A stretch of 49,522 nt of DNA, from positions 1-49,522 of the IMG/VR virus record IMGVR_UViG_3300042895_000849; one strand, given 5' to 3'. Position numbers and translations under genes: made by a program. The DNA comes from a virus. Of the stretch, positions 1 to 49,522 are shown piece after piece. Numbering within the stretch: the first letter of the stretch is position 1; each line of letters opens with the position of its first letter. Below the pieces are notes generated by a model. That model worked only from the letters and a program-made list of their open reading frames with translations. It was not told the DNA's origin and made no database searches.

Positions 1-1
1 C

Positions 2-163
2 ACGACCTCAAAAAAATTTAAAAATATGATGATAGAAAGTAAAATAGTAGCCAGAGGAAGTTTCCCCTCAAGCAGAGAAAACTTAAGAAGAGAAACATTA
101 AAATTTAATAGAGCCAAAATATTGATCAGAAGAATTAAAAGACTAATTAACAAAGGAAAGTAA
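2..163 (+). CDS. small basic ORF, possibly the C-terminal end of a longer gene
   Basis: The frame is open from the window edge to TAA at 161-163, so this may be the end of a longer gene. If it starts at the ATG at 26 it gives a 45-residue protein very rich in Arg, Lys and Ile, with a second ATG at 29. No domain is recognisable. Its last codons overlap the acceptor stem of the tRNA-Ser gene starting at 155, which is unusual for a real gene and lowers confidence. The leader is A-rich, like other starts in this window. Confidence 0.4.
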   Translation, partial: TTSKKFKNMMIESKIVARGSFPSSRENLRRETLKFNRAKILIRRIKRLINKGK

Positions 164-240
164 TCTCAGATGGTGACGGGGCTCGCCTGCTAAGCGAAGC
201 GTACCTTAATTGGTATTTGGTTCGATTCCAATTCTTTCCG
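155..240 (+). tRNA. tRNA-Ser (GCT)
   Basis: Cloverleaf with acceptor GGAAAG/CTTTCC, anticodon loop CTGCTAA (anticodon GCT) and a long class II variable arm folding as TACC/GGTA, as expected for serine. The T loop is TTCGATT. Acceptor pair 7 and the first T-stem pair look like T-T mismatches, so the fold is less clean than its neighbours. CCA is not encoded. Confidence 0.75.
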
Positions 241-246
241 CAACAT

Positions 247-323
247 TGACATATAGCTCAGTTGGTTAGAGCGTTGATCTGATACGTCAAAGGCCGAAGG
301 TTCGAATCCTTCTATGTCAACCA
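247..323 (+). tRNA. tRNA-Ile (GAT)
   Basis: Acceptor TGACATA/TATGTCA with discriminator A and an encoded CCA at 321-323. The D arm begins TAGCTCAGTTGG, the anticodon loop is CTGATAC (GAT), and the T loop is TTCGAAT. Confidence 0.95.
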
Positions 324-328
324 CATTT

Positions 329-401
329 AGTCTCTTAGCTCAGTTGGCAGAGCGTTTGGTTTACATCCAAAATGTCGGGGGTTCGAATCCCTCAGGGACT
401 A
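329..401 (+). tRNA. tRNA-Val (TAC)
   Basis: Acceptor AGTCTCT/AGGGACT, standard D arm, anticodon stem TTTGG/CCAAA around loop TTTACAT (anticodon TAC), T loop TTCGAAT, discriminator A. CCA is not fully encoded. Confidence 0.93.
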
Positions 402-403
402 CA

Positions 404-485
404 AGATTAGAAGCGGCGAATGGGGTTACTTCTCAGAACTTTTAAATTTGACCAAAAAACACCTCGCTCAAATATTCTCTAATCT
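404..485 (+). ncRNA. structured non-tRNA spacer in the tRNA array
   Basis: A perfect 8-bp closing stem (404-411 with 478-485, AGATTAGA/TCTAATCT) encloses about 66 nt. The segment lies between tRNA-Val and tRNA-Asn and is the size of a tRNA, but I find no D-arm or T-loop motif and no anticodon stem. It could be a stable small RNA like the non-tRNA species in the T4 tRNA cluster, a decayed tRNA, or a processing spacer. The pairing is seen; any function is inference. Confidence 0.35.
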
Positions 486-490
486 AAACT

Positions 491-562
491 GGGGATGTAG
501 CTCAGCGGTAGAGCTCTCGACTGTTAATCGATAGGTCGCTGGTTCGAATCCAGCCTTCCCCG
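491..562 (+). tRNA. tRNA-Asn (GTT)
   Basis: Acceptor GGGGATG/CTTCCCC with one T-T mismatch, discriminator G, D arm TAGCTCAGCGG, anticodon loop CTGTTAA (GTT), T stem GCTGG/CCAGC with loop TTCGAAT. CCA is not encoded in full. Confidence 0.93.
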
Positions 563-567
563 CAATT

Positions 568-649
568 CGGAGTGTTGAGCAATTGGCTGCTCAGCTGACT
601 GTAAATCAGCCGCCTTAAGGCATTGGGGGTTCGAATCCCTCCGCTCCGA
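568..649 (+). tRNA. tRNA-Tyr (GTA)
   Basis: Acceptor CGGAGTG/CGCTCCG, anticodon stem GCTGA/TCAGC with loop CTGTAAA (GTA), and a long class II variable arm, as expected for bacterial tyrosine tRNA. T loop TTCGAAT, discriminator A. Confidence 0.94.
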
Positions 650-669
650 CACAGTGTATCTGTAAGATA

Positions 670-722
670 TAGAGACGGACAGTCCGACGGTTGAAGTGGA
701 TGCGTAATTCCACACGTCTCTA
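670..722 (+). ncRNA. compact structured RNA between tRNA-Tyr and tRNA-Gly
   Basis: An 8-bp closing stem TAGAGACG/CGTCTCTA (670-677 with 715-722) encloses a hairpin GTGGA/TCCAC (696-700 with 709-713) in the T-arm position. There is no anticodon arm and no room for one: the whole element is about 53 nt. It looks like a minimised tRNA-like fold or a stable small RNA. The two stems are visible; their expression and function are not. Confidence 0.35.
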
Positions 723-725
723 AAT

Positions 726-801
726 GCGATAGTAGCTCAGTTGGTAGAGCACCGTCCTTCCAAGTCGGGGGTCGCAGGTTCGAATCCTGTCTATCGCTCC
801 A
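726..801 (+). tRNA. tRNA-Gly (TCC)
   Basis: Acceptor GCGATAG/CTATCGC, discriminator T, encoded CCA at 799-801. The anticodon loop is CTTCCAA (TCC), with one T-T mismatch in the anticodon stem. T loop TTCGAAT. Confidence 0.93.
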
Positions 802-802
802 C

Positions 803-875
803 GGGGTAGTAGCTCAATTGGCTGAGCGCTTCCTTTGCAAGGAAGAGGATGTGGGTTCAAGTCCCATCTACTCCA
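803..875 (+). tRNA. tRNA-Ala (TGC)
   Basis: Acceptor GGGGTAG/CTACTCC with discriminator A, anticodon stem CTTCC/GGAAG with loop TTTGCAA (TGC), T loop TTCAAGT. CCA is not encoded. Confidence 0.94.
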
Positions 876-882
876 CTTATAT

Positions 883-955
883 GGCGAGTTAGCTCAGTTG
901 GTAGAGCGTTGGAATCATACCCCAAAGGTCGGCAGTTCGAACCTGCCACTCGCTA
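883..955 (+). tRNA. tRNA-Met (CAT), elongator type or Ile2
   Basis: Acceptor GGCGAGT/ACTCGCT with a first G-T wobble, discriminator A, anticodon loop ATCATAC (CAT). The acceptor pairs normally apart from the wobble, so it does not look like an initiator. From sequence alone CAT could be elongator Met or a lysidine-modified Ile tRNA. Confidence 0.9.
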
Positions 956-957
956 CT

Positions 958-1034
958 GTGACGGTAGCTCAGTTGGTTAGAGCGTCTGATTGTGGTTCAG
1001 AAGGTCGGGGGTTCGATTCCCCTCTGTCACCCCA
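958..1034 (+). tRNA. tRNA-His (GTG)
   Basis: Acceptor GTGACGG/CTGTCAC, discriminator C at 1031, encoded CCA at 1032-1034, anticodon stem TCTGA/TCAGA with loop TTGTGGT (GTG). The base at position -1 (957) is T. The usual bacterial histidine tRNA has an encoded G at -1 opposite C73. Confidence 0.93.
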
Positions 1035-1035
1035 T

Positions 1036-1108
1036 GCCTTTGTAGCTCAGTTGGTAGAGCACTTCACTTGTAATGAAGATGTCGCAGGTTCAATCCCTGT
1101 CAAAGGCT
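1036..1108 (+). tRNA. tRNA-Thr (TGT)
   Basis: Acceptor GCCTTTG/CAAAGGC, discriminator T, anticodon stem CTTCA/TGAAG with loop CTTGTAA (TGT), T loop TTCAATC. CCA is not encoded. Confidence 0.94.
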
Positions 1109-1114
1109 CTAAAT

Positions 1115-1187
1115 TGTCCTGTGGTGTAATTGGCAACACGTCTGGTTTTGGACCAGAAGAGTCCAGGTTCGAGCCCTGGCGGGACAT
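1115..1187 (+). tRNA. tRNA-Gln (TTG)
   Basis: Acceptor TGTCCTG/CGGGACA, discriminator T, D stem GTGT/ACAC, anticodon stem TCTGG/CCAGA with loop TTTTGGA (TTG), T loop TTCGAGC. Last tRNA of the array; an HNH endonuclease gene follows 47 nt later. Confidence 0.94.
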
Positions 1188-1234
1188 CTAAAAAATAAGA
1201 TAAATAGATTGACCAGTGTGTAAAAAATGTAGTT

Positions 1235-1723
1235 ATGAAAGTGCTAGTTCTAAATAATGACTTTACTCCTATAAGTGTTACCGACTTTGCTCGTGGATTT
1301 AAGCTTGTGTATAAAGGTAAAGCAGAAGTTTTAGAGCACGATGAACAAAATCCAATTGTTACTGAACAAAGCACTTACAAAAGACCTTCTGTTATCAGAC
1401 TTTTAAAATATGTTGTATTGCCTTTTAAGAAGTTAAAACCGACTAGGGAAAATATCTTTAGAAGAGATGGGATGAAATGTGTTTATTGTGATACTACTAA
1501 GAACCTAACAATAGATCACGTTCTACCTAGATCTAGAGGTGGAGTTAATACATGGGAGAATCTAACAACATGTTGTTCAAAATGTAACAATAAAAAAGAT
1601 GACAGGACTCCAGAAGAAGCTGGAATGAGAATGAGACAGAAACCATTCAAGCCAGGATACGGATATTTTATACGCAATTTCGCAAAAGGATTGGAGGTAT
1701 GGACAGCATATCTCCCTGATTAA
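1235..1723 (+). CDS. HNH endonuclease
   Basis: A 162-residue HNH-family nuclease expected to cut DNA with a beta-beta-alpha metal site. Visible features are Cys82-x2-Cys85, the DH pair at Asp94-His95 in a stretch reading IDHVLPRSRGG, the middle Asn near 109 in WENL, and Cys114-x2-Cys117 followed by Asn118. The Cys pairs build the structural zinc site usual in this family. The N-terminal 60 residues (MKVLVLNNDF start) resemble the leader of free-standing bacterial HNH proteins. It lies directly downstream of the tRNA array, a common place for phage homing or host-degrading nucleases, and ends in a strong terminator. Whether it is a homing enzyme or packaging-related cannot be told from sequence. 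Confidence 0.9.
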   Translation: MKVLVLNNDFTPISVTDFARGFKLVYKGKAEVLEHDEQNPIVTEQSTYKRPSVIRLLKYVVLPFKKLKPTRENIFRRDGMKCVYCDTTKNLTIDHVLPRSRGGVNTWENLTTCCSKCNNKKDDRTPEEAGMRMRQKPFKPGYGYFIRNFAKGLEVWTAYLPD

Positions 1724-1730
1724 AAATTAA

Positions 1731-1761
1731 CCCCGGATTTATCAATAATCTGGGGCTTTTT
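1731..1761 (+). terminator. Rho-independent terminator after the HNH gene
   Basis: A 9-bp stem CCCCGGATT/AATCTGGGG (one G-T pair) with a 7-nt loop, followed by CTTTTTG. It separates the tRNA/HNH unit from the next gene. Confidence 0.85.
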
Positions 1762-1808
1762 GTGGAAATCTTTATCGTCACATAATCTATAAGAAGTAAA
1801 CTATTATT

Positions 1809-2873
1809 ATGTTATTTGATTTTGACGATATCTTAATTGAACCTGAAATACAAACCCACATTAGATCAAGAAAACAGGTCGATGTAATGGACGAAAAACA
1901 AATGCTTCCTCTCTTTACTGCACCTATGGATACAGTTATAAATGAGGATAATATAAATATATTTAATAACAATAAAATATATGGAATTATTCCCAGAAAA
2001 GCCAATCCTGGATTAGATTACTTCTCAACTAATTATAAGGTATGGTATTCCTATGGTTTAGATGATTTTAAGAAGATATTTATTGAAAATGATATAAACC
2101 TAAAGATAGGTGAAAGATCGTTTGTCTTAATTGATGTAGCAAATGGTCATATGAAATATGTTAAGGACTTAGTTAAAGAATCAAAAGAAAAATACGGAAG
2201 ATCTTTAGTGCTAATGGTGGGAAATTGTGCTAATCCATCTACATTTTTATCTCTGTCACAAGTTGGAGCGGATTACGTCAGAATGGGAATAGGTAACGGA
2301 GCTGGGTGTCTAACCACCGTTCAAACTGGTATCGGTTACCCTATGGCATCTTTAATTCATGAAACAGTTAAGATACAACAAGAAAGAAACCTCACAACAA
2401 AGATAGTAGCAGATGGAGGTTTTAAAAAATATGCAGATGTTATTAAAGCATTGGCTTTAGGAGCTGACTATGTTATGCTTGGTAGTATTTTTAATAAAAC
2501 ATTAGAAAGTTGTGGCGAAACATATGAAGGTAATAAAAAATATGATTCATGGACCGAGCCTGGTGACAAAGTAGACCAATACTCTTTAGATGTTCTAATA
2601 CAATTTGAAGCTGGTAAAAAATTCTATAAAAAATTTAGAGGCATGTCAACTAAGGATGTGCAGAAGAGTCTAGGCAAAACAGAATTAAAAACATCAGAAG
2701 GAATTTCTAAAATGCAACCAGTTGAATATACTCTTACCGGATGGATTGAGAACTTTACTGATTATTTAAAATCTGCTATGAGTTATACTGATTGTTTAAC
2801 TATTGGTGAATTTATTGGAAAGGTTAGATTCAATAAAATTTCAAAAAATTCAATGGAAAGATTCAATAAATAG
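1809..2873 (+). CDS. IMP dehydrogenase / GMP reductase family enzyme
   Basis: A 354-residue TIM-barrel purine nucleotide oxidoreductase. The catalytic loop is Gly-x-Gly-x-Gly-Ala-Gly-Cys with the nucleophile at Cys167, followed by TTVQTGIGYP as in this family. The phosphate-binding strand reads VADGG at 200-204, then an ALALGADYVMLG stretch, and the flap carries FRGMS at 276-280. There is no CBS-pair insertion, so the length matches GMP reductase (about 346) rather than full IMP dehydrogenase. The loop after Cys differs from both textbook forms, so the direction (IMP to XMP, or GMP to IMP) is not decidable here. Context with dCMP deaminase, an NMP kinase and a gp42-like enzyme suggests steering of purine supply during infection. 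It stands alone between a terminator and the next promoter-like motif. Confidence 0.87.
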   Translation: MLFDFDDILIEPEIQTHIRSRKQVDVMDEKQMLPLFTAPMDTVINEDNINIFNNNKIYGIIPRKANPGLDYFSTNYKVWYSYGLDDFKKIFIENDINLKIGERSFVLIDVANGHMKYVKDLVKESKEKYGRSLVLMVGNCANPSTFLSLSQVGADYVRMGIGNGAGCLTTVQTGIGYPMASLIHETVKIQQERNLTTKIVADGGFKKYADVIKALALGADYVMLGSIFNKTLESCGETYEGNKKYDSWTEPGDKVDQYSLDVLIQFEAGKKFYKKFRGMSTKDVQKSLGKTELKTSEGISKMQPVEYTLTGWIENFTDYLKSAMSYTDCLTIGEFIGKVRFNKISKNSMERFNK

Positions 2874-2893
2874 GAAACTAGATCAGGTTTTTT

Positions 2894-2904
2894 AGTATAA
2901 TAAA
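2894..2904 (+). promoter_or_regulatory. AGTATAATAAA promoter-like motif
   Basis: AGTATAATAAA lies 10 nt before the ATG at 2915. Near-identical motifs precede the genes at 7864, 29965 and 41633. It resembles a sigma70-type -10 box. I infer an early/middle-class promoter; no -35 box is clear. Confidence 0.4.
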
Positions 2905-2914
2905 GAAAAAAATA

Positions 2915-3700
2915 ATGAAAAAGTTTGGGCGTTTTAATGATGTGATCCGTTGGACTGCACAACAAATGTACGATTACTCATATGAGGTACATACAGAAAA
3001 ATGGCAGGGTAAGGAGATTAAACATGATCCTAAGTACACAATGATTGAAACATTAAACCTTTCTTTTTCGTGTCAGATGTCACCGGATATTAAAGAGATA
3101 GGTGAACAGATTAAACCAAATTTTGCATGGGCAGACGAACACTTTGAAGAAAGAGTTAGCGGATTACCATTGAACCCTCCTCCCTCACATGTGAGATGGC
3201 CTTATGCTCAAAAGAATAATGAGGAATTTGGAGGACTTGAAAAATTTTCACATACTTATCCAGAAAGAATCTGGCCCAAATTTGCATCAGAAATTCCTAA
3301 CAGTAAGATGTCAGGAATAAGATATGAATACGGGGATTTTAATGATGTTGTTGAATTAATGTCAAGAGAACCTTTCACTAGACAAGCATTCCTTCCTATT
3401 TGGTTTCCTGAAGATACTGGATCAGTTACAGGAGAAAGAGTTCCTTGTACTATTGGATATCATTTCATTAGGAGAGGAGATTGGGTACATGTTGTTTATT
3501 ATATTAGATCTTGCGATTTCTTTAGACACTTTAGAGATGACATTTATCTTTGTGCTAAAAAAGTATTCTGGTTAATTGAAAAACTAAAAGAAAAAGATCC
3601 AGAGAATTGGAATAATGTAAAACCTGGTATGCTTACTATGCACATTACTTCTTTACATGCTTGGGCAGTAGAAAAGTCTTTGCTAAAGAAATTAATGTAA
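2915..3700 (+). CDS. 42: thymidylate synthase-fold enzyme, dCMP hydroxymethylase-like (gp42-like)
   Basis: A 261-residue member of the ThyA/dCMP-hydroxymethylase fold, which transfers a one-carbon unit from folate to a pyrimidine nucleotide. Visible landmarks: Arg156 in TRQA, the active-site Cys178 in VPCT, Arg198-Ser199-x-Asp201, and the C-terminal SLHAW with His248. Counting eight residues from Asp201, where thymidylate synthase has its uracil-reading Asn (E. coli Asn177), this protein has Asp209. T4 dCMP hydroxymethylase has Asp at this place, and the local string FRDDI closely matches T4's FRNDY. That points to dCMP rather than dUMP as substrate, giving 5-hydroxymethyl-dCMP or a related product. 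Overall similarity is low, so the chemistry is inferred. Confidence 0.72.
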   Translation: MKKFGRFNDVIRWTAQQMYDYSYEVHTEKWQGKEIKHDPKYTMIETLNLSFSCQMSPDIKEIGEQIKPNFAWADEHFEERVSGLPLNPPPSHVRWPYAQKNNEEFGGLEKFSHTYPERIWPKFASEIPNSKMSGIRYEYGDFNDVVELMSREPFTRQAFLPIWFPEDTGSVTGERVPCTIGYHFIRRGDWVHVVYYIRSCDFFRHFRDDIYLCAKKVFWLIEKLKEKDPENWNNVKPGMLTMHITSLHAWAVEKSLLKKLM

Positions 3701-3701
3701 T

Positions 3702-3710
3702 GATATATAT
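3702..3710 (+). promoter_or_regulatory. GATATATAT late-type motif
   Basis: GATATATAT ends 3 nt before the ATG at 3714. It belongs to the recurrent GATATATAAAT-like family seen before virion genes. With so short a spacing, a conventional -10 role would place the transcript start at or inside the gene. Confidence 0.35.
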
Positions 3711-3713
3711 TGG

Positions 3714-4544
3714 ATGCTTAAACATCTAAAAGATTTTAAAAATTTTAGTCTATTCGAATCGATTAGAATAGAAAAAATGGATCCTTCCACATACGAAAAA
3801 GAAACAGTTACTGCTTTACCTTATGTTGATAAGATAGAGGAAAATAGACAATTATTTCTTAAAAAACTTTGTAAAATTTCAGAAGAGCTAGATATAAAAC
3901 CAGAATGGCTTTTACATACAATATTTCATGAAAGTAGGTTTGATCCTAAGTACAGAGATCAAATGTCACGTGCAGTAGGACTTATTTCTTTTCTTCCTAG
4001 TATTTTAAAAATATTTATCAACGATGAAACAGGTAAAACAATAACGCCTAATGACGTTTTACAAATGAGCAATATTGATCAATTGGACTTAGTTGCGGAA
4101 TTTTATAAAATGTGGTTCGAAAAAATGAAATTAAAATCACCAATTATTGCTGGAGATTTTGCAGCTTTAACTTTCTATCCTGCAGTAATACAAAAGGATT
4201 GGGGGTGGAAATTCCCTGATTATGTAGTGGATTTAAATATAGAAATGTTTAATAAGTTCCCTTCTGGTGTTGGTAGAACTAAAAAAGATTATTATGATTA
4301 TATTGATCAAGTATTAAATAACAATACTGAACAAGATGATGATAATGATTATATACTAGGTAATTTTGGTGGTGCTTTTGCAGAGCCAGGAGTATATAGT
4401 AATAAGAAACCTTTAGAATTTTATAAAGATCTTTTATTTGCTATACAAGATCCAGCACAAAATCAAGAGCTACAAGCTCAGGACATAGAAAATACAGAGA
4501 AATCCAAGCAGATTGGTACACTAGGAATAAACAACGTAAAATAA
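3714..4544 (+). CDS. lytic transglycosylase-like (SLT domain) virion protein candidate
   Basis: A 276-residue protein with a lysozyme-fold SLT domain at about 60-180: catalytic Glu73 in HESRFDP, followed by AVGLISFLPSIL, matching the Glu plus AvGLmQ-type motif of soluble lytic transglycosylases. It would cleave peptidoglycan glycan strands. The first 20 residues (MLKHLKDFKNFSLFES) look like a separate leader with L-F-E before Ser16, similar to the prohead-protease sites ([LI]-x-E) that end capsid-targeting leaders in T4 internal proteins. This suggests packaging in the head for use at DNA entry rather than use at lysis. The C-terminal 60 residues are polar and probably disordered. Confidence 0.72.
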   Translation: MLKHLKDFKNFSLFESIRIEKMDPSTYEKETVTALPYVDKIEENRQLFLKKLCKISEELDIKPEWLLHTIFHESRFDPKYRDQMSRAVGLISFLPSILKIFINDETGKTITPNDVLQMSNIDQLDLVAEFYKMWFEKMKLKSPIIAGDFAALTFYPAVIQKDWGWKFPDYVVDLNIEMFNKFPSGVGRTKKDYYDYIDQVLNNNTEQDDDNDYILGNFGGAFAEPGVYSNKKPLEFYKDLLFAIQDPAQNQELQAQDIENTEKSKQIGTLGINNVK

Positions 4545-4552
4545 AATATAAA

Positions 4553-4735
4553 ATGAAAGCTATTATTAATTTTTTTAAATCTTTATTTACAACTAAAAAA
4601 GAAGAGATGTTTTGTGAGATCGTGAAAAAAGAAGCTACTCCTAAAGCTAAAAGAGGAAAAAAACCTAAAACTGAAAAAGCGATAGGAAAGGAAGTTAAAG
4701 CTCCTGCTAAAAAATCCAAAAAAAGTGAAAATTAA
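4553..4735 (+). CDS. small Lys/Ala-rich histone-tail-like protein
   Basis: A 60-residue protein. The N-terminal 12 residues are amphipathic (MKAIINFFKSLF) and the rest is dominated by Lys, Ala and Pro with AKRGKKPK and APAKKSKK stretches like histone H1 tails. It is probably a nucleic-acid-binding or packaged basic protein, but no family is recognised. It starts 8 nt after the transglycosylase gene and its end overlaps the next gene by 11 nt, fitting one transcription unit. Confidence 0.6.
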   Translation: MKAIINFFKSLFTTKKEEMFCEIVKKEATPKAKRGKKPKTEKAIGKEVKAPAKKSKKSEN

Positions 4736-5012
4736 GAAGCTAACCGAATTCCTTATAGAAACTAATAGTCAATTAGAATATAGCGGAGAAGACGTTACAA
4801 AAATGCCAATTATAGGTAAGATTATTACCTATTCTATTGGTCCTTTTGAAGAGGGAGAATATGATGTAGTAGAAATAATAGATTCTCCAGACGGGAAAGA
4901 TATTTATGTTACAGATAAATGGTATAAAGAATACAAAAGAATACCACAGATCATACATTCTGATTTAGTAAAAGAATATATTCCAGTAGAAAAATTGGGA
5001 AACTTTTATTAA
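4725..5012 (+). CDS. unknown protein with leader-like N-terminus (GTG start)
   Basis: A 95-residue protein; I see no ATG that would serve better than the GTG at 4725. No domain is recognised. The first 13 residues read MKIKKLTEFLIET and contain L-I-E before Thr13, the same kind of [LI]-x-E site as in its neighbours at 3714 and 5926. The rest (GKIITYSIGPFEEGEYDVVEI) looks like a small beta-barrel or SH3-like fold. Overlap with the upstream basic protein suggests translational coupling. Packaging in the capsid is a hypothesis. Confidence 0.55.
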   Translation: MKIKKLTEFLIETNSQLEYSGEDVTKMPIIGKIITYSIGPFEEGEYDVVEIIDSPDGKDIYVTDKWYKEYKRIPQIIHSDLVKEYIPVEKLGNFY

Positions 5013-5017
5013 TAAGG

Positions 5018-5031
5018 TTATATAATAATAG
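5018..5031 (+). promoter_or_regulatory. TATATAATAATAG promoter-like motif
   Basis: TTATATAATAATAG sits about 90 nt before the ATG at 5121 and just before a structured leader. It is intermediate between the two promoter-like families of this window. Confidence 0.3.
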
Positions 5032-5032
5032 A

Positions 5033-5107
5033 ACTAGAGGTTTCTAGTCACTTCCCGGTCAACAAACCGTAGAGTTTTCAGAAATGGAAGCAAAGGAAGG
5101 GGCCAAA
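5033..5107 (+). promoter_or_regulatory. structured 5' leader RNA upstream of the zinc-ribbon gene
   Basis: Two elements are visible. Hairpin 1 is ACTAGA-GGTT-TCTAGT (5033-5048), perfect 6 bp with a tetraloop. Element 2 closes with CTTCC/GGAAG (5051-5055 with 5095-5099) and contains CGGT/ACCG (5056-5059 with 5066-5069). The region is conspicuously GC-richer than its surroundings. It matches no riboswitch I can name. It could regulate translation of the gene at 5121 or be a separate small RNA. Confidence 0.4.
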
Positions 5108-5120
5108 TAAAATAGTCTTT

Positions 5121-5876
5121 ATGTATTATTCAACGCCAAGCGTAATGTCGGCATGTACTGCTAACATTACAAAAAACAGAAATAGATCTAAGATCTATGA
5201 GAATTCCGTCTATCTAAAAGACGGTGAAAATTTCGAGATTGAGTTATTCAATCCAACAACGTCAAGGGTACTTGCAAAAATCACTATCAACGGTAATAGC
5301 ATTTCTAATTCAGGAATTGTTCTAAAACCAGGAGAGAGAGTTTATCTGGAAAGATTTATTGATTCAAACAACAAATTTGTTTTTGAAACGTATGAAGTCG
5401 AAGGATCAAATGAAGCTTTAAATGCTATCAGAAATAATGGAGGTGTAGAAGTTTCTTTCTATACTGAAATTACAACTTCCACTTACTCGTCATTTCCAAC
5501 TAGCCATACTGGATATGTGTCGGGTACATTGAATGATACCTACAGCTATCCATTTGGTGGTACTACAGTAAATAATCTTTTTACAATGTCCAGTGTTACT
5601 AATAGTTCTATAGGAGTTAATTCTAGTGTATTAACTAGTTCAACAAAAAGTATTGAAACTGGTAGAATCGAAAAAGGTGATTCAAGCGATCAATTATTCG
5701 AAACAGTAAATGGGAATTTTAGCACATTTGCTACAAGTTCTATTACTATCAAATTACTTCCTGAGTCACAAAAACCAGTTGAGGTTTCTACACTTAGAAA
5801 CTACTGTGCAAATTGTGGAACAAGATCTAAAAAGCAATCTTGGAAATTCTGTCCAAATTGTGGAGAAAAAATCTAA
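5121..5876 (+). CDS. beta-rich protein with C-terminal zinc ribbon
   Basis: A 251-residue protein. Residues 30-130 read as beta strands (ENFEIELFNPTTSRVLAKI and GIVLKPGERVYLERF), 130-215 are Ser/Thr-rich, and the C-terminus is a zinc ribbon with Cys229-x2-Cys232 and Cys244-x2-Cys247. I recognise no named family. The Thr/Ser-rich middle and the position among likely virion genes suggest a structural role, but a regulatory zinc-ribbon protein is possible. It has a long structured leader and ends at a bidirectional terminator facing the minus-strand gene. Confidence 0.75.
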   Translation: MYYSTPSVMSACTANITKNRNRSKIYENSVYLKDGENFEIELFNPTTSRVLAKITINGNSISNSGIVLKPGERVYLERFIDSNNKFVFETYEVEGSNEALNAIRNNGGVEVSFYTEITTSTYSSFPTSHTGYVSGTLNDTYSYPFGGTTVNNLFTMSSVTNSSIGVNSSVLTSSTKSIETGRIEKGDSSDQLFETVNGNFSTFATSSITIKLLPESQKPVEVSTLRNYCANCGTRSKKQSWKFCPNCGEKI

Positions 5877-5886
5877 ACCCTACTAC

Positions 5887-5925
5887 ACAAAAAACCCAAG
5901 AGCGATCTTGGGTTTGTAGTTTTTA
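5887..5925. terminator. bidirectional terminator
   Basis: Core stem ACCCAAGA-GCGA-TCTTGGGT (5894-5913), extendable by CTAC/GTAG, with T-rich tracts on both strands (TTTTT at 5920-5924 on plus, A-run at 5889-5894 giving T on minus). It lies between the convergent genes ending at 5876 and 5926. Confidence 0.88.
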
Positions 5926-6738
5926 TTAATTAAGGTAAGTATCCCAATCCTGAGCCATTTCTGCTTGAGAAATTTCAGTATCTGTATAAGGTCTAATATT
6001 TTTTAAAGGAGTACCTTGATAGTTCATGTAAGCTTCTTTAGGTACTGGAATTTGTGATTGCTGAGGTGTTTCTGATCCGTATCCAGCATATGTAGGTTGA
6101 GTTGTAACATCGCTTTTTGTAGGAGCTCCTGTTACCCAACTAACTGCTTTAACTCCAGATTTAATTTCAGTTGTTACTCCTCTTAAAGCTTTAATTTTTC
6201 CAGCGTCTTTACTAAGAGCTACTAATTTAGATCCCCCATTAAGTACAAATGATTTTAAAGATCCTAGCATTTTTCCAACAAATGGTGCAATACCAGAGAA
6301 TTTAGCTAAAAATTTAGAACCTTTTAAGAATTTAGCAATTTTAGGAAAGAATTTAGCAACTCCATTAATTAATGGCTTAAGAATCCCCGCTCCTATTCCT
6401 ACACCTTTTCCTAGTGCTTTAACTAGAAGAGTTCCTCCTGCTCCAATGTATTGTCCAAATAATGGGATTAAACCAATTGCACAAAGTCCAGCAAGAAGAA
6501 ATTCGCCTTGCTTAGCATAAGAAACTAAATTAATACCTTCTGCTACTGATCCTACTCCTGGTATAAGAGCTGCAAAATCTAAAATTGTATTATACCATGC
6601 CTCTAGTAATTGATCATCATTAGAATTTAGATATTCTATAGATTCAATAATTTGTTCATGTGAAAAATCGTTCTGGTTGAAATTAAAGCTATTCTCATCT
6701 TCGAATAGAAATCCGTCCATTGATAATATGTGATTCAT
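5926..6738 (-). CDS. membrane-active virion protein candidate with polymorphic-toxin-like IPGVG segment
   Basis: A 270-residue protein. The leader MNHILSMDGFLFED has L-F-E at 11-13, resembling a prohead-protease site. Residues 54-96 (FAALIPGVGSVAEGINLVSYAK, then AGLCAIGLIPLFGQ) strongly resemble the hydrophobic pretoxin segment found in polymorphic toxins (D-x-A-x-x-IPGVG ... GL-x-A-x-x-x-IP-x-G). Residues 97-200 are repeated amphipathic/hydrophobic helices with Lys (GKGVGIGAG, FFPKIAKFLKGSKFLAKF). The C-terminus is Pro/Gln-rich and soluble. I infer a membrane-inserting protein, perhaps ejected with the DNA; no toxin domain follows. It is one of only two minus-strand genes here, with a late-type motif upstream on its own strand. 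Confidence 0.75.
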   Translation of the reverse strand: MNHILSMDGFLFEDENSFNFNQNDFSHEQIIESIEYLNSNDDQLLEAWYNTILDFAALIPGVGSVAEGINLVSYAKQGEFLLAGLCAIGLIPLFGQYIGAGGTLLVKALGKGVGIGAGILKPLINGVAKFFPKIAKFLKGSKFLAKFSGIAPFVGKMLGSLKSFVLNGGSKLVALSKDAGKIKALRGVTTEIKSGVKAVSWVTGAPTKSDVTTQPTYAGYGSETPQQSQIPVPKEAYMNYQGTPLKNIRPYTDTEISQAEMAQDWDTYLN

Positions 6739-6750
6739 ACTATTATTTTT

Positions 6751-6762
6751 ATTTTATATATC
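6751..6762 (-). promoter_or_regulatory. GATATATAAAAT late-type motif on the minus strand
   Basis: Reading the minus strand gives GATATATAAAAT about 12 nt before the ATG at 6738. The motif follows the orientation of its gene, which supports a promoter role for this family. Confidence 0.5.
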
Positions 6763-6802
6763 TGATTCAAGGAAACTTTTGATGTTTTTCACTATAATTA
6801 GC

Positions 6803-7156
6803 ATGTTATATAGATCAAGTAAAATATATGTAGATGATTCTGATATTCATGGACGTGGAGTATTTGCATCGGAATTTATAAAATCGGGTGAAATTCTAGA
6901 GGAATGTCATTTTTTAGTATTAGAAAATGGATTACAATATCCAGAAATTTTACATAATCATTTTTTTTCGTGGCCAAAAGGCGCAGGAGACAAATTAGCT
7001 ATATGTCTTGGATATGGAAGTATCTTTAATAACTCAGACGAATCTCCCAATGCAGATTGGCAAACAGACACAACAAAAAACAAAATAATATTCTTCTCAA
7101 TCCGAGATATTAATCAAGGAGATGAAATATTTACGAATTACCGAAAAAATGATTAA
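6803..7156 (+). CDS. SET-domain protein (putative protein-lysine methyltransferase)
   Basis: A 117-residue minimal SET domain from the ATG at 6803. Upstream in-frame starts at 6779 (TTG) and 6782 (ATG) add only eight hydrophobic residues. Motifs: HGRGVF (SAM-binding start), a GSIFNNSDESPNA stretch corresponding to the NHSCxPN motif, and a C-terminal GDEIFTNY corresponding to GEELxxDY. It would transfer methyl from SAM to lysine side chains. Length and layout recall stand-alone viral SET proteins such as vSET of chlorella viruses, with no pre-SET or post-SET region. The target could be a host or virion protein; nothing here shows which. It diverges from the minus-strand gene, the starts being about 64 nt apart. 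Confidence 0.82.
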   Translation: MLYRSSKIYVDDSDIHGRGVFASEFIKSGEILEECHFLVLENGLQYPEILHNHFFSWPKGAGDKLAICLGYGSIFNNSDESPNADWQTDTTKNKIIFFSIRDINQGDEIFTNYRKND

Positions 7157-7177
7157 TTTTTTAAAAAATCGTTTTTT
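7151..7177 (+). terminator. weak AT-only terminator-like hairpin
   Basis: The palindromic stretch GATTAATTTTTTAAAAAATC (7151-7170) is followed by GTTTTTT. The stem is almost all A-T and overlaps the end of the SET gene, so it is a weaker call than the other terminators. Confidence 0.45.
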
Positions 7178-7222
7178 ATAACAAAGCAGTATCATTAAAT
7201 TTATCCTATAAACAAAAACAAG

Positions 7223-7489
7223 ATGGACACGGAAGACAGGAAAAGATTAGAAGAAATAGAGAAAAGTATAGAAAAGCTCTATGATGAACAATCAAGAAAA
7301 CTTTACGATTACATTGCTCAAATGGGTGAAGATGCTTTTATGGAAGGACAACCTTTATATAAGTTTAGAGACACCGATCTTTTTGATAAACTTATAGCAC
7401 ACTTTGAATCTATTGAAGAATACGAAAAATGTGCATTCATTCTAGAGCAATCTACAAAAATTAGACAAGCAATTATAGAAAGGATGTAA
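7223..7489 (+). CDS. small unknown helical protein
   Basis: An 88-residue, charged, mostly helical protein (MDTEDRKRLEEIEKSIEKLY start). The C-terminal segment, LIAHFESIEEYEKCAFILEQ and on, resembles a UVR-type helical hairpin (a loop with paired acidic and Ala/Cys positions), but the match is loose and no function follows. The next gene carries a similar C-terminal pattern (NEIQQNFEACNKLLLLRK), so the two may be diverged relatives. A likely promoter lies in the AT-rich 7180-7222 stretch. Confidence 0.6.
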   Translation: MDTEDRKRLEEIEKSIEKLYDEQSRKLYDYIAQMGEDAFMEGQPLYKFRDTDLFDKLIAHFESIEEYEKCAFILEQSTKIRQAIIERM

Positions 7490-7531
7490 TACAGAAGAAA
7501 CTTTTCCAAGTTCATACAATATAAATAGTGT

Positions 7532-7786
7532 ATGGGAAAAGGACGAAGATACATAAAAAAATCTGCTGATGGCAGATTTTTTTTGCATATAGAGAAGCCA
7601 GAGTATCAGATAGATCTTGATAAGAAAACAAAATTATGGACCTCTTCAGATTATCTGTTCTCAGAGGCTCTTAAAGAAGATTTAGAAAACACAAAAAATA
7701 CTCTGGACGTATTAATAAGGTGGAATGAGATTCAACAGAATTTTGAAGCTTGTAATAAGCTTCTACTTTTAAGAAAAACTTTCTAA
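7532..7786 (+). CDS. small unknown protein
   Basis: An 84-residue protein (MGKGRRYIKKSADGRFFLHI start) with a short basic N-terminus and a helical C-terminus. The C-terminal NEIQQNFEACNKLLLLRK pattern resembles the end of the preceding gene. No family is recognised. It starts 42 nt after its neighbour behind ATATAAATAG and ends at a strong terminator. Confidence 0.58.
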   Translation: MGKGRRYIKKSADGRFFLHIEKPEYQIDLDKKTKLWTSSDYLFSEALKEDLENTKNTLDVLIRWNEIQQNFEACNKLLLLRKTF

Positions 7787-7790
7787 AATA

Positions 7791-7820
7791 AAAAAAAAGA
7801 GTGGATTCACTCTTTTTTTG
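7791..7820 (+). terminator. Rho-independent terminator
   Basis: Stem AAAAAGAGTG/CACTCTTTTT with loop GATT (7804-7807) running into TTTTTTTG. It closes the 7223-7786 unit. Confidence 0.88.
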
Positions 7821-7841
7821 TGAACCTAAATTAAAAAATCG

Positions 7842-7855
7842 AGTATAATAATAAA
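7842..7855 (+). promoter_or_regulatory. AGTATAATAATAAA promoter-like motif
   Basis: AGTATAATAATAAA lies 8 nt before the ATG at 7864, directly after a terminator, at the head of the replication/recombination operon. Confidence 0.5.
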
Positions 7856-7863
7856 AAGAAATT

Positions 7864-8169
7864 ATGGAATCGATTTTTGAAAACGAAAAATTATTATCGG
7901 GAAGAATGCTTTCCTTATCTAAATCTGGATATAGAGAAGAATTCCCAGATAATGAGGTTTATTTCAATGCAAACATTTTTGTTTTAGAAGAGGGTAAAAT
8001 TTGGTATGGTGATATTGATGTCACTAAAGAAAAAGAACAATTAGAAAATGTAGCAAGAGAAATTGGAAAAGATTTGTACATCCTTAGGGAAATGGACGGA
8101 AGATTTGGAAATGAAGAATTAAAGGATTCTGAAATTATTACTAGAGCAATGTGTAAAATAACTAAATAA
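7864..8169 (+). CDS. unknown protein at the head of the recombination operon
   Basis: A 101-residue protein that I do not recognise. It alternates beta-like (VYFNANIFVLEEGKIWYGDI) and helical (DVTKEKEQLENVAREIG) segments and ends KITK. It sits 14 nt before uvsX in the same direction behind a promoter-like motif and terminator, so it is probably an early/middle protein co-expressed with recombination genes. Confidence 0.65.
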   Translation: MESIFENEKLLSGRMLSLSKSGYREEFPDNEVYFNANIFVLEEGKIWYGDIDVTKEKEQLENVAREIGKDLYILREMDGRFGNEELKDSEIITRAMCKITK

Positions 8170-8183
8170 TAAAAATAATAAAT

Positions 8184-9347
8184 ATGGCAAAGAAAGAATT
8201 TTCGTTCGCGGAATTAGACAAATCACTTTCAAAAATTGAAGGATTTGAAATGGGATCAATTTTAGAAACTAATGAGTTTTCTAAAACAACAGAATGGATC
8301 TCAACAGGTAATTATCTTTTAAATGCTCAACTTTCAGGAAGTTTATTTGGAGGAATAGCAAATAACAGATCAATAGGAATTGCGGGTGATCCTTCTACAG
8401 GTAAGACTTTTCTGGCAATGAATATTACAAGAGAAGCTCAGAAGCAAGATTATGATGTTATTTATTGTGACACAGAAGGTGCTATAGATAAAAGCTCAGC
8501 CAAAAAATTCGGAGTTGATCCAACAAGAGTTAGATACCAGCCTATTAAAACTATTAATGACTTTAAAATATTCACAACAAATATTTTAGAAAAAGTTAAG
8601 AATGCAAGAAAAGAAGGGGCAGAACCTAAAATCATGATCATTTTAGATTCTCTTGGTATGCTTAGTACAGATAAAGAAACAGGTGATGCTATTAAGGGTA
8701 AGAGCGCAATGGATATGGGATTAAGATCTAAAGAAATGAGATCACTATTCCGTGTTATAACATTAGACTTAACAGGTGTTAGAATTCCATTGGTTTGTAC
8801 TAATCACACAACAACAGGAGGAATAGGCGGATTTATGCCAACGAAAGAAGCATCAGGAGGTGATGGACCAATTTTCTCAATGAGTAATGTTATTATGCTT
8901 TCTAAAGCACAATTAAAAGAGAATGACACAAAAACCGGAATTATTGTAACATCTACACCTAAGAAAGCAAGATTCACCAGACCTTATCCAGTTAAATTCC
9001 ATATCTCATTTATGAATGGTATGAATCCTTATGTGGGATTACAAGATTTTACTTCCTGGGAAATTTGCGGAATTGAAAGAGGTAAATTAGAGGTTGATAA
9101 AAAAACAGGAGACATGGAATTTACCGCTAATGCTACTTCTACAAGATGGGCAATTAAACATTTAGGCAAGACCGTTACTTCTTCTCAATTATTTAATGGA
9201 GAAATATTCACTGATGAAGTATTAAGTATGATCGATGAGAAAGTAATTAAACCTCATTTCTTATTACCCGATCTTTTTGACGATGAAGAATTAGCAATAC
9301 TAGCTGAACCTGAAGCAGACACTGAAGAGGAAGATGGAGAAGAATAA
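8184..9347 (+). CDS. uvsX: UvsX RecA-like recombinase
   Basis: A 387-residue RecA/UvsX-family strand-exchange protein. Walker A is GDPSTGKT at 68-75, Walker B is IMIILDSLG with Asp155, and a DTEGAIDKSSAKKFG stretch (96-110) corresponds to the RecA core region after strand 2. The length is near T4 UvsX (391). The C-terminus from about 366 is very acidic, as in UvsX/RecA tails that modulate DNA binding. It polymerises on single-stranded DNA for homologous pairing and recombination-dependent replication. Genes for helicase gp41 and nuclease gp46/47 follow, giving a compact recombination module. Its last 14 nt overlap the next ORF. Confidence 0.95.
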   Translation: MAKKEFSFAELDKSLSKIEGFEMGSILETNEFSKTTEWISTGNYLLNAQLSGSLFGGIANNRSIGIAGDPSTGKTFLAMNITREAQKQDYDVIYCDTEGAIDKSSAKKFGVDPTRVRYQPIKTINDFKIFTTNILEKVKNARKEGAEPKIMIILDSLGMLSTDKETGDAIKGKSAMDMGLRSKEMRSLFRVITLDLTGVRIPLVCTNHTTTGGIGGFMPTKEASGGDGPIFSMSNVIMLSKAQLKENDTKTGIIVTSTPKKARFTRPYPVKFHISFMNGMNPYVGLQDFTSWEICGIERGKLEVDKKTGDMEFTANATSTRWAIKHLGKTVTSSQLFNGEIFTDEVLSMIDEKVIKPHFLLPDLFDDEELAILAEPEADTEEEDGEE

Positions 9348-9627
9348 ACTTAAAATGAAATATCTGCTAGGTATCTGGAAAGATCTTCCCGAATATCCAA
9401 CAAAAGAAGATGTTATTTATGAGCTTAACTCATATTTAATTAAGGATGGAAGACCTGATGGAGAGTTTTCAGACCAGACTTTTAATTCTTTTCTTCCTGA
9501 AGGATGGGAAGAAAATAAATTTGCAGAAGCAGTTAATGAACTTATAGAGACAGACATTTTTGAAAAAACTGAAAAAACATTAGGAAATAAAAATTGGTAT
9601 AAAATAAAGGATAATCCACACTATTAA
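9334..9627 (+). CDS. unknown protein between uvsX and helicase
   Basis: A 97-residue protein starting at ATG 9334 inside the end of uvsX; an internal ATG at 9355 would remove the overlap. It reads as a small alpha/beta domain, possibly winged-helix-like (YPTKEDVIYELNSYLIKDGR, then FAEAVNELIETDIFEKTEK). No named family is recognised. Position between a recombinase and the helicase would suit a loader or mediator, but that is guesswork from context. It ends 2 nt before the helicase start. Confidence 0.7.
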   Translation: MEKNKLKMKYLLGIWKDLPEYPTKEDVIYELNSYLIKDGRPDGEFSDQTFNSFLPEGWEENKFAEAVNELIETDIFEKTEKTLGNKNWYKIKDNPHY

Positions 9628-9629
9628 AA

Positions 9630-10931
9630 ATGCAAAATCAACACTTAGAAAATATTTGGTTTAAAGCGGTAATTGACAATCCAGCTTATATTGAAGCAAC
9701 AGAATCTAGTTACTTCAAAAATGCAGATTTCCAAGAAGCTTTTAAAGTCGTAAAATCATTTTGGAAAAAATATCAACAGGTCCCTAGCAAAAATCAAGTC
9801 AGAGAATCTGCAAAACTTTTGAAATTAGAAGATAAACTCACAGATTCTTTACTTGAATCTATGTGGTCAATATCTCTTAATGATTACGATACTGATTGGT
9901 TACAACAGAATACCGAATCTTGGATTGAATGGAAGACATTAGAAAAAAGTGCGGTAGATTCAATAAATTATATCAAAAGTACTGATGTAACTCCAGATAA
10001 TATTAAGGATGTGATTAACACTTACAAATCGATAGTTGTTGATCGTAATAAAGTGGATTTCTCATTTGATATGGGGCTTAACTTTAAAGATCCAGAAGCT
10101 CACAAGCAGCCAAGCAGCTTAACATTCTCTAGTGGATATGATTACATAGATCATTGCCTTGGTGGAGGATTTTCAGCTAAATGTCTATATGTTTTATTAG
10201 GACAGCCTAAAGTTGGAAAAACTCTTTGGCTTGGTAATATAGCAACACAAGCTATTAGAGCAGCAAATAATGTCGCTATTGTTACATTAGAATTAGGAGA
10301 CAGAAAATACATGAAAAGATTAGGATCTAATCTTTTGGGAATCAAGATGTCAGAATATAAAGACTCAGCGGAGAATGACTCACAAATTAAAAAGAAAATA
10401 ACAAATCTTGGATTTGATAATTTAAGAACCCCCGGTGAATTAGTAGTGAAAGAATTTGCCACATCTCAAGCATCTGCAATAGACGTAGAAAATTGGTTAA
10501 CTAAGGTTGAACAAGTAATGGGAATTAAATTCAAAATCGTTATTATTGACTATATTAATATTATGAAGAACTGGAGAAATCCAAATTCAGAAAATACATA
10601 TATGAAAATTAAACAGATTGCAGAAGATCTTAGAGCTGCAGCACAAAGAAATGATTGGGCAATAGTGACAGCAACTCAGACAAAACAAAGTGAATTTGAT
10701 GCTACGGATCTCAGTATGAATTCAGCATCCGAATCATCAGGACTGGTAGCAACAGTTGATGGTATGTTTGGTATTATTCAAGATCCTATGATGCTTACTA
10801 ACAACGAATACAAGCTAAAATTGCTTGCAAATAGGGACGAAGGCTATAAAAACTCTTACAAAAAGTTTATAGTTGATTACACCTTCATGAGAATATCTGA
10901 AGATCCCAACTCTCAAATAATAAATGATTGA
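9630..10931 (+). CDS. 41: gp41-like replicative DNA helicase (DnaB family)
   Basis: A 433-residue DnaB-type hexameric helicase. An N-terminal helical domain (1-140) is followed by the RecA-like motor: Walker A GQPKVGKT at 191-198, an ATLELGD-like motif (VTLELGD), Walker B IVIIDYINI, and a later ATQTKQS motif 3 that fits DnaB. Length matches T4 gp41 (475) slightly shortened. It unwinds the lagging-strand template at the fork. No primase is seen next to it in this window. The stop overlaps the next ATG (TGATG at 10929-10933), implying coupling. Confidence 0.93.
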   Translation: MQNQHLENIWFKAVIDNPAYIEATESSYFKNADFQEAFKVVKSFWKKYQQVPSKNQVRESAKLLKLEDKLTDSLLESMWSISLNDYDTDWLQQNTESWIEWKTLEKSAVDSINYIKSTDVTPDNIKDVINTYKSIVVDRNKVDFSFDMGLNFKDPEAHKQPSSLTFSSGYDYIDHCLGGGFSAKCLYVLLGQPKVGKTLWLGNIATQAIRAANNVAIVTLELGDRKYMKRLGSNLLGIKMSEYKDSAENDSQIKKKITNLGFDNLRTPGELVVKEFATSQASAIDVENWLTKVEQVMGIKFKIVIIDYINIMKNWRNPNSENTYMKIKQIAEDLRAAAQRNDWAIVTATQTKQSEFDATDLSMNSASESSGLVATVDGMFGIIQDPMMLTNNEYKLKLLANRDEGYKNSYKKFIVDYTFMRISEDPNSQIIND

Positions 10932-11407
10932 TGAAAAAACAGCAAAAACTGATCGAAGATGAAAAAACCGACCTTGACATAAATCAAGAACTAGCAGAAA
11001 AAAAGAACGAAAAAGATACTGTTGATGAAGAGTTTGAAATGGATTCAAGTACAGATTATAGAAGCTTACAGTCTATAGTAACTTATGAAGATGAAGACTA
11101 TATTCATTCGTGTAATTTAAATGATAAAATAGACGAGATCTTTCAAGTATCTAGATGGACTATCATAAGTCCAAGTAAAAAAATACCAAAGGATCTTATC
11201 CCTTTAATATTTCAAGACATATTAAAAGAATTGGAAGAGACAGAATTTACAATGGTAGAGAAATTTGTTGCTATTTGTGATTATACAGCAATAAATTATC
11301 AAAAAGCTTATGAATCTATTCATATGAAGTATAAAGAAATTATAGTTCAAGAGATGGATCAAAAATATGGTATTTTAAGTAAAAAAGGAATTAAAAAGAT
11401 ATTTTAA
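10931..11407 (+). CDS. unknown acidic protein between helicase and gp47
   Basis: A 158-residue protein from ATG 10931, which overlaps the helicase stop; the TTG at 10928 is a less likely start. Residues 1-45 are highly charged and probably disordered. The rest is helical (PKDLIPLIFQDILKELEETE, then YQKAYESIHMKYKEIIVQEM). No family is recognised. It is in the middle of the uvsX-41-47-46 operon with overlaps on both sides, so a replication or recombination accessory role is plausible from context only. Confidence 0.7.
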   Translation: MKKQQKLIEDEKTDLDINQELAEKKNEKDTVDEEFEMDSSTDYRSLQSIVTYEDEDYIHSCNLNDKIDEIFQVSRWTIISPSKKIPKDLIPLIFQDILKELEETEFTMVEKFVAICDYTAINYQKAYESIHMKYKEIIVQEMDQKYGILSKKGIKKIF

Positions 11408-12519
11408 TGGAAAAATTCTCAGATATTAAGAGAGTAATTTTTATTACAGATACTCATTTAGGTGTAAGGAACAATTCTAATGATTGGATAGACATTCATG
11501 ATGATTATTTTAAAAATTGGTTCATTCCCCTTTGTAAAAAAATATACAGACCAGGAGATTGTTTAGTGCATCTTGGTGATGTTTATGATAGTAGACAATC
11601 ACTTAATCTTCGGGTTCTTAATCTTGGTATAGAAATATTTGAAGATCTTTCGCAAATTTTTAAAGATGGTATTTTTATAATATGTGGTAATCACGATATT
11701 TACGGAAAAAATACAAATGAAGTAAACTCTTTAAAATCTCTTAAATGGATACCAGGAATAAAAATATACGAAGAACCTGAATCTATACAACTAGGTAACA
11801 GAAAGATTTTTCTTATGCCTTGGAGAAAAGATCATGATGCGGAGAGAGAAACATTAATGACAGTAAAAGAACCACATGATTATATGTTCTGTCATACAGA
11901 TCTTAAAGGTCTAATGTTTAATAAGTTTGTGAGAATTGATGCAGGATTAGATTATGCAGATATGGATAAATTTGAAAGAGTTTATTCTGGACATATACAT
12001 TATTCACAGACATTTGGAAAAATGAGAATGCTAGGATCTCCTTTTCAGTTAACAAGATCCGATACTGATAATGCAAAAGGGATAACCATACTAGATTTAG
12101 AATCTGGAGATGAGGAGTATTACGAAAACAATTACTCCCCTAAATTTGTTAGAATCACTTTTGATAAAGTTTTAAATTCAACGCCTAATGAATTAAATCC
12201 TATATTCAAAAATAATTTTATAGACATATTAGTTGATCCAGAATTAGCAGTAAAAGCTCCTCTCGGATTATTAACAGAATATGTAGTTCCCCCATTAAAA
12301 ATATCATTCACACCTATAACTAATCCCGGAGAGGAATTAGTAGATGAAGGATTTCACGATCTAGAAGGAAAAAGCTTTTCTATTTTAGATCTAACTAAAT
12401 TATACTTAGATAAGTGTAACTATGAAGATGATAAGAAAAGTAAGATCTATAAAGCGATAGAAAAATTATTACACAAAGTTTCAGTACAAGTTAAAGAAGA
12501 TGAAGATCAAGAAGATTGA
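11407..12519 (+). CDS. 47: gp47-like recombination endonuclease subunit (Mre11/SbcD family)
   Basis: A 370-residue calcineurin-like phosphoesterase. Metal-binding motifs in order: DTHLG (Asp15, His17), GDVYDSR (Asp58), GNHD (Asn95-His96-Asp97), CHTD near 160, and SGHIH near 195. This is the complete Mre11/SbcD/gp47 set. It pairs with gp46 to resect DNA ends and to degrade host DNA in T4. The C-terminal 130 residues should contact the gp46 coiled coil. The gene starts on the last base of the upstream stop and overlaps gene 46 by 20 nt, so the two subunits are translationally coupled. Confidence 0.94.
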   Translation: MEKFSDIKRVIFITDTHLGVRNNSNDWIDIHDDYFKNWFIPLCKKIYRPGDCLVHLGDVYDSRQSLNLRVLNLGIEIFEDLSQIFKDGIFIICGNHDIYGKNTNEVNSLKSLKWIPGIKIYEEPESIQLGNRKIFLMPWRKDHDAERETLMTVKEPHDYMFCHTDLKGLMFNKFVRIDAGLDYADMDKFERVYSGHIHYSQTFGKMRMLGSPFQLTRSDTDNAKGITILDLESGDEEYYENNYSPKFVRITFDKVLNSTPNELNPIFKNNFIDILVDPELAVKAPLGLLTEYVVPPLKISFTPITNPGEELVDEGFHDLEGKSFSILDLTKLYLDKCNYEDDKKSKIYKAIEKLLHKVSVQVKEDEDQED

Positions 12520-14167
12520 ATGGAGAAATGTTGCTTCATACGGTAACAAAATCCAAAAATTAGAATTACCAGATAAATCTGGTCTAATCCAAGTAGTTGG
12601 TGAAAATGGTGTAGGTAAGTCCACAATATCCGATGTTATTACATTCGGGCTATATGGAAAGCTTGAAGGAAAGAAACTTAAAGATATACCAAATAGATCT
12701 AATAAATGTGCTTGGATGAAGATAGAATTCGAGCAGGATGGAAAAATTTATGAAGTAGAGAGAGGATTAGAGCCTTCACTTTTTCAATTAACTATAGATG
12801 GTAATATTTACGATCAAGCTGGTAAAAATAATGTGCAAGATTTTTTAAGCGATGACATATTAAAAATACCTTATTATGTTTTTAATAATACAATTTCGTT
12901 ATCAATAAATGATTTCAAAAGCTTCCTTAAAATGAGCACAACAGATAAGAAATTGATTATTGATAAGATATTCGGATTCTATATTCTCAATGAGATGAGA
13001 GACATTTTAAAAGAAGAATCAAAGACTATAAAATCATCAATTGATAGATTATCCGGTGAAATATTTGCTACTGGAAGATCTATAGCAGCATCACAAAAAG
13101 AACTAGAGGATTTACAACAAAAAATACTAGAAAATTCAGGGTCAGAAATAGAAAGTAATAAAGAGCAATTAGAAAACTACAAAGAACTTTTAAAACTACA
13201 CGGAGATAAACTAAAAGATTTTAGGTCTAAAGAAAATGAAGCAACTAGGAACGTAACAAAATCATACGAATTGTATAGTGATCTTTCTTCTAAAATCAAA
13301 AATATAGATTCTAAAATGAATTTATATAATAATGAAAAATGCCCGACTTGCTCATCCGATTTATCTACAGAATTTCATAAAAATTTATTCGACGATCTTT
13401 CTGATACGAAGATTAAATTAACAGAAGATCTAGCTGATTTAAAAAAGAATTATGAGGATGCTAAGAAGGTTCAAAGTAATATTGCTACGATTAAGAATGA
13501 CCTATTTACAAAAGGTGGTAAAATCGAAAGTGCAATTAGAACATTACAAGATAAAATTAAAACTCTCAAGACTTCAAAAAATAACGACCAGGTTAATTCG
13601 GTAAGGAAACTTTTAAATGGAGCTAATGAAGATCTTTCCGATTTTAGTCAAGAAAAGACTGTTTGGGAAGAAAGACAGATTTGGATTAAGACTTTAGATG
13701 AAGTGCTTAGTGAGAAAGGGGTTAAACAATTAGCTATTAAGTCCATATTACCGTCTCTAAACAACGAAATACTAAATACCTTATTATCCCTTCACTTACC
13801 TTACAAAGTCGTTTTTAACGAAGAATTTAATGCCCAGATATTCCACTTGGGAGAAGAGATATCAACACAGACATTATCCACAGGAGAAATGAAGAAAGTG
13901 GATTTTGCAGTTCTTGTTGCTATAATAAAGCTAATGAAAATAAGATTCTCTTCAGTTAACATACTTTTCCTTGATGAAATATTTAGTTCAGTAGATCCTG
14001 ATGGAGTTCATAGTATATTAAACACATTAAGAAAATTAACGGACGATCTAAGCATGAGCATTTTTGTAATAAATCATGCTCCAATGCCAACAGAAATATT
14101 TGATTATAAGATAGAAATATCAAAAAAGAATAATTTCTCAGATATTGCTTTCGATAAAATGGTGTAG
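12500..14167 (+). CDS. 46: gp46-like recombination endonuclease subunit (Rad50/SbcC family)
   Basis: A 555-residue SMC-like ATPase. Walker A GENGVGKS at 34-41, long coiled coils at about 165-410 broken by the zinc-hook motif Cys281-Pro-Thr-Cys284, an ABC signature LSTGEMKK near 459 and Walker B ILFLDEIFSS near 488. The length matches T4 gp46 (560). With gp47 it forms the ATP-driven nuclease that resects ends for UvsX. It starts inside gene 47 (20-nt overlap), consistent with stoichiometric coupling. It ends the operon; structural genes begin 12 nt later behind a late-type motif. Confidence 0.94.
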   Translation: MKIKKIEWRNVASYGNKIQKLELPDKSGLIQVVGENGVGKSTISDVITFGLYGKLEGKKLKDIPNRSNKCAWMKIEFEQDGKIYEVERGLEPSLFQLTIDGNIYDQAGKNNVQDFLSDDILKIPYYVFNNTISLSINDFKSFLKMSTTDKKLIIDKIFGFYILNEMRDILKEESKTIKSSIDRLSGEIFATGRSIAASQKELEDLQQKILENSGSEIESNKEQLENYKELLKLHGDKLKDFRSKENEATRNVTKSYELYSDLSSKIKNIDSKMNLYNNEKCPTCSSDLSTEFHKNLFDDLSDTKIKLTEDLADLKKNYEDAKKVQSNIATIKNDLFTKGGKIESAIRTLQDKIKTLKTSKNNDQVNSVRKLLNGANEDLSDFSQEKTVWEERQIWIKTLDEVLSEKGVKQLAIKSILPSLNNEILNTLLSLHLPYKVVFNEEFNAQIFHLGEEISTQTLSTGEMKKVDFAVLVAIIKLMKIRFSSVNILFLDEIFSSVDPDGVHSILNTLRKLTDDLSMSIFVINHAPMPTEIFDYKIEISKKNNFSDIAFDKMV

Positions 14168-14178
14168 GATATATAAAT
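14168..14178 (+). promoter_or_regulatory. GATATATAAAT late-type motif
   Basis: The best copy of the family, ending only 1 nt before the ATG at 14180 and marking the switch from recombination to structural genes. It is similar to the T4 late box TATAAATA. The tiny spacing is hard to reconcile with initiation about 6 nt downstream of the box. Confidence 0.45.
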
Positions 14179-14179
14179 C

Positions 14180-14599
14180 ATGGCAGATACATTTCCAGCA
14201 GGCACAGAATCTATAAGAAATTTAACACCCAAATTTAATTATTTTTTAGTAGTTAAAGAAGATTCTATTGCAGACGATATTCCACAAAAAGAATATTTTG
14301 TTTATAGATTTAAAGTGGCACTTAGTGCTAGCGATGGAATTAGTGAATTAAAAAAATACTTTAAATTCATTCTAAATTCCCAGGTTTTTGTTTGTAACGA
14401 ACTTAGCGATGTTGAATATGCTACTGGAATTTTTTATCATCCATACTACAAGAATAGTAAAAAAGAACCTTTATCTTTCAGATTAAAAGAAATCCCTATT
14501 TATATGCAATCTGAAATAAGAGTTATTGATTTTAATAAGGATCTATACCAATACGGGAGTAAACCTATAATAAAGGATAATACATCTGTTATAATATAA
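14180..14599 (+). CDS. unknown structural-region protein
   Basis: A 139-residue protein (MADTFPAGTESIRNLTPKFN start), beta-rich, without a recognised domain. It is the first gene after the late-type motif and precedes neck and terminase genes, so a head-tail connector or completion role is likely by position. It has no obvious membrane or DNA-binding feature. Confidence 0.7.
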   Translation: MADTFPAGTESIRNLTPKFNYFLVVKEDSIADDIPQKEYFVYRFKVALSASDGISELKKYFKFILNSQVFVCNELSDVEYATGIFYHPYYKNSKKEPLSFRLKEIPIYMQSEIRVIDFNKDLYQYGSKPIIKDNTSVII

Positions 14600-14608
14600 T
14601 AATAAAAT

Positions 14609-15445
14609 ATGAATTTTTTAGAAAAATATAACACCGACGACGTATTCTTTAGAGGTATAATACTAGGTCTATTAACTGAGTTAAATCAAATAATAACTTA
14701 TGAACAAACTGATAATAACCAAGTAACCACTAAAATTTACATACCATTCTTTTATTCTATGGTAGGGGATGAACCATTCCTACAAGACTTCTATCTTTCT
14801 TATGAAGACTGCAATGGTAAGCCAGCATTTGCTGAAGGAAATTATGATGTTATACCAAGAGGAATTATCGAAATAGGATCAACAAGAATTGACTCAGGAT
14901 CGGCAACTACTAAATTTGTTAGAGGTTCTTATGTTAAGGAAGTCGAAAAAGAAGAGGGAAGTGAAATGGTTACTTTTTCTTCTTATTTTAATCCAATTCC
15001 ATTAAGTATACAAATTACTGCAAAAATAAAAGTTGATACCACTCTTGATGCTTTTAAAGTCCAACAAAGTGTTCTTGAAATTCTTTATAAAAGGTTTATA
15101 TACTATTTTTACTATAAAGGATTCAGAATACCAGTACAAGCGGTTCTCCCAGATGCACCACCAGATAAGCAGCCTAATAATTTCCAAATGTCTTATGGAT
15201 CTCAAAGAGGAGAAGCAATAACCCTTTCTTTCTCTATGGAGCTAGAAACATATCTTCCTGATTTGGATTTAACTACTGAAAGATTCAGAGGTAATTTAAT
15301 GCAAGGAGGAATAAAATTAAATGCTGAATTTGGTACAGCTCCTGCAGATAATAGCCAAATAATATCAGGATTAGGAGTTTATGCTATTAATAGCGACATA
15401 AAAGGGGAAACGGGTGCAACAGGATCTGGTCCAGCTAATCCTTAA
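14609..15445 (+). CDS. 15: gp15-like tail terminator / sheath stabiliser
   Basis: A 278-residue protein. It resembles T4 gp15 (272) in layout: an N-terminal helix with F-R-G/Y-x5-L (FFRGIILGLLTEL), a central NPIPLSIQITAKI stretch matching T4 NPSPIKMIYELSI, a following long helix, and a late TLSFSMELETYLPD matching gp15's SLTFEVNGWMYPP region. gp15 caps the finished tail and joins it to the neck. The last residues carry a short collagen-like run (GETGATG), unlike T4. The gene overlaps the convergent minus-strand gene by 4 nt at the stops. Similarity is weak and judged by eye. Confidence 0.62.
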   Translation: MNFLEKYNTDDVFFRGIILGLLTELNQIITYEQTDNNQVTTKIYIPFFYSMVGDEPFLQDFYLSYEDCNGKPAFAEGNYDVIPRGIIEIGSTRIDSGSATTKFVRGSYVKEVEKEEGSEMVTFSSYFNPIPLSIQITAKIKVDTTLDAFKVQQSVLEILYKRFIYYFYYKGFRIPVQAVLPDAPPDKQPNNFQMSYGSQRGEAITLSFSMELETYLPDLDLTTERFRGNLMQGGIKLNAEFGTAPADNSQIISGLGVYAINSDIKGETGATGSGPANP

Positions 15446-15753
15446 GAATTTAAAGGCTGATCATCTTTTACTTCTTCTTCTTCTTTTACTTCTTCTAGAT
15501 CAGTAACTCCAGAATCTTTAGATTTTCTATAACCTAAAAGAGTTGCACCTATTGATATAAGAATAATAGATTGAGTTAGTATATCTGCACTTTTATCTAA
15601 AAACATTTTATCGATACAGCCAAGTAAGAAACAAATACCCCCAATAAAAACTATATATAGACCCGATGTGCCACTCCCAGAAGTTTTTCCATCTGAGTTA
15701 GAAGTAAGTTGCGCGAAGCTAAACCTCTCCATAGTTGCTCTGAATTTTTTCAT
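15442..15753 (-). CDS. small membrane protein, two TM helices
   Basis: From the ATG at 15753 it is a 103-residue protein; the longer start at 15804 would overlap the divergent gene. The N-terminus MKKFRATMERFSFAQL is amphipathic, followed by a polar S/G/T-rich spacer, TM1 (LYIVFIGGICFLLGCI), TM2 (DILTQSIILISIGATLLGY) and an acidic tail (EEVKEEEEVKDD). A holin-like or membrane-anchored virion role is possible; no family is recognised. Minus-strand orientation inside the structural block is unusual, and its stop overlaps the stop of the gp15-like gene. Confidence 0.65.
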   Translation of the reverse strand: MKKFRATMERFSFAQLTSNSDGKTSGSGTSGLYIVFIGGICFLLGCIDKMFLDKSADILTQSIILISIGATLLGYRKSKDSGVTDLEEVKEEEEVKDDQPLNS

Positions 15754-15765
15754 ATTGTTTTTTCT

Positions 15766-15774
15766 GATATATAT
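15766..15774 (+). promoter_or_regulatory. GATATATAT late-type motif in a divergent region
   Basis: GATATATAT lies 17 nt before the ATG at 15792. Because ATATAT is self-complementary, it could also serve the minus-strand gene starting at 15753. Confidence 0.45.
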
Positions 15775-15791
15775 TACAAACAGTAGCCAAA

Positions 15792-17981
15792 ATGGCAGAG
15801 ACACTAATAGATTTTACTTCAATAGGAAATTACAGAATAATTTCTTGGAGCCAGCCATGGAAAAATGTTCAATCATTTAATGGGTGGATAATTGATACAA
15901 CAGGAGAAGATCCTCCACACATTTTTTTATATCTAGAATATAGATGGAGTATTAACGGGTCTAATTGGTCTTTATGGAGTCAATTGACAGAAGCATCAGT
16001 TCAGGCATTATCTATATCACCCGATAATCCATTATGGTTAGAGGCGAGAATGACTGCTACGTCGGATGAAAATTCTAGTCCTTATTACCCGCCAGGAACA
16101 CCTTTAAGCCCACCAATAGAATTATTAGACTTCGAATTTGATTTGACATATGTAACAGTAGATCCTAGAGATTTAATGGGAAATCCGCCTGCACCTATGT
16201 GTAGTAAAGAATTAACAAATTATCCCATAGTATTTTCAGATTGTAATTATACATTTAGACCATATGATATCAATAGGGCTATAAATCTATATCAGGATTT
16301 AAGCAAGATCGTAAATAATGTTTTTGGACACGAGGTTGTTTATTATTCAGTACAGCCACAAGGTAGAGGTAAAGATGTTGTATTAAAAGAGTATACATTA
16401 TTTGATGTAGTAGAAGAAAAATGTGTGAAGGTAATGGTACCCAATAATACATTCCCTGATGCAGCTTTAACTTTCGATACCTACGGATTAAACTTTAATC
16501 AACCATTTGAAATCCATATTGATAGAAAATATTTTGAAAGCATATTTGGAAAAGCATCACAGCCAAGAAAAAGAGATATCATTTTCTTTCCCTTAACTAA
16601 TAGAATTTATCAAATAGATTCAATGTATGTGTTTAGGGATATAAATAATTATCCTGTATATTTTAAGATTCAGTTAGTTAAATATGAGATTAAGAAAAAC
16701 ACATCTTTTGTCAATCCTGCTGCAGAAACTGAATTATTAGATTACACGGTAAACACCCAAAAATTATTTGGAGAGGAAATAGAAAACCAAGAGATTGAAT
16801 TAACCAAACCCCAACAATATGCAGTGACGTCGCAAAGAAGATTGGAAGATCCTATAAGATCATATATTAGCAAAGAACTTCCTATAATAGAATATGATCT
16901 AAATAATAACTGGACGATAGTTTTTAATAATTATTATGATTTAGATAAATTATTTATTGACTCACAAAATGCAGTAGATCCTGCATCTCCTGCATTATTA
17001 GATTTTGAAAGAGATGCTGTTAGATGGAAATCTGATCCAGTTTTAACAGCTACAGACGAAAGATCATTTATGTGCTGGTTTAGAACAAGAAATTTCTTAG
17101 ATAGAAGTAGATTAGTTCCTAAGCCCGCTCCTAAATTGTCAATAACTATTGATACAATAGGAACAAATGAAATAACTTACACAACTTATCCAATACCACA
17201 TAAATTAAGTCTTGGAGAAAATCCTAATGGATTTATATCAATACTCGGGGATGGAATAAGATCTGGCGGATTTGAAATACTAGAAATAGTCGATCAATTC
17301 AGATTTAAAATAAAAGATGATGGAGCAGCAGCACCAGGTACTACTGCAGGATGGAAAGCTCAAAAAGCTCAAACAAGAATTCTATTCGATGGATATTACG
17401 GGGGACAAGGATTACGTATAGATTTCATATGGAGCGGATCAAATGCAGTCGCTAGTCCAACAGATAATAATTATATAGAAACAGGAAGTTTTAGAATAAA
17501 GATAAATAACTTAGAAGTATACTCTCCGTTTGGGGCTGGAATAGCTAGTACCATAGGACAATTTATACCTTCTGTAGATGATTGGTACGGATTTGTTTTT
17601 AATTTTTCTAACATATTCAGACAATATTCACTAAAGGTTTGGCAATTGACTTATGATCCTGATAATCCGCTAGCTCAAACTTCGGATTTGAGTCTAATAC
17701 ATTCAACGGATGGAGTTACTTCACAGGCTTATACTTTTAATATTACGCCTGTAATTGATAATAATTATGATAGTCCATTTTACGGAACTAATAATTATTC
17801 ATATAAAACTAGTTCTTGTCCACTTTGGGCAACTAACTATAGATTTTTTAAACATATGGTAGAAGAGGAAAAACAGTCAACAATGCTAAATCAGAATATA
17901 ATAGGAGATGCGCATCTTGCTATTATAATAGATAATGCTAAACCTATATTAAAACTTCCTAAGGTCGCCAGAAACAGATAA
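15792..17981 (+). CDS. 14: gp14-like neck protein with added lectin-like domain
   Basis: A 729-residue protein, almost three times T4 gp14 (256). Residues about 165-310 match the gp14 pattern: a GHEVVYYSVQ start (T4 GVECYYVP), then a YGLNFNQPFEIHIDRKYF stretch (T4 FGMQVQDEVTLSINPNLF), then KRDIIFFPLTNRIYQI (T4 EGDLIYFPMDNSLFEI). The first 125 residues form a fibronectin-like/beta domain, and about 420-640 looks like a LamG/concanavalin-type domain (ERSFMCWFRTRN, later SVDDWYGFVFNFSN). gp14 with gp13 builds the neck that joins head and tail. The extra lectin-like part may decorate the collar. Domain assignment outside the core is tentative. Confidence 0.62.
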   Translation: MAETLIDFTSIGNYRIISWSQPWKNVQSFNGWIIDTTGEDPPHIFLYLEYRWSINGSNWSLWSQLTEASVQALSISPDNPLWLEARMTATSDENSSPYYPPGTPLSPPIELLDFEFDLTYVTVDPRDLMGNPPAPMCSKELTNYPIVFSDCNYTFRPYDINRAINLYQDLSKIVNNVFGHEVVYYSVQPQGRGKDVVLKEYTLFDVVEEKCVKVMVPNNTFPDAALTFDTYGLNFNQPFEIHIDRKYFESIFGKASQPRKRDIIFFPLTNRIYQIDSMYVFRDINNYPVYFKIQLVKYEIKKNTSFVNPAAETELLDYTVNTQKLFGEEIENQEIELTKPQQYAVTSQRRLEDPIRSYISKELPIIEYDLNNNWTIVFNNYYDLDKLFIDSQNAVDPASPALLDFERDAVRWKSDPVLTATDERSFMCWFRTRNFLDRSRLVPKPAPKLSITIDTIGTNEITYTTYPIPHKLSLGENPNGFISILGDGIRSGGFEILEIVDQFRFKIKDDGAAAPGTTAGWKAQKAQTRILFDGYYGGQGLRIDFIWSGSNAVASPTDNNYIETGSFRIKINNLEVYSPFGAGIASTIGQFIPSVDDWYGFVFNFSNIFRQYSLKVWQLTYDPDNPLAQTSDLSLIHSTDGVTSQAYTFNITPVIDNNYDSPFYGTNNYSYKTSSCPLWATNYRFFKHMVEEEKQSTMLNQNIIGDAHLAIIIDNAKPILKLPKVARNR

Positions 17982-17984
17982 TTT

Positions 17985-18755
17985 ATGCCAAGAAGAAAAC
18001 CAAAAATACCGAATCTTTCAAAAGAGGCAGAGCTTAATCTTAAAGATAAGCTTGATGGAATTGTTTTAGCAGATGAAATGCTAGCAGGACTAAGTACACC
18101 GGATATCCCGGCAATGAAGCCTCAGAGATTCATAAATGTAGATTCAGTAAAGAATGAGGTAGAAACAGAAGCTAGAGCTATACTAGATTCATTATCTAGA
18201 TTCTATGCCGATTTAGAAGATATTCCAGAAGACAGTTATTTAAAACACAAACAGAAAATAGATGCTCTTAATATATCAACTATGGCATTTCAGATAAGAA
18301 CTGCACAGCATGCTATATCGAAGCTTGTAGAAGAAATAGATTCAGGAAGAATGGAGCCTAGGCTTTTTGAGGTTCTAGCACAGCTTCAAAATCAGATCAT
18401 GCAAATGCCTAAAAATTTCTCTAACTACATGTCACAAATGGAGAAAAATTACAAACAGCTTAAAAATGAATCAGAAGAGATTAAAAGAGGCGGTAATATC
18501 CAATTAGATGAACACGGAAATGTTATACAAACTGACGAAAATATGGATCTTTTAAAAGTAAGAGGTACTAAAAGTTTAATGGAAAATTTACAATCTGTAA
18601 TAAAATCTGGTAATCTTGTTAAAGACGCAGAAATAGTACCGCCTAACGATGATCTAATAAATCCACGAACAAAATTCGGAACAGGATCAGGCGATTTATC
18701 TTTAGGCGGAGATGATGATATTGACTTTGTAATAGAAGATGATATTTTCGAATAA
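17985..18755 (+). CDS. 16: gp16-like small terminase subunit
   Basis: A 256-residue protein placed directly before the large terminase, as in T4. The central part (about 60-165) is helical with a long coiled coil; its IRTAQHAISKLVEEIDSGRM segment and the MEPRLFEVLAQLQNQI segment after it parallel T4 gp16's central helices (MEVFATLMGQM). The C-terminus is acidic and Gly-rich (DLSLGGDDDIDFVIEDD) and may contact gp17. Small terminases form rings that recognise DNA and stimulate packaging ATPase. It is longer than T4 gp16 (164), mostly in the N-terminus. The call relies mainly on position and coiled-coil pattern. Confidence 0.65.
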   Translation: MPRRKPKIPNLSKEAELNLKDKLDGIVLADEMLAGLSTPDIPAMKPQRFINVDSVKNEVETEARAILDSLSRFYADLEDIPEDSYLKHKQKIDALNISTMAFQIRTAQHAISKLVEEIDSGRMEPRLFEVLAQLQNQIMQMPKNFSNYMSQMEKNYKQLKNESEEIKRGGNIQLDEHGNVIQTDENMDLLKVRGTKSLMENLQSVIKSGNLVKDAEIVPPNDDLINPRTKFGTGSGDLSLGGDDDIDFVIEDDIFE

Positions 18756-18765
18756 TTAATTTATT

Positions 18766-20571
18766 ATGGCACTTAAAGAAGATAAAATAGGTAATTTTTG
18801 GTCGACTGAAAAAGTTGATCAATTAAACTATAATGCAGAAGAAAATGGTATAGACTATAAAGATGTTGATAATCCTTATCATGAGAATGATCCAGAATTA
18901 AGAAAGGGACAAATTCTATTCGAATACACTGAATGGGAATTAGAGGAGATGAGAAAATGTGCAGAGAATGTTGTTTATTTTGCAAATAAGTATTGTAAAG
19001 TAATGACAGATGATGGTATACAGAAGATAAATCTTAGGGATTACCAGATACAGATCCTAGATCAATATCAAACTCACAGAAAAAATATATTCGTTTCTCC
19101 AAGACAATCAGGTAAAACTATAACTTCCTCCATATTTCTTTTATGGTATTTACTTTTTAATTTTGAAAAGAATGCTATGATTATGGCAAACATTGGAGAT
19201 ACTGCTGCGGAATTAATGGATAAGATCAAAGTTATTATGAAAGGACTTCCTTTCTTCTTAAAGCCAGGTCTAATCGTCTATAATGTAATGACCATGAAGT
19301 TTGATAACGGATGTAGAATAATGGCTAAGACGACAACTAAAACATCGTCTATCGGTTACACAATTCATATGTTATACATGGATGAGTTCGCACACATTAA
19401 CCCTAACTTTATCAATCAGTTCTTTAAATCAGTTTACCCTACTATATCTTCTTCACAGATAGCCAGAGTTATTATAACTTCCACTCCTAACGGAATGAAT
19501 AAATTCTGGGAACTTTATAAAGGAGCAATAGAAGGGGAGAATGAATTTAATCCAATCAGAGTTGAATGGTGGCAAATTCCAAATAGGGATGAGGAATGGA
19601 AAAGGAAAGAAATTGCAGCATTAGGGTCTGAGGAGGATTTTAATCAAGAATATGGCTGCCAATTCCTTTCATCATCAAGACTTCTATTGGATTCTTACAC
19701 ATTAAAAAGATTAAAAAATAGTGAAGAACAATTCATTTTTCACGAACTCTCCCCGTTCGAAAATAGTCCAATAGATTATTCTAGCCTTATATGGCATCCT
19801 AAATTCGATCCCACATCAATTTTTGAAAAGGATGGTCAAAGATTTTATGTTTCAATAGATACAGCAAGTGGTGGAGGAGGAGATTATTCAGTAGCAAATA
19901 TATTTAAGGTTGCTCCTATGCCATCTAATGTCATTAAGAATAAAAAATTCTTTGAGGATGAGAGCGATTTCTTCTGTCTTTTACAAGTTGGTATTTTTAG
20001 ATCTAACACAATAGAGATAGACGAATTTAAAGCTTTGTTAGAGATATTAATAGGAAGTATATTAGGTGTTGATAATACAAGAATAGTTCTAGAGCTTAAT
20101 TATAAAGGGGAAATTCTAATGGATAAACTTTTAGATTGTGAAGAATTCTTTGACGAAATGTTTGTTTATACAAAACATTCTGAAGCTTCGAATAGATTAA
20201 AGCCTGGAATTAAACTAACCGTTAAGAATAAAGAAAAATTCTGCTACGATTTAAAAATAAATACAAGATCTTCTAAAATAATTCCATGTAGTAAAAACGG
20301 AATACACGAATTAGCTAACTTTGGAATAAATCCAAATGGGAGTTTTTCTAGTCAAATAGGTAAAGATGATGAGGCAATGACACTGGTAAATATAAATTGT
20401 ATATTTGATAACGGAGATTTTCAAGAGACAGTTTCTGACCTGTATGATATAATACCAGAAAAATTCAGAAAATTAATGGAAGAAAGGTTAACTGAAAATG
20501 TAGAATCCATTCAAAACAAGACTAATGACCTTTCAAGTTATACTTTCTTAAACGGACTCCTTGATTCTTGA
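18766..20571 (+). CDS. 17: gp17-like large terminase (packaging ATPase-nuclease)
   Basis: A 601-residue protein, near T4 gp17 (610). ATPase: Walker A SPRQSGKT at 111-118 (T4 SRQLGKT type) and Walker B MLYMDEFAH with Asp206-Glu207, followed by the coupling motif ITSTPNG. Nuclease: an RNase H-like domain starting SIDTASGGGGDYS near 364, with later acidic residues. It pumps DNA into the prohead through the portal and cuts concatemers. It starts 10 nt after gene 16. Confidence 0.95.
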   Translation: MALKEDKIGNFWSTEKVDQLNYNAEENGIDYKDVDNPYHENDPELRKGQILFEYTEWELEEMRKCAENVVYFANKYCKVMTDDGIQKINLRDYQIQILDQYQTHRKNIFVSPRQSGKTITSSIFLLWYLLFNFEKNAMIMANIGDTAAELMDKIKVIMKGLPFFLKPGLIVYNVMTMKFDNGCRIMAKTTTKTSSIGYTIHMLYMDEFAHINPNFINQFFKSVYPTISSSQIARVIITSTPNGMNKFWELYKGAIEGENEFNPIRVEWWQIPNRDEEWKRKEIAALGSEEDFNQEYGCQFLSSSRLLLDSYTLKRLKNSEEQFIFHELSPFENSPIDYSSLIWHPKFDPTSIFEKDGQRFYVSIDTASGGGGDYSVANIFKVAPMPSNVIKNKKFFEDESDFFCLLQVGIFRSNTIEIDEFKALLEILIGSILGVDNTRIVLELNYKGEILMDKLLDCEEFFDEMFVYTKHSEASNRLKPGIKLTVKNKEKFCYDLKINTRSSKIIPCSKNGIHELANFGINPNGSFSSQIGKDDEAMTLVNINCIFDNGDFQETVSDLYDIIPEKFRKLMEERLTENVESIQNKTNDLSSYTFLNGLLDS

Positions 20572-20580
20572 GAGACGAAT

Positions 20581-20634
20581 GATATATACATAGAAAAAGA
20601 AGTCTAAAGCAGTATACTTCTTCGATATATAAAA
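20581..20634 (+). promoter_or_regulatory. tandem late-type motifs flanking a hairpin before the sheath gene
   Basis: GATATATACA (20581-20590) and GATATATAAAA (20624-20634) flank a 7-bp stem AAGAAGT/ACTTCTT (20597-20603 with 20616-20622). There is no T tract, so it is not a standard terminator. The second motif is 15 nt before the ATG at 20650. Doubled motifs fit strong expression of sheath. Confidence 0.5.
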
Positions 20635-20649
20635 AAATAAAAATTAAAG

Positions 20650-23600
20650 ATGGCCAAACAAGTTAAACTTGACTTATCCCAATTCAAAGCATCGGGTGTT
20701 TACACATTAGAATTTGATGCTTCGGAAAATATTATCATTAATCCTCAGACGATTAGATTAGTAATAGGTTACTCTAATATTGGACCTTTCAATACTCCAG
20801 TATATTGTCCCGATATTACAACTTTCCAGTCAGTATTTGGGAGTACTGATAAAGCTTTAGAGAAAAAAGGATCATTCTTTCATAGATCTGTTTTAACATG
20901 TTTAGGGAGTGGACCTGTATTTGCTTTAAATCTAAGATCACTTAACAATACCGTAGATACTAACGGAGATCCTGATTACGCTGCTGGTGCTGACGTTGCT
21001 AGATATCGTGCTTTCTCTATGGATTCAGAAGAGCAAAATGGTGCTAATGCAACAGGAGCATATTCAGATCCTTTGACAAATCAGGATAAATTAGTTTCTT
21101 CTTATTACAACAAAGAGAAATTCTGGTTCCCAGACACTAATTATTTCTTAGCAACTGAAGATTCTGCTGGTGCACAACCAGATACAAGAAAATTATTCAG
21201 CCTTGTTAACTTAGGTCAAAATCCAGTAAGTATTATAGTAAGAAAATCTTTAGATTCTAGATTTCCTTTAAGAGGATTTGATATTACAGCTAGAGAATAT
21301 TTTGGAGCTGATAATGTACCTTCTTATATGAATCAATACGATTATCTTTCAGATTGGTTTATTGATGTAATCGTAATTAGTGGAAATTGGACCGATTATC
21401 AAGCTTTAGCTAATGACCCAGTTTATAACACATATTTCACTTCTAAAGGATTTATTAAATCACAAATAGATAATTTCTTATCACAAAATGGAGTTAATAC
21501 TTTATTAACTGTTACTGGTACTATTATTCCTAACTTTACAGACCAAAACGGTACTCTTAGATACATTCAGACATTAATTAACAACCAAACACCAACTACT
21601 GGTATATTCTGTGCAGTTAATGAAGAAGCTTTAGATGATTTATTAGTAAACTCTTCAGTTTTTGATCTAGTTGGTCATCACTTAGTTGATGAAACTACTC
21701 CTGATGCTGATATCACTTCAGTTCCTAGGAATTTAAATTTCTTATCTTATAGCCAAAATCTATTTGCAGATTACACTTACGATAGAAATGTAGACGGTTC
21801 TACTACAGGTACAGAGATTTCTGATTCTGGAGTTTCTCCTTCTACTGGCTTTGATATATTACCAGAAACTGGTACATTATTAATAGATACTAACTACAAT
21901 GTTATAGGAGACGCTGGAATACCTTTCACTGAATTTGATACATATTCTACTACTGCTAGAGATGGGGGATCTATTTATTTAGATACTAAATTTCAAAACC
22001 CAACTCTACACGATACACAAATTACAACTTTAACACAATTCTTAGATACTACGCCAGATTCACCTGCTGAAAGATGGGTATTAGGTAAAGTTACATCTAC
22101 CTTACCAACAGCTGGTTATTTAGGATTCTACGTTGGTGACTTAGTTAAGATTAAGGTAACTGAAGCTAAATTTATTACTAATAACACTTTACCAACAGGT
22201 CTAAAACAACAGGTAAGAATCAGAATGAATCACCCTTTAGTTGGTTCTACTGCTTCTACAACATATGTTGAACCTTGGTACGAAACAAATAAAAGTACAG
22301 TGGATGCTTACCAGATTGGTACTCCAGATTACTTTGATAATGATGATGTTTTCTTCTCACCAGATATCCCAGTAGGTACAGATAGCTATTTAGCTTATGA
22401 AAACTCTCTTATGTACAGAGACTGGACTAAGGGAAATATTGGAGATGGTGATCAAGACTGGAAAGATGATACTGGATCTCTTAAACAATACTTAAAATTT
22501 GAAGTAAATGTAGATAGAGACGGTTATAAAATCCTAGTCTGTAGAGCGTTTTCAGAGGATACCCTCACAACTCCTGAAGCAATTGAAGGATTTGGCGATA
22601 CTTTTATTAGTTCTTTACCTACTGGTACTAATGCAGTTGGAACATACCAATTTAATATCGTTTCAACAACAGGTAACATTAGTGATTATATTGATATTGT
22701 TACTCAATTACAGCCTAACGTTATTGAATTAACTACAGCAATTGCTAATTCTTCAGGAATTAAAGTGGGAGATCTATTAGTTTCTACTGACACTCAAATT
22801 TACGATAATCCATTAACTGAGAATCTTCAGTCAAGATTAACTAGAGTACTTGAGGTTAAAACAGTATCTTCTGCTTCTTCCCCTGGTATTTACACAGTAC
22901 AAGTTAAAACTGAAAGACCTATTAAATTGTATCCAGGTACAACAACAAGAGTTTTGAGCTTTAAAAATATACAAGAATTTGTTACATCTTTCAATTTCAC
23001 TTATCTACCAGGAGCTCAGATTAAAGCTGCTTCTGTACCAAACGGAACAGATACAAGAATGAATGAGATCTTGGACGTACTTTCTAATACAAACTTAGCA
23101 AGAACATTAGCTGATACTGACGTAATCACATTCAGATACATCGTAGATACATTCGACGGAGGTATTCAACCAAACTGTAAATTCCAACTTACTAGACTTG
23201 CTAAAAACAGACAAAAATGTTTAGCAATTTGTAATGTGCCTTCAATGAAGAAATTCTCTGATTCTATTGATCCTAGATTTACTTCAGCACCTACAGCAAC
23301 AGATCCAGCTCCAATTTTACAAGCTAGATATATTGCAGACGGAGGTAACTTAAGTTTGAATCCTTCATTCACGTTCTCTTTACCTGATGAAGACTTAGGA
23401 GCAAAATTCTCAGGATTCTTCTCTCCTTTCTTAACAATCAGAGAGAATGGTAAGAACTTAAACGTTCCACCATCAGCATACGTTTCTAACAACTTCATTC
23501 GTAAATTTATTACAGGTGAACCTTATTCAATCGTAGCTGGTCTTAAAAGAGGTATTATCTCTGCTGGTAACTTAGTTGGTCTTGAGTATGATTTCGATAT

Positions 23601-24051
23601 TGAAGATAGAGAATACTTAGAGCCATTCGGTATCAATCCAATCATCAGAAAAAGAGGTGTTGGTATTGTTATCTACGGTAACCAAACAAGCTACCAAAGA
23701 ACTAACTCAGCATTTAATAACTTACACGTTAGAGACTTATTAATCACTATTGAATCTGCAATAGAGCAAATACTTTCTAACTATGTGTTTGATTTTAACG
23801 AAGACAATGTAAGACTTGAAATTAAAACATTAGTAGACAATTATTTAACTGGAGTAAGATCTGTTGGAGGTATTTATAACTACTTATCTATTATGGACTC
23901 TTCTAATAATACACCTGCAATCATTGATCAAAATATTGGTATTATTGACGTAATTATTGAACCTGCAAGAGGTATTCATAAGTTTATTAATAGAATGACA
24001 GTTACTAGAACAGGTGGTATTGCTTCTGGAGGATTTTTGCAATTTAGTTAA
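20650..24051 (+). CDS. 18: gp18-like contractile tail sheath, oversized
   Basis: A 1133-residue sheath protein; T4 gp18 has 659. The C-terminal 140 residues match the conserved sheath domain: VGIVIYGNQTSYQRTNSAFN, then LHVRDLLITIESAI (T4: AFNRLNVRRLFNVIEKDV), ending in RMTVTRTGGIASGG. The N-terminal region opens with VYTLEFDASENIIINPQ and the LVIGYSNIGPFNTPVY strand usual for sheath. The extra roughly 450 residues fall in the middle (about 120-800), where sheath proteins carry outward-facing domains, so they probably decorate the tail surface. Copies wrap the gp19 tube and contract on infection. Paired tube genes follow. Confidence 0.92.
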   Translation: MAKQVKLDLSQFKASGVYTLEFDASENIIINPQTIRLVIGYSNIGPFNTPVYCPDITTFQSVFGSTDKALEKKGSFFHRSVLTCLGSGPVFALNLRSLNNTVDTNGDPDYAAGADVARYRAFSMDSEEQNGANATGAYSDPLTNQDKLVSSYYNKEKFWFPDTNYFLATEDSAGAQPDTRKLFSLVNLGQNPVSIIVRKSLDSRFPLRGFDITAREYFGADNVPSYMNQYDYLSDWFIDVIVISGNWTDYQALANDPVYNTYFTSKGFIKSQIDNFLSQNGVNTLLTVTGTIIPNFTDQNGTLRYIQTLINNQTPTTGIFCAVNEEALDDLLVNSSVFDLVGHHLVDETTPDADITSVPRNLNFLSYSQNLFADYTYDRNVDGSTTGTEISDSGVSPSTGFDILPETGTLLIDTNYNVIGDAGIPFTEFDTYSTTARDGGSIYLDTKFQNPTLHDTQITTLTQFLDTTPDSPAERWVLGKVTSTLPTAGYLGFYVGDLVKIKVTEAKFITNNTLPTGLKQQVRIRMNHPLVGSTASTTYVEPWYETNKSTVDAYQIGTPDYFDNDDVFFSPDIPVGTDSYLAYENSLMYRDWTKGNIGDGDQDWKDDTGSLKQYLKFEVNVDRDGYKILVCRAFSEDTLTTPEAIEGFGDTFISSLPTGTNAVGTYQFNIVSTTGNISDYIDIVTQLQPNVIELTTAIANSSGIKVGDLLVSTDTQIYDNPLTENLQSRLTRVLEVKTVSSASSPGIYTVQVKTERPIKLYPGTTTRVLSFKNIQEFVTSFNFTYLPGAQIKAASVPNGTDTRMNEILDVLSNTNLARTLADTDVITFRYIVDTFDGGIQPNCKFQLTRLAKNRQKCLAICNVPSMKKFSDSIDPRFTSAPTATDPAPILQARYIADGGNLSLNPSFTFSLPDEDLGAKFSGFFSPFLTIRENGKNLNVPPSAYVSNNFIRKFITGEPYSIVAGLKRGIISAGNLVGLEYDFDIEDREYLEPFGINPIIRKRGVGIVIYGNQTSYQRTNSAFNNLHVRDLLITIESAIEQILSNYVFDFNEDNVRLEIKTLVDNYLTGVRSVGGIYNYLSIMDSSNNTPAIIDQNIGIIDVIIEPARGIHKFINRMTVTRTGGIASGGFLQFS

Positions 24052-24078
24052 TAGATTTGTAAATAAATCAGGGAGAAA

Positions 24079-24090
24079 AATATATAAAAT
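24079..24090 (+). promoter_or_regulatory. AATATATAAAAT late-type motif
   Basis: AATATATAAAAT lies 6 nt before the ATG of the first tube gene at 24097, following an A/T-rich leader. Confidence 0.4.
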
Positions 24091-24096
24091 AAAAAC

Positions 24097-24669
24097 ATGG
24101 CAGGATTACCACATTATTCAAGTTCGAAAGCTTCGGTTAATAAATTCGAACCCGTTTTCCTTAATCAGTTTGAGGTGACTATTTCACCTCCTGCTGGTGT
24201 TATATCAGTTCAAGGAAATCCTGGTAGCGGAAATATTCTTTTAGAGCAGGTGACCAATATTTCAGGTTTACAAGTGGATCAAAATGCTGGTGAGATCACT
24301 CAACAGTACAAATTTGCTAAAAGATACTATGCTGGAGCAGCTCCACAAAGAACTGGTTTAGATGTTTCAATATCATTCGAAGTTAACCTTGATGATGACA
24401 ATTCAATGTATGTTTTTAAAATACTTCGTCAATGGTCTGATTTAATTTATAATCCTATTACAGGAGCAATGGGTCTTAAGAAAGATTACACAGGAAATAT
24501 TTTAATTAATGTTTTTAATAAACAAGGGGATATTTTCAGAAAGATTAATCTTAAAGATTGTTTCCTTATGTCACCTATAACAGATATGGGATTAAACTAT
24601 ACTCAAGCATCTATTTATAAAATTGATGTACAATGGGCAGTAGATTATTTCGAAGACGTATTTATATAA
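24097..24669 (+). CDS. 19: gp19-like tail tube protein, copy 1
   Basis: A 190-residue tail tube subunit (T4 gp19 has 163). Typical features are a NQFEVTISPP strand near the N-terminus, a TNISGLQVDQNAGEI loop, a central VNLDDDNSMYVFKILRQWSD helix, and the C-terminal DYFEDVFI. Tube rings stack inside the sheath and conduct DNA. It sits directly after the sheath gene as in T4. The following gene is a clear paralog: both begin MAGLPH and share the RQWSDLIYNP and DYFEDVF motifs. Confidence 0.92.
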   Translation: MAGLPHYSSSKASVNKFEPVFLNQFEVTISPPAGVISVQGNPGSGNILLEQVTNISGLQVDQNAGEITQQYKFAKRYYAGAAPQRTGLDVSISFEVNLDDDNSMYVFKILRQWSDLIYNPITGAMGLKKDYTGNILINVFNKQGDIFRKINLKDCFLMSPITDMGLNYTQASIYKIDVQWAVDYFEDVFI

Positions 24670-24681
24670 ATATAAAAGAAA

Positions 24682-25260
24682 ATGGCAGGATTACCACATT
24701 TTAGCTCAGCAAAAGCAGCAGTTCAATTATACGAACCAGTATATCTTAATCAATTCGAGGTTATTATTCAACCTCCTGTTGGTGTAACTCTTCCTCAAGG
24801 AAACGGCGGAAGGTCTTTATTGGTAGAAAATGTACTTTCTGTTTCTGGCTTATCAGTTGATAAAAACCCAGGTGTAATGGAACAAAGGTATAAATTCTCA
24901 AGAAGAAGATATGCAGGTGGTGCAGTTGATGATACTGGTGTAAAATTCAGAATTGAATTTGAAACCAATTTGGATGATAACAACAGCAACTACGTATTTA
25001 AAACTATGCGTCAGTGGTCAGATTTAATCTATAATCCTTTAACAGGTGCTACTGGTATTAAATCTACATATGCTGGTGGAACTTATGTACTTGTATCAAT
25101 ATTCAATAAAGAAGGCGATGTATTTAGAAGAATTAAATTAGTAAATTGCTTTCCTACAGATCAAATAAAAGCAATGGATTTAGATTATACTAACGGAACA
25201 ACTCCGTACAAAATAGCACTTTCATTTAGAGCGGATTATTTCGAAGACGTTTTTAACTAA
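24682..25260 (+). CDS. 19: gp19-like tail tube protein, copy 2
   Basis: A 192-residue paralog of the preceding gene, intact and similar along the whole length (MAGLPHFSSAKAAVQ start, NQFEVIIQPP, RQWSDLIYNP, ending DYFEDVFN). The start lies 12 nt after copy 1 behind an ATATAAATATAAAAG leader. It may build part of the tube (a hetero-tube), act as a tube initiator or terminator such as the gp54/gp3 positions in T4, or serve in a different tail segment. A strong terminator follows, so both copies and the sheath probably form one late unit. Confidence 0.9.
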   Translation: MAGLPHFSSAKAAVQLYEPVYLNQFEVIIQPPVGVTLPQGNGGRSLLVENVLSVSGLSVDKNPGVMEQRYKFSRRRYAGGAVDDTGVKFRIEFETNLDDNNSNYVFKTMRQWSDLIYNPLTGATGIKSTYAGGTYVLVSIFNKEGDVFRRIKLVNCFPTDQIKAMDLDYTNGTTPYKIALSFRADYFEDVFN

Positions 25261-25273
25261 AAAAAATCAAGGG

Positions 25274-25284
25274 AATATATAAAT
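25274..25284 (+). promoter_or_regulatory. AATATATAAAT late-type motif just before a terminator
   Basis: AATATATAAAT overlaps the first bases of the terminator at 25282. If it is a promoter, its transcript would start in the terminator stem and skip termination. Confidence 0.3.
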
Positions 25285-25311
25285 GGAGACTCAACAAAGT
25301 CTCCATTTTTG
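25282..25311 (+). terminator. Rho-independent terminator after the tube genes
   Basis: A 10-bp perfect stem AATGGAGACT/AGTCTCCATT with loop CAACAA, followed by TTTTG. Confidence 0.9.
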
Positions 25312-25365
25312 TTTGATCTTATTTCTTACAAGAATGTCGATATTAAAATAATATGGACGACGATT

Positions 25366-25581
25366 GTGACTCAGAAACAGAAAAGAAGACTTGCCTCAAT
25401 CTGCTTAATCCTAGCAACATTTTTCAATCCTTTCGGATTCGATATCCTTTTTGCAGCTTTAATGAAATGGACACATTCCTATTGGCATACTGTCGCAATT
25501 TTTTATTTCCTTTCGGGATTGTTCTTTGGTCTTTACTTTTTTTTATCGTCTAATAGGAAACTAAAAGAAAAAAAAGAGTAA
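25366..25581 (+). CDS. small two-TM membrane protein
   Basis: From the GTG at 25366 it is 71 residues. The same frame is open back to a TTG at 25309, but that start is inside the terminator. Two hydrophobic helices (SICLILATFFNPFGFDILFA and HTVAIFYFLSGLFFGLYFFL) flank a short loop, with a Lys-rich C-terminus (RKLKEKKE). Such small proteins are often holins or membrane modulators, but no family is recognised. An overlapping ATG ORF at 25353 in another frame is less protein-like. Confidence 0.55.
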   Translation: MTQKQKRRLASICLILATFFNPFGFDILFAALMKWTHSYWHTVAIFYFLSGLFFGLYFFLSSNRKLKEKKE

Positions 25582-25602
25582 AAGAAATATAAGAAAAAAA
25601 AT

Positions 25603-26634
25603 ATGATTGACAATTTTGACGATGAGCTTCTAAATGAACTCAACCAAAAAGAAGCTAAATCTAAGTTCGAGTATGATGCTCAACAAAGGATTGAAGAACA
25701 AGATCCAGATGTAGAAAATGTAACAATTCCCGATTGGATACCAACAGAAGATAATATAACACCGAGAAATTTAGGAAAAGTTAACGTCAATAGAACTCCA
25801 CTTGGAATGGAGGCGGAATGGAAAAATATACCAGCAGACACTTTACCCTCTAAAGGATTTGGCTATCCTGATGGATTTGAAATTGCAATAAAATCAGCTA
25901 AGGTTACTGAAATTAGGCAATTCTCCACAGTAGACGATAGCGATAGATTAGATCTAGATGACAAATTAAATACTATCATTGAAAAATGTATGAAAATACG
26001 TTGGAATGGTGGTATTCTTGAATCATACGATTTATGGTACGAAGATAGATTCTTTATTATTATGTCAATAAGAGATATGACTTTCTTAAAAGGAGAGAAT
26101 AGAATCTTATTACCTATTACAAAAAACTGTACTAAAGAAGAATGTAACATTCCTGATATGATAGAATTAAAATCTAATCTATTAGATAGTTTTGTTGTTG
26201 ATCAGGAGATATTAAAAAGATACAATAAAGATTCATATTCATTCAAATTTATACCTAAAGACGGAAGTGCAGAAATGGATTTGTATATTCCCACCATTGG
26301 TGTTACCACAGTATGTAGAAGAATTATAGCAGATAAAAGAAAGAAGGGTAAAAAATTCGACGATAGCTTTGCAAAGGTTGCAACTTTTATAATTCCAGAC
26401 TGGAGAGGTCTAGATGAAAGATTATATGATCAATATGAAAGAGCGTCGTTAGAATGGACTCCATTACAATTCTCAATAGCAGATCAAATCAGTGAAAAAA
26501 TTAATTTTGCAACAAAATCAAGAATTTATACAAAATGTGAAAGCTGTGATGGGGAGGTCACAGCAGAAATTTCCTTTCCCGGAGGATACAGATCCCTTTT
26601 CATTATTTCAAATATCCTTGAGCAACTATTTTGA
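25603..26634 (+). CDS. gp26-like baseplate hub / tail assembly protein, zero frame
   Basis: A 343-residue product in the zero frame. Residues 70-120 contain the conserved hub-assembly start AEWKNIPADTLPSKGFGYPDG, followed by strands and an IRDMTFLKGENRILLPI-type core. The C-terminal part has a CxxC element (TKCESCDGEVTAEISFP). After Pro326 the zero frame reads GGYRSLFIISNILEQLF and stops. The +1 frame continues far more naturally (EDTDPFSLFQ, then FRLWEEFKLSIDNLES). The codons at the junction are TTT CCC GGA at 26575-26583; a +1 shift after CCC at 26580 would yield a 402-residue fusion. I assign the hub-assembly family by memory of the LPSKG pattern; gp26/gp51 identity is tentative. Confidence 0.65.
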   Translation: MIDNFDDELLNELNQKEAKSKFEYDAQQRIEEQDPDVENVTIPDWIPTEDNITPRNLGKVNVNRTPLGMEAEWKNIPADTLPSKGFGYPDGFEIAIKSAKVTEIRQFSTVDDSDRLDLDDKLNTIIEKCMKIRWNGGILESYDLWYEDRFFIIMSIRDMTFLKGENRILLPITKNCTKEECNIPDMIELKSNLLDSFVVDQEILKRYNKDSYSFKFIPKDGSAEMDLYIPTIGVTTVCRRIIADKRKKGKKFDDSFAKVATFIIPDWRGLDERLYDQYERASLEWTPLQFSIADQISEKINFATKSRIYTKCESCDGEVTAEISFPGGYRSLFIISNILEQLF

Positions 26635-26812
26635 TATTAAATTTAGACTTTGGGAAGAATTTAAACTCTCAATAGATAATTTAGAATCTCTTCCATTTTA
26701 TGAATATCAACTATATGTAGATAAGCTTAATGAAAAAATAGAACGAGAGAATAAGAAATCCGAACAGGGAGATTTAGTAGAAGCATTTTCATTTTCAAAG
26801 CCAAAAAGTTAA
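26549..26812 (+). CDS. +1-frame C-terminal part of the hub-like protein (frameshift product or separate gene)
   Basis: This frame overlaps the end of the preceding gene. In-frame ATGs exist at 26549 (and 26492), but the part that looks like protein begins at 26582: EDTDPFSLFQISLSNYF, then FRLWEEFKLSIDNLESLPFY and YQLYVDKLNEKIERENKK. This continues the zinc-ribbon-like end of the zero frame (EISFP) without a gap if the ribosome skips G26581 after the CCC codon. Alternatives are an independent start at 26549, or a one-base sequencing error at CCCGG. The stop codon lies in the loop of a terminator. Confidence 0.62.
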   Translation: MGRSQQKFPFPEDTDPFSLFQISLSNYFDIKFRLWEEFKLSIDNLESLPFYEYQLYVDKLNEKIERENKKSEQGDLVEAFSFSKPKS

Positions 26813-26826
26813 CTTTTTGGCTTTTT
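26799..26826 (+). terminator. Rho-independent terminator
   Basis: Perfect stem AGCCAAAAAG/CTTTTTGGCT with loop TTAA, then TTTT. The stop codon of the upstream gene is in the loop. Confidence 0.88.
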
Positions 26827-26829
26827 AGG

Positions 26830-26840
26830 TATATAAATAA
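26830..26840 (+). promoter_or_regulatory. TATATAAATAA late-type motif
   Basis: TATATAAATAA contains the exact T4 late box TATAAATA and lies 9 nt before the TTG start at 26850. Confidence 0.5.
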
Positions 26841-26849
26841 AAATACATT

Positions 26850-28550
26850 TTGGCAGGAGAAACAGGAACACAAGGATCAGAATTTCCAATTTTTAAATCT
26901 GGAGAAGGTGCTTTCGATAGAGCTAAATATAAGCAAGAAGAAAGTGCAATGATAACCCCTACGGGGCAATTAACGGGAAAGGAAATAGACGAAGATTTAA
27001 AAAAGAAGAAGAAATCTGCAGATGAGGTTATAAAAGAAGCTAAAGCATTCTATAATGAATCGTTTGAAAAAAATCTAAAAGCTTTAGATCCTGCTTATGA
27101 TCCTAAACTTATTTATTATTCAGAAGCTTACGATGAAAGCGGAACTGATAGAATGGATATTGGTGAAAAAATAGACAATGGAGAGGCATTAGACGGTAAG
27201 GAAATTTTTGAAATGTCCAAAGGATCTGCTCAAAATAAGATAGGAAATGCACAAAAGCTTAAAACTGGTAGTGTAACTCAGATAGTAGAAAATTTAGGGC
27301 TTAGAAATATAAAAGAGTACGAAAAGTACGATACAATCAAAGGAGAATTTGATAGTAAAGTAAAAGATGATAAACTTAAATTTGATCCATTATTGGATAA
27401 ATTTTTAGATATTCTATCATATTTTAATGGGGATGGTGGCCCAATGACTGTACAAAAATCTGCAATTCTTTTTACACCAGAGAATAACGCTATAATATCT
27501 GCATTTGCTAAAATACTAGAAGCTGAAGGGTTTGCTAGTGAAAGCGTTGTAAACATGTCCAAAAGATATGATGATAATTTAGCTAAGCTTATAGATAAAT
27601 CTAAAGGCGGATCCATAGAGTCAATGAAAATGACTAAAGAGGGAGATGTTGTACCAGCTACAGGACCTACAGGAGCATCTACAGAAACTAAGTTAGTAGA
27701 AAAAACAAGTACTACAGAAGGCACAGGAGGAACTACAGGACCAGCAGTTTCATCAACAGAAACTAAATTAGAAGAAGCAAAAAACACTACAGGAACTACT
27801 GGTGGAACTACTGGACCAGCAGTTTCATCAGCAGAAACTAAATTAGAAGAGACAAAAAACATTACGGGAGGTACAGGTACAGTAAACTCTGAACCAGCAA
27901 AAATAGATACTGTAAATAATAATAAAGAAAGTAAAGTTAATAATTTGCTTAAGGATTTATTTGGTATAGATTCAGGAGCTTCCAGTGGAACTGGAGGAAC
28001 TGGAGGAACTGGAGGAACTGGAGATAGTAAAGCTAAGACTGAAACAGAAAAACTTACAGAAAAAAAAGCAGAAGATATTACAGGCGCTCCTAAAGGAGTA
28101 ACGGGATCTACTGTGGGAACTGAAAAAAAAGAACCGGAGAAAAAAAATGAGGAGACTAAGTTAGAAAATAAAATAGATAATAAAAATGATAAAGTAAATG
28201 AAACTTTACCTGTTTCTACGGGTAAGATAGAAACAACAACACAAAATTTATCTAGTGTAAGCACAATGGTAGAAAAGCCCAAAGAGCCAGAACCTAATAC
28301 TGCTACCACTACTAATACCACTACTAGTAATACTAGTTCTGATAACGGAAGCTCTGGAAGTACCACTACAGAAGTTCCTAAGAGCGAAACTACTAATAAC
28401 GAAAAAAAAGTTGAAGGAAATAAAACAGAAGGAGAAGGAAATAAAGAAATGTTAGATACTATGAAAAATATGGTATCATTACTGACACAGCTTAATAGCA
28501 CTATGCAAGGACCCTTAATTGTTACTCCAACTAATAAAAAGTTTCAATAG
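26850..28550 (+). CDS. large low-complexity virion-like protein (TTG start)
   Basis: A 566-residue protein from TTG 26850 (MAGETGTQGSEFPIFKSGEG), chosen because it directly follows a T4-like late box and no ATG exists nearby. Residues 1-265 are helical and charged. Residues 265-400 are repeats rich in Gly, Thr and Pro with TGPAVSS-TETKLEE units about 24 residues long and a GTGGTGGTGGTG run. Residues 400-530 are Lys/Glu/Thr-rich and probably disordered. The last 30 (TMKNMVSLLTQLNSTM) form an amphipathic helix. It sits after the hub-like gene, so a tail-associated role is plausible; tape measure is possible but lacks the long hydrophobic helices usual there. The long antisense ORF over its repeats is a composition artefact. 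Confidence 0.72.
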   Translation: MAGETGTQGSEFPIFKSGEGAFDRAKYKQEESAMITPTGQLTGKEIDEDLKKKKKSADEVIKEAKAFYNESFEKNLKALDPAYDPKLIYYSEAYDESGTDRMDIGEKIDNGEALDGKEIFEMSKGSAQNKIGNAQKLKTGSVTQIVENLGLRNIKEYEKYDTIKGEFDSKVKDDKLKFDPLLDKFLDILSYFNGDGGPMTVQKSAILFTPENNAIISAFAKILEAEGFASESVVNMSKRYDDNLAKLIDKSKGGSIESMKMTKEGDVVPATGPTGASTETKLVEKTSTTEGTGGTTGPAVSSTETKLEEAKNTTGTTGGTTGPAVSSAETKLEETKNITGGTGTVNSEPAKIDTVNNNKESKVNNLLKDLFGIDSGASSGTGGTGGTGGTGDSKAKTETEKLTEKKAEDITGAPKGVTGSTVGTEKKEPEKKNEETKLENKIDNKNDKVNETLPVSTGKIETTTQNLSSVSTMVEKPKEPEPNTATTTNTTTSNTSSDNGSSGSTTTEVPKSETTNNEKKVEGNKTEGEGNKEMLDTMKNMVSLLTQLNSTMQGPLIVTPTNKKFQ

Positions 28551-28577
28551 GGGATTTACTTTATAAAAAGTATTTTC

Positions 28578-28585
28578 TATATTTG
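28578..28585 (+). promoter_or_regulatory. Bacteroidota-type promoter box TATATTTG
   Basis: TATATTTG matches the TAnnTTTG -7 box of Bacteroidota. A TTTA occurs about 20 nt upstream (28555-28558) at the -33 position, where TTTG is expected. It lies 26 nt before the ATG at 28612. Confidence 0.5.
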
Positions 28586-28611
28586 TAAAATAAAACCTAA
28601 AATAAAAAAGT

Positions 28612-28884
28612 ATGAGTAAAAACTATGAGATTTCGAAAGAGCTTAAACAGGCATCGGCTCAATTCCTTAAGGAATATTCGAACTATGAAAAATGTCTGCA
28701 GAATTTAGAAAATGAAGAAAAAATTGGATTTACGGAAGATGAAGTTAATGAGATATTAAATCTCCTTGGTGCTTTTAGACTAAGAGACGTGTTTTCTATT
28801 GTAGAACGCTATAAAATCGAAGTCGTACCTTTAAAAGCACAAGCTGATGATCAATCAGAGCCTACCGCTGCAGAAGCAGAATAA
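28612..28884 (+). CDS. unknown small acidic protein
   Basis: A 90-residue protein (MSKNYEISKELKQASAQFLK start), helical, with an acidic C-terminal tail (DDQSEPTAAEAE). No family is recognised. It has a host-type promoter box upstream and overlaps the dCMP deaminase start region by up to 38 nt, so it is likely co-translated with it in an early or middle unit. Confidence 0.62.
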   Translation: MSKNYEISKELKQASAQFLKEYSNYEKCLQNLENEEKIGFTEDEVNEILNLLGAFRLRDVFSIVERYKIEVVPLKAQADDQSEPTAAEAE

Positions 28885-29284
28885 GATCGATTTATTGTAC
28901 TTAAGAATGGCCAAAGTTTGGTCGGAAAATTCTCACTGTAAAAGAAGTCAGGTAGGATGTCTAATAGTCAATAATCGTACAATTATATCTGATGGGTATA
29001 ATGGAACTCCTTCAGGATTTCCTAATCAATGCGAGGATTGCGATAACAACACCATATCAACGGTTTTACATGCAGAAGCTAATGCTATAACGAAAATAGC
29101 TAAAAGTACAAATACGGCGGAAGGCGCTACATTATATGTAACCCTATCTCCTTGCTTCGATTGTGCTAAACTTATAATTCAGGCAGGAATTAAAAGAATA
29201 GTTTACTCGGAAGTTTATAGAAAGACAGATTCTTTTAAACTTTTTGAACAAGCAGGAATAGAAATAAAAAGATTAGAAATTTAA
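28847..29284 (+). CDS. cd: dCMP deaminase
   Basis: A zinc-dependent deaminase of up to 145 residues converting dCMP to dUMP. Zinc and proton-transfer motifs are HAEANA (His75, Glu77) and PCFDC (Cys103, Cys106), with the upstream GYNGTPSGFPNQCEDC stretch typical of phage and eukaryotic dCMP deaminases. The N-terminal LYLRMAKVWSENSHCKRSQVG matches the family, so a start upstream of the ATG at 28907 is needed; I use the ATG at 28847, inside the previous gene, but a TTG near 28895 is possible. It supplies dUMP for thymidylate synthesis and balances dCMP available to the gp42-like enzyme. Confidence 0.9.
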   Translation: MINQSLPLQKQNKIDLLYLRMAKVWSENSHCKRSQVGCLIVNNRTIISDGYNGTPSGFPNQCEDCDNNTISTVLHAEANAITKIAKSTNTAEGATLYVTLSPCFDCAKLIIQAGIKRIVYSEVYRKTDSFKLFEQAGIEIKRLEI

Positions 29285-29300
29285 AAAAATTGGAACTAAA

Positions 29301-29921
29301 ATGGCAGTAAAAAACATTCAAGAATTGGCAGAGAGCTTTATGAGAAGCTCATCAGAAAAAGATTTTGTAGAACTATACAAAAGAATAAAACCTGGATTAT
29401 TAAATCATTGTAAATCTATTTTAATAGAACAGGAAGCTGCAGAAGATGCTGTTTCTAACACAATGGCTAAGATCTGGACTAAGATCACTCAGTATGATTC
29501 AACTAGAGGTAATTTTTCTACATGGGTCTACAATATAGCTAGGAACGAATCTTTAGTTATTAAAAAATGTGAAGATAGGTATATGCCTATTATAAACGAG
29601 ATGGTTAGAAATTCCGATGATTCTGACGATCATGTATTCAGATCAAGTTCAAATGTAGTTCAAGGTGACACCACTTGCGACTATATAACTACTGATAATG
29701 ATGAGATGGAGGATCTTTATGATAATGTTATAGAGAAAATGAGTGACCTACCGGAAATTTATAAAGACATTCTTTATGATAGAGAAATTCTAAGAATGAA
29801 ATATCAAGAGATAGCAGATAAACATGGAATGAAAAAAAGAGCTATAGCTACAAGAATTAGAAGAGCAAGATTAAAAGTCAGAGAAATGTTTCCTGGAGTT
29901 AATTTAACTTTTAATAATTAA
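29301..29921 (+). CDS. ECF-type sigma-70 family sigma factor
   Basis: A 206-residue sigma factor with region 2 at about 25-90 (AEDAVSNTMAKIWTKITQYD, then GNFSTWVYNIARNES) and region 4 at 150-198 (LPEIYKDILYDREILRMKYQ, EIADKHGMKKRAIATRIRRA). These match ECF sigma factors, with a charged linker replacing region 3. It would direct host RNA polymerase to phage promoters. A separate gp55-like factor is encoded at 36811, so this phage carries two sigma factors. By position in an early/middle-type unit it may serve middle transcription, for example the AGTATAATAATA motifs; that link is speculation. Confidence 0.88.
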   Translation: MAVKNIQELAESFMRSSSEKDFVELYKRIKPGLLNHCKSILIEQEAAEDAVSNTMAKIWTKITQYDSTRGNFSTWVYNIARNESLVIKKCEDRYMPIINEMVRNSDDSDDHVFRSSSNVVQGDTTCDYITTDNDEMEDLYDNVIEKMSDLPEIYKDILYDREILRMKYQEIADKHGMKKRAIATRIRRARLKVREMFPGVNLTFNN

Positions 29922-29936
29922 TGTAACTTTTCTTAT

Positions 29937-29947
29937 AGTATAATCTA
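29937..29947 (+). promoter_or_regulatory. AGTATAATCTA promoter-like motif
   Basis: AGTATAATCTA lies 17 nt before the ATG at 29965, same family as 2894, 7842 and 41567. Confidence 0.4.
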
Positions 29948-29964
29948 AAATTAAGAAAAAAGTT

Positions 29965-30426
29965 ATGAAATATCCATTTAAAAGAGTTATAATAGACATA
30001 GGTAATTATTTCTTTGTGAGAAGAACTATAAAGAATAATATGAGTTCTATAGAGTGGAATAAATTTAAGCTTAGAGTAGATTGGATTGGAAGAATTTATA
30101 CTGTTGTAAATCTTCCGCCAGAAGTAATATATTCTCCAGATACACCAGAAGAAATAAGACCTGCATATGTTATTGAAGAGTCTAAGCCATTAAATGAGTA
30201 TCTTACTGGATTAGGATTGTCTGAAGTTATTTTACCCGAAATAACACCAATACCAAAATCAATTTCTTATCTTATTACATACACTCCAGCTTTTCAAAGA
30301 TTATCATTGAGATGGATTTTTTATAGAATTGGTTTAATCTTAGTAATTAGTTATCTTCAATACAAGTTCGGATTCTTATCATGGATAGGTGGTCTAATAA
30401 AATCGTTATTTGATGCCATCTTCTAA
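29965..30426 (+). CDS. unknown protein with C-terminal membrane helix
   Basis: A 153-residue protein. The N-terminal 110 residues are soluble (MKYPFKRVIIDIGNYFFVRR start, Pro-rich middle with PEVIYSPDTPEEIRP). The C-terminal 40 residues contain a hydrophobic helix (FYRIGLILVISYLQYKFGFL) and an amphipathic end. No family is recognised. It overlaps the following nuclease gene by 14 nt. Confidence 0.65.
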   Translation: MKYPFKRVIIDIGNYFFVRRTIKNNMSSIEWNKFKLRVDWIGRIYTVVNLPPEVIYSPDTPEEIRPAYVIEESKPLNEYLTGLGLSEVILPEITPIPKSISYLITYTPAFQRLSLRWIFYRIGLILVISYLQYKFGFLSWIGGLIKSLFDAIF

Positions 30427-31168
30427 TATAGAAATTACAAGAAAAGCTTACCCATGGGGTAGAGCATATATCGTTGAGGGAGCTTCTGAAGCTCCTTTAA
30501 TTTTGCCATCTGTTACTACTGTGCTTAAATTATTAAAAAACGAAAAATACGAAATGCTCAGAAAGCAATTCGGAGATAAGAGATGGGATAAGATATTACA
30601 CGATGCTGCAGAACGAGGAAATGTAATGCACAGAATGCTAGAACTTTTTCTTCTTGAATGGGCAAAAGAAAAAAACGTAGACAGATCGTTAAAGAAAGCA
30701 CAAATATTTGCAATAGAAGAATCAAGAAGAGATGAGGGTAAATTTTCTAAATACGTAGATAAAGGAAGAGATCTTTTTTGGAATTTTTATCACGAAAAGT
30801 TTTGGGAAAATATCTTAGAAGTTGTAGATAACGAAGCTTTCTTATACACAACATTTAAAGGAGGATGGGCTGGTGCGTGCGACTTTGTTTACAGAGATCT
30901 GGAATACAATTTAATAGTAGAAGATTTTAAATCATCAACTTCTTTAAAAGACGAAGAAGATATATTAAGTTATAAATTACAAATAGCAGCTTACATGTTT
31001 ATGTGTGCTGAAAAATATAATGAAGTTCCTAAAGTTGGTAAGATACGTATAGCAAATGAGCAGACATCTGATATACAAACATTTGAAGTACATGATTATG
31101 AATTAAAAGATTACCTTTCCCAGTTCATAGATTTATGTGAAAAATTCAGAGAAATTAACAATATTTAA
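30413..31168 (+). CDS. PD-(D/E)XK family nuclease
   Basis: A 251-residue protein from ATG 30413; the TTG at 30410 is one codon upstream. It carries the RecB-like exonuclease layout: helical ERGNVMHRMLE at 68-78, a metal-binding Asp157 in GACDFVYR, and a DFK triad end (Asp171, Lys173) in VEDFKSS, followed by a YKLQIAAYMFM helix like the QxxxY motif (Q-I-A-A-Y) of RecB/Cas4-type nucleases. It probably degrades or trims DNA during replication, recombination or host takeover. It overlaps the upstream gene. Confidence 0.85.
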   Translation: MPSSNIEITRKAYPWGRAYIVEGASEAPLILPSVTTVLKLLKNEKYEMLRKQFGDKRWDKILHDAAERGNVMHRMLELFLLEWAKEKNVDRSLKKAQIFAIEESRRDEGKFSKYVDKGRDLFWNFYHEKFWENILEVVDNEAFLYTTFKGGWAGACDFVYRDLEYNLIVEDFKSSTSLKDEEDILSYKLQIAAYMFMCAEKYNEVPKVGKIRIANEQTSDIQTFEVHDYELKDYLSQFIDLCEKFREINNI

Positions 31169-31212
31169 GAAACTTTCTATTACAAATAACCTATAAAATA
31201 TAAAAATACAAA

Positions 31213-31722
31213 ATGGCAAAAATAGCGAAAACACCGAAAATGGAAGTGATTAAAGAAGAAGCAAACGAAGCTGCTCTCGAAAAATATCTTTCTAATGTTG
31301 ATCACGATAAAGTTAATTCTATCAAAAAAGATCTAGAGGATTACAAAAAGAGTCTAGCAGGAAAAGAATATGCTGTGTCTATGACACCAGAGATTTTAGA
31401 TGTATTTCTAGACTACATGAAAAATGGAGTTCAGTGGAGATCTAAAGAAGCTCTTGGAGTTAAAGAGATTTTAAAAAGTATAGAGAGAACAAAAAAAGAA
31501 GGTATTAAAGATGGCGTTGCTTATTTTAATAACCTAGAGGTGGAAGCTTCACATTATTTTATTTTAAAAATGGAAGGGACTGGAGAAAGCCGAATTGATA
31601 ATTTCGTAGCTCTTTGGAAAACTTTTGAAGAGACATTAGTACTAATTCAACAAGATAACTTGGTTGTTAAAGATCTTGAGCAACAATTAGCTGCTGCAGA
31701 GCAAGGATTGGAGCTAGCATAA
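31213..31722 (+). CDS. unknown coiled-coil protein
   Basis: A 169-residue, strongly helical, acidic/basic protein (MAKIAKTPKMEVIKEEANEA start) with a C-terminal coiled coil (VVKDLEQQLAAAEQGLELA). No family is recognised. It is preceded by CTATAAAATATAAAAATA and closed by a strong terminator, so it forms its own transcription unit. Confidence 0.68.
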   Translation: MAKIAKTPKMEVIKEEANEAALEKYLSNVDHDKVNSIKKDLEDYKKSLAGKEYAVSMTPEILDVFLDYMKNGVQWRSKEALGVKEILKSIERTKKEGIKDGVAYFNNLEVEASHYFILKMEGTGESRIDNFVALWKTFEETLVLIQQDNLVVKDLEQQLAAAEQGLELA

Positions 31723-31745
31723 TAAACCTTATACCCTAATATAAC

Positions 31746-31777
31746 AAAAGACTAGAAATATTTCTAGTCTTTTTTTT
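31746..31777 (+). terminator. Rho-independent terminator
   Basis: Long near-perfect stem AAAAGACTAGAAA/TTTCTAGTCTTTT (31746-31758 with 31761-31773) followed by TTTT. Confidence 0.9.
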
Positions 31778-31780
31778 GTG

Positions 31781-31789
31781 GATATATAT
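31781..31789 (+). promoter_or_regulatory. GATATATAT late-type motif
   Basis: GATATATAT ends 3 nt before the ATG at 31793, directly after a terminator. Confidence 0.4.
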
Positions 31790-31792
31790 GTC

Positions 31793-33061
31793 ATGAAGAA
31801 AAAATTGTTACCGTGGATAATAACACTTTCAGCACTGTCAGTTTCTGGATCTGCTGCTTTTTATTCTGTATCGGGTTTAGGAAAAATGTTTGCGGGTGCA
31901 TCCACACAAGTTATGGTTCTAGCGGGAAGCTTAGAACTTGCAAAATTAGTAACTGCATCATTACTTTATCAATACTGGAAACAACTTAATGGATTCCTTA
32001 AAACTTATCTCTCTGTAGCCACCTTAATATTGATTTTAATCACGTCTGCTGGAATTTACGGCTTCCTTTCATCTGCTTATCAAGAAACTGCATTTAAAGT
32101 CCAGAATCAGGATAAAAACATTGAAATATTAGATAAGGATATCGCGGTCGTTCAAACAGAGATTAAGAATTACGAATCACAGATTTCACAGAAGAATAGC
32201 AGATTAACGCAGCTTACTACAATAAGAACAGGTCTACAAACAACACAAGATGTCCTTATAGAAAAATCAAAATCTACAACAGCTATTAGAAAACAAATTA
32301 ATGATGTTGATTCTGAAATAAAAAGAATGGATTCAGAAATATCTGTAATGAATGATTCAATATCATCAAAAAATAATAAAATAGGAGGTATTGAAAGGAA
32401 TAAATTAGGAGTTTCATCAAACTCAGATCTAGCAAAAGAAGTAGGTCCTTTAAAATATATTGCAGAGCTCACTGGTAAAACGTTAGATCAAGTTGTGAAT
32501 TGGTATATCATTGTACTAATGTTAGTTTTTGATCCTTTAGCAATTGCTTTAGTTATTGCAGCAAACTTTGCTTTTGAGATAACCAAAGATAAAGAAAACA
32601 AAATAGAAATAAAAAAAAACAAAGAAATGAAAGAGAATAAATTGAAAAAGTTTTGGAGTAATCTATTTAAGAAAAAAATCCAAAAAAACCAAGAAGCAAT
32701 AGTAAAAGAAACAAAAGAGAATAAATTAAAAAAGTTCTGGGATAATTTATTCAAGAAAAAAGTACAAAAACTGCAAGAAGAAAATAGCGGAATACATCAC
32801 AAAAAAGAATATGTTATAGATTACAGTGAGACAAAAAATGATTCGGAAGGTATTATATTTATACCTCAAGAAACTGTAATTGAAGAGCCTAAAATTATTA
32901 TAGAACCAGTATCTATTATTCCAATAGAAGAAAATGTGAAAGATATAGAGAATAAAATAGATGATACGGATAAATACAAAGATATTAATCTTTCTTTTGA
33001 AGAACAAAAAAAAATTAGAGAGAGATTTAGAAATAATCCAGAGTCGGACCTTTTAAATTAA
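31793..33061 (+). CDS. membrane protein with coiled coil and tandem internal repeat
   Basis: From ATG 31793 it is 422 residues; a GTG at 31778 would translate the GATATATAT motif and is unlikely. Hydrophobic segments at about 6-28, 38-58 and 70-92 are followed by a coiled coil at 100-205, another membrane helix near 235-262 (YIIVLMLVFDPLAIALVIAA), and a charged tail. The tail contains two adjacent 28-residue copies (ENKLKKFWSNLFKKK and ENKLKKFWDNLFKKK cores) at 32621-32704 and 32705-32788, then an acidic Ile/Glu-rich end. The arrangement recalls membrane proteins of phages that modify the host envelope; no family is named. Confidence 0.72.
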   Translation: MKKKLLPWIITLSALSVSGSAAFYSVSGLGKMFAGASTQVMVLAGSLELAKLVTASLLYQYWKQLNGFLKTYLSVATLILILITSAGIYGFLSSAYQETAFKVQNQDKNIEILDKDIAVVQTEIKNYESQISQKNSRLTQLTTIRTGLQTTQDVLIEKSKSTTAIRKQINDVDSEIKRMDSEISVMNDSISSKNNKIGGIERNKLGVSSNSDLAKEVGPLKYIAELTGKTLDQVVNWYIIVLMLVFDPLAIALVIAANFAFEITKDKENKIEIKKNKEMKENKLKKFWSNLFKKKIQKNQEAIVKETKENKLKKFWDNLFKKKVQKLQEENSGIHHKKEYVIDYSETKNDSEGIIFIPQETVIEEPKIIIEPVSIIPIEENVKDIENKIDDTDKYKDINLSFEEQKKIRERFRNNPESDLLN

Positions 33062-33062
33062 G

Positions 33063-33647
33063 ATGATAAAACCTGTTTATACAACAAATCCTGTTCATAT
33101 TAAATATCTAGATTGTAATCCCGCAGTCTATAGGAGGATTAGTTTTCAATCGTGTAATTTAGATATTAAAGAAGGTGCAAACGTTCTATCTACTATATCT
33201 TTATGTGATTTTAAACTTGAATCATTAGGGAGTTCTGAATTAGGTGGTTGCGGTGGTTCATTAAAAAAGAACATAACTTTAAATGCTTTAAGTACCTATA
33301 TACTAACAGCAAGTGAAATTGGACAAGCACAAGGAGAGGTTCAAATGATAGTGGTAAAAGCTACGTACCAAAAAAATCATCGAGAAGAGGATAGACTTGT
33401 ATACTGGGAATATAAAGGAAACACCTACCCAATGCATAATTTAATGATATTAACAGGCAGAACACAAGCAGAAATACCATGGCAAGGGTGGGATTTAGGA
33501 TATTATTCAAACACTCCACCAAGTCCGGTATTTAGCCCACACACATATCCACCAATAGCATCGCCCGATTTATCGTTCGGAGGAATTATGTTCAGTAATC
33601 CTAGCAACACATATAATACTGAACTAGAAATATTTGTTTTTAATTAA
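33063..33647 (+). CDS. unknown beta-rich protein, paralog A
   Basis: A 194-residue protein (MIKPVYTTNPVHIKYLDCNP start). It shares with the next gene an FQ-x-CNL-x-(V/I)-x-x-G-x-x-VL-x-x-ISLCD segment, a (Y/L)PM-x-(N/D)-(L/I)-x-(I/L)LTG segment, GWDL, and a GG(I/M)(M/L)-x-x-NP ending in beta strands. No named family. Probably a small virion decoration or fibre-associated protein, judged by the late-type unit it belongs to. It begins 1 nt after the membrane protein stop. Confidence 0.7.
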   Translation: MIKPVYTTNPVHIKYLDCNPAVYRRISFQSCNLDIKEGANVLSTISLCDFKLESLGSSELGGCGGSLKKNITLNALSTYILTASEIGQAQGEVQMIVVKATYQKNHREEDRLVYWEYKGNTYPMHNLMILTGRTQAEIPWQGWDLGYYSNTPPSPVFSPHTYPPIASPDLSFGGIMFSNPSNTYNTELEIFVFN

Positions 33648-34132
33648 TGGCTACACCACCTATAGTATGTGATACAATACAGTTTGAAGGAGCAATATTT
33701 CAAAGATGTAACTTGAGTGTAATAAAAGGCACTACGGTTCTTAGAGAAATAAGTCTTTGTGATACTAATATAATTTTGAATAATTACACATCTTTTAATG
33801 GGTGCATATACAGTAATTCAAGTCTTATTCTTAATTCTGAAGGATTAGGAGAGGTATCTTTTATAATGATAAAAGCAAGTTACCCATCAACACTTCCAGT
33901 ATATAATAGATTTATTAATATAATTTATAATGGATCATATTTACCAATGTCAGATATAACATTATTAACGGGGAATCCGTCAGATCTTTCCCCATATTTT
34001 TTAGGAAGAGGTTGGGATTTAGATCCAAACGGAAGTGATATTGAATCCCCTTACTTTGATGAAGGAGGTATGTTATTATATAATCCACATTCAGTTAGAG
34101 TAAATGTTGAGGTTATTATTGGGGGAAATTAA
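33647..34132 (+). CDS. unknown beta-rich protein, paralog B
   Basis: A 161-residue paralog of the preceding protein; the ATG overlaps the last base of its TAA. Shared landmarks are FQRCNLSVIKGTTVL, REISLCD, PMSDITLLTG, GWDL and GGMLLYNP. It lacks the Cys-Gly-Gly loop and about 30 residues of paralog A. The tight overlap implies coupled expression and perhaps a heteromer. Confidence 0.7.
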   Translation: MATPPIVCDTIQFEGAIFQRCNLSVIKGTTVLREISLCDTNIILNNYTSFNGCIYSNSSLILNSEGLGEVSFIMIKASYPSTLPVYNRFINIIYNGSYLPMSDITLLTGNPSDLSPYFLGRGWDLDPNGSDIESPYFDEGGMLLYNPHSVRVNVEVIIGGN

Positions 34133-34202
34133 ATAAACGAGATTGAAACTTATTATTATAAAGATCATTAAATAATAACAAAGAGGAATCTAGAAAAGAA
34201 TA

Positions 34203-34211
34203 GATATATAC
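34203..34211 (+). promoter_or_regulatory. GATATATAC late-type motif
   Basis: GATATATAC lies 18 nt before the ATG at 34230, a spacing that fits a real promoter and short leader. Confidence 0.45.
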
Positions 34212-34229
34212 TAAAAAAGCGAATTAAAA

Positions 34230-36566
34230 ATGGAAAAAAATATTAATCCAGAGATCAACAGATTAAACATGGAAACATCTAAGCAAGCAGCTGATTCTTT
34301 AAGAGAATGGGCAGGATTAGGTGCTTCTCAAGCTCCTGTTGCTTCTTCATTTCTTAATGGCTCAACTGCTCAGCACTTAAACGAATCTGCATTTCCAGAT
34401 ATGTCAACTAAAGCTTCTAAAAGAACTTCTTTCAGCTTTGGTGTTTTAAATACTGTTTCAGCATTAAGAAACTCAAGCTTAAATGAATTACCAGCAGGTA
34501 AAATTCTTTTAGAAAAATACAATTACTTACTAATAGAAAAAGGTATTTCTGAATCCTTTATTATTGAAGAATTGTTAAACGATCTTAGCTCTTTTTCTTG
34601 GGAAAATTCAGTTAAACCAGTTTTAGAAAACTTAACAAATACTTTTGAAAGTAACAGAAGAGAAGTTGAGGTTTTAAAAACTTACGAGACTATTAAGAAT
34701 AATTCAGGAAAAGAACTTTTTTCAGATGCTACAGACCAAATGAAAAATTGGTTATCCTCAGAAAAAAGAAGCTCAGATACTTTAGTTCACGGATTAAAAA
34801 GATTTGGATTTAACCCGATGGTTAGAAATTTAGTTAGTTTCCTTTCAATTTACGAAAATCAAGGCACTAGCAAATTTAATGTTGGATTTGACAATAATAT
34901 TTGCGAGATCAGTAATATCTATTCTCCAGTATATGTTAACGAAAATGAAGTGGTATTTTACTCTTCTGGTAAATTCTTAAAACTTCAAGAATCTGAAGGA
35001 ACTATTTTTGAATGCGAAATGGAAGAAGTTCCTGCTGAGCTACAAGACAAAGCTTCAATCTTAGCTGATAGAGACGTTAGAGTTGAGAATAACAGAATAT
35101 TATTAACACTTGGAAATAATAAAATCGAGATCTCTTTTGCAAATGAATCAAAAACTATCTTCTTTGATGGTAAAGAAATTAAGGAAGAAGATTTACCGCT
35201 TGCAGTAAGTGTTTCAACTAATAACTTATTGGAAAATTCAAACTACAAGATCAATAAAGCAATTTTTATTGCTAAAGTTGCTGATGAGATTATTGATTTG
35301 GATTTTGGTAAAAAAATTAAATCTAAAGTTTATGAAGGTGTAGAAGCTAATATATTTAAAATTGGCGCAACTATCTACGTTCAAACAGTTAATCCAGCAA
35401 TGAAATTAAATAAAATCTACGAAGCTAATGCTACTCAAGCTATTAATATCGTTAAAGACTTTATTAAATATGATATCTCTGAATCTTTAACAGAATTCTT
35501 AGATGGCGAAGTAGCTTTCTTAAGCGTTATGAAAAATGACAAAACAGAAATCGTTAAGAATATTGATATCTTAGAAAGCGAATTAAGAAAATTAGATGTT
35601 GTTAAGGAACAAAATCCTCTTATTGCTAATTCTGATGAACTAATATCTTTAGAAGAAGGTATCGAAAACGAAATCGAATCTTTAAAAGACAGATGGAATC
35701 AAATCAATGTAGAAATTGAAAGATTTGAAAATAAAGCTAAAGACGTTTCTTCAAATATGAATGAAGATCTTGGATATCCAATTGATACTGAGGTTAGAGT
35801 AAAAAGAAACGGCGTTAAAGGCAGAGTGATTGGAGTAGACGGAAGCTCTAAGACTTACACTATATTATTCCAAGAGGGTAAAACAGGAGAATATTTCTTC
35901 TCTGATGTAGAAGATCTTACTGATGAAGTTAACAACTACGACATTAAAACTCCTGATTTAGATATTGAATACACTGACGATTTAGCTAATGAATCTAATC
36001 AAAATTTAGCATCTGCACCAGGAAATAAAGGAGGTAGTTATAAAGATAAATCGGTTATGAATTTATCTAAAAAACACATGGCTGCTGCTCCTAATAAAAA
36101 AACAGGATCATCTCCTAAATTTATAGATAATGATTCAAATGCTAATTTTGGAAAAACACCTAAGTCTGGTAAAAGAACATCTGAAACAGGAAACAGTGTA
36201 AAATCTGGAGCTAGTAATTTAGCAAAACTTCCTAAAGGATCTGCTGGTAAAGGACAAAACTTTATTGATGGATTAGAAAATTTAGATTTAGCTAAAGCAC
36301 CAAGTGGATCTGTTAAAGGATCAGCTAAATTTATTCAAGATCTTAAGAATATGAATCTTGCAATTAAAGAGAGTCAAAAAAATTCGCACATTGAAAAAGC
36401 TCCTGCAGGATCAAAAGAAGTACCTAAAAAGTTTATTGAAAAAGAAGAGAGAGCTAATTTAGCAGATGCTCACGGAAATTCCAATAAGAATGGTAAAAGA
36501 TTTGCAGAAGCAGATTCTGTAGCAGCATTTGCTACTACACCAGGGAGAGCATCAAAAAAAAAGTAA
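34230..36566 (+). CDS. large virion-associated protein with KOW-like domain and basic degenerate repeats
   Basis: A 778-residue protein. Residues 1-70 are Ala/Ser-rich; 70-500 mix helical and beta segments; about 512-570 reads as an SH3/KOW-like barrel (DTEVRVKRNGVKGRVIGVDG, then FFSDVEDLT). Residues 590-778 hold about seven degenerate repeats of roughly 25 residues built from an NLAKAP-like start, a Gly/Lys/Ser-rich middle and a KFI-x-D end (for example NLAKLPKGSAGKGQNFIDGL). This basic tail would suit nucleic-acid binding or interaction with a lattice. It ends in SKKK encoded by an A9 stretch that contains A-AAA-AAG before TAA, and an 18-bp hairpin lies downstream, so a -1 frameshift into the next ORF is possible. 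No named family. Confidence 0.75.
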   Translation: MEKNINPEINRLNMETSKQAADSLREWAGLGASQAPVASSFLNGSTAQHLNESAFPDMSTKASKRTSFSFGVLNTVSALRNSSLNELPAGKILLEKYNYLLIEKGISESFIIEELLNDLSSFSWENSVKPVLENLTNTFESNRREVEVLKTYETIKNNSGKELFSDATDQMKNWLSSEKRSSDTLVHGLKRFGFNPMVRNLVSFLSIYENQGTSKFNVGFDNNICEISNIYSPVYVNENEVVFYSSGKFLKLQESEGTIFECEMEEVPAELQDKASILADRDVRVENNRILLTLGNNKIEISFANESKTIFFDGKEIKEEDLPLAVSVSTNNLLENSNYKINKAIFIAKVADEIIDLDFGKKIKSKVYEGVEANIFKIGATIYVQTVNPAMKLNKIYEANATQAINIVKDFIKYDISESLTEFLDGEVAFLSVMKNDKTEIVKNIDILESELRKLDVVKEQNPLIANSDELISLEEGIENEIESLKDRWNQINVEIERFENKAKDVSSNMNEDLGYPIDTEVRVKRNGVKGRVIGVDGSSKTYTILFQEGKTGEYFFSDVEDLTDEVNNYDIKTPDLDIEYTDDLANESNQNLASAPGNKGGSYKDKSVMNLSKKHMAAAPNKKTGSSPKFIDNDSNANFGKTPKSGKRTSETGNSVKSGASNLAKLPKGSAGKGQNFIDGLENLDLAKAPSGSVKGSAKFIQDLKNMNLAIKESQKNSHIEKAPAGSKEVPKKFIEKEERANLADAHGNSNKNGKRFAEADSVAAFATTPGRASKKK

Positions 36567-36814
36567 TTACGAAGAAAATAATTGAGTCTGTTGGCCAAAA
36601 ATCCGAAGAGGGTATTGGCAACAGACTCAATTTTGTTTTAGATGATTTGAAAGATTGTCTAGCAAAGATAAAGGAATTGGAAACTTCTAGCGAAGAACAC
36701 GGTAAGATAGGTATAGAAACAATTAGAAATTCGAGGATAAATTTGGAAAAATTAAGATTAAATTTAGAAGATCAAATAGAGAAACTCCAAAATAACAGCC
36801 CCGAAGCACAATGA
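36566..36814 (+). CDS. unlisted 82-residue coiled-coil ORF (ATT start or -1 frameshift extension)
   Basis: The frame is open from the A9 stretch ending the previous gene to TGA at 36812-36814. The product, from ITKKIIESVGQKSEEGIGNR through CLAKIKELETSSEEHGK to INLEKLRLNLEDQIEKLQ, is a convincing amphipathic coiled coil. There is no ATG. Options: an ATT start at 36566 overlapping the upstream TAA; a -1 slip at A-AAA-AAG (36557-36563) that would extend the upstream protein to about 861 residues; or a TTG near 36646. Its stop overlaps the gp55-like ATG as ATGA (36811-36814), the classic coupling arrangement, which supports real translation. The hairpin at 36580-36632 lies inside it. Confidence 0.6.
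   Translation: MTKKIIESVGQKSEEGIGNRLNFVLDDLKDCLAKIKELETSSEEHGKIGIETIRNSRINLEKLRLNLEDQIEKLQNNSPEAQ
36580..36640 (+). terminator. 18-bp hairpin with T-rich 3' side (terminator and/or frameshift element)
   Basis: Perfect 14-bp stem from 36580-36593 to 36619-36632 (TTGAGTCTGTTG/CAACAGACTCAA core), one bulged G at 36594, then CCAA/TTGG. TTTTGTTTT follows. It can act as a terminator for the 34230 gene, and it also lies 16 nt after a dnaX-type slippery heptamer. Confidence 0.6.
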
Positions 36815-37167
36815 TATATGTAAAAAACAAAGAGCTTAAAAGAGCTTTACAAGAAAGCAAAGAAGTAGGAAAACTCACATCCGAAACTGTGCAAATGTTT
36901 ACTTTAATAGTAAACGGAATGTCTAAGACCCATTCATACAGAGATCACGAAGATCGCGAAGATTGTATCTCATTCGGATTAGAGGATTTAATAAAATACT
37001 GGAACAGATACGATCCAGCAAAATCTGATAATCCTTTTGCTTTCATTTCGCAAATAGCACATAATGGAATGAAGAAAGGATGGAAAAAAATATATCCACC
37101 TAAAGCTCCTAAAACTATACCATTTTCAAGAATCGTAAGAGAAGAAAATTCCAATTATAATATATAA
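36811..37167 (+). CDS. 55: gp55-like late-transcription sigma factor
   Basis: A 118-residue protein resembling the sigma-2-like core of T4 gp55: NKELKRALQE at the N-terminus (T4 NNKELLQAI), a middle helix MFTLIVNGMSKTHSYRDHED, then DLIKYWNRYDPAKSDNPFAF and ISQIAHNGMKKGWKK (T4 [31 protein letters not shown]). gp55 redirects host RNA polymerase to TATAAATA late promoters. T4 gp55 has 185 residues with a C-terminal sliding-clamp-binding motif; this version stops soon after the core (ending VREENSNYNI) and lacks that tail. It precedes head genes and is coupled to the upstream ORF by ATGA. Confidence 0.82.
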   Translation: MIYVKNKELKRALQESKEVGKLTSETVQMFTLIVNGMSKTHSYRDHEDREDCISFGLEDLIKYWNRYDPAKSDNPFAFISQIAHNGMKKGWKKIYPPKAPKTIPFSRIVREENSNYNI

Positions 37168-37173
37168 TTGTGA

Positions 37174-37659
37174 ATGGACATCAAAAAACTAAAGCCGAAT
37201 GGTAAATGGAAGTCTGGTAAATACTACCCTACTAATCCAGAAAAGTATATTGGTGATATTCATAATATAATTTATAGAAGCTCTTGGGAACAAAGATTTT
37301 GTCAGTATTGTGATATTAATCCCAATATAACTAAATGGAGCTCAGAACCTACAGGTATTCCTTATTGGAGTCCAATTGATAAAAAAGAACATAAATACTT
37401 TGTTGATTATTATATCCAGGTATTAAAAAATAACTCGGTAGAAAATTGGTTAATTGAAATAAAGCCAGAAGATCAGTATGCTTTACATATGAGGCCAAAA
37501 GAGCCTACAGGTAATCTTACGGAAAAGAAAATAAGAAGCTATAATGAAAGACTCAAAACTTGGATCACAAACAGATGTAAGTTTGAAGCAGCAACAAGAT
37601 TTGCAGAATCTAGAGGTTATAAGTTTGGAGCTATAAACGAAACCTTTATAATGCGATGA
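37174..37659 (+). CDS. 4: gp4-like head completion protein
   Basis: A 161-residue protein clearly similar to T4 gp4 (150): GKWKSGKYYPTNPEKYIGD (T4 GKWVPKNISKYRGD), IIYRSSWEQRFCQYCDINPN (T4 ITYRSNWEKFFFEWLDKNPE), IPYWSPIDKKEHKYFVDYYI, a LIEIKPEDQ strand (T4 FIEIKPKKE), and the C-terminal FAESRGYKF (T4 LAEKRGIKF). The E-x-K (IEIKP) with the preceding Asp fits a nuclease-type fold. gp4 completes packaged heads before tail joining. The last codons overlap the next ATG (ATGA). Confidence 0.92.
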   Translation: MDIKKLKPNGKWKSGKYYPTNPEKYIGDIHNIIYRSSWEQRFCQYCDINPNITKWSSEPTGIPYWSPIDKKEHKYFVDYYIQVLKNNSVENWLIEIKPEDQYALHMRPKEPTGNLTEKKIRSYNERLKTWITNRCKFEAATRFAESRGYKFGAINETFIMR

Positions 37660-38249
37660 AACCTTTTAAAACACAATTTGAAGATTATAAATTATCAGTA
37701 TCTGGTCTTTCGTCATTAGCCGAGGATTCTTTTATGCACTGGTTTAAAACATTTGTAAATAGTAAGAGCCAATTTAACCCTTCGAGTTTTTTGTCAGGTA
37801 AAGTTTATTCATTAGAATATAACGACCAATTAGAAAAATCTAAAAAATATATTAATAAAAGACCCATAGTATTCTTTACTGGCTTTAAAAGCTACGAAGA
37901 TAAGACAATATTTTATGGTATAGATTTAATATTGCTGTCTCCTCAATTTAGAATTCCTTTTTTTACAAGAATACAAAGTGTTTATCAAGAAATCATAGAA
38001 AAGAACCAAGAAAAAATCGGCAGGGGGGAAATTAAATCACAGGTTCTGTTAAAAACAGATTACGAAACACTTGACACTATTCTTAAAGGAATAAACTATA
38101 AACATGCTTATAGAGCATGGGATTTAAAAAAAGTTCGTGATGTTGTGGAAATTCCTTACGAAGATTGGACTAGAATAGTATATCTGGATACTAGGTCAAT
38201 TGAAGGGACCCAGTTAAATGAGATATATAAGAAAAATTTACAGATCTAA
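37656..38249 (+). CDS. unknown protein between gp4 and portal
   Basis: A 197-residue protein (MKPFKTQFEDYKLSVSGLSS start). The middle reads SGKVYSLEYNDQLEKS, then RPIVFFTGF, then GIDLILLSPQFRIPFF: a pattern I associate with a phage structural family of the form G-x-x-Y-x-F-x-Y ... P-(L/I)-V ... G-x-(N/D)-L-x-x-L-x-P-x-x-R, whose role I cannot name with confidence. T4 has the baseplate wedge gene 53 after gene 4, and the size is alike, but the sequence does not resemble gp53. It overlaps both neighbours by a few bases, so it belongs to the head gene operon. Confidence 0.72.
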   Translation: MKPFKTQFEDYKLSVSGLSSLAEDSFMHWFKTFVNSKSQFNPSSFLSGKVYSLEYNDQLEKSKKYINKRPIVFFTGFKSYEDKTIFYGIDLILLSPQFRIPFFTRIQSVYQEIIEKNQEKIGRGEIKSQVLLKTDYETLDTILKGINYKHAYRAWDLKKVRDVVEIPYEDWTRIVYLDTRSIEGTQLNEIYKKNLQI

Positions 38250-39892
38250 TGGCTGGATTTACAGATGATAAAAAAACATTCTTTAGTGCTATTATAGATA
38301 GCGTTAAAAAAGTTGGCAGTTTTGGTATGTCTTATGAGGATCTAGTGATTAAAAATTCACAAGCAGTAGGTGTAAGCGAAGCACAATTCCTACAAAAAGG
38401 AGGTATTAAAGATGAGGCTTTCTTATTCGGTTTAAGAAGAGCAGATACAACAACTAAGCAGTATATAGCTTATTTTGATAAAGATTATAAAAATAAAAAG
38501 CATTACTTACAAGGTTTTTCACAGAATCCAGAGATTGAATTTATTTTAGATACTATTTGTGATGAAGCTATAGTGTATGACGAAAGAAACTTTTGGGCTT
38601 ACTTCTCATTTATGCAGCACGATGATGTTGATGAAGAGACATACGATAAAGTACAAAAAAGATACAAAGAGATCTATAATCTATTTGGATTTAACCAAGA
38701 CATATTAGCTTGGCACTTATTCAGAAAATTCTTATCCGATGGTATATTATCTTTTGAAATAGTATTTGATAAGAAAGGTAAAAATATAGTAGGTTTTAAG
38801 GAATTAGATCCTGCTTCTCTTGTACCAACAGTAGAAGCACAGCCTGACGGATCATTTATAGACATATGGATTCAATATCCAGATAACCCATCTTTGACTA
38901 GAAAGCTTTATGATTCGCAGATAATTTATATAAGTTATGCTAAAGGTGGAGGTACAGCAGGTAGAGTAAGTTATACTGAAAGATTAATTAGATCATTCAA
39001 CTTACTTAGAATTATGGAACACACCAGAATCATCTGGAACGTAATGAATTCTTCTTATCGTATGGCAATGACAGTTCCAATTGGAACTAAATCTCCGCAA
39101 AAAGCTAAACAGACTCTTGGAGAGTTAATGTCAATCTATAAAGAAGATATTAGATTAAATACTGATAGTGGAGAATTATCAGTAGACGGAAAACCCAAAA
39201 TACAATTCTTTAAGAATTATTTAATGCCTTCATCTCCTAACGGAACACCAGATATTCAGCCTTTAGCTGGAGCAGGTGATGCTACCGCATTCTCCGATAC
39301 TACGGTATTAAAATATTTTGCAAATAAATTAAGGATGGATTCTAAAATACCTGCTACTAGATTCGGTAGGGAAGAATCAGGATCAGAAGGTACTATTACA
39401 TTTACTGCAGAAGGATTAGACCAAGAAGAAATTAGATTCGGTAAATTTATAAACAGATTAAGGTCAATATACCAAGATATTTTAATGAAACCATTATGGG
39501 TTCAATTCTGTTTAGATTTTCCTAATCTAAAAACCGATTACATTCTAAAATCTGAATTCGGACTAGACTACGTTAAGGAAAATATGTTTAGAGAAGCCAA
39601 GGATATGGAGGTAATGGTAGCAAGAAAGGATCAGGTTATAAAAATTTCAGGTCTACTAAATTCCGAAGGTAAAAAATACTTCAGTATGGATTTCTTAGTT
39701 GATAGATTTCTAGGAATGAATAACCAAGATATTTCCGATAACAAAAAAGCTAAAGAAGAAGCTGCTGATAAGAAAAAAGAAGCTGCAGGAGCAACAGGCG
39801 GAACACCAACTGAAGACGAAGCACCAGCTGAAGGAGCAACAGGTGAAGCACCAGCTGAAGAAGAAGAAGGAGGAGAAGAATTTACACTATAA
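38249..39892 (+). CDS. 20: gp20-like portal protein, copy 1
   Basis: A 547-residue portal protein (T4 gp20 has 524). Landmarks: EIEFILDTICDEAIVYD (T4 EVDNAVSEIVSDAIVYED), FNLLRIMEHTRIIWNV (T4 ANQLKLLEDAVVIYRI), LGELMSIYKEDIRLNTDSGE, a long loop, then EEIRFGKFINRLRSIYQDIL (T4 ELTFAKFIRELQHKFEEVF) and MKPLWVQFCLDF. It forms the dodecameric ring through which DNA is packaged and ejected. The C-terminus has a Gly-Ala-Thr/Glu-rich tail (EGATGEAPAEEEEGG) absent in T4. A second complete portal gene follows after 6 nt. Confidence 0.93.
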   Translation: MAGFTDDKKTFFSAIIDSVKKVGSFGMSYEDLVIKNSQAVGVSEAQFLQKGGIKDEAFLFGLRRADTTTKQYIAYFDKDYKNKKHYLQGFSQNPEIEFILDTICDEAIVYDERNFWAYFSFMQHDDVDEETYDKVQKRYKEIYNLFGFNQDILAWHLFRKFLSDGILSFEIVFDKKGKNIVGFKELDPASLVPTVEAQPDGSFIDIWIQYPDNPSLTRKLYDSQIIYISYAKGGGTAGRVSYTERLIRSFNLLRIMEHTRIIWNVMNSSYRMAMTVPIGTKSPQKAKQTLGELMSIYKEDIRLNTDSGELSVDGKPKIQFFKNYLMPSSPNGTPDIQPLAGAGDATAFSDTTVLKYFANKLRMDSKIPATRFGREESGSEGTITFTAEGLDQEEIRFGKFINRLRSIYQDILMKPLWVQFCLDFPNLKTDYILKSEFGLDYVKENMFREAKDMEVMVARKDQVIKISGLLNSEGKKYFSMDFLVDRFLGMNNQDISDNKKAKEEAADKKKEAAGATGGTPTEDEAPAEGATGEAPAEEEEGGEEFTL

Positions 39893-39898
39893 AAAAAT

Positions 39899-41545
39899 AT
39901 GGCAGGATTTCTAGATAATATTGGAAAGTTTAATCCTAATATCTCAAGGATATTAAAATCAATTAGTGGTTTAGGATCTTTTGGTATGGAATATAAAGAT
40001 ATGGTAATAGAGGATTCTATGGCTATAGGTATTTCAGAAGCTAATATGAGAGAAAGATTTGGATTCTCTGGAGATGACGAAGATTTTATTTATAGTATAG
40101 CTGCACAGGATACCACAAATAAAAAATACATAGCATACTTTGATAAAGATTATCCATTCAAAAGAGATTTTCTTAGAACATTTGCACTTAATGCTGAAAT
40201 AGAATACATCTTAGACACTATTTGTGATGAAGGTATAGTTTACGATGAGAAGAACTTCTTCTGTCATCCTGCAACCATTAATATGGAATTAAAGGATGAC
40301 GTATTAAAATCCTTAAGAGGCAATTTCAGAAAACTTTATGTCCTTCATAATTTTTGCAACGGTATAACGGGATGGCAATATTTTAGACAATTAATTGTTG
40401 AGGGATTTTTGGCATTTGAAATCATTTATTCTAGTGACGGAAAAGAAATTGTGGGATTTAAAGAATTAGATGCTATAAGTCTTACACCAGCTATAGAAAA
40501 AAAACCTGATGGCACAAGAGAAACTATCTGGTGGCAGTACTATGGTGAAACTACTAGACAAAGAAGATTATTAGATGCACAGGTGATTTATATCTCTTAC
40601 TCTAAAGCTAATTCAGTTTCAAGAATATCTTATACGGAAAGATTAATTAGATCTTTCAATTTGCTTAAGATTATGGAGCATTCAAGGATTATCTGGAACG
40701 TAATGAATGCCCAGTACAGAATTAAAATGACAGTTCCTATCGGAAGTAAAGCTCCACAAAAAGCTAAAGAGACTTTAGGAGAACTTATGTCAGTTTACAA
40801 AGAGGATATTAAACTCGATACCACATCAGGTGAATTATCTATAAATGGAAGACCCGATTTACAATTTTATAAAAATTATCTTTTTCCACAAAGTGGTGGC
40901 GAATCAGTAAAAGTGGAAACAATTAACGGACAAGGACCAAATCTGAACGTAATGGATTCTGTGGTTTATTTCTATAATAAATTAAGACAGGATTCAAAAA
41001 TTCCATACAATAGATTCTCTTCTAGATTCGGTGTTAGTAGTAGCAATACATTTAAATCTGGTGCAGATGGTGCAGAAAGGGATGAAGTTAGATTTTCTAA
41101 ATTTATAACAAGACTAAGATCTATCTTTCAGGAAATTATGGTTAAGCCATTATGGATCCAAATGTGTTTAGAATTTCCACATCTTAAAGACGATGCAGAA
41201 TTTAGAAGTCAAATAGGTGTTAAGTTTGAAAGCGATAACATGTTTGGTGAATCTAGAGAGATTGAACAACTAATTAAAAAAGTAGATTTTGTAACTGCTT
41301 TAGGAGAGGTAAAAGAAACAATAAATGAAGAAGAAGTTCAATATTTCAATCAGGATTACTTAATAGAAAGATGGTTAGATTTATCTAATGATGATATTAA
41401 GATGAACAAATTTTATGTTAAAAAAGCAGAGGAGGAAGTAAAAGCAGGAGCAACTGGAGCAGCAGAAGGAGCAACTGGAGCAGCAGAAGGAGCAACGGGA
41501 GCAGAAGGTGAAACTGGAGCAGAAGAAGAAGAAGCATCTATTTAA
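39899..41545 (+). CDS. 20: gp20-like portal protein, copy 2
   Basis: A 548-residue paralog of the preceding portal, collinear over its whole length: EIEYILDTICDEGIVYD, SYTERLIRSFNLLKIMEH, IIWNVMNAQYRIKMTVPIG, GELMSVYKEDIKLDTTSGEL, RDEVRFSKFITRLRSIFQ, then MVKPLWIQMCLEFPHLK. All portal motifs are intact, so it is not a decaying copy. The two differ most in the loop after LQF(F/Y)KNYL and at the C-terminus, which here is collagen-like (GATGAAEGATGAAEGATG). A hetero-oligomeric portal, alternate portals or a neck function are possible. Confidence 0.93.
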   Translation: MAGFLDNIGKFNPNISRILKSISGLGSFGMEYKDMVIEDSMAIGISEANMRERFGFSGDDEDFIYSIAAQDTTNKKYIAYFDKDYPFKRDFLRTFALNAEIEYILDTICDEGIVYDEKNFFCHPATINMELKDDVLKSLRGNFRKLYVLHNFCNGITGWQYFRQLIVEGFLAFEIIYSSDGKEIVGFKELDAISLTPAIEKKPDGTRETIWWQYYGETTRQRRLLDAQVIYISYSKANSVSRISYTERLIRSFNLLKIMEHSRIIWNVMNAQYRIKMTVPIGSKAPQKAKETLGELMSVYKEDIKLDTTSGELSINGRPDLQFYKNYLFPQSGGESVKVETINGQGPNLNVMDSVVYFYNKLRQDSKIPYNRFSSRFGVSSSNTFKSGADGAERDEVRFSKFITRLRSIFQEIMVKPLWIQMCLEFPHLKDDAEFRSQIGVKFESDNMFGESREIEQLIKKVDFVTALGEVKETINEEEVQYFNQDYLIERWLDLSNDDIKMNKFYVKKAEEEVKAGATGAAEGATGAAEGATGAEGETGAEEEEASI

Positions 41546-41566
41546 GAAACTTAGTATTTTATAACA

Positions 41567-41579
41567 AGTATAATAATAG
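41567..41579 (+). promoter_or_regulatory. AGTATAATAATAG promoter-like motif
   Basis: AGTATAATAATAG lies about 55 nt before the ligase ATG at 41633, upstream of the host-type box at 41610. The ligase gene may have two promoters. Confidence 0.4.
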
Positions 41580-41609
41580 AAATCATTTTTATTATTTAGT
41601 AGGTATTTC

Positions 41610-41617
41610 TACATTTG
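41610..41617 (+). promoter_or_regulatory. Bacteroidota-type promoter box TACATTTG
   Basis: TACATTTG matches TAnnTTTG. A start of transcription about 7 nt downstream would leave a short leader before ATG 41633, which is one reason to reject the TTG start at 41615 that lies within the box. Confidence 0.5.
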
Positions 41618-41632
41618 TTTAAAATATATCGG

Positions 41633-42961
41633 ATGCAAAAAGAGCTTAAAATTTTATTAGAAATTGAATGTTTGTCAGGAAACGGTTCTCAAAAAATCAA
41701 GCAAGATTTAATTAAAAATAACTATTCGAAAGAATTAGAATATCTTCTTAAGGTTGCGTTAGACCCATTTTTAACTACCAAATTACATAAACTAGAGGTT
41801 TTGGAAGAAAGTCCATATCTAGTTTCTGCTGACCAAGACATATTTGAAAGATTTAAAGATCTAACAGAAAGACTTTTTATAGCACCTGCAGCAAATGATA
41901 AGTTTAGAGAAGAAGCTTTTGAATTAGTTAATTGTTTTCCTCTTTCTGTAGAGGAAAGAAAAGTATTATGTAAAGTTCTAACCAAAAGACTTAATATTGG
42001 TATAGGAGCTAAGCTCATCAATAAATCTTTTGGTAAAGAAATTATACCAGATCCAAGTCTAATGTTAGCTCAAGATGATGAAGACGAAATAAAAAAATGG
42101 AGTCATATTATTTGTGAGGAAAAATACGACGGCGTACGAGTGATAGCTTTTGTTTCTGGCAATGAGGTTAAATTCTACACTAGAGCATTTAATGAAATTC
42201 CAAATCAGTATTTAGAAAAAATCGGAAATGAATGTTTGTCCTTAATTAAAAATTCAGGATTACCTGGTGATTGGTTTTTTGATGGCGAGCTAACAGATCT
42301 GAATAGAAAAAGTGTATCTGGCAAAGTCACACAAATGTTAAAGGGTAAGCCCATGAATGCTATAGGTGATGATCTAATCTATAATGTATTTGATTTAGAA
42401 TATGCAGATACTCTTAAGACGGGTAAAGGTATCATTCCTTTTAGTATCAGAAGGTCTACGTTAGAGGGAGTTTTTAGTACATATAAGACCACTTCACTAA
42501 CACTTGCAGATTCTTTCTTGACTACAGAAAAAGAAGACATATACGCTTACTATAAGAAGATCGTATATAATGGTGGGGAGGGTGTTATTCTTAAAAATCC
42601 AGAACATGTATACGAATGTAAAAGATCTAAAAATTGGATTAAATTAAAAGAAGTAAATGAATGTGATTTAGTAATCACTGGCTGGTATCCAGGAGAAGGA
42701 AAAAGAGAGGGTTTTATTGGTGGATTCTTTTGTAAAGATTTGTCAGGAACACTTAAAGTAAAAGTTGGATCGGGATTTACAGATTTAGATTTAAAAGAAT
42801 TAAGTAAAGATCCCGATTCGCACATAAACAAAGTGTGCTCGGTTTTATATAATGTTATAATTAATGACAAGAACAACAACTGGTCGTTATTTTTACCTAG
42901 ATTTGTAGAGATTAGACATGATAAAGACCAAGCAGACGATTTAAAAGAAAAATGTAAATAA
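41633..42961 (+). CDS. 30: ATP-dependent DNA ligase (gp30-like)
   Basis: From ATG 41633 it is 442 residues. The adenylation motif I is CEEKYDGVR with the nucleophile Lys164. Later come the FDGEL motif III, an FDLEY segment, EGVILKNP (motif IV), and KNWIKLKE (motif V), with an OB-fold after about 350 (DLVITGWYPGEGKREGFIGG). The length is close to T4 ligase gp30 (487). An N-terminal helical domain (1-130) resembles the phage/eukaryote DNA-binding part. It seals Okazaki fragments and recombination nicks. It is followed without gap by the clamp-loader gene. Confidence 0.94.
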   Translation: MQKELKILLEIECLSGNGSQKIKQDLIKNNYSKELEYLLKVALDPFLTTKLHKLEVLEESPYLVSADQDIFERFKDLTERLFIAPAANDKFREEAFELVNCFPLSVEERKVLCKVLTKRLNIGIGAKLINKSFGKEIIPDPSLMLAQDDEDEIKKWSHIICEEKYDGVRVIAFVSGNEVKFYTRAFNEIPNQYLEKIGNECLSLIKNSGLPGDWFFDGELTDLNRKSVSGKVTQMLKGKPMNAIGDDLIYNVFDLEYADTLKTGKGIIPFSIRRSTLEGVFSTYKTTSLTLADSFLTTEKEDIYAYYKKIVYNGGEGVILKNPEHVYECKRSKNWIKLKEVNECDLVITGWYPGEGKREGFIGGFFCKDLSGTLKVKVGSGFTDLDLKELSKDPDSHINKVCSVLYNVIINDKNNNWSLFLPRFVEIRHDKDQADDLKEKCK

Positions 42962-43909
42962 ATGATACAAGAATTATTAACGGAAAAATTAAGGCCAAAA
43001 GAATTAAAACATATGATCCTTCCAGAAAGGATTAAAGGATCATTCGAAAACGGACTTCAACAAAATGTTTTATTAGCTGGATCACCAGGATCTGGTAAAA
43101 CTAGTATGGCTAAAATTCTGATAAGGAATCATCCCTATATTTTTATAAACGTATCTGATGAGAGCTCAGTTGAAACAATAAGAACTAAGGTACATGATTT
43201 CTGTTCTACTGTTTCTATCCTTGACGGAGAGAATCGAATAAAGATAGTAGTACTAGATGAGTTTGACGGTGCATCAGATCAGTTCTATAAAGCTTTAAGA
43301 GGTACAATTGAGAAATATGCTAAGACAACAAGATTTGTTGCTACGTGTAATTATATAAGTAAAATACCAGATGCTATAAAATCAAGATTTGAAGTTTATG
43401 ATTTTGATCCAGTATCTAAAGAAGAAGAGGCTGAAATACAGACACAGTGGCAAGAAAGAATTTCTAAAATTCTTTCAGCTATGGAAATAGCACACAATGA
43501 CAGAACATTAAAGTTATTTACTAAAAAATATTTTCCGGATATGAGATCAGCTTTGAATACAATTCAAAGATGGAATATTGATGGAGTGACAGATCTTACA
43601 GAACAGAAAATTAATGAGGCTCTATTTGATCACGAGGATCTTTTTAATCTTATAATGAGTTCGCCAGATCCTTTAAAGAATTATCAATACATTATTGGAC
43701 ATTATTCAGGAAAGGTTGATGAAGCTATGTCTTCGTTAGATTCAGAATTTATAAATTGGCTGACAGAGAAACATCCTAGTAAATTAGGACTTATTCCTAA
43801 TATAATAATTCTTAGTGCTAAGCACCAGGCAGAAAGAAGTCAAGTCATAGACCCTATTACAAGTCTATTAGCATTAGTATTCAGTTTGCAAGGGACAATG
43901 AACAAATGA
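42962..43909 (+). CDS. 44: gp44-like sliding-clamp loader ATPase
   Basis: A 315-residue AAA+ protein near T4 gp44 (319). It opens LTEKLRPKELKHMILPERI, similar to gp44 (the EQKYRPSTIDECILP type). Walker A is GSPGSGKT at 40-47, Walker B is VVLDEFDGA near 97-105, sensor 1 is ATCNY, and the arginine-finger segment is IPDAIKSRFEVYDF (the SRC-type motif reads SRF). It loads the gp45-type clamp with gp62. No clamp gene is in this window. The ATG follows the ligase stop immediately. Confidence 0.93.
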   Translation: MIQELLTEKLRPKELKHMILPERIKGSFENGLQQNVLLAGSPGSGKTSMAKILIRNHPYIFINVSDESSVETIRTKVHDFCSTVSILDGENRIKIVVLDEFDGASDQFYKALRGTIEKYAKTTRFVATCNYISKIPDAIKSRFEVYDFDPVSKEEEAEIQTQWQERISKILSAMEIAHNDRTLKLFTKKYFPDMRSALNTIQRWNIDGVTDLTEQKINEALFDHEDLFNLIMSSPDPLKNYQYIIGHYSGKVDEAMSSLDSEFINWLTEKHPSKLGLIPNIIILSAKHQAERSQVIDPITSLLALVFSLQGTMNK

Positions 43910-43910
43910 T

Positions 43911-44066
43911 CAGTATACTACTCGTTACCTTAGATTTTCTCACTTAGCGAGTAGTATACTATACAAAATAGTCTAAAAATGACCAGCAAAATAGTCTAAA
44001 AATGACCAGTAAACTATGCATTAATTAAGAAATATAATGATAATGCTTAGTATACTATACAAAATA
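43911..44066 (+). repeat. repeat-rich intergenic region (inverted repeat, tandem repeat, repeated 19-mer)
   Basis: Three structures in 156 bp. An inverted repeat AGTATACTACTCG/CGAGTAGTATACT (43912-43924 with 43948-43960), perfect 13 bp around a 23-nt loop. A perfect 23-bp unit in exact tandem (43964-43986 and 43987-44009). A 19-bp sequence TAGTATACTATACAAAATA at 43952-43970 repeated at 44048-44066, the second copy 6 nt before the next ATG. Candidate roles are operator sites, an attenuator, or a replication origin with iterons. Confidence 0.75.
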
Positions 44067-44072
44067 TGAAAT

Positions 44073-44543
44073 ATGAAAGGTAAAATTATAATAGTAGGAC
44101 CAGGAGGATCAGGAAAAGATTTTCTAAGAAAAAAAATGGTTGAAAGAGGATTTGATTATGGTGTATCTTTTACTAGCAGACCTCCAAGGGAAGGAGAGAA
44201 AGAAGGAATTGACTATTATTATAGAGATGTTGATTTTTTTGAATCTAATAGAGACATATTTTTAGAACTACAAGAATTTAATGAATGGAAATATGGAATT
44301 TCTAAAGGGGAGTTTTTAATAAAAAATCTTTTTATTTTAAGCCCTGCAGGACTTAAAAGCTTACCTGAGAATTTTAGAGCTGATTCTTTTGTTATTTATT
44401 TAAATCCTCCAGAGGATACAAGAGTCAAAAGATTAAAAGAAAGAAATGATGCAGATGATGTCGAAAGAAGATTAATTGCAGACCAGAAGGATTTTTTTAA
44501 ATTTTCAGACTATGATATAATGATAACAAATGAAGATTTTTAA
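44073..44543 (+). CDS. guanylate-kinase-like nucleoside monophosphate kinase
   Basis: A 156-residue P-loop kinase. Walker A is GPGGSGKD at 9-16, followed by a SFTSRPPREGEKEGIDYYY stretch at 32-50 that is the NMP-binding motif of guanylate kinases. A lid-like Arg-rich helix (RVKRLKERNDADDVERR) follows. It is shorter than cellular guanylate kinase (about 200). T4 uses gp1 to phosphorylate dGMP, dTMP and hydroxymethyl-dCMP, and this enzyme could do the same here, which would connect it to the gp42-like enzyme at 2915. Substrate is inference. It lies directly downstream of the repeat-rich regulatory region. Confidence 0.85.
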   Translation: MKGKIIIVGPGGSGKDFLRKKMVERGFDYGVSFTSRPPREGEKEGIDYYYRDVDFFESNRDIFLELQEFNEWKYGISKGEFLIKNLFILSPAGLKSLPENFRADSFVIYLNPPEDTRVKRLKERNDADDVERRLIADQKDFFKFSDYDIMITNEDF

Positions 44544-44546
44544 AAT

Positions 44547-45677
44547 ATGGTAACGATACTAATAGACGGAAACTACATATTTCACAAGACGTTCGGGGTT
44601 TTTTCTGGATTTGGTAGCAAAAATCCAGGAGACGTTTTATCTTCTGAGGCAGAAAGAAATATGTTTATAAGAAAGGTGATAACAGATTTATGCTACTCAT
44701 TAAATCAAATACCTAATATAAATCGTATAGTGTTTTGTAAAGACTCTAGATCTTGGAGAAAAGATTATAAAATAACACGAAGTGTATATAAAGAGAGTAG
44801 AATAAAAGGCGAAGGAGTTGACTGGGGATCTTTCTTTAAACTCATGGACGAATTTTCCGAATATTTAGAAGAGAGTGGATTTATTTATAGCTCTTATAGA
44901 GGTGCGGAAGGCGACGATTTAATTTGGGCTTGGTGTGATTATTTAAAAGATTCAGAAGATTGCGTTATAGTAATAAGTGGAGATAAGGATATGCACCAGC
45001 TTGTAGAATATAACGGAAAAAGATGGACTGGTATATGGAATACCAATTCAAAAAATAATAAGTTAGTGGTATCACAAGATTGGTCTATTAATCAAGTTGA
45101 AGAACCCACTATATTTGATGTCACACCAGCTTCTGGATCTAATGATGATAAATTAGATAAGCTAATCTCTTCTTGTATTGTTGAAAAAATAGATATTAAA
45201 GAATACGTCTTTAAAAAAATCCTTATGGGAGATAAAAAAGATGATGTTCCTGGTGTTTTTCCTTACAAAACAAAAAACGGTAAGAATTCAAATATTGCAG
45301 AAGGTAAAGCACAGAAGATTTGGGATCTTTATGTGGAAACTGAATGGTCCAAATTCAGTCTAGAAGAAATTTGGGATAACGAAGATTTTCTTGGTTGGAT
45401 CGCAGGATTATCTTTAAGACTAATATCACAGACCGATAATAAAGAAAACAGAGATCAATTTAAAAAATTCTACGAAGAGAATGCCAGATTAGTTTGGCTA
45501 AATAGTAAATCATTACCACATAATATAGTGGAAGGACTTAGATCTCATGTTCAAGAATTAGATGCAAAAGAAAAATTCGAAGTTAAGATTGACAAAAAAG
45601 AAATGATTGACAATTCACCATGGGCTAGAGAGTCAACACCACCTAGAGGATTTGATCCTTTTGATTTATTTAAGTGA
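44547..45677 (+). CDS. rnh: FEN-like 5'-3' exonuclease / RNase H
   Basis: A 376-residue protein of the T4 RNase H / FEN-1 family. It opens ILIDGNYIFHKTF (first Asp), then CKDSRSWRKDYK, then the acidic cluster GAEGDDLIWAW and ISGDKDMHQL, then a helix-hairpin-helix-like GDKKDDVPGV. It removes RNA primers and flaps. The last residues (RGFDPFDLFK) resemble sliding-clamp-binding C-termini of T4 replication proteins. It is longer than T4 Rnh (305). It sits 3 nt after the kinase gene, in a replication cluster with ligase and clamp loader. Confidence 0.88.
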   Translation: MVTILIDGNYIFHKTFGVFSGFGSKNPGDVLSSEAERNMFIRKVITDLCYSLNQIPNINRIVFCKDSRSWRKDYKITRSVYKESRIKGEGVDWGSFFKLMDEFSEYLEESGFIYSSYRGAEGDDLIWAWCDYLKDSEDCVIVISGDKDMHQLVEYNGKRWTGIWNTNSKNNKLVVSQDWSINQVEEPTIFDVTPASGSNDDKLDKLISSCIVEKIDIKEYVFKKILMGDKKDDVPGVFPYKTKNGKNSNIAEGKAQKIWDLYVETEWSKFSLEEIWDNEDFLGWIAGLSLRLISQTDNKENRDQFKKFYEENARLVWLNSKSLPHNIVEGLRSHVQELDAKEKFEVKIDKKEMIDNSPWARESTPPRGFDPFDLFK

Positions 45678-45678
45678 T

Positions 45679-46080
45679 ATGAATAATCCTTTCGATATAA
45701 TTAAAGCTTTTCATTCTAAGAACTGGGATAAAATTCCAGATAGAGATAAAGCTAGAAATTTATTTATGATAAACAGGATATGTTCTATTGCATATCCTTT
45801 ACAAGCTAATTCTTTCAATCATATAAAAATAAATCCCTCAAAGGTTGTTGACTTCTGGAAGGTTTTTATCACACACAAGCATAAAAGTACTCCATCTTGG
45901 ATTTGGACAAAGACTCTTAAGAAAGAGAAAGAGAAATTAGAAAATAAATACAAGGAAGAGATCATAGATTTTATAAAAGAGAAGAACGAAATCTCTAATA
46001 GAGAGATAAAAGAACTGATTGAGTTTTTTCCTAGTAAATTCAAAGAATACTATAAAGAAGTAGAAAGTCTCCTGAGATAA
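45679..46080 (+). CDS. possible gp62-like clamp-loader subunit
   Basis: From ATG 45679 it is 133 residues; the longer ORF start at 45607 lies inside the RNase H gene. The sequence opens MNNPFDIIKAFHSKNWDKIP, with an RNLFMINRICSIAYPLQANS helix, a FWKVFITHK-x-x-x-x-PSWIWTKTLKKEK segment and a long charged C-terminal helix. The INR-x-x-S, N, and PxxxW/Y...K pattern is reminiscent of small gp62-type clamp-loader subunits of T4-like phages, and gp44 is three genes upstream. The similarity is from memory and weak; an unrelated replication accessory protein is possible. It begins 1 nt after the RNase H stop. Confidence 0.5.
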   Translation: MNNPFDIIKAFHSKNWDKIPDRDKARNLFMINRICSIAYPLQANSFNHIKINPSKVVDFWKVFITHKHKSTPSWIWTKTLKKEKEKLENKYKEEIIDFIKEKNEISNREIKELIEFFPSKFKEYYKEVESLLR

Positions 46081-46099
46081 GATTGATATTATTCGTTAG

Positions 46100-46108
46100 G
46101 ATATATAT
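46100..46108 (+). promoter_or_regulatory. GATATATAT late-type motif before the fibre gene
   Basis: GATATATAT lies 20 nt before the ATG at 46129, with CAAAATAGTC between; that decamer is also part of the tandem repeat at 43964. Confidence 0.45.
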
Positions 46109-46128
46109 CATAAACAAAATAGTCCGGG

Positions 46129-49100
46129 ATGAAGGAACTTAATCAAATAACGATAAAACAACTCCTGGCTTCTAATACCATAGGAGTCAATAATTCTATC
46201 ACTAATGCCAATTTTGCACAATTACAAGAGGGATTACTTCTTATAAATTCAGCATTTGGTATTTCAATACAGAATAAGACATTAAATTTCCCTACTGGTA
46301 AAATTAATACTGGTGCAATAAAAGCAGACACCATAAGATTGCCTATCAATGGTAATTCTTCTATTCAATTAAATGGAAGCAATGGAGAAATATTAGTAAA
46401 CGGATTAATTACAACTGCTAATGCCTTTATTGGAGGAAACTTAATAGTAGGTGACAGTAACAATGGAGGAAGATTAAAATTAATCCTAGACCGAACTTAT
46501 ATAGACGAAACAATTAAACCTGGAGAACCCGGACAGGTAAGGTTTATTGGAGATGACTATGAGGTTTATTTAAATTATGGAGAGGTATTATCGTCATTCT
46601 CATTTACTGTGGGTTCTGGTGCAAATGGACAGGATATAGCAGTTTTATATAATGGAGCAACAGCAGGACAAGTTCAATGGAATAATGATAATGTTTTAAC
46701 ATCAGAAAATTTAGTAAATGCTATACTTACTAACGCCACTGGTCCTTGTTTAGCAGAATCAAATCTAAATACAGTTACAATCCTAGCATTACCTGGATTA
46801 GGTGCAACAGCAAACGGAGACACTATAACAATATCAGGAAGTGTACCTGTCAGTGTGACATCTGGAACTATGTCAGGCGGTGTTAATGGAACAGGAGCTT
46901 GGGTTTCTATAATAGGATCACAAGGACCTACAGGACCTACAGGATCAGGAGCTGGACCTACAGGAGCTACAGGAACAGGAGCTACAGGAACAACAGGTGC
47001 TACCGGTGCTACCGGGGCAACTGGTGCAGGAATCACAGGAGCTACTGGAGCTACTGGAACAGGAGCTACAGGAACAACCGGAACAACCGGACCAACAGGT
47101 GATACAGGACCTACTGGTCCTAATGGAGCAAAAGGATCCGCAGGAGCTCCTGGTGTTACTGGTGCTACCGGACCTTCTGGACCTTCTGGACCTACTGGAT
47201 CTACGGGAACAGCAGGAAGTAATGGTGCCACTGGATCTACAGGTTCTACCGGACCTACTGGAGCTACTGGAGCTACTGGAACTAATTGGTACACAGGATC
47301 TGGTGCTCCTTCTATAGGAACAGGAAGCGAAGGAGACTTATACTTAGACGGTGTTACTGGAGATGTATACGAAAAAATAGGGGGAATTTGGCAATTACAA
47401 TCTAATATTAAAGGTGTTACTGGCGATACTGGAGCAACAGGAGCAACAGGGGAAACAGGAGCTACTGGAGCTACTGGAGATACTGGAGCTACTGGAGCTA
47501 CGGGAACTGGTGAAACGGGAGCTACCGGAGCAACAGGAGCAGTAGGAACGCCTACACCTATGGGATATGTAGATTTATCTAAACTTAGCACATCACAACA
47601 AATATCACAAGGTGGATTTAAGCCTATAAATTTTGACACCACAAATCTTATTGATAGTTCATATTTTACAGTAGGGACTTTTACAATCTCTTCGACAACT
47701 GGTGTATATGTTGAGGTTTTAAAAGCCGGAACATATTTTATATCATACAAAGTTGGATTGGAACATGCGTCTTCGGGATCTTATAGTTTTTTATCTAGTA
47801 GCTTATGGAAGGATACAACAACACCAGTAGAGATAACAAATTTTAAAGGATTTACAACATTAGAAGATGTTGCATCTGGTGTAATACCATCTGATATAAT
47901 TACTATTACTGGTATTTTGAATGCAGCTGTTGGTGATCAGTATTGGGTAAAGGTAGTATACCAAGGAGGAGGATCAGGTATTGTAGATATCACCGATGGT
48001 GACACAGGATTTAGTATGTTTTCTTTAGAAGGAAATCAAGGAACAGATGGAACTAGCGGCACATCAGGAATAAGTGGTTCATCAGGAACATCAGGAATAG
48101 GAGGAACTAGTGGAACTAGTGGAATAAGTGGAACAGACGGAAGTTCTGGTTCTAGCGGTACATCAGGATCAGGAACTAGTGGAACATCAGGAACATCCAC
48201 TCCAGGTATAACAAGCGGATCTAGTGGTACATCAGGAATAGACGGCACATCAGGATCTAGTGGAACATCAGGAATAGGTGGTACATCAGGATCTAGTGGT
48301 ACATCAGGAATAGACGGAACATCAGGATCTAGTGGAACATCAGGAATAGACGGAACATCAGGATCTAGTGGAACAAGCGGTATAACAGGAATAGATGGTA
48401 GTTCAGGATCTAGTGGAACATCAGGAATAGGTGGCACATCAGGATCTAGTGGCACATCAGGAATAGATGGAACATCGGGTACATCCGCTCCTGGTATAAC
48501 AAGTGGAACTAGTGGATCATCAGGATCTAGCGGTAGTTCAGGATCTAGTGGAACTTCTGGAATAGATGGATCAAGTGGAACTTCTGGAATAGATGGTTCA
48601 AGTGGAACAAGTGGATCTAGTGGAACAAGTGGATCTAGTGGAACATCAGGATCTAGTGGAACATCAGGATCTAGTGGTAGCTCAGGATCTAGTGGTAGCT
48701 CAGGATCTAGTGGAACTTCTGGAATAGATGGTTCAAGTGGAACCTCAGGAATAAATGGTTCAAGTGGAACTAGTGGTTTATCAGGAGTAGATGGAGTATC
48801 AGGATCTAGCGGAACATCAGGATCTAGTGGAAGCTCGGGATCCAGTGGAACTTCAGGATCTAGTGGTAGCTCGGGAACTTCGGGAATAGATGGTTCTTCA
48901 GGAACTTCAGGGATAGATGGTTCAAGTGGAACATCAGGAATAGATGGATCTAGTGGAACATCAGGATCTAGTGGAACTTCAGGATCTAGTGGAACTTCAG
49001 GATCTAGTGGAACTTCAGGATATAGTGGTAGCTCAGGAACTTCGGGAATAGATGGTTCTTCAGGAACTTCAGGGATAGATGGTTCAAGTGGAACATCAGG

Positions 49101-49522
49101 AATAGATGGATCTAGTGGAACATCAGGATCTAGTGGAACATCAGGATCTAGTGGAAGCTCAGGATCTAGTGGAACTTCAGGATATAGTGGTAGCTCGGGA
49201 ACTTCGGGAATAGATGGTTCTTCAGGAACTTCAGGTTCAAGCGGAACATCAGGTTCAAGTGGAACATCGGGAATAGATGGATCTAGTGGAACATCAGGAT
49301 CTAGTGGAAGCTCTGGATCTAGTGGAACTTCAGGATATAGTGGTAGCTCGGGAACTTCGGGAATAGATGGTTCTTCAGGAACTTCAGGGATAGATGGTTC
49401 AAGCGGAACATCAGGTTCAAGTGGAACATCGGGAATAGATGGATCTAGTGGAACATCAGGATCTAGTGGAAGCTCTGGATCTAGTGGAACTTCAGGATAT
49501 AGTGGTAGCTCGGGAACTTCGG
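46129..49522 (+). CDS. collagen-like tail fibre protein, 3' end outside the window
   Basis: The frame is open for 1131 codons from ATG 46129 to the window end, with no stop. Residues 1-262 are a beta-rich N-terminal region ([20 protein letters not shown]), probably the baseplate-attachment part. Gly-X-Y blocks follow: residues 263-384 (GPT, GAT), 429-474 (GAT, GET, GDT), and 635 to the end (GTS, GSS, GID). A globular beta domain (about 475-634) separates blocks 2 and 3. Collagen-like triplets form long triple helices in phage fibres. Block 3 has few interruptions (STPGITS) and becomes almost exact DNA repeats of 153-162 bp near the end. Antisense ORFs here come from repeat composition. Confidence 0.9.
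48031..49522 (+). repeat. Gly-Thr-Ser / Gly-Ser-Ser coding repeat array with higher-order period
   Basis: Triplet-coded repeats (GGA ACA TCA, GGA TCT AGT, GGA ATA GAT) run to the window edge. From about 49018 a GGATATAGTGG landmark recurs at 49018, 49180, 49333 and 49495, giving periods of 162, 153 and 162 bp with near-identical sequence. These lengths are multiples of 9 bp, so collagen triplet phase is kept. Confidence 0.9.

What the first reader, a model, noticed from the sequence alone, without database searches (positions are those of the whole stretch)
38249..41545. Two intact, tandem portal protein genes
Tailed phages normally have one portal gene, because one dodecamer sits at one vertex. 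Here two full-length gp20 homologs of 547 and 548 residues lie 6 nt apart with every portal motif preserved in both. They diverge mainly in the loop after the LQF(F/Y)KNYL motif and in the C-terminal tails. Purifying selection on both copies suggests two functions, such as a mixed ring, alternative portals for different capsids, or one copy recruited to the neck.
Basis: partly seen in the sequence, partly recalled or inferred. Interest (0 to 1): 0.85.

Follow-up and report, generated by a model that had tools for sequence, protein, structure and literature searches.

The report
Conserved two-gene portal in phage clade
A whole clade of uncultured T4-like phages carries two different, both intact genes for the ring through which DNA enters and leaves the virus head, where known phages have one, and the same clade also carries a doubled tail-tube gene, which suggests that the phage's DNA channel is built from two kinds of subunit instead of one.

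Summary
Two full-length gp20-type portal genes (547 and 548 aa, 48% identical) lie 6 nt apart at 38249-41545. They are not an assembly artefact. The pair, in the same order and 2-23 nt apart, occurs as 92 distinct protein pairs in IMG/VR; every lone copy sits at a contig end. A tree gives one duplication: A clade 100/98, B clade 100/98, A+B 100/95. The sister clade (E) and the next ones out (D, C) have a single portal at the same locus. Both copies are under strong purifying selection (dN/dS about 0.02) and diverged equally from the sister. They stay alike in the stem and outer clip, and differ in the channel-facing loops and C-terminus. Unexpected: the tail-tube gene was also duplicated in tandem, on the same branch. 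All 25 two-portal contigs with an intact tube region have two tubes; all 29 single-portal contigs checked have one. Terminase is single, and so is the capsid protein where found. Best explanation: a hetero-oligomeric portal ring (A and B in one dodecamer), probably with a matching two-subunit tail tube. This is inferred, not shown (about 0.55). Rivals: alternative homo-rings, or one copy recruited elsewhere. No report of a two-gene portal was found in the papers searched.

The parts
38249..39892 (+). Portal A (547 aa), gp20-type portal, first gene of the pair
   Evidence: orthologues in 92 distinct pairs
39899..41545 (+). Portal B (548 aa), gp20-type portal, second gene of the pair
   Evidence: 48% identical to A
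39224..39298 (+). Portal A residues 326-350: inner clip loop and channel loop, one of the main A/B differences
   Evidence: 4 of 10 paralogue-diagnostic sites fall in the inner clip
39347..39424 (+). Portal A tunnel loop (residues 367-392), net charge -3 to 0 in all 92 pairs
40997..41080 (+). Portal B tunnel loop (residues 367-394), net charge +1 or +2 in all 92 pairs
37656..38249 (+). gp2-like DNA end protector, immediately upstream of portal A (last base of this ORF is the first base of portal A); same position in single-portal relatives
   Evidence: PHROG 429 E 3.6e-12; synteny
37174..37659 (+). gp4-like head completion protein (TnsA-like nuclease fold)
   Evidence: PHROG 218 E 5e-44, Pfam PF08722
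24097..24669 (+). Tail tube 1 (190 aa)
   Evidence: PHROG 45 tail tube E 1.7e-9; follows the sheath gene; duplicated only in two-portal phages
24682..25260 (+). Tail tube 2 (192 aa), tandem paralogue of tube 1, 56% identical
20650..24051 (+). Tail sheath (1133 aa), single
   Evidence: PHROG 34521 and 23; no paralogue in the census
18766..20571 (+). Terminase large subunit, single copy
   Evidence: PHROG, PF03237 E 3e-21; one copy in each two-portal contig tested

Best explanation
The two genes are A and B paralogues from one tandem duplication of a gp20-type portal. Most likely both proteins co-assemble into one portal ring at the single portal vertex, probably six A and six B alternating, so the ring has 6-fold instead of 12-fold symmetry. 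The shared stem and outer clip would hold the ring together and present one docking face to terminase and neck. The diverged inner clip, channel and tunnel loops would give the channel two kinds of loop. The tandem tail-tube pair probably does the same in the tail (two-subunit tube). SHOWN: the pair, its single origin, its universal retention, purifying selection on both copies, the pattern of conserved and diverged domains, opposite tunnel-loop charge, and co-duplication of the tube. INFERRED: co-assembly in one ring, the 6+6 stoichiometry, and the functional link to the tube.
For: (1) The pair is retained as 92 distinct protein pairs, always A then B, 2-23 nt apart, as expected for co-expressed subunits of one complex. 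(2) Mirror-image A and B trees with similar branch lengths; A-B distance correlation 0.97 among close pairs against 0.85-0.92 with neighbouring genes. (3) dN/dS 0.018 and 0.025. Both copies are about equally far from the single-copy sister (0.54 and 0.52 identity in the core), so neither is the unchanged original. (4) Stem 1 (0.82) and outer clip (0.69) are the most alike between A and B of one genome; channel loop (0.26) and tunnel loop (0.34) are among the least. Fixed differences concentrate in the inner clip (4 of 10 sites in 30 of 533 columns); in T4 the clip strands form the inter-subunit sheet (PMC4493910). (5) The tunnel loop is net negative or zero in A and positive in B in all 92 pairs; among 490 windows only those over this loop show this. 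T4 tunnel loops touch their neighbours and help set the ring size (PMC4493910). (6) One terminase in each of five two-portal contigs and one Gp23 capsid gene in each contig where it was found point to one head type and one motor. (7) The tail tube was duplicated on the same branch.
Against: No structure, proteomics or interaction data. Structure predictions failed (pLDDT 37 and 38), so no interface could be modelled. The A/B tunnel-loop charge anticorrelation vanishes under independent contrasts (r = -0.07), so there is no sign of repeated compensatory change. Co-retention and co-conservation would also fit two separate homo-rings that are both essential. Domain limits were carried over from T4 gp20 by a distant alignment.
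Confidence: 0.55

Rival explanations
1. Two alternative homo-dodecameric portals: A builds one kind of head-tail particle (perhaps with tube 1) and B another (perhaps with tube 2), or they are used at different stages.
For: Both copies are complete and both keep clip and stem; tubes are doubled in the same genomes; opposite loop charge could serve self-sorting.
Against: One terminase, one Gp23-type capsid gene where found and one sheath in the window; adjacent co-oriented genes give no sign of differential expression; no lineage has lost one copy, although an optional particle type could be lost.
Confidence: 0.17
2. One copy remains the portal; the other forms a second ring or adaptor (neck or head-internal connector) stacked on it.
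For: Divergence in clip loops and C-terminal crown.
Against: A recruited copy should diverge faster or lose the clip surface for the motor; both are equally constrained, equally distant from the single-copy sister and share the outer clip and stem.
Confidence: 0.13
3. The second copy is an assembly factor or dosage variant (initiator, chaperone-like partner, decoy), not a structural member of the ring.
For: Portals nucleate head assembly, so an initiator variant is imaginable.
Against: 48% identity with fixed differences excludes pure dosage; full domain set and dN/dS about 0.02 in both copies.
Confidence: 0.08
4. Assembly artefact, strain mixture or decaying duplicate.
For: One contig with a frameshifted B (L324) and one with a stop codon in A (L029).
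Against: 92 distinct pairs from many metagenomes, reciprocal monophyly, strong purifying selection, no other broken copies seen.
Confidence: 0.01

Closest known systems
T4 gp20 portal (PF07230; PDB 3ja7)
   Same: Same family by profile over the wing, stem, clip and crown region; gp2- and gp4-like genes lie directly upstream.
   Different: T4 and the other gp20-type phages searched have one portal gene that makes a homo-dodecamer; here two diverged genes are both kept.
Single-portal relatives: clade E (L581, L582), clade D (L280 and relatives), clade C (LR756500, 462 kb phage), Lak phages
   Same: Related portals (about 33-55% identical), in L140, L280 and L279 at the same place behind gp4- and gp2-like genes.
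   Different: One portal and one tail tube each.
Hetero-oligomeric rings from paralogous subunits (Rvb1/Rvb2 is a solved two-paralogue case, PMC4706439; proteasome, CCT and V-ATPase rings from general knowledge)
   Same: Works-like analogy: duplication of a homo-ring subunit, both copies kept, interface conserved, lumen-facing parts diverged.
   Different: Not homologous; a mixed ring is not demonstrated here.
Phage T5 tail tube pb6 (trimeric ring of a doubled tube fold; from general knowledge)
   Same: Lowers tube symmetry from 6 to 3 by duplication.
   Different: There the duplication is fused in one gene; here two tandem genes.

Membership tests
T4-type portal protein (gp20, PF07230) | Profile match over the portal domain above the curated cut-off | tested here: met
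   A 199 bits and B 207 bits against a cut-off of 22.9
T4-type portal protein (gp20, PF07230) | Wing, stem, clip, channel loop, tunnel loop and crown segments all present | tested here: met
   Alignment to T4 gp20 covers every domain in both copies
T4-type portal protein (gp20, PF07230) | Portal locus next to head completion genes | tested here: met
   gp4- and gp2-like genes directly upstream, as in relatives
T4-type portal protein (gp20, PF07230) | Forms a dodecameric ring at one vertex | not testable with these tools
   No structural or biochemical data; AF2 monomer models were too poor to use
Single-gene homo-dodecameric portal (the usual arrangement) | One portal gene per genome | tested here: not met
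   Two PF07230 genes in the window and in each of the two-portal contigs checked, up to 230 kb
Hetero-oligomeric ring | Both paralogues in one ring | not testable with these tools
   Only indirect support
Phage tail tube (gp19-like; 24097-25260) | Tail-tube profile match and position after the sheath gene | tested here: met
   First copy: PHROG 45 E 1.7e-9 and PHROG 3629 E 5e-7; second copy: PHROG 3629 E 2.6e-4; the Pfam gp19 match of the second copy is below cut-off

The most novel reading that the evidence does not exclude
This phage clade has converted its whole DNA conduit from homo- to hetero-oligomeric: an A6B6 portal and a two-subunit tail tube, both created by tandem duplication on the same evolutionary branch, so that the channel has 6-fold and 3-fold symmetry. 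To my knowledge it would be the first portal built from two proteins.
Probability: 0.45. Interest if true: 0.88.

Novelty: new variant of a known kind. Interest (0 to 1): 0.76.

Why it matters
The 12-fold portal facing a 5-fold vertex, a 5-fold motor and a 6-fold tail is a classic symmetry-mismatch puzzle, and the portal has been taken to be made of one protein. A natural two-gene portal kept across a large clade would let the number and position of working channel loops be tested subunit by subunit. The simultaneous doubling of the tail tube links portal and tube evolution. The single-portal sister clade gives a ready control.

Tried and rejected
Assembly duplication or strain mixture: rejected (92 distinct pairs, reciprocal monophyly). 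Recent dosage duplication: rejected (48% identity; A-B dS 1.38). Gene conversion: no sign, since A and B are reciprocally monophyletic. Two capsid or motor systems: one terminase in each of five two-portal contigs; the Gp23 match is single in each contig that has it, the two pieces in G002 lying in one frame. AlphaFold2 of A and B with 8-sequence alignments gave pLDDT 37 and 38 and was not used; no fold search was run on such models. Tunnel-loop charge compensation: the raw r = -0.83 is explained by the split into two sub-clades (independent contrasts r = -0.07), so only the fixed opposite sign is claimed. A second portal in the 735-kb phage LR756501: only a 58-position match at 22 bits, not a gene copy. 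Literature searches for two-gene or hetero-oligomeric portals found nothing; only an open-access library was searched. A genome-wide burst of duplication: a self-BLAST census of three two-portal contigs and one D contig found only the portal and tube pairs shared by all three and absent from D.

Full report
OBSERVATION. The window (an IMG/VR virus record of 49,522 bases) encodes two complete portal proteins, A at 38249-39892 and B at 39899-41545. Both score far above the Pfam cut-off for Portal_T4 and match PHROG 213. They are 48% identical. The gap is 6 nt, and A itself starts on the last base of the upstream gene, so the genes sit in one tight operon.

HOW UNUSUAL. tblastn of B against 50,697 GenBank phage records gave matches in 2,053 records and 2,055 places; for A, 1,184 records and 1,186 places. 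Among the listed records only LR756501 and LR756503 show two places. In LR756501, the one searched by profile, the second match is 58 profile positions at 22 bits, not a portal gene. No match reached 60% identity, so the clade appears to have no cultured or annotated member in that collection; the tool notes that records very near the window may be left out.

DISTRIBUTION. Scans of IMG/VR with several queries gave 307 loci in which an A-type gene is followed by a B-type gene (several loci may come from one contig). They include 92 distinct protein pairs, with spacing 2-23 nt and never the reverse order. In the 14 loci with only one of the two, the contig ends within about 230 nt of the match on the side of the missing partner. 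Exceptions in quality: one frameshifted B (L324) and one A with an in-frame stop (L029). Contigs of 154-230 kb have exactly these two PF07230 genes.

ORIGIN. A maximum-likelihood tree (IQ-TREE, bootstrap/SH-aLRT) gives A 100/98, B 100/98 and A+B 100/95. The sister is a single-portal clade E (99/88), followed by single-portal clades D and C (an earlier quick tree agrees on A, B and A+B). Singles were confirmed by profile search of long contigs: LR756500 462 kb, D contigs 252-271 kb, E contig 238 kb. Gene order gp4-like, gp2-like, portal is the same in LR756500, L280 and L279. So a single portal was duplicated in place, once, and both copies have been co-inherited since.

SELECTION. Median dN/dS (0.1<dS<1) is 0.018 for A and 0.025 for B, like the gp4-like neighbour (0.015) and well below the gp2-like neighbour (0.090). 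Identity to clade E over the core is 0.54 for A and 0.52 for B. Neither copy is relaxed and neither is the unchanged ancestor.

WHERE THEY DIFFER. With T4 gp20 domain limits (PMC4493910), A and B of the same genome are most alike in stem 1 (0.82) and outer clip (0.69), and among the least alike in channel loop (0.26), tunnel loop (0.34) and crown (0.27). Of ten sites fixed differently in A and B, four lie in the 30-column inner clip, where 0.6 would be expected. One of these is the position of T4 T349 (P in A, T in B), whose SPP1 counterpart affects ATPase stimulation and packaging (PMC4493910). Some single-portal D phages also carry P there, so it is not diagnostic of lost function. The tunnel loop is negative or neutral in A and positive in B in all 92 pairs, and no other part of the alignment shows such a fixed opposition. 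Independent contrasts show no repeated co-change, so this is a fixed difference and not evidence of ongoing compensation.

THE SECOND DUPLICATION. The window also has two tandem tail-tube genes behind the sheath gene (24097-24669 and 24682-25260, 56% identical). In a search with tube 1, all 24 two-portal contigs (25 with the window; a few are near-identical) that contain an intact tube region have two tubes. One more is cut at the contig edge and four lack the region. All 29 single-portal records in which the gene was found have one (8 C, 12 D, 3 E, 6 other phages). With clade E tubes included, tube 1 (80/83), tube 2 (80/75) and both together (89/89) are clades. Support is moderate, but it places the tube duplication on the same branch as the portal duplication. 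Terminase is single in five two-portal contigs. The Gp23 capsid gene is single in every contig that holds it. A self-comparison of G003, G016, the window and D contig G012 found only the portal and tube pairs common to the three two-portal contigs and absent from G012.

MECHANISM. Two facts drive the inference. First, with one terminase and one capsid gene, neither portal copy has been lost in any relative seen with the region intact. Second, the protein that continues the same DNA channel in the tail was doubled on the same branch. The simplest account is a switch of both rings from one to two subunit types, the known fate of duplicated ring subunits: interfaces are kept and lumen loops specialise. 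For the portal this would be a mixed dodecamer, most simply alternating A6B6. That step is inferred. Separate homo-rings, or recruitment of one copy to another layer, are not excluded. Structure prediction was tried and failed, probably for lack of alignment depth (8 sequences).

VERDICT. The two-portal arrangement is real, ancient and conserved. It appears undescribed in the literature searched and is coupled to a tail-tube duplication. The proteins are ordinary members of the gp20 portal family by sequence; the two-gene arrangement is the new variant.

Noticed in passing
24097-24669 and 24682-25260: Tandem tail-tube paralogues (56% identical), duplicated only in the phages that have two portals.
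   Followed up: yes
33063-33647 and 33647-34132: A further adjacent pair of related small proteins of unknown family (29% identical), with counterparts in G003 (102300-103528); only one counterpart was found in G016.
   Followed up: partly
29301-29921 and 36811-37167: Two sigma-70-like proteins in one phage, one with regions 2 and 4, one with region 2 only, the latter just upstream of the head-completion and portal genes; a 124-aa ORF sits in the same place in LR756500.
   Followed up: no
247-1188: Cluster of ten tRNA genes in under 1 kb.
   Followed up: no
portal C-termini: 39745-39889 and 41438-41542: Both portals end in low-complexity tails rich in G, A, T and E (collagen-like GATGAEGATGA repeats) that vary quickly between relatives.
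   Followed up: partly
L140 (LR756500) and its record: The terminase gene of LR756500 matches in separate pieces, and ORFs with shared sequence that look like homing endonucleases flank the portal region, which suggests intron or homing-endonuclease invasion.
   Followed up: no
L029:1542-3160 and L324:8640-10400: Single broken copies: an in-frame stop in portal A right after FFKNYLMP (L029) and a frameshift in portal B (L324); sequencing error or rare variants.
   Followed up: partly
L278, L280: Portal-bearing phage contigs of 607 kb and 254 kb are binned in MAGs labelled SAR324 and Bacteroidetes, which may hint at hosts or be mis-binning.
   Followed up: no
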